NCBI GenBank assembly: GCA_012269655.1
Contig: JAAXJV010000303.1
Location: forward strand, 1 to 13,117
Source: Pseudomonadales bacterium
Lineage (GTDB): Bacteria > Pseudomonadota > Gammaproteobacteria > Pseudomonadales > Litorivicinaceae
Direction: 5' to 3'
Length of the DNA: 13,117 bases
In this document: positions 1 through 13,117 of the stretch, one piece after another
How positions within the stretch are numbered: the stretch's first letter is position 1
Layout: each line of letters opens with the position of its first letter
Position numbers and translations under genes: made by a program
The notes under the pieces: generated by a model
The model's database searches: none
What the model saw: only the letters and a program-made list of their open reading frames with translations
Told to the model about the DNA's origin: nothing

Positions 1-162
1 AATCGTCGTTTCAAGTCCGGATTAAGCAGTTGGCTGGATGTACTCAATGCTCAGGAAGAGCTAACTCGTACTCGAACGGCGCTGGTTCAGGCCAGAGCTA
101 CTCAGTGCCAGTCGGCACTGTTGTTGGATGAGATTACCAAGGCAGGCCACTTAGATGGATGA
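1..162 (+). CDS. TolC-family outer-membrane efflux protein, C-terminal end (partial)
   Basis: Frame 1 is open from the first base to TGA at 160-162 and encodes the last 53 residues of a protein that starts upstream of the window. The segment FKSGLSSWLDVLNAQEEL followed by a Thr/Arg/Ala/Gln-rich helix is the usual C-terminal repeat signature of TolC/LapE-type outer-membrane proteins (a G-x-x-x-x-x-D-V-L-x-A-Q-x-x-L motif at residues 7-21 of the fragment). Such trimers form the outer-membrane and periplasmic tunnel of type I secretion systems. The stop overlaps the start of the ABC transporter gene by 8 bp, which implies co-translation with it. The genes that follow encode the other two parts of the same machine, which supports the call. 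Only the extreme C-terminus is visible, so the subfamily cannot be fixed. Confidence 0.82.
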   Translation, partial: NRRFKSGLSSWLDVLNAQEELTRTRTALVQARATQCQSALLLDEITKAGHLDG

Positions 163-2275
163 CAGCATCGACCTCGCTCAGCCGTTGGGCCAGCTTGCTC
201 GCGCATTAGATCAGCTGTCTACCCACTTGGGGCAGTCGGTTACTGAGCGCCAATGGCTGTTAATCGCTGAGCAGCAGGGGCTCGGTGAAGAAGTCGATGT
301 TGATGCCTTTGGCATTGCCAAGCGGCTTTGGGGTCAGCACTTCCCCGCTGGCCGAATCGTTCCAAAGCCCTTCGAATCGTTAAGCGAGCACGAGCTGCCT
401 GCTTTGGCCATTGTTAAAGACGAGCCGGCCTTGGTTACTGGGGTATCTGAATCCGGAATTTGGGTTCGCGCGTCGGATCAGGCCCCGGCTTTGATTCCTT
501 TTGATCAGTGTGACTCAGGCGCCCTCGTGATGTCCTGCGGGCCGTCAAAGGCAATGAAAGAAGGCTTTGATGTCCAGGGGATTTTTAAGCGGGCATTTGC
601 TGCGCACCGAACACTGTTGCGCGAGGCGCTGGTGGCTTCAATCTTGGCAGGGCTATTTGGCGTCGCGTCTGCGCTTTACACCATGCAGGTATACGACCGT
701 GTGGTGCCCACGGGCGCTCTGCCCACTTTATATGTGCTGACCGCAGGCGTTTTGCTGACCCTGTTCCTTGAGTTTTTGGCAAAGCAGATTAAAACCAGCT
801 TTATCGATCGGGCCAGTGACTCCATCGATCGCTCACTGGGCCAGCTATTTTTTGAACGGGGCCTAGATTTAAGGCTGAACACGCGGCCCAAAACCGTCGG
901 GACCATGGCGGCTCAAATCAAAGGCTTCGATAGCGTTCGTCAGTTCATGATGACCAGTTTGCTGTTCTTCGGCGCGGACCTGCCCTTCGCCTTCTTATTC
1001 TTATCGGTGATTTGGTTCATCGGTGGCTCAGTGGTGCTGGTTCCTCTAATCATTCTGCCCATCGGTATTTTATTTGGCCTCAGCCTTCGCCGTCCTTTGG
1101 AAACGTACACAAAACAAAACATGACCGAGGCGAATCTCAGAAACGGTTTGTTGATCGAGTCACTTGATGGAATCGAAGGCGTCAAAGCGGCCGGCGGTAA
1201 TTCGACCTTTGCGCATCGTTGGTTTGGTTTGACCGAGGCAGTCTCGGACGGCGAGCTAAAGGTTAAGCGACTCTCGGCGCTGTCGAGTAACTTCAGCCAA
1301 TCGCTCCAGCAGCTGAGTTACGTCGGAATCGTGGCCTACGGTGCAGTGTTGGTGACCCAGGGTGAGCTGACCATGGGTGCCTTGATTGCCTGTTCAATCC
1401 TATCGGGACGAGCCTTGGGTGCATTCTCGCAATTCCCGAATATGTTGGTGCAGGCGAAGAAGTCGAAAATCGCTCTGGAAGCATTGACCGGCGCTATGCG
1501 TTTGAGTGCTGATCGTGATGGCACCCATCGCCGCGCGGTCTTGGATAAGCCAGTTGGTGCCTTGGCTTCGGATGCATTGCAGTTCGGCTATGACCCCAGT
1601 CTACTCACACTGGAATTGCCGCCGTTAGAGTTTAAGCCCGGTGAGCGGGTGGCGGTGCTGGGGTCGGTTGGCTCCGGTAAGTCGACTTTGGTGCGTTTGC
1701 TAGCGGGGTTGTATCAGCCGTCTCAGGGCAGTGTCAGATACGACGGGTATGACTTTAATTTGTTAAACCCAGACTTCCTACGAGAGCAAATCCTGTATTT
1801 GCCGCAAGAGGCCCGCCTATTTGGTGGTACCTTACGCGAGAACTTAACCCTGGGTCTGCCGATGGCGGCTGAGAGCGAGCTGGCCGAAGCCTGCGCTAAG
1901 ACCGGATTGGATCAGGTGATTGCCGGTCACCCCCATGGTTTAGAGCTCCGAATTTCCGAGGGCGGGCAGGGCCTGTCAGGCGGGCAGAAGCAGTTGGTGG
2001 CCTTTACCCGAGCGCTGTTGGCCAAACCGAGAATTGTTTTGCTCGATGAACCCATGGCATCGATGGACCGTGGGTTGGAAGAGCGCTTGATGGGTTTGCT
2101 GCTTGATGGCTTACCCAAAGACACCACGGTGATATTGGTCACTCATAAGTTACAGCATGTCCGTCGAGTCGATCGGGTCATGATTCTGGAGCGTGGCAAG
2201 TTGGTTATCGATGGGCCTTCTGCGGAAGTGATGGCCCAAATGCAACGATCTTCACCTACGGAGGGTAAGTCATGA
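155..2275 (+). CDS. Type I secretion permease/ATPase, LapB/LssB-like ABC transporter
   Basis: A 706-residue inner-membrane ABC exporter that would drive ATP-dependent export of a protein through the TolC-like channel. Residues 1-130 resemble the degenerate C39-peptidase-like domain of RTX/LapA exporters, with no evident catalytic Cys-His pair. Residues about 155-420 hold roughly six hydrophobic membrane segments and the family phrase YTMQVYDRVVP (175-185). The nucleotide-binding domain has Walker A GSVGSGKST (503-511), Q-loop Gln551, signature LSGGQ (607-611), Walker B IVLLDE (627-632, catalytic Glu632) and H-loop His664. The D-loop reads ASMD rather than the common SALD. Full length for the family. 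The start at 155 overlaps the TolC stop, and the end overlaps the adaptor gene by ATGA. A bacteriocin exporter is less likely because the peptidase residues are missing. Confidence 0.9.
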   Translation: MDDSIDLAQPLGQLARALDQLSTHLGQSVTERQWLLIAEQQGLGEEVDVDAFGIAKRLWGQHFPAGRIVPKPFESLSEHELPALAIVKDEPALVTGVSESGIWVRASDQAPALIPFDQCDSGALVMSCGPSKAMKEGFDVQGIFKRAFAAHRTLLREALVASILAGLFGVASALYTMQVYDRVVPTGALPTLYVLTAGVLLTLFLEFLAKQIKTSFIDRASDSIDRSLGQLFFERGLDLRLNTRPKTVGTMAAQIKGFDSVRQFMMTSLLFFGADLPFAFLFLSVIWFIGGSVVLVPLIILPIGILFGLSLRRPLETYTKQNMTEANLRNGLLIESLDGIEGVKAAGGNSTFAHRWFGLTEAVSDGELKVKRLSALSSNFSQSLQQLSYVGIVAYGAVLVTQGELTMGALIACSILSGRALGAFSQFPNMLVQAKKSKIALEALTGAMRLSADRDGTHRRAVLDKPVGALASDALQFGYDPSLLTLELPPLEFKPGERVAVLGSVGSGKSTLVRLLAGLYQPSQGSVRYDGYDFNLLNPDFLREQILYLPQEARLFGGTLRENLTLGLPMAAESELAEACAKTGLDQVIAGHPHGLELRISEGGQGLSGGQKQLVAFTRALLAKPRIVLLDEPMASMDRGLEERLMGLLLDGLPKDTTVILVTHKLQHVRRVDRVMILERGKLVIDGPSAEVMAQMQRSSPTEGKS

Positions 2276-3474
2276 ATTGGTTGTGGTTTACCCAGCACGT
2301 CAGCCGGGATTTTGGTGCGGCAGAGTTACGTCGCGACCTTCGCCACCGCCGCAGTGCCGTGTGGCTGGGTGTCATCGGCCTGGGTGCATTTCTGAGTTGG
2401 GCGCAGTGGGCGCAAATTGACGAGGTTACTCGGGCGACCGGCACCGTGATCGCGAGCTCAAAGACCAAGGTTGTTCAGGCCTCTGAAACCGGTGTAATTG
2501 CCGACATTCTAGTCGAGGAAGGGCAGCGAGTCCGCGAAGGTCAAGTCGTTGTGGAGCTGCGTCGGGATCAGTCCGAAAGCGTATTGGAAGAGATCCGAGC
2601 TGAACGGGCGACTTTGCTGGCCATTCAAGCGCGTCTAAATGCGGAAATCAGGGGTGGCGAGCCGATCTTCCCGGAGTTGCTGGTCGATTATCCGCAATTC
2701 TTGCAGACCCAGCAGTCGTTATTCGATTCTCGTAAGCGGGGCCTGGAAGAAGAGCTCTCCGGGATTCGACAAAGCCGAGATCTGGTAACTCGCGAGTTGT
2801 CTTTGCTCCGGCCGTTACTGGACAGCGGAGATGTCAGTGAATCGGACGTTCTTCAATTAGAGCGTCAATTGGCCGAGCTCAATGGGCGTTCTCAAAACGT
2901 TTCCAACGGTTTTATGAGTGATGCCTCTGCCGAGCTAGTTAAAGTAGAAAGCGACCTAGCCTCCGTTGAGCAGCGATTAAGTCAGTCACAGAGCCGGCTC
3001 GAACAAACCACGCTTAAAGCGCCGGTCAATGGTTTAGTAAAAAACCTTGCCGTCAACACCCTGGGTGGTGTGGTTCGGCCGGGCGAGGTCTTAATGGAGA
3101 TCCTGCCAGTCGACGATTCGCTGTTAATCGAGCTTAAAATTCCCCCGGCTGAAATCGCCTTTGTTAAAGAAGGCATGACGGCGACCATAAAAATGGATGC
3201 TTACGATTACACGATTTTCGGCGATTTGAATGGGCAGTTGACCTACGTCAGCCCAGATACGCTTCTGGATCAAACTGGCGATGAAAGCGTGCCGTTCTAT
3301 CGCGGCCAAGTCGAAAGCCTGTCTGGACGCTTCTCAAAACGCCCCGATTTTGAATTCGATATTATTCCGGGCATGACCGCCTCGGTCGAAATTAATACCG
3401 GTTCAAATACGGTCCTGAGTTACTTAACGAAGCCCTTAACAAAGACATTATCTGAAGCGCTGGCCGAGCGCTGA
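2272..3474 (+). CDS. HlyD/LapC-family periplasmic adaptor of the type I secretion system
   Basis: A 400-residue membrane fusion protein that links the ABC exporter to the TolC-like tunnel across the periplasm. It has a short cytoplasmic N-terminus, one membrane helix at about residues 29-47, then IDEVTRATGTV, the usual entry into the adaptor domain. The two halves of the lipoyl-like domain lie at about 63-96 (SETGVIADILVEEGQRVREG) and 246-279 (TLKAPVNGLVKNL, then VVRPGEVLMEILP). Between them, residues 100-245 form a Leu/Glu/Arg/Gln-rich coiled-coil hairpin. A beta-barrel region follows, ending with PGMTASVEI (366-374). The start codon lies in the ATGA overlap and has a strong GGAGGG ribosome-binding site at 2260-2265. 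The hairpin makes it slightly shorter than typical HlyD proteins. It is the last gene of the secretion unit. Confidence 0.9.
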   Translation: MNWLWFTQHVSRDFGAAELRRDLRHRRSAVWLGVIGLGAFLSWAQWAQIDEVTRATGTVIASSKTKVVQASETGVIADILVEEGQRVREGQVVVELRRDQSESVLEEIRAERATLLAIQARLNAEIRGGEPIFPELLVDYPQFLQTQQSLFDSRKRGLEEELSGIRQSRDLVTRELSLLRPLLDSGDVSESDVLQLERQLAELNGRSQNVSNGFMSDASAELVKVESDLASVEQRLSQSQSRLEQTTLKAPVNGLVKNLAVNTLGGVVRPGEVLMEILPVDDSLLIELKIPPAEIAFVKEGMTATIKMDAYDYTIFGDLNGQLTYVSPDTLLDQTGDESVPFYRGQVESLSGRFSKRPDFEFDIIPGMTASVEINTGSNTVLSYLTKPLTKTLSEALAER

Positions 3475-3498
3475 AACACCAATAAATTAAAGGGTTGC

Positions 3499-3548
3499 GG
3501 GAGCTTTACATCAGGTGCAGACCTGCGTATAGTTCGCGCTCCCTTTTT
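3499..3548 (+). terminator. Possible intrinsic terminator of the secretion unit, overlapping the S10 promoter
   Basis: GGGAGC (3499-3504) can pair with GCTCCC (3538-3543), which is followed directly by five T residues (3544-3548). The 33-nt loop contains a second perfect inverted repeat, CAGGT/ACCTG (3512-3516/3521-3525, loop GCAG). The position, 25 bp after the adaptor stop, is right for ending the secretion transcript. The loop is long for an intrinsic terminator and the same bases carry the promoter elements, so read-through or a chance repeat is possible. Confidence 0.35.
3505..3541 (+). promoter_or_regulatory. Sigma-70-type promoter of the S10-spc operon
   Basis: The -35 box TTTACA (3505-3510) and the -10 box TATAGT (3528-3533) each match 5 of 6 consensus bases and are separated by exactly 17 bp. 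The stretch after the -10 (TCGCGC, 3534-3539) is GC-rich, as in promoters of ribosomal genes that are shut down by ppGpp/DksA. An A/T-rich run (AATAAATTAAA, 3481-3491) sits where an UP element would be. Transcription should start near 3538-3541. The spacer contains a 5-bp palindrome (3512-3525). It is the only strong promoter I could find in the window, and it lies directly ahead of rpsJ. Confidence 0.72.
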
Positions 3549-3576
3549 CCGGGTGCGCTTTTGCGCCCAGAAAAAA
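3544..3576 (+). promoter_or_regulatory. Leader hairpin of the S10 mRNA
   Basis: Just after the predicted transcription start, GCGC (3555-3558) and GCGC (3563-3566) close a TTTT loop, with alternative pairing of GGG (3551-3553) to CCC (3566-3568). Outside this, five T residues (3544-3548) face the A run at 3572-3576. The hairpin ends 6 nt before the rpsJ ribosome-binding site (GGAG, 3583-3586). No T tract follows it, so it is not an obvious attenuator. Its role is unknown; it could protect the 5' end or be a remnant of the leader control known from enteric bacteria. Confidence 0.42.
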
Positions 3577-3597
3577 CAACTAGGAGAAAACGCAGCG

Positions 3598-3909
3598 ATG
3601 CAGAATCAGAAAATCCGCATTCGCCTGAAAGCGTTTGATCATCGTTTGATCGACGCCTCAGCATTGGAAATCGTGGACACCGCTAAGCGCACTGGCGCTC
3701 AGGTTAACGGTCCTATCCCTTTGCCGACGCGTAAAGAGCGTTACACCGTTCTGGTTTCACCTCACGTCAACAAAGACGCACGTGACCAGTACGAAATGCG
3801 GACTCACAAGCGGATGCTCGACATTATCGAGCCCACTGATAAGACCGTTGACGCCCTGATGAAGCTAGATCTGGCTGCAGGTGTAGACGTACAAATCAGC
3901 CTAGGCTGA
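3598..3909 (+). CDS. rpsJ: 30S ribosomal protein S10 (NusE)
   Basis: 103 residues, the same length as E. coli S10, starting [19 protein letters not shown] and ending [15 protein letters not shown]10 sits in the head of the small subunit and, as NusE, joins NusB in transcription antitermination. The central [20 protein letters not shown] (positions about 40-59) is the conserved loop that inserts into the 30S head. The frame stays open upstream to a GTG at 3553, but the conserved N-terminus and the GGAG at 3583-3586 fix the start at 3598; the 11-nt spacing from the ribosome-binding site is rather long. The gene ends with a tandem TGA TGA. It is the first gene of the operon and is followed by an unusually long spacer. 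Confidence 0.97.
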
Positions 3910-3917
3910 TGAATTAT

Positions 3918-3947
3918 CCAACCCGCCGAAAACCGGGCGGATGTTGG
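3918..3947 (+). promoter_or_regulatory. Stem-loop directly after rpsJ
   Basis: CCAAC (3918-3922) pairs with GTTGG (3943-3947) and CCGCC (3923-3927) with GGCGG (3936-3940). This leaves a two-base AT bulge and an 8-nt loop (GAAAACCG). The 10 bp are mostly GC. No T run follows, so it is not a standard intrinsic terminator. It lies 8 nt after the rpsJ stop and just before the 23S-like segment, and may be part of the same control element or an mRNA-stability structure. Confidence 0.5.
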
Positions 3948-3960
3948 CGACAAGCGGTGC

Positions 3961-4019
3961 GTGTGTTGAACCGAAAAGGGCCATAGCGGGTGAAAGCCCC
4001 GTATGCAGACGGAATGGAG
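3961..4019 (+). promoter_or_regulatory. Putative L4-responsive element resembling 23S rRNA domain I
   Basis: GGGTGAAAGCCCCGTA (3988-4003) differs at one base from the domain I segment of E. coli 23S rRNA as I remember it (GGGUGACAGCCCCGUA). Flanking bases also correspond: GTGCGTGTGTT (3957-3967), GAAAAGG (3973-3979) and CCATAG (3981-3986). This rRNA region contributes to L4 binding (and is near the L24 site). It can fold as GGGT-GAAA-GCCC (3988-3999) next to CGT/ACG (4000-4002/4009-4011). CCAT (3981-3984) can pair with ATGG (4014-4017), masking part of the rplC ribosome-binding site GGAGA (4016-4020). The element lies just before rplC-rplD, and rplD encodes L4. The resemblance is direct; the regulatory role is inferred. 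Confidence 0.55.
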
Positions 4020-4026
4020 ATAGCAA

Positions 4027-4665
4027 ATGGCTATTGGATTGATCGGTCGTAAGGCCGGAATGACTCGGGTATTCACCGAGGAGGGCGTATCAGTGCCCGT
4101 GACCGTTATTGAGGTGTCGCCCAATCGCGTCTCTCAGGTCAAAACTGACGAGACGGATGGCTACAACGCCGTTCAGCTGACAGTGGGCGAGCGCCGTCTG
4201 TCACGCGTCTCTAAGCCCGTCCAGGGTCACGTCAACAAGAATGGCGTACAAGTCGGACGTGGTTTCTGGGAGCTTCGTGCTGAAGGTCAGGATCTGCCGG
4301 AAGTGGGCAGCGAGTTGACTGTAGACGTATTTGAAGCCGGTCAAAAGGTTGACGTAACTGGCCAGTCAAAGGGTAAAGGTTTCCAGGGCGCGATTAAGCG
4401 TTGGAACTTCTCTATGCAAGACGCCACTCACGGTAACTCATTGAGCCACCGTGCTCCCGGTTCTATCGGTCAGTGCCAGACGCCAGGTCGCGTTTGGAAA
4501 GGCAAGAAGATGGCCGGTCACATGGGTGCTGAGCGCGTTACAACTCAGTCTCTAGAAATCATTCGTGTTGACGCTGAGCGCAACCTGCTGTTGGTCAAGG
4601 GTGCTGTACCCGGAGCCGAAGGCGGTGACGTGATCGTTAAGCCGACTGTCAAAATCAAGCGCTAA
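4027..4665 (+). CDS. rplC: 50S ribosomal protein L3
   Basis: 212 residues (E. coli 209). L3 is an early-assembly protein that binds 23S rRNA near its 3' end and sends an extension toward the peptidyl transferase centre. The N-terminus [16 protein letters not shown] is typical, and the central extension (about 125-165) carries [21 protein letters not shown] and [16 protein letters not shown]. Gln151 corresponds to the glutamine methylated by PrmB in E. coli; the residue before it is Cys150 where E. coli has Asn. The ribosome-binding site GGAGA (4016-4020) is well placed for the ATG at 4027. The 117-bp spacer upstream holds two RNA structures, so this gene is the likely target of feedback control. 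The rplD start follows 11 bp after its stop. Confidence 0.97.
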
Positions 4666-4676
4666 GGAGTCGAGTG

Positions 4677-5282
4677 ATGGAAATTCAAATCGCCGGCGGT
4701 GGCGCAACTCAAGTTTCAGACGACGTGTTTGGTCGCGACTTCAATGAAGCGCTGATCCACCAAGTCGTAACAGCTTTCATGGCGGGTGCTCGTCAGGGAA
4801 GCAAAGCTCAAAAGACTCGTTCTGATGTGTCAGGTGGCGGTAAGAAGCCCTGGCGTCAGAAGGGTACTGGTCGTGCCCGTGCGGGTACCATCCGTAGCCC
4901 GATCTGGCGTAGTGGTGGTGTGACCTTTGCTGCGCGTCCTCGTGACTTTGAGCAGAAAGTTAACCGTAAAATGTACCGCGCAGCCGTTCGCAGCATTCTG
5001 TCTGAGCTGGTTCGCCAAGAGCGTTTGATCGTTGTTGAAAAGCTGGAATTGGCTGAAGCCAAAACCAAGCTGATGGCAGCTAAGTTGAACGAACTGGGCT
5101 GTGAGCGTGGTGCCTTGATCGTTACTGAAGAGCTGGACGCGAACGTGTTCTTGGCTTCTCGTAACATTCCTTACGTTACTGCAGTCGACGCAGCCGGTGT
5201 TGATCCGGTCAGCCTGGTTGGTTTCGACAAAGTGGTCATGACAGTAGACGCGGTTAAGCGCCTCGAGGAGAAGCTGGCATGA
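4677..5282 (+). CDS. rplD: 50S ribosomal protein L4, probable autogenous regulator of the operon
   Basis: 201 residues, equal to E. coli L4. It binds domain I of 23S rRNA and its long loop lines the exit tunnel. In enteric bacteria free L4 also represses its own operon. The globular part includes [14 protein letters not shown] (18-31). The extended loop (about 40-95) carries [15 protein letters not shown] and [15 protein letters not shown]; Lys62 matches the E. coli Lys63 whose change gives erythromycin resistance. I chose ATG 4677 over GTG 4674 because the protein then aligns from MEI and AGGAG (4665-4669) is 7 nt away. The stop overlaps rplW by ATGA. The 23S-like element two genes upstream makes L4 the obvious candidate ligand. 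Confidence 0.97.
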
Positions 5283-5572
5283 ACCAAGAACGTATCTATC
5301 AAGTGATTGTTGCTCCGCACATCTCTGAGAAAGCGACGTTGGTAGCTGACGCTAACAACCAGTACGTTTTCAAAGTGGCGCCTGACGCAACTAAGCCTGA
5401 AATTAAAGCGGCCGTTGAGCAACTGTTCGAAGTAACAGTCACCAAGGTCAACACCGTGAACATCAAGGGCAAGACCAAGCGTACTGCGCGTGGTTTTGGT
5501 AAGCGCAACGACATCCGCAAGGCCTACGTGACCTTGGCTGAAGGCCAAGAGATCGAGCTGGGCGGCGAATAA
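5279..5572 (+). CDS. rplW: 50S ribosomal protein L23
   Basis: 97 residues (E. coli 100). L23 binds domain III of 23S rRNA beside the polypeptide exit and is the docking site for trigger factor and the signal recognition particle. The docking motif APHISEKAT is at 12-20, with Glu17 equivalent to the E. coli trigger-factor contact Glu18. The conserved [19 protein letters not shown] lies in the middle and AYVTLAEGQ near the end. The start is inside the rplD stop (ATGA, 5279-5282), and GAGGAG just upstream serves as ribosome-binding site, so L4 and L23 synthesis should be coupled. rplB follows after 10 bp. Confidence 0.96.
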
Positions 5573-5582
5573 GGGAAGTAAA

Positions 5583-6410
5583 ATGCCTGTAATTAAGACT
5601 AAACCTACTTCTCCGGGCCGTCGTCACCTTGTCAAAGTGGTACATCCCCACTTGCACAAGGGTGCTCCGTACGCGCCTCTGCTAGAGAAGAAAAACAAGA
5701 CCGGTGGTCGTAACAACCAGGGTCGTATCACAACACGTCACGTGGGCGGCGGTCACAAGCACCACTACCGTGTTATCGATTTTAAGCGCAACAAAGACGG
5801 TATCCCCGGCAAGGTTGAGCGTATCGAATACGATCCTAACCGTAGCGCACACATTGCTTTGGTTTTGTACGCTGACGGCGAACGCCGTTACATTTTGGCG
5901 CCTAAGGGCGTGTTCGCGGGTGATGCAGTTCGTAGCGGCGTAGACGCTCCGATGAAGCCCGGCTCATGCTTGCCGATTCGCAACATTCCTGTGGGTTCAA
6001 CAATCCACAACATTGAGTTGCGTCCCGGTAAAGGCGGTCAGATCGCACGTAGTGCGGGTACCAGTGCCCAGTTGGTTGCACGTGAAGGTGCCTACGCAAC
6101 GATCCGTTTGCGTTCTGGCGAAATGCGTAAAGTTCCTTCGGACTGCCGCGCGACACTGGGCGAAGTCTCAAACTCTGAGCACAGCCTGCGTCAGCTAGGT
6201 AAGGCCGGTGCATCACGCTGGCGTGGTATCCGTCCGACCGTTCGTGGTGTGGTAATGAACCCCGTTGATCACCCCCACGGTGGTGGTGAAGGTCGTACCT
6301 CTGGTGGTCGTCACCCTGTGACACCTTGGGGTCAGCCGACCAAGGGCTTCAAGACGCGTTCGAACAAGCGTACTGACAAATTCATCGTCCGCCGTCGCGG
6401 CCAGAAATAA
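5583..6410 (+). CDS. rplB: 50S ribosomal protein L2
   Basis: 275 residues (E. coli 273). L2 is a large rRNA-binding protein needed for subunit joining and for a functional peptidyl transferase centre. The OB-fold part contains [20 protein letters not shown] (44-63) and [20 protein letters not shown] (82-101). The SH3-like part contains [19 protein letters not shown] (146-164). The C-terminal tail has [14 protein letters not shown] (225-238), including the conserved histidine (His230) equivalent to E. coli His229 that was implicated in ribosome activity, and ends FIVRRRGQK. The start has a GGGAAG ribosome-binding site in the 10-bp gap after rplW. No irregularity is visible. Confidence 0.97.
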
Positions 6411-6422
6411 GGAGAAAGCTAG

Positions 6423-6704
6423 ATGCCTCGTTCTCTACGCAAGGGACCGTTCATCGACCTTCACCTTCTTAAGAAGGTCGAGGTTGCGAGCGAAAACAAC
6501 GACAAGCGCCCGGTTAAGACCTGGTCTCGTCGCAGCATGATCATTCCGACCATGGTAGGTCTGACTATCGCCGTTCATAACGGTCGTCAGCACGTACCGG
6601 TCTTCGTTACCGAAGAAATGGTTGGCCACAAACTAGGTGAGTTCGCACCGACCCGTACCTATCGCGGTCACGCGGCTGACAAGAAAGCCAAGAAGGGACG
6701 TTAA
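6423..6704 (+). CDS. rpsS: 30S ribosomal protein S19
   Basis: 93 residues (E. coli 92), starting [20 protein letters not shown]19 pairs with S13 in the head of the 30S subunit and contacts the A-site tRNA region and the 50S bridge. The family core [20 protein letters not shown] (33-52) and the C-terminal [21 protein letters not shown] (68-88) are intact. GGAG right after the rplB stop is the ribosome-binding site for ATG 6423. Only 2 bp separate it from rplV, whose ribosome-binding site (AAGGGA) is inside the last rpsS codons. Confidence 0.97.
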
Positions 6705-6706
6705 GC

Positions 6707-7042
6707 ATGACTGAAGTATCAGCAAAACTTCGCGGCGCGCGTCTCTCGGCGCAGAAAGCTCGTCTGGTTGCTGACCAGATCCGCGGTAAGAAGGTCGAAG
6801 AGGCCCTCGATATCCTGGCTTTCTCAACCAAGAAAGGTGCCGCAATCGTTAAGAAAGTGCTCGAATCCGCAGTGGCGAATGCTGAGCACAACGAAGGCAA
6901 AGATATCGACGATTTGGCGGTATCAACCATTTTCGTTGACGAAGGTATGACCATGAAGCGTATCCGTCCGCGTGCCAAAGGCCGCGCTGACCGGATCTTT
7001 AAGCGTTCATGTCACATCACCGTCAAGGTTTCGGAAGTTTAA
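6707..7042 (+). CDS. rplV: 50S ribosomal protein L22
   Basis: 111 residues (E. coli 110). L22 binds all domains of 23S rRNA, and its long beta-hairpin reaches the exit-tunnel constriction where macrolides bind. Visible hallmarks are [20 protein letters not shown] (14-33), the helix [14 protein letters not shown] (49-62), and the hairpin [15 protein letters not shown] (83-97), without the deletions known from macrolide-resistant mutants. The start lies 2 bp after rpsS, which implies coupled translation. rpsC follows after 12 bp with its own AAGGAG. Confidence 0.97.
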
Positions 7043-7054
7043 GGAGCGTTTGCA

Positions 7055-7756
7055 ATGGGTCAGAAAGTACACCCCAACGGCATCCGGCTCGGAATCGTCA
7101 AGGACCACCAGTCTGTCTGGTATGCAGACAAGTCCAAGTACGGCGAAACCTTGCTGAGTGACCTGAAAGCCCGAGCATTCTTGCTCGAAAAATTGAAAAG
7201 TGCCCAGGTAAGCGGTGTTCGTATCGAGCGTCCCGCGGCCAATGCCAAGGTCACCATCGCTACGGCTCGTCCTGGCATCGTGATCGGTAAGAAGGGTGAA
7301 GATATCGAAGTTCTGCGCAAAGAATTGACCAAAATGATGGGCGTTCCGGTGCAGATCAACATCGAAGAAGTGCGTAAGCCTGAACTGGATGCTGCCCTGG
7401 TTGCCCAGAGCATTGCCGGTCAGCTAGAGCGCCGCGTTATGTTCCGTCGCGCCATGAAGCGTGCCGTTCAAAACGCCATGCGTTTGGGTGCTGAAGGTAT
7501 TCGTGTGCAGGTCGGTGGTCGTCTAGGCGGCGCTGAAATCGCACGTACCGAGTGGTACCGCGAAGGTCGTGTGCCGTTGCACACACTGCGTGCGGATATC
7601 GATTACTCGACTGCTGAAGCCTCAACCACTTACGGCATCATCGGTATCAAAGTTTGGATCTTCAAAGGCGAAGTATTGGGCGGCATTCAAGCCGTTCGCG
7701 ATCAGGCTGCTGCAGCTCAGCGTCGTGACGCCGCGAAGAAGAACGCAAGGGGATAA
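7055..7756 (+). CDS. rpsC: 30S ribosomal protein S3
   Basis: 233 residues, the same length as E. coli S3. S3 lines the mRNA entry tunnel and, with S4 and S5, gives the ribosome its mRNA helicase activity. The N-terminus [14 protein letters not shown] is typical. The KH domain has [10 protein letters not shown] with the GKKG loop at 78-81. FRRAMKR (130-136) keeps Arg131, Arg132 and Lys135, the residues implicated in helicase function in E. coli. The C-terminal domain has [20 protein letters not shown] (154-173), ending with a basic tail. The ribosome-binding site AAGGAG lies just after the rplV stop. Confidence 0.97.
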
Positions 7757-7762
7757 GCAGAG

Positions 7763-8176
7763 ATGTTGCTACCAAAGCGTATGAAATTCCGCAAAGTGCA
7801 GAAGGGCCGTAACCGCGGTCTGGCACAGCGCGGCAGTAAAGTTAGCTTCGGCGAATTCGGCCTAAAAGCCGTCAGCCGTGGTCGCATGACGTCACGTCAG
7901 ATTGAAGCTGGCCGTCGTACCATCACCCGTAAGGTGAAGCGTGGCGGTAAGTTGTGGATTCGGGTCTTCCCCGACAAGCCCATCACCCAGAAGCCCTTGG
8001 AAGTACGTCAGGGTAAAGGTAAGGGTAACGTCGAGTATTGGGTTGCTCAGATCCAGCCTGGTCGTGTTTTGTATGAAATTGAAGGTGTTACCGAAGAGCA
8101 GGCTCGTGAAGCCTTCACTCTGGCAGCCGCTAAGCTGCCTTTCGAAACCACTTTCGTTAAGCGGACGGTAATGTAA
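7763..8176 (+). CDS. rplP: 50S ribosomal protein L16
   Basis: 137 residues (E. coli 136), starting [20 protein letters not shown]16 sits next to the A-site tRNA elbow in the 50S subunit and is a late-assembly protein. [20 protein letters not shown] (33-52) and [14 protein letters not shown] (65-78) are conserved. Arg82 in [13 protein letters not shown] matches the arginine hydroxylated by RoxA/YcfD in E. coli. The upstream gap is only 6 bp; the nearest purine-rich site (GGGG, 7749-7752) is about 10 nt from the ATG, so initiation probably depends on coupling with rpsC. The stop overlaps the rpmC start by one base (TAATG). Confidence 0.97.
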
Positions 8177-8361
8177 TGAAAGCGAGCGAACTTCGTGAGA
8201 AGGACGTTGCGGCACTGAACGAAGAGCTGCTGAACCTCCGCAAGGAGCAGTTCCAGCTTCGTCTACAGAAGGCAACGGGCCAGTTGGGTCAGACCCACCT
8301 GATGAAACAGACACAGCGTGCTATCGCACGTGTCAAAACCATTATGGCTGAGAAGGCGTAA
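8176..8361 (+). CDS. rpmC: 50S ribosomal protein L29
   Basis: 61 residues (E. coli 63), a small all-helical protein at the tunnel exit next to L23. The diagnostic pattern is MKASELREK, then a Leu/Glu-rich first helix ([20 protein letters not shown], 18-37) and the second helix with [10 protein letters not shown]. The ATG shares its A with the rplP stop codon (TAATG), so translation is almost certainly reinitiated from rplP. AAGGAG right after its stop serves rpsQ. Confidence 0.95.
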
Positions 8362-8371
8362 GGAGACAGAC

Positions 8372-8635
8372 ATGACAGAGCAAGCAACCGCTCGGACCCT
8401 GTCCGGCCGCGTCGTCAGCAACAAGATGGATAAAACCATCGTGGTCATGATCGAGCGCAAGGTTAAACACCCCTTGTACGGCAAGATCATCAAGCGTAGC
8501 ACCAAGGTGCACGCACACGATGAAAACAACGAATGCAACATCGGTGACACCGTGACCGTGGTCGAATCTCGTCCGCTGTCAAAGACCAAGAGCTTCAATT
8601 TGGTCAGCATCGATGAGCGCGGCGTACAGGTCTGA
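8372..8635 (+). CDS. rpsQ: 30S ribosomal protein S17
   Basis: 87 residues (E. coli 84), an early 16S rRNA-binding protein with an OB fold in the lower body of the 30S subunit. Conserved parts are [20 protein letters not shown] (9-28), [21 protein letters not shown] (31-51) and the end [19 protein letters not shown]. The open frame begins earlier (8318), inside rpmC, but ATG 8372 with AGGAG (8360-8364) 7 nt away and the family N-terminus set the start. In E. coli the S10 operon ends here; in this window transcription must continue, because rplN begins after 12 bp. Confidence 0.96.
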
Positions 8636-8647
8636 GGAGACAATTAG

Positions 8648-9016
8648 ATGATCCAGACTGAATCAATGCTAGAAGTAGCAGACAACAGTGGTGCTCGTCG
8701 CGTACAATGCATCAAGGTACTGGGCGGTTCACATCGCCGGTACGCAAGTGTAGGCGACATCATCAAAGTTACCGTCAAGGAAGCGATTCCGCGCGGTAAG
8801 GTCAAAAAAGGCCAGGTGATGAATGCACTGGTAGTGCGGACTAAGAAAGGCATCCGTCGTCCCGACGGTTCGCTGATCAAATTCGATGGCAATGCGGCGG
8901 TCTTGTTGAACGCAAACAACGCGCCCATCGGTACCCGTATTTTTGGACCCGTGACTCGTGAACTGCGCGGTGAGCAGTTCATGAAGATCATTTCATTGGC
9001 ACCGGAGGTGCTGTGA
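8648..9016 (+). CDS. rplN: 50S ribosomal protein L14
   Basis: 122 residues (E. coli 123), starting [21 protein letters not shown]14 lies on the 50S interface and forms bridges to 16S rRNA; it is also the binding site for the silencing factor RsfS. Conserved segments include [19 protein letters not shown] (39-57), [14 protein letters not shown] (62-75) and [17 protein letters not shown] (91-107). AGGAG at the end of rpsQ provides the ribosome-binding site. In E. coli this is the first gene of the separate spc operon; here it is embedded without its own promoter. One base separates it from rplX. Confidence 0.97.
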
Positions 9017-9017
9017 T

Positions 9018-9332
9018 ATGGCTGCGAAAATTAAACGCAACGACGAAGTAATCGTGTTGGCCGGCAAGGACAAGGGTAAGCGCGGTAAAGTATTGGTCGT
9101 ACGTCCTGACGGTCGCTTGATCGTCAGCGGCGTCAACATGATCAAGAAACACCAGAAGCCGAACCCCATGGCCCAAAAGCCCGGCGGCATCGTAGAAAAG
9201 GAAGCCCCTATTCAGGCTTCAAATGTGGCGATTTTTAACCCCGCGACTGGCAAAGCCGATCGCGTTGGCTTCAACGTAGCTGAAGATGGCACGAAAACTC
9301 GTGTCTTCAAAAGCAACGGCGAAGCGGTTTAA
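9018..9332 (+). CDS. rplX: 50S ribosomal protein L24
   Basis: 104 residues, as in E. coli. L24 is one of the two assembly initiators of the 50S subunit, binds domain I of 23S rRNA and sits at the tunnel exit. The N-terminal KOW-type segment is [21 protein letters not shown] (5-25), followed by [20 protein letters not shown] and the family end. It starts one base after the rplN stop, with GGAGGTG in the last rplN codons as ribosome-binding site. The 39-bp spacer after it is the third longest of the operon and leads into the rplE hairpin. As a domain I binder it is a second possible ligand of the 23S-like element. Confidence 0.96.
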
Positions 9333-9371
9333 TCGCTGTTTTATAAACGCCTAAGAGCAGGAAACTAAGCC

Positions 9372-9911
9372 ATGGCGAGATTGAAAGACGTCTACAAAGA
9401 GAAGGTAGCTCCTTCTCTTGTAGAGCAGTTCGGGTACACCAACCCGATGCAAGTACCGAAGATCACCAAAGTCACACTTAACATGGGTGTGGGTGAAGCG
9501 ATCAACGATAAGAAATTGATTGATGCCGCTTTCGCGGACATGACCTTGATCGCTGGCCAAAAGCCAGTCGTCACCAAGGCACGCAAGTCAGTGGCGGGTT
9601 TTAAAATCCGTCAGGGCTGGCCGATCGGTTGTAAAGTCACATTGCGCGGTGCGCAGATGTGGGAATTCCTGGACCGCCTAATCAGCCTGTCTATCCCCCG
9701 TATTCGTGACTTCCGTGGCCTGAGTGCGAAAAGCTTCGACGGCCGTGGCAACTACGCTATGGGTGTTAAAGAGCACATCATGTTCCCCGAAATTGACTAC
9801 GACAAGATCGACAAGATCCGTGGTCTGGACATCGTGATCACTACCAGCGCGAACAACGACGATGAAGGTCGTGCTTTGCTGGCAGCGTTCAACTTCCCGT
9901 TCCGCAAGTGA
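9372..9911 (+). CDS. rplE: 50S ribosomal protein L5
   Basis: 179 residues, as in E. coli. L5 binds 5S rRNA, contacts P-site tRNA and forms bridges to the 30S head. Conserved stretches are [16 protein letters not shown] (29-44), ITGQ-like [20 protein letters not shown] (55-74), [19 protein letters not shown] (110-128) and the tail [16 protein letters not shown]. The ribosome-binding site AGGA (9359-9362) is 9 nt from ATG 9372. The first codons (9391-9424) form a very stable hairpin. In E. coli, S8 represses the spc operon by binding mRNA at exactly this gene start, so rplE is the likely control point for the distal genes. Confidence 0.97.
9391..9424 (+). promoter_or_regulatory. Hairpin in the 5' codons of rplE, candidate S8 operator
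   Basis: TCTAC (9391-9395) pairs with GTAGA (9420-9424) and AAGAGAAGG (9397-9405) pairs with CCTTCTCTT (9411-9419). This gives 14 perfect base pairs, a single bulged A at 9396 and a TAGCT loop (9406-9410). It begins 19 nt after the rplE start, inside the ribosome footprint. E. coli spc mRNA has its S8 target over the first codons of rplE, including a CTAC-AAAGACGAA-GTAG segment; this window has CTAC-AAAGAGAAG-GTAG at the same place, as an alternative fold. The hairpin is seen directly; S8 binding is inferred. Confidence 0.58.
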
Positions 9912-9921
9912 GGTTATAGAA

Positions 9922-10227
9922 ATGGCTAAGACTTCAATGGTCCAGCGCGAAATTAAGCGGGAAAAAACCGTTGCACGTTTTGCTGCTAAGCGCGCAGCCC
10001 TAAAAGCAATCATCAAAAGCCCCGAGAGTACAGAAGAGCAAGTCTGGGAAGCGCAGCAGAAGCTGCAAAAGCTACCCCGTGACGCATCTCCGGCTCGTCA
10101 GCAGCGTCGTTGCCAGCTGACCGGTCGTCCTCACGCGGTTTACCGTAAGTTCAAACTAAGCCGTATCAAGCTGCGTGAAGCCACTATGCGTGGTGAAGTG
10201 CCTGGCTTGAAGAAAGCGAGCTGGTAA
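9922..10227 (+). CDS. rpsN: 30S ribosomal protein S14, long zinc-free form
   Basis: 101 residues, as in E. coli. S14 binds 16S rRNA in the 30S head, next to S3 and S10. The N-terminal part [20 protein letters not shown] and the inserted helical middle mark the long form. The C-terminal [20 protein letters not shown] (63-82) keeps only one cysteine (Cys64) of the zinc ribbon, so this is the C-minus type that needs no zinc. Its use as the sole in-operon copy is normal for gammaproteobacteria. The start at 9922 follows rplE by 10 bp with GAGG as ribosome-binding site; the upstream extension of the frame lies inside rplE and is not used. Confidence 0.97.
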
Positions 10228-10240
10228 GGGAGCGAATCAC

Positions 10241-10636
10241 ATGAGTATGCAAGATACCGTAGCGGACATGCTGACTCGCATCCGTAACGCACAGATGGCT
10301 AAATTGCCTAGCGTTTCGATGCCCAGCAGCACGCTAAAAGTCAGCATCGCTAACGTTCTGGTCGAGGAAGGTTTCCTTGGCGCAATGGACGTTGCCGAAG
10401 ATGGCGCTAAGAAAACATTGAACCTGACCCTGCGTTATTTCGAAGGCCAGCCCGTGATCCAAGAGATCAAGCGCTTTAGCCGTCCGGGTCTGCGTCAGTA
10501 CAAGGGTGCTCAGGACCTGCCCAAAGTTGCGGGTGGCTTGGGTGTATCAATCGTCTCGACGTCTAAGGGTGTGATGACCGATCGTCAAGCACGCAAAGAA
10601 AACGTCGGTGGCGAAGTTCTTTGCACTGTATTCTAA
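10241..10636 (+). CDS. rpsH: 30S ribosomal protein S8, probable spc-operon regulator
   Basis: 131 residues (E. coli 130). S8 binds helix 21 of 16S rRNA and in E. coli represses translation of the spc genes by binding rplE m[21 protein letters not shown] is typical, and the C-terminal rRNA-binding motif [13 protein letters not shown] is at 106-118, with LGGE-like NVGGEVLC near the end. ATG 10241 is preferred over ATG 10247 because it matches the MSMQD start of relatives and has GGGAG upstream. The cognate site may be the hairpin in the rplE codons. Confidence 0.97.
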
Positions 10637-10645
10637 GGAGTCGTT

Positions 10646-11179
10646 ATGTCTCGCGTAGCAAAAGCGCCTATTAACGTCCCCAGCGGCGTGACCGTGACTC
10701 AGTCAGGTCAAGCTGTATCCGTTAAAGGTTCAAAGGGCGAGCTGTCTATGCAGGTGAATGACCTGGTGGCAGTAAGCTTTGAAGATAACGTTCTGACGTT
10801 CGCACCCAAGGGTGAAGGGCAGCAGGGCTGGGCACAGGCAGGTACTGCTCGTGCCATCGTAAACAACATGGTTAAAGGCGTATCAGAAGGTTTCGAAAAG
10901 AAACTTCAGCTGATCGGCGTTGGTTACCGTGCACAGGTACAGGGCAGCAGCATCAACTTGACGTTGGGCTTCTCGCATCCGGTCGTGTACAACCTGCCGC
11001 AGGGTGTTACTGCCGAAGCCCCCAGCAACACGGAATTGGTGTTGAAGTCTGCTGACAAGCAGCTGCTGGGTCAGGTTGCCGCGGAAATTCGCGCATACCG
11101 TAAGCCTGAACCCTACAAGGGTAAGGGTGTTCGTTATGCAGACGAATACGTGCGCCGTAAAGAAGCTAAGAAGAAGTAA
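10646..11179 (+). CDS. rplF: 50S ribosomal protein L6
   Basis: 177 residues, as in E. coli. L6 binds 23S rRNA near the sarcin-ricin loop, close to the factor-binding site. It has the family's duplicated alpha/beta domains. The first carries [17 protein letters not shown] and [10 protein letters not shown] (27-36). The second has [27 protein letters not shown] (about 87-113) and the C-terminal [20 protein letters not shown] (147-166), ending in a lysine-rich tail. AAGGAG after the rpsH stop is the ribosome-binding site. Spacing to neighbours is 9 and 12 bp. Confidence 0.97.
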
Positions 11180-11191
11180 GGAGAGACGAGG

Positions 11192-11539
11192 ATGGACAAG
11201 AAATCACAACGTCTGCGTCGCGCTCGCCGTGCACGCTTCAAGATTCGCGAACTGGGTGCGATCCGTCTGTGCGTTCACCGCACACCGCGTCACATCTATG
11301 CACAGGTTATCTCTGCCGATGGCGGCCAGGTTTTAGCGTCAGCTTCAACCTTGGACAAGGACCTGCGTGCCGAAGCTGGTGGCAACACCGAAGCAGCTAC
11401 CAAGGTAGGTGCTCTGTTGGCCGAACGCGCTAAGAGCGCGGGCGTAACCAAGGTTGCCTTTGACCGCTCGGGTTTTAAATATCATGGCCGCGTGAAAGCG
11501 CTAGCCGAAGCCGCCCGTGAAGGCGGCCTTGAGTTCTAA
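11192..11539 (+). CDS. rplR: 50S ribosomal protein L18
   Basis: 115 residues (E. coli 117). L18 brings 5S rRNA into the 50S subunit together with L5. The basic N-terminus ([18 protein letters not shown], 5-22) is followed by [16 protein letters not shown] (25-40), and the end reads [24 protein letters not shown], the family's most conserved part. AAGGAGAG after the rplF stop is the ribosome-binding site. rpsE starts 10 bp later, with a poor ribosome-binding site (AAGGGT), so coupling to rplR is likely. Confidence 0.96.
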
Positions 11540-11549
11540 GGGTATTCAC

Positions 11550-12050
11550 ATGGCAGCGAAACAAGAAAACCAAGGCGATCTGCAGGAAAAGCTAGTTCAG
11601 ATCAACCGTGTTGCTAAAGTTGTTAAGGGTGGCCGTATCTTCGGTTTCACCGCGTTGACAGTGGTTGGCGACGGCGAAGGCAAAGTTGGCTTCGGTCGTG
11701 GTAAGGCGCGTGAAGTGCCGGTAGCGATCCAGAAGGCAATGGAAAACGCTCGTCGTAACATGGTCTCTGTTGAGTTGGATGGTGACACCATTCAGTACCC
11801 TGTTAAGGCACGTCACGGCTCAGCCAAGGTCTACATGCAGCCTGCATCTGCAGGTACCGGCGTTATTGCCGGCGGTGCAATGCGCGCCGTGTTGGAAATG
11901 GCTGGTGTTCAAAACGTATTGGCTAAGTGCTACGGCTCTACCAACCCCGTGAACGTGGTTCGTGCCACGATCAACGGCCTGCGTGATATGCAGAGCCCCG
12001 AGGCGGTAGCAGCTCGTCGCGGCAAGTCCGTTAAAGAAATTACGGGCTAA
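11550..12050 (+). CDS. rpsE: 30S ribosomal protein S5
   Basis: 166 residues (E. coli 167). S5 lies at the mRNA entry and decoding region, affects accuracy and carries spectinomycin-resistance mutations. The double-stranded-RNA-binding-like N-terminal domain contains [20 protein letters not shown] (25-44); the VAKVVKGG loop is intact, so wild-type spectinomycin sensitivity is expected at this site. The C-terminal domain includes [15 protein letters not shown] and [19 protein letters not shown]. An open frame upstream to 11517 overlaps rplR, but MAAKQ at 11550 agrees with relatives. rpmD follows after 10 bp. Confidence 0.97.
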
Positions 12051-12060
12051 GGAATAAGTC

Positions 12061-12246
12061 ATGGCTAAAAACACGATTAAGGTCACCCTGACCGCAAGCC
12101 CCATCCGCCGTATTAAGGCGCACAAGGCATGCGTTGCAGGTCTGGGCCTACGCAAAATCCGCCAAACTGTAGAAGTCGAAGACACTCCTGCGGTTCGCGG
12201 CATGATTAACAAAGTTAGCTACATGGTTAAGGTTGAAGGGGAATAA
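12061..12246 (+). CDS. rpmD: 50S ribosomal protein L30
   Basis: 61 residues (E. coli 59), a small rRNA-binding protein of the 50S subunit. The core [19 protein letters not shown] (7-25) followed by [20 protein letters not shown] (27-46) and the end [12 protein letters not shown] identifies it. AAGGA right after the rpsE stop is the ribosome-binding site. rplO begins immediately after the stop codon, and the rplO ribosome-binding site lies in the last rpmD codons. Confidence 0.96.
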
Positions 12247-12247
12247 C

Positions 12248-12688
12248 ATGGACATGCGTCTAAACACCCTGTCACCGGCTCCGGGCAGCAAGACCTCTAA
12301 GAAGCGCGTCGGCCGTGGTATCGGCTCTGGACTGGGTAAAACCGGTGGCCGTGGTCACAAGGGTCTGAAATCTCGTAGTGGCGGTTCAGTTAAGCCGGGC
12401 TTCGAAGGCGGTCAAATGCCTTTGCAGCGTCGTCTGCCTAAGTTTGGTTTCACCAGCCGTAAGAGCCTAGTAGCTCAGGAAGTTCGTTCACACGAGCTGG
12501 CTCTGGTTGAAGCTGACGTTATCGATCTAGAAGCGCTGAAAGCAGCCGGTCTGGTTCGTAAGTCAACATTGCACGTAAAAGTCATGTTGTCTGGCGAGCT
12601 GAGCCGTGCGGTCACCGTGAAGGGCATCAAAGTCACCAAAGGTGCACGTGCTCAGATCGAAGCGGCTGGCGGTAAGGTCGAGGAATAA
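12248..12688 (+). CDS. rplO: 50S ribosomal protein L15
   Basis: 146 residues from ATG 12248, or 144 from ATG 12254 (E. coli 144). L15 binds 23S rRNA late in assembly near the subunit's centre. The N-terminal extension has [29 protein letters not shown] and [18 protein letters not shown], and the C-terminal globular part ends [24 protein letters not shown] (12237-12242) lies 5 nt before ATG 12248 and 11 nt before ATG 12254; I favour the first on spacing, but E. coli L15 begins MRLNTLSP, so the second is possible. An upstream open stretch from 12233 is inside rpmD and rejected. secY follows after 3 bp. Confidence 0.96.
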
Positions 12689-12691
12689 TCG

Positions 12692-13117
12692 ATGGCTGCA
12701 CGCGGCGATATGGCAAAATCGGGCGGTTTGACAGAACTGTGGGCTCGCCTACGGTTCGTCTTGCTGGCGATTGTCATTTACCGAATTGGTGCGCACATTC
12801 CGGTTCCGGGTATCAACCCGGACCGTTTGGCTGAATTGTTCGAAGCCAACTCGGGAACCATATTGAGCTTATTCAATATGTTCTCGGGTGGTGCTTTGGA
12901 GCGAATGAGTATTTTCGCTTTGGGTATCATGCCCTACATCAGCGCATCTATTATCATGCAGTTGCTGTCCTCTACAGTGCCGACACTTGAGGCACTGAAG
13001 AAAGAGGGCGAAGCTGGTCGCCGCAAGATCTCTCAATACCCTCGTGATTCCCCCGTCGCGGTAGGGTTGGTTCCGGCCGTGGGTGTTTCGCTGGGTCTGG
13101 CTGGCCACGGCCTTGAA
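12692..13117 (+). CDS. secY: Protein translocase subunit SecY, N-terminal part (runs off the end)
   Basis: 142 codons are open to the end of the window. SecY is the central channel of the Sec translocon. MAARGDMAKSGGLTELWARL leads into TM1 (FVLLAIVIYRIGAHIPVPGI), the plug-region phrase FNMFSGGALERMSIFALGIMPYISASIIMQLL (about 62-93, TM2) and the cytoplasmic loop KKEGEAGRRKISQ. GAGGA (12680-12684) is 7 nt before ATG 12692. From about 13040 the normally almost invariant YTRYGT is replaced by YPRDSP and the next residues also diverge until AVGVSLGLAG; the frame is kept. This may be an error near the end of the available sequence. The gene closes the spc part of the operon, as in E. coli. Confidence 0.95.
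   Translation, partial: MAARGDMAKSGGLTELWARLRFVLLAIVIYRIGAHIPVPGINPDRLAELFEANSGTILSLFNMFSGGALERMSIFALGIMPYISASIIMQLLSSTVPTLEALKKEGEAGRRKISQYPRDSPVAVGLVPAVGVSLGLAGHGLE

What the first reader, a model, noticed from the sequence alone, without database searches (positions are those of the whole stretch)
3957..4019. 23S rRNA domain I mimic in the rpsJ-rplC spacer, a probable L4 feedback element
The 117-bp spacer holds GGGTGAAAGCCCCGTA (3988-4003), 15 of 16 bases identical to my recollection of E. coli 23S rRNA domain I (GGGUGACAGCCCCGUA). Collinear flanking similarity is also present: GTGCGTGTGTT (3957-3967), GAAAAGG (3973-3979) and CCATAG just before the hairpin. The GGGU-GNNA-GCCC hairpin fold is kept. 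This rRNA region is part of the L4 binding site, and L4 is encoded two genes downstream. Published work on E. coli describes L4 binding a leader that looks different from rRNA in secondary structure, and Pseudomonas aeruginosa was reported to lack that leader. An in-operon, sequence-level mimic would be a different solution to the same control problem. A plausible switch is visible: CCAT (3981-3984) can pair with ATGG (4014-4017), enclosing the mimic and covering part of the rplC ribosome-binding site.
Basis: partly seen in the sequence, partly recalled or inferred. Interest (0 to 1): 0.8.

Follow-up and report, generated by a model that had tools for sequence, protein, structure and literature searches.

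The report
Ribosomal RNA mimic before rplC gene
Just ahead of a ribosomal-protein gene, the messenger RNA carries a short copy-like imitation of a piece of ribosomal RNA, kept in Pseudomonas, Halomonas and many relatives, which probably lets ribosomal protein L4 switch off its own production when it is in excess.

Summary
The rpsJ-rplC spacer mimics the whole 23S rRNA H18-end/H19/H20 three-way junction (E. coli 23S about nt 295-343), in this species with a shortened H19 arm. A covariance model built only from rplC-upstream elements of relatives finds, besides those, 23S rRNA at that very place (31 of 33 other hits fetched). The reverse model, built only from 23S, has the window site as its only match in the own genome (E 2.3e-4). 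Rfam's own LSU model recognises the leader in 4 of 9 leader-bearing loci tested, though not in the window itself. The leader is in 53 of 62 rplC upstreams (33 of 42 families) of the order and in 0 of 29 tested elsewhere in the class, shows compensatory changes, and abuts the rplC ribosome-binding site. Most likely function: translational feedback by L4 (rplD, next gene but one). Binding is untested; L24 is the main rival. The CCAT/ATGG switch is not supported (3 of 53). I found no description in Rfam or in the papers I could search; a 2024 review says the E. coli-type L4 site was not shown for Pseudomonas. New variant of a known kind (rRNA-mimicking ribosomal leader).

The parts
3505..3533 (+). 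sigma-70-like promoter (TTTACA-17-TATAGT) before rpsJ; would imply an rpsJ 5' UTR of roughly 60 nt
   Evidence: consensus scan: 2 promoter-like sites, 0.8 expected; same hexamers in one congener, altered in the other; inference
3598..3909 (+). rpsJ, ribosomal protein S10
   Evidence: NCBIfam NF001861 / TIGR01049
3918..3958 (+). extra hairpin (CCAA..CCGCC / GGCGG..TTGG) followed by GACAAGCGGT, seen in this family upstream of the mimic; role unknown
   Evidence: read from alignments; fold
3958..4007 (+). 23S rRNA H18-end/H19/H20 mimic (putative L4 leader)
   Evidence: R2 match 3952-4014; R1 match 3959-4013; alignments
3958..3962 (+). outer stem 5' strand TGCGT, can pair with ATGCA 4003-4007; the 23S-like register would be 3965-3967 with 4004-4006 (one U-U mismatch here, paired GUA/UGC in both congeners)
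   Evidence: read from sequence
3968..3971 (+). GAAC, as in 23S between outer stem and H19
3971..3979 (+). shortened H19-like arm CC-GAAAA-GG (longer and covarying in most relatives)
3979..3986 (+). GGCCATAG, junction strand shared with 23S of the order
   Evidence: 3981, 3982, 3985 and 3986 invariant in the 39 aligned leaders
3988..4003 (+). H20-like hairpin (GGG 3988-3990 / CCC 3998-4000) and GUA linker
4016..4019 (+). Shine-Dalgarno GGAG of rplC, 8 nt after the outer stem
   Evidence: read from sequence; SD-like motif in 52 of 53 leader tails
4027..4665 (+). rplC, ribosomal protein L3 (first gene controlled)
   Evidence: TIGR03625
4677..5282 (+). rplD, ribosomal protein L4 (proposed regulator)
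   Evidence: TIGR03953
9018..9332 (+). rplX, ribosomal protein L24 (alternative regulator)
   Evidence: TIGR01079

Best explanation
The spacer RNA is a ribosomal-protein leader: a mimic of the 23S rRNA H18-end/H19/H20 three-way junction in domain I. Shown by sequence: the mimicry, its conservation in the order, compensatory changes, and its place (H20 stem ends 18-28 nt before the rplC start codon, beside the Shine-Dalgarno). Inferred: when L4 exceeds free 23S rRNA, it binds the mimic as it would bind nascent 23S, blocks 30S entry at rplC, and so lowers L3, L4 and, by coupling or mRNA decay, following S10-operon genes. New 23S transcripts compete L4 away and lift the block. It is an internal operator after the first gene, like the S8 site in the spc operon, not a 5' attenuator.
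For: Model R1, built from 39 spacer elements and no rRNA, was run on 76 genomes. Of its non-leader hits 33 were fetched: 31 are 23S by blastn (76-84% to E. coli rrlH, covering H18-H20; 30 at E 2e-16 to 4e-10, G059's at 0.0019); the other two are weak (E 0.07, 0.5). R2, built only from 23S, matches 38 of 62 rplC upstreams, best 77.8 bits, and only the window site in the own genome. Rfam's LSU model hits the leader in O. linum, Gilvimarinus chinensis, Pseudomonas thivervalensis (3 of 6 named loci, E 1.1e-7 to 3.2e-6) and in G059 (1 of 3 further leader loci, E 9.5e-9). Covariation: 7 of 12 pairs change on both sides; 25 double-change cells against 3.7 in shuffles (0 of 500 reach it); slid controls 2-8. 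Present in 53 of 62 rplC upstreams, 39 of which made the model. Apart from leaders and 23S no hit in the 76 genomes is below E 0.02 (16 unfetched hits score exactly as fetched 23S copies of the same genomes). L4 represses the E. coli S10 operon and a 23S fragment competes for it (PMC10931766 section 24; PMC7186457 passages).
Against: No binding or expression data. 9 of 62 genomes lack it, so it is dispensable. R2 misses 15 of the 53 leaders, 12 of them in the window's sister genus, and the H19 arm is eroded in the window's family. Rfam's LSU model misses the window and 5 of 9 leader loci. The window's predicted fold is not the 23S-like fold. rpsJ lies upstream and would escape direct translational control. 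Other domain I binders are encoded in the same cluster (L24, L22).
Confidence: 0.75

Rival explanations
1. The mimic is bound by L24 (or L22/L29, other domain I binders of the same gene cluster) rather than L4, with the same operator logic.
For: H18-H20 is also in the reach of L24 (recalled, no call); uL22 and uL29 interact with domain I (PMC11723945 passages); rplX and rplV lie in this window.
Against: L4 is the known regulator of this operon in E. coli and binds domain I. The window's genome shows no leader-like site at rplX (its only other match is a 16-nt one at E 0.5 on another contig).
Confidence: 0.13
2. L4 binds the mimic but acts on transcription (termination or Rho access) or on mRNA cleavage between rpsJ and rplC, not on 30S binding.
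For: E. coli L4 also causes transcription termination (PMC10931766).
Against: The scan found no + strand terminator-like site in 3300-4100; a long-loop repeat GGGAGC/GCTCCC+TTTTT (3499-3548) lies before rpsJ, outside the scan's loop limit, and its first arm is absent in both congeners. The leader sits at a narrow distance from the start codon (18-28 nt after CCC in 53 leaders; 19-25 nt after CCCC in 80 named loci).
Confidence: 0.08
3. A stray 23S fragment or chance resemblance without function.
For: A 15 of 16 match arises in 1 of 300 shuffles; the window's own fold is weak.
Against: Presence in 33 of 42 families, compensatory changes, constant position, R1/R2/Rfam matches.
Confidence: 0.02

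Closest known systems
E. coli S10 leader (L4 site in the rpsJ 5' UTR)
   Same: S10 operon; proposed ligand L4; competition with 23S rRNA is part of the model
   Different: Here the site is between rpsJ and rplC and copies rRNA sequence and junction; no attenuator found. The E. coli site is a long 5' UTR whose likeness to rRNA is structural (title of Stelzl 2003 seen in a reference list, paper not held), with conservation not shown for Pseudomonas
S8 site at rplE in the spc operon
   Same: Internal operator in a long ribosomal-protein operon; close rRNA mimic (PMC10931766 passage)
   Different: 16S rRNA and S8 there; 23S domain I and probably L4 here
L1 (rplK-rplA) leader and three-way-junction S15 leaders
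   Same: rRNA mimicry visible in sequence and secondary structure, three-way junction in the S15 case (PMC10931766 passages)
   Different: Different proteins, different rRNA sites
L4-Archaeoglobi r-leader candidate (PMC7247131)
   Same: Proposed L4 leader before rplC (table row seen)
   Different: Archaeal; no rRNA mimicry was named for it in the passages seen; sequences not compared
rpsJ motif RLC-47-1 of Peptostreptococcaceae (PMC11109978)
   Same: Leader candidate in the S10 operon (passage)
   Different: Before rpsJ, in another phylum; sequences not compared

Membership tests
rRNA-mimicking ribosomal-protein leader (general kind) | Lies in the mRNA just before a ribosomal-protein gene of the operon that encodes the ligand | tested here: met
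   78 of 80 named loci pass a crude motif check for L3 downstream and S10 within 500 nt upstream
rRNA-mimicking ribosomal-protein leader (general kind) | Resembles the rRNA binding site of that protein in sequence and structure | tested here: met
   resemblance to 23S H18-H20; that this is the L4 site is literature and recall
rRNA-mimicking ribosomal-protein leader (general kind) | Compensatory base changes | tested here: met
rRNA-mimicking ribosomal-protein leader (general kind) | Ligand binds and represses | not testable with these tools
   bench work needed
E. coli-type S10 leader | L4 site in a long rpsJ 5' UTR | tested here: not met
   the element lies after rpsJ; promoter-like site 64 nt before rpsJ, so a long 5' UTR is unlikely but was not mapped
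E. coli-type S10 leader | Attenuator terminator before rpsJ | tested here: inconclusive
   no + strand terminator-like site in 3300-4100 (simple scan, loops of 3-8 only); a long-loop repeat before rpsJ is not kept in two congeners
Any Rfam 15 family | Match above gathering score | tested here: not met
   window: 0 matches up to E 1; 12 loci: at the leader only LSU_rRNA_bacteria, 4 hits of 32-39 bits, below its cut-off of 50; five weak hits to other families lie elsewhere
23S rRNA gene fragment (pseudogene) | rRNA similarity beyond the functional site, drifting freely | tested here: not met
   model matches span about 50-66 nt in most leaders (91 nt in Gilvimarinus); compensatory changes; constant position before rplC

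The most novel reading that the evidence does not exclude
The leader descends from a real piece of 23S rRNA (H18-end/H19/H20) copied into the rpsJ-rplC spacer in an ancestor of this order and kept since as an L4 operator: rRNA turned into an mRNA switch. The best-matching leaders (G059, Halomonas and Chromohalobacter; up to 77.8 bits, 66 nt on 66 model positions) fit the rRNA layout without net insertion or deletion, which favours copying over convergence but does not prove it.
Probability: 0.4. Interest if true: 0.78.

Novelty: new variant of a known kind. Interest (0 to 1): 0.68.

Why it matters
A 2024 review states that the E. coli L4 site was not shown for Pseudomonas, leaving open how these bacteria balance the S10 operon. 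This gives a concrete answer for much of the order, with a simple test, and an rRNA mimic so close that Rfam's rRNA model recognises several copies. It also suggests which nucleotides of the rRNA site matter: leaders keep the junction, the H20 stem and the linkers, while the H19 and H20 loops vary in many.

Tried and rejected
Rejected: chance match; the CCAT/ATGG switch (3 of 53). Minimum-energy folding was uninformative for the window. A likeness of GGCCATAGCGG to 5S rRNA came to mind from recall and was not tested.

A measure that failed: I counted identities in alignments whose gaps were too cheap; on checking, unrelated windows reached 37 of 49, so I discard those counts. The repeat with stricter local scores gives leaders a mean of 38.0 against their own 23S and 36.3 against other 23S, own higher in 18 of 26; 1292 control windows average 11.5, maximum 25; the lowest leader scored 22, inside the control range. 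This slight excess for own 23S leaves occasional recopying possible; shared ancestry would give it too.

Rows dropped: A4 used 39 of 62 rplC upstreams; left out were 9 without the element and 14 others (9 from the window's sister genus, plus L006, L009, L022, L040, L042); R1 later found all 14. R2 used 27 of 31 fetched 23S segments (4 left out as identical or near-identical), E. coli excluded. The class check used 29 of 52 non-own rplC matches, those given as loci.

Literature not held: Stelzl 2003, Allen 1999, Fu 2013, Meyer 2018. Novelty rests on searches, the passages seen, and Rfam; most subscription papers are not covered.

Full report
What is there. The window is an S10 operon: rpsJ 3598-3909, rplC 4027-4665, rplD 4677-5282, rplW 5279-5572, with further ribosomal-protein genes such as rplV and rplX. 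GGGTGAAAGCCCCGTA at 3988-4003 matches E. coli 23S from nt 325 in 15 of 16 bases; 1 of 300 shuffled spacers did as well. No 23S rRNA was found in the own assembly, so relatives had to serve.

Conservation. rplC was found in 62 of 76 genomes, own included. Aligning the 62 upstream regions shows one element just before rplC, roughly GUGUAAC-GCUC-(loop)-GRGC-GGCCAUAGCGGGU-(2-5 nt)-AGCCCCGUACAC. A model of 39 of these (R1) matches 53 of the 62, that is 33 of 42 families by my count of the labels. The nine without it are G066, G044, G062, G048, G039, G056, G051, G041 and G055, each from a different family. In 29 genomes from elsewhere in the class R1 finds no element at rplC; its three matches (E 0.058, 1.3, 3.1) lie on the strand opposite to rplC. 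A pattern scan of 370 class genomes gave 9 hits (3 hits for the reversed control pattern); only the three in this order look like the element, and one leader-bearing genome of the order, G059, was missed by the pattern. In seven named genomes R1 finds the leader in each and, by blastn of the fetched loci, 23S in five plus a weak one (Marinobacter, E 0.02, next to masked sequence); O. linum gave no 23S hit.

Structure. On the 39-row sequence alignment 97.3% of cells pair, 7 of 12 pairs have changes on both sides (2 of 500 shuffles reach 7), and 25 cells are double changes against 3.7 in shuffles (0 of 500); sliding the partner gives 2-8. The H20-like stem hardly varies and adds no covariation.

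It is a 23S mimic. R1 contains no rRNA, yet of its non-leader hits in the 76 genomes 33 were fetched and 31 align to E. coli rrlH over H18-H20; the other two were the weak E 0.07 and E 0.5 hits. Sixteen further copies with scores identical to fetched ones, and weak hits of E 0.02 and above, were not fetched. In the reverse direction, R2, from 27 23S segments, matches 38 of 62 upstreams and 79 of the 80 named loci (chosen by a pattern that holds the core, so not independent). In the own genome the window site is R2's only match at E<=10 (E 2.3e-4). Rfam's LSU_rRNA_bacteria model finds the leader in three of six named loci (E 1.1e-7, 3.3e-7, 3.2e-6) and in one of three further leader loci (G059, 9.5e-9), always below its gathering score; the window has no Rfam match up to E 1. 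The Rfam alignment maps the leader onto the three pairs at the end of H18, H19, the CAUAG turn, H20 and the GUA linker (helix names recalled).

Own against other 23S. In 26 genomes with both, local scores of the leader average 38.0 against the own 23S and 36.3 against the others, own higher in 18; controls average 11.5, maximum 25. There is thus no strong sign of recent recopying. An earlier identity count proved unsound and is withdrawn. Positions invariant in the 39 leaders (for example CC and AG of CCAUAG, GGGU, AG, CCC, U of GUA) overlap with those invariant in the 27 23S segments, whereas the UGGAAAG loop of 23S is kept only in some leaders.

Mechanism. The leader lies beside the Shine-Dalgarno: CCC to start codon is 18-28 nt in 53 leaders, and 52 of 53 tails have an SD-like motif. 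No terminator-like site was found on the + strand of 3300-4100, within the scan's loop limit. A promoter-like site at 3505-3533, kept in one congener and altered in the other, suggests a short rpsJ 5' UTR. I therefore propose translational repression of rplC by L4. L4 control of S10 in E. coli, competition by a 23S fragment, and conservation not shown for Pseudomonas come from PMC10931766 (section 24); 23S domain I as an L4 target from PMC7186457 (passages). That L4 touches H18-H20 in the ribosome, and that L24 sits near, is recalled. L22/L29 bind domain I (PMC11723945 passages). None is excluded by my data.

Against. The window's genus has a shortened H19 arm, one U-U mismatch in the 23S-like register of the outer stem (a 5-bp alternative TGCGT/ATGCA exists) and an uninformative predicted fold. 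R2 misses 15 of 53 leaders. The proposed CCAT/ATGG switch occurs only in this genus (3 of 53).

Known or new. PMC7247131 (passages) counts 35 earlier and 20 new leaders; the only rplC-associated new one seen is archaeal. The main texts of PMC2965389, PMC11109978 and PMC2864571 do not contain the word rplC. Key subscription papers were not held. I call it a new variant of a known kind: an rRNA-mimicking leader at a new place, copying another rRNA site at sequence level, with a wide range. On checking, the withdrawn count did not change my odds, which rest on the models.

Noticed in passing
L256:729 (+), L265:1463 (+), L270:1453 (+); G122:C1:98351, G141:C150:13892, G147:C6:206310: A second, unrelated hairpin before rplC in other gammaproteobacterial families: loop GUCAAUCGWAAU in 6 of 77 class genomes (reversed control pattern: 1 hit); in four it ends at the rplC start found, in two rplC was not checked. 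In the three loci read, the stem differs but stays paired. No Rfam match to it in those three, best likeness to E. coli 23S 9 of 12. Possibly another S10-operon leader.
   Followed up: partly
window 3918-3958: The window's family carries an extra hairpin with differing stem sequences between its two genera, followed by GACAAGCGGT, just upstream of the mimic.
   Followed up: no
window 3499-3548: Inverted repeat GGGAGC/GCTCCC with a 33-nt loop followed by TTTTT, overlapping the promoter-like site before rpsJ; the first arm is absent in two congeners.
   Followed up: partly
window 155-3474: Type I secretion permease/ATPase and HlyD-family adaptor genes lie directly before rpsJ, where I would expect the str operon (recall); the short stretch upstream of rpsJ differs in two congeners.
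   Followed up: no
L040:41-135, L009:2134-2240, L049:195-270, L055:193-272: Some leaders carry long insertions in the H19 or H20 loop while keeping the junction core, which suggests that the loop tips are not contacted.
   Followed up: partly
L008, L041, L048, L051, L056, L058, L059, L060, L061: Nine relatives lack the leader, several with a very short rpsJ-rplC spacer by eye; how they regulate the operon is unknown.
   Followed up: no
G005:C35 and L135: The unnamed relative G005 has a contig of the same length (131020) as gammaproteobacterium HIMB30 AGIG01000002.1, so the window's family is probably that of HIMB30 (inference).
   Followed up: no
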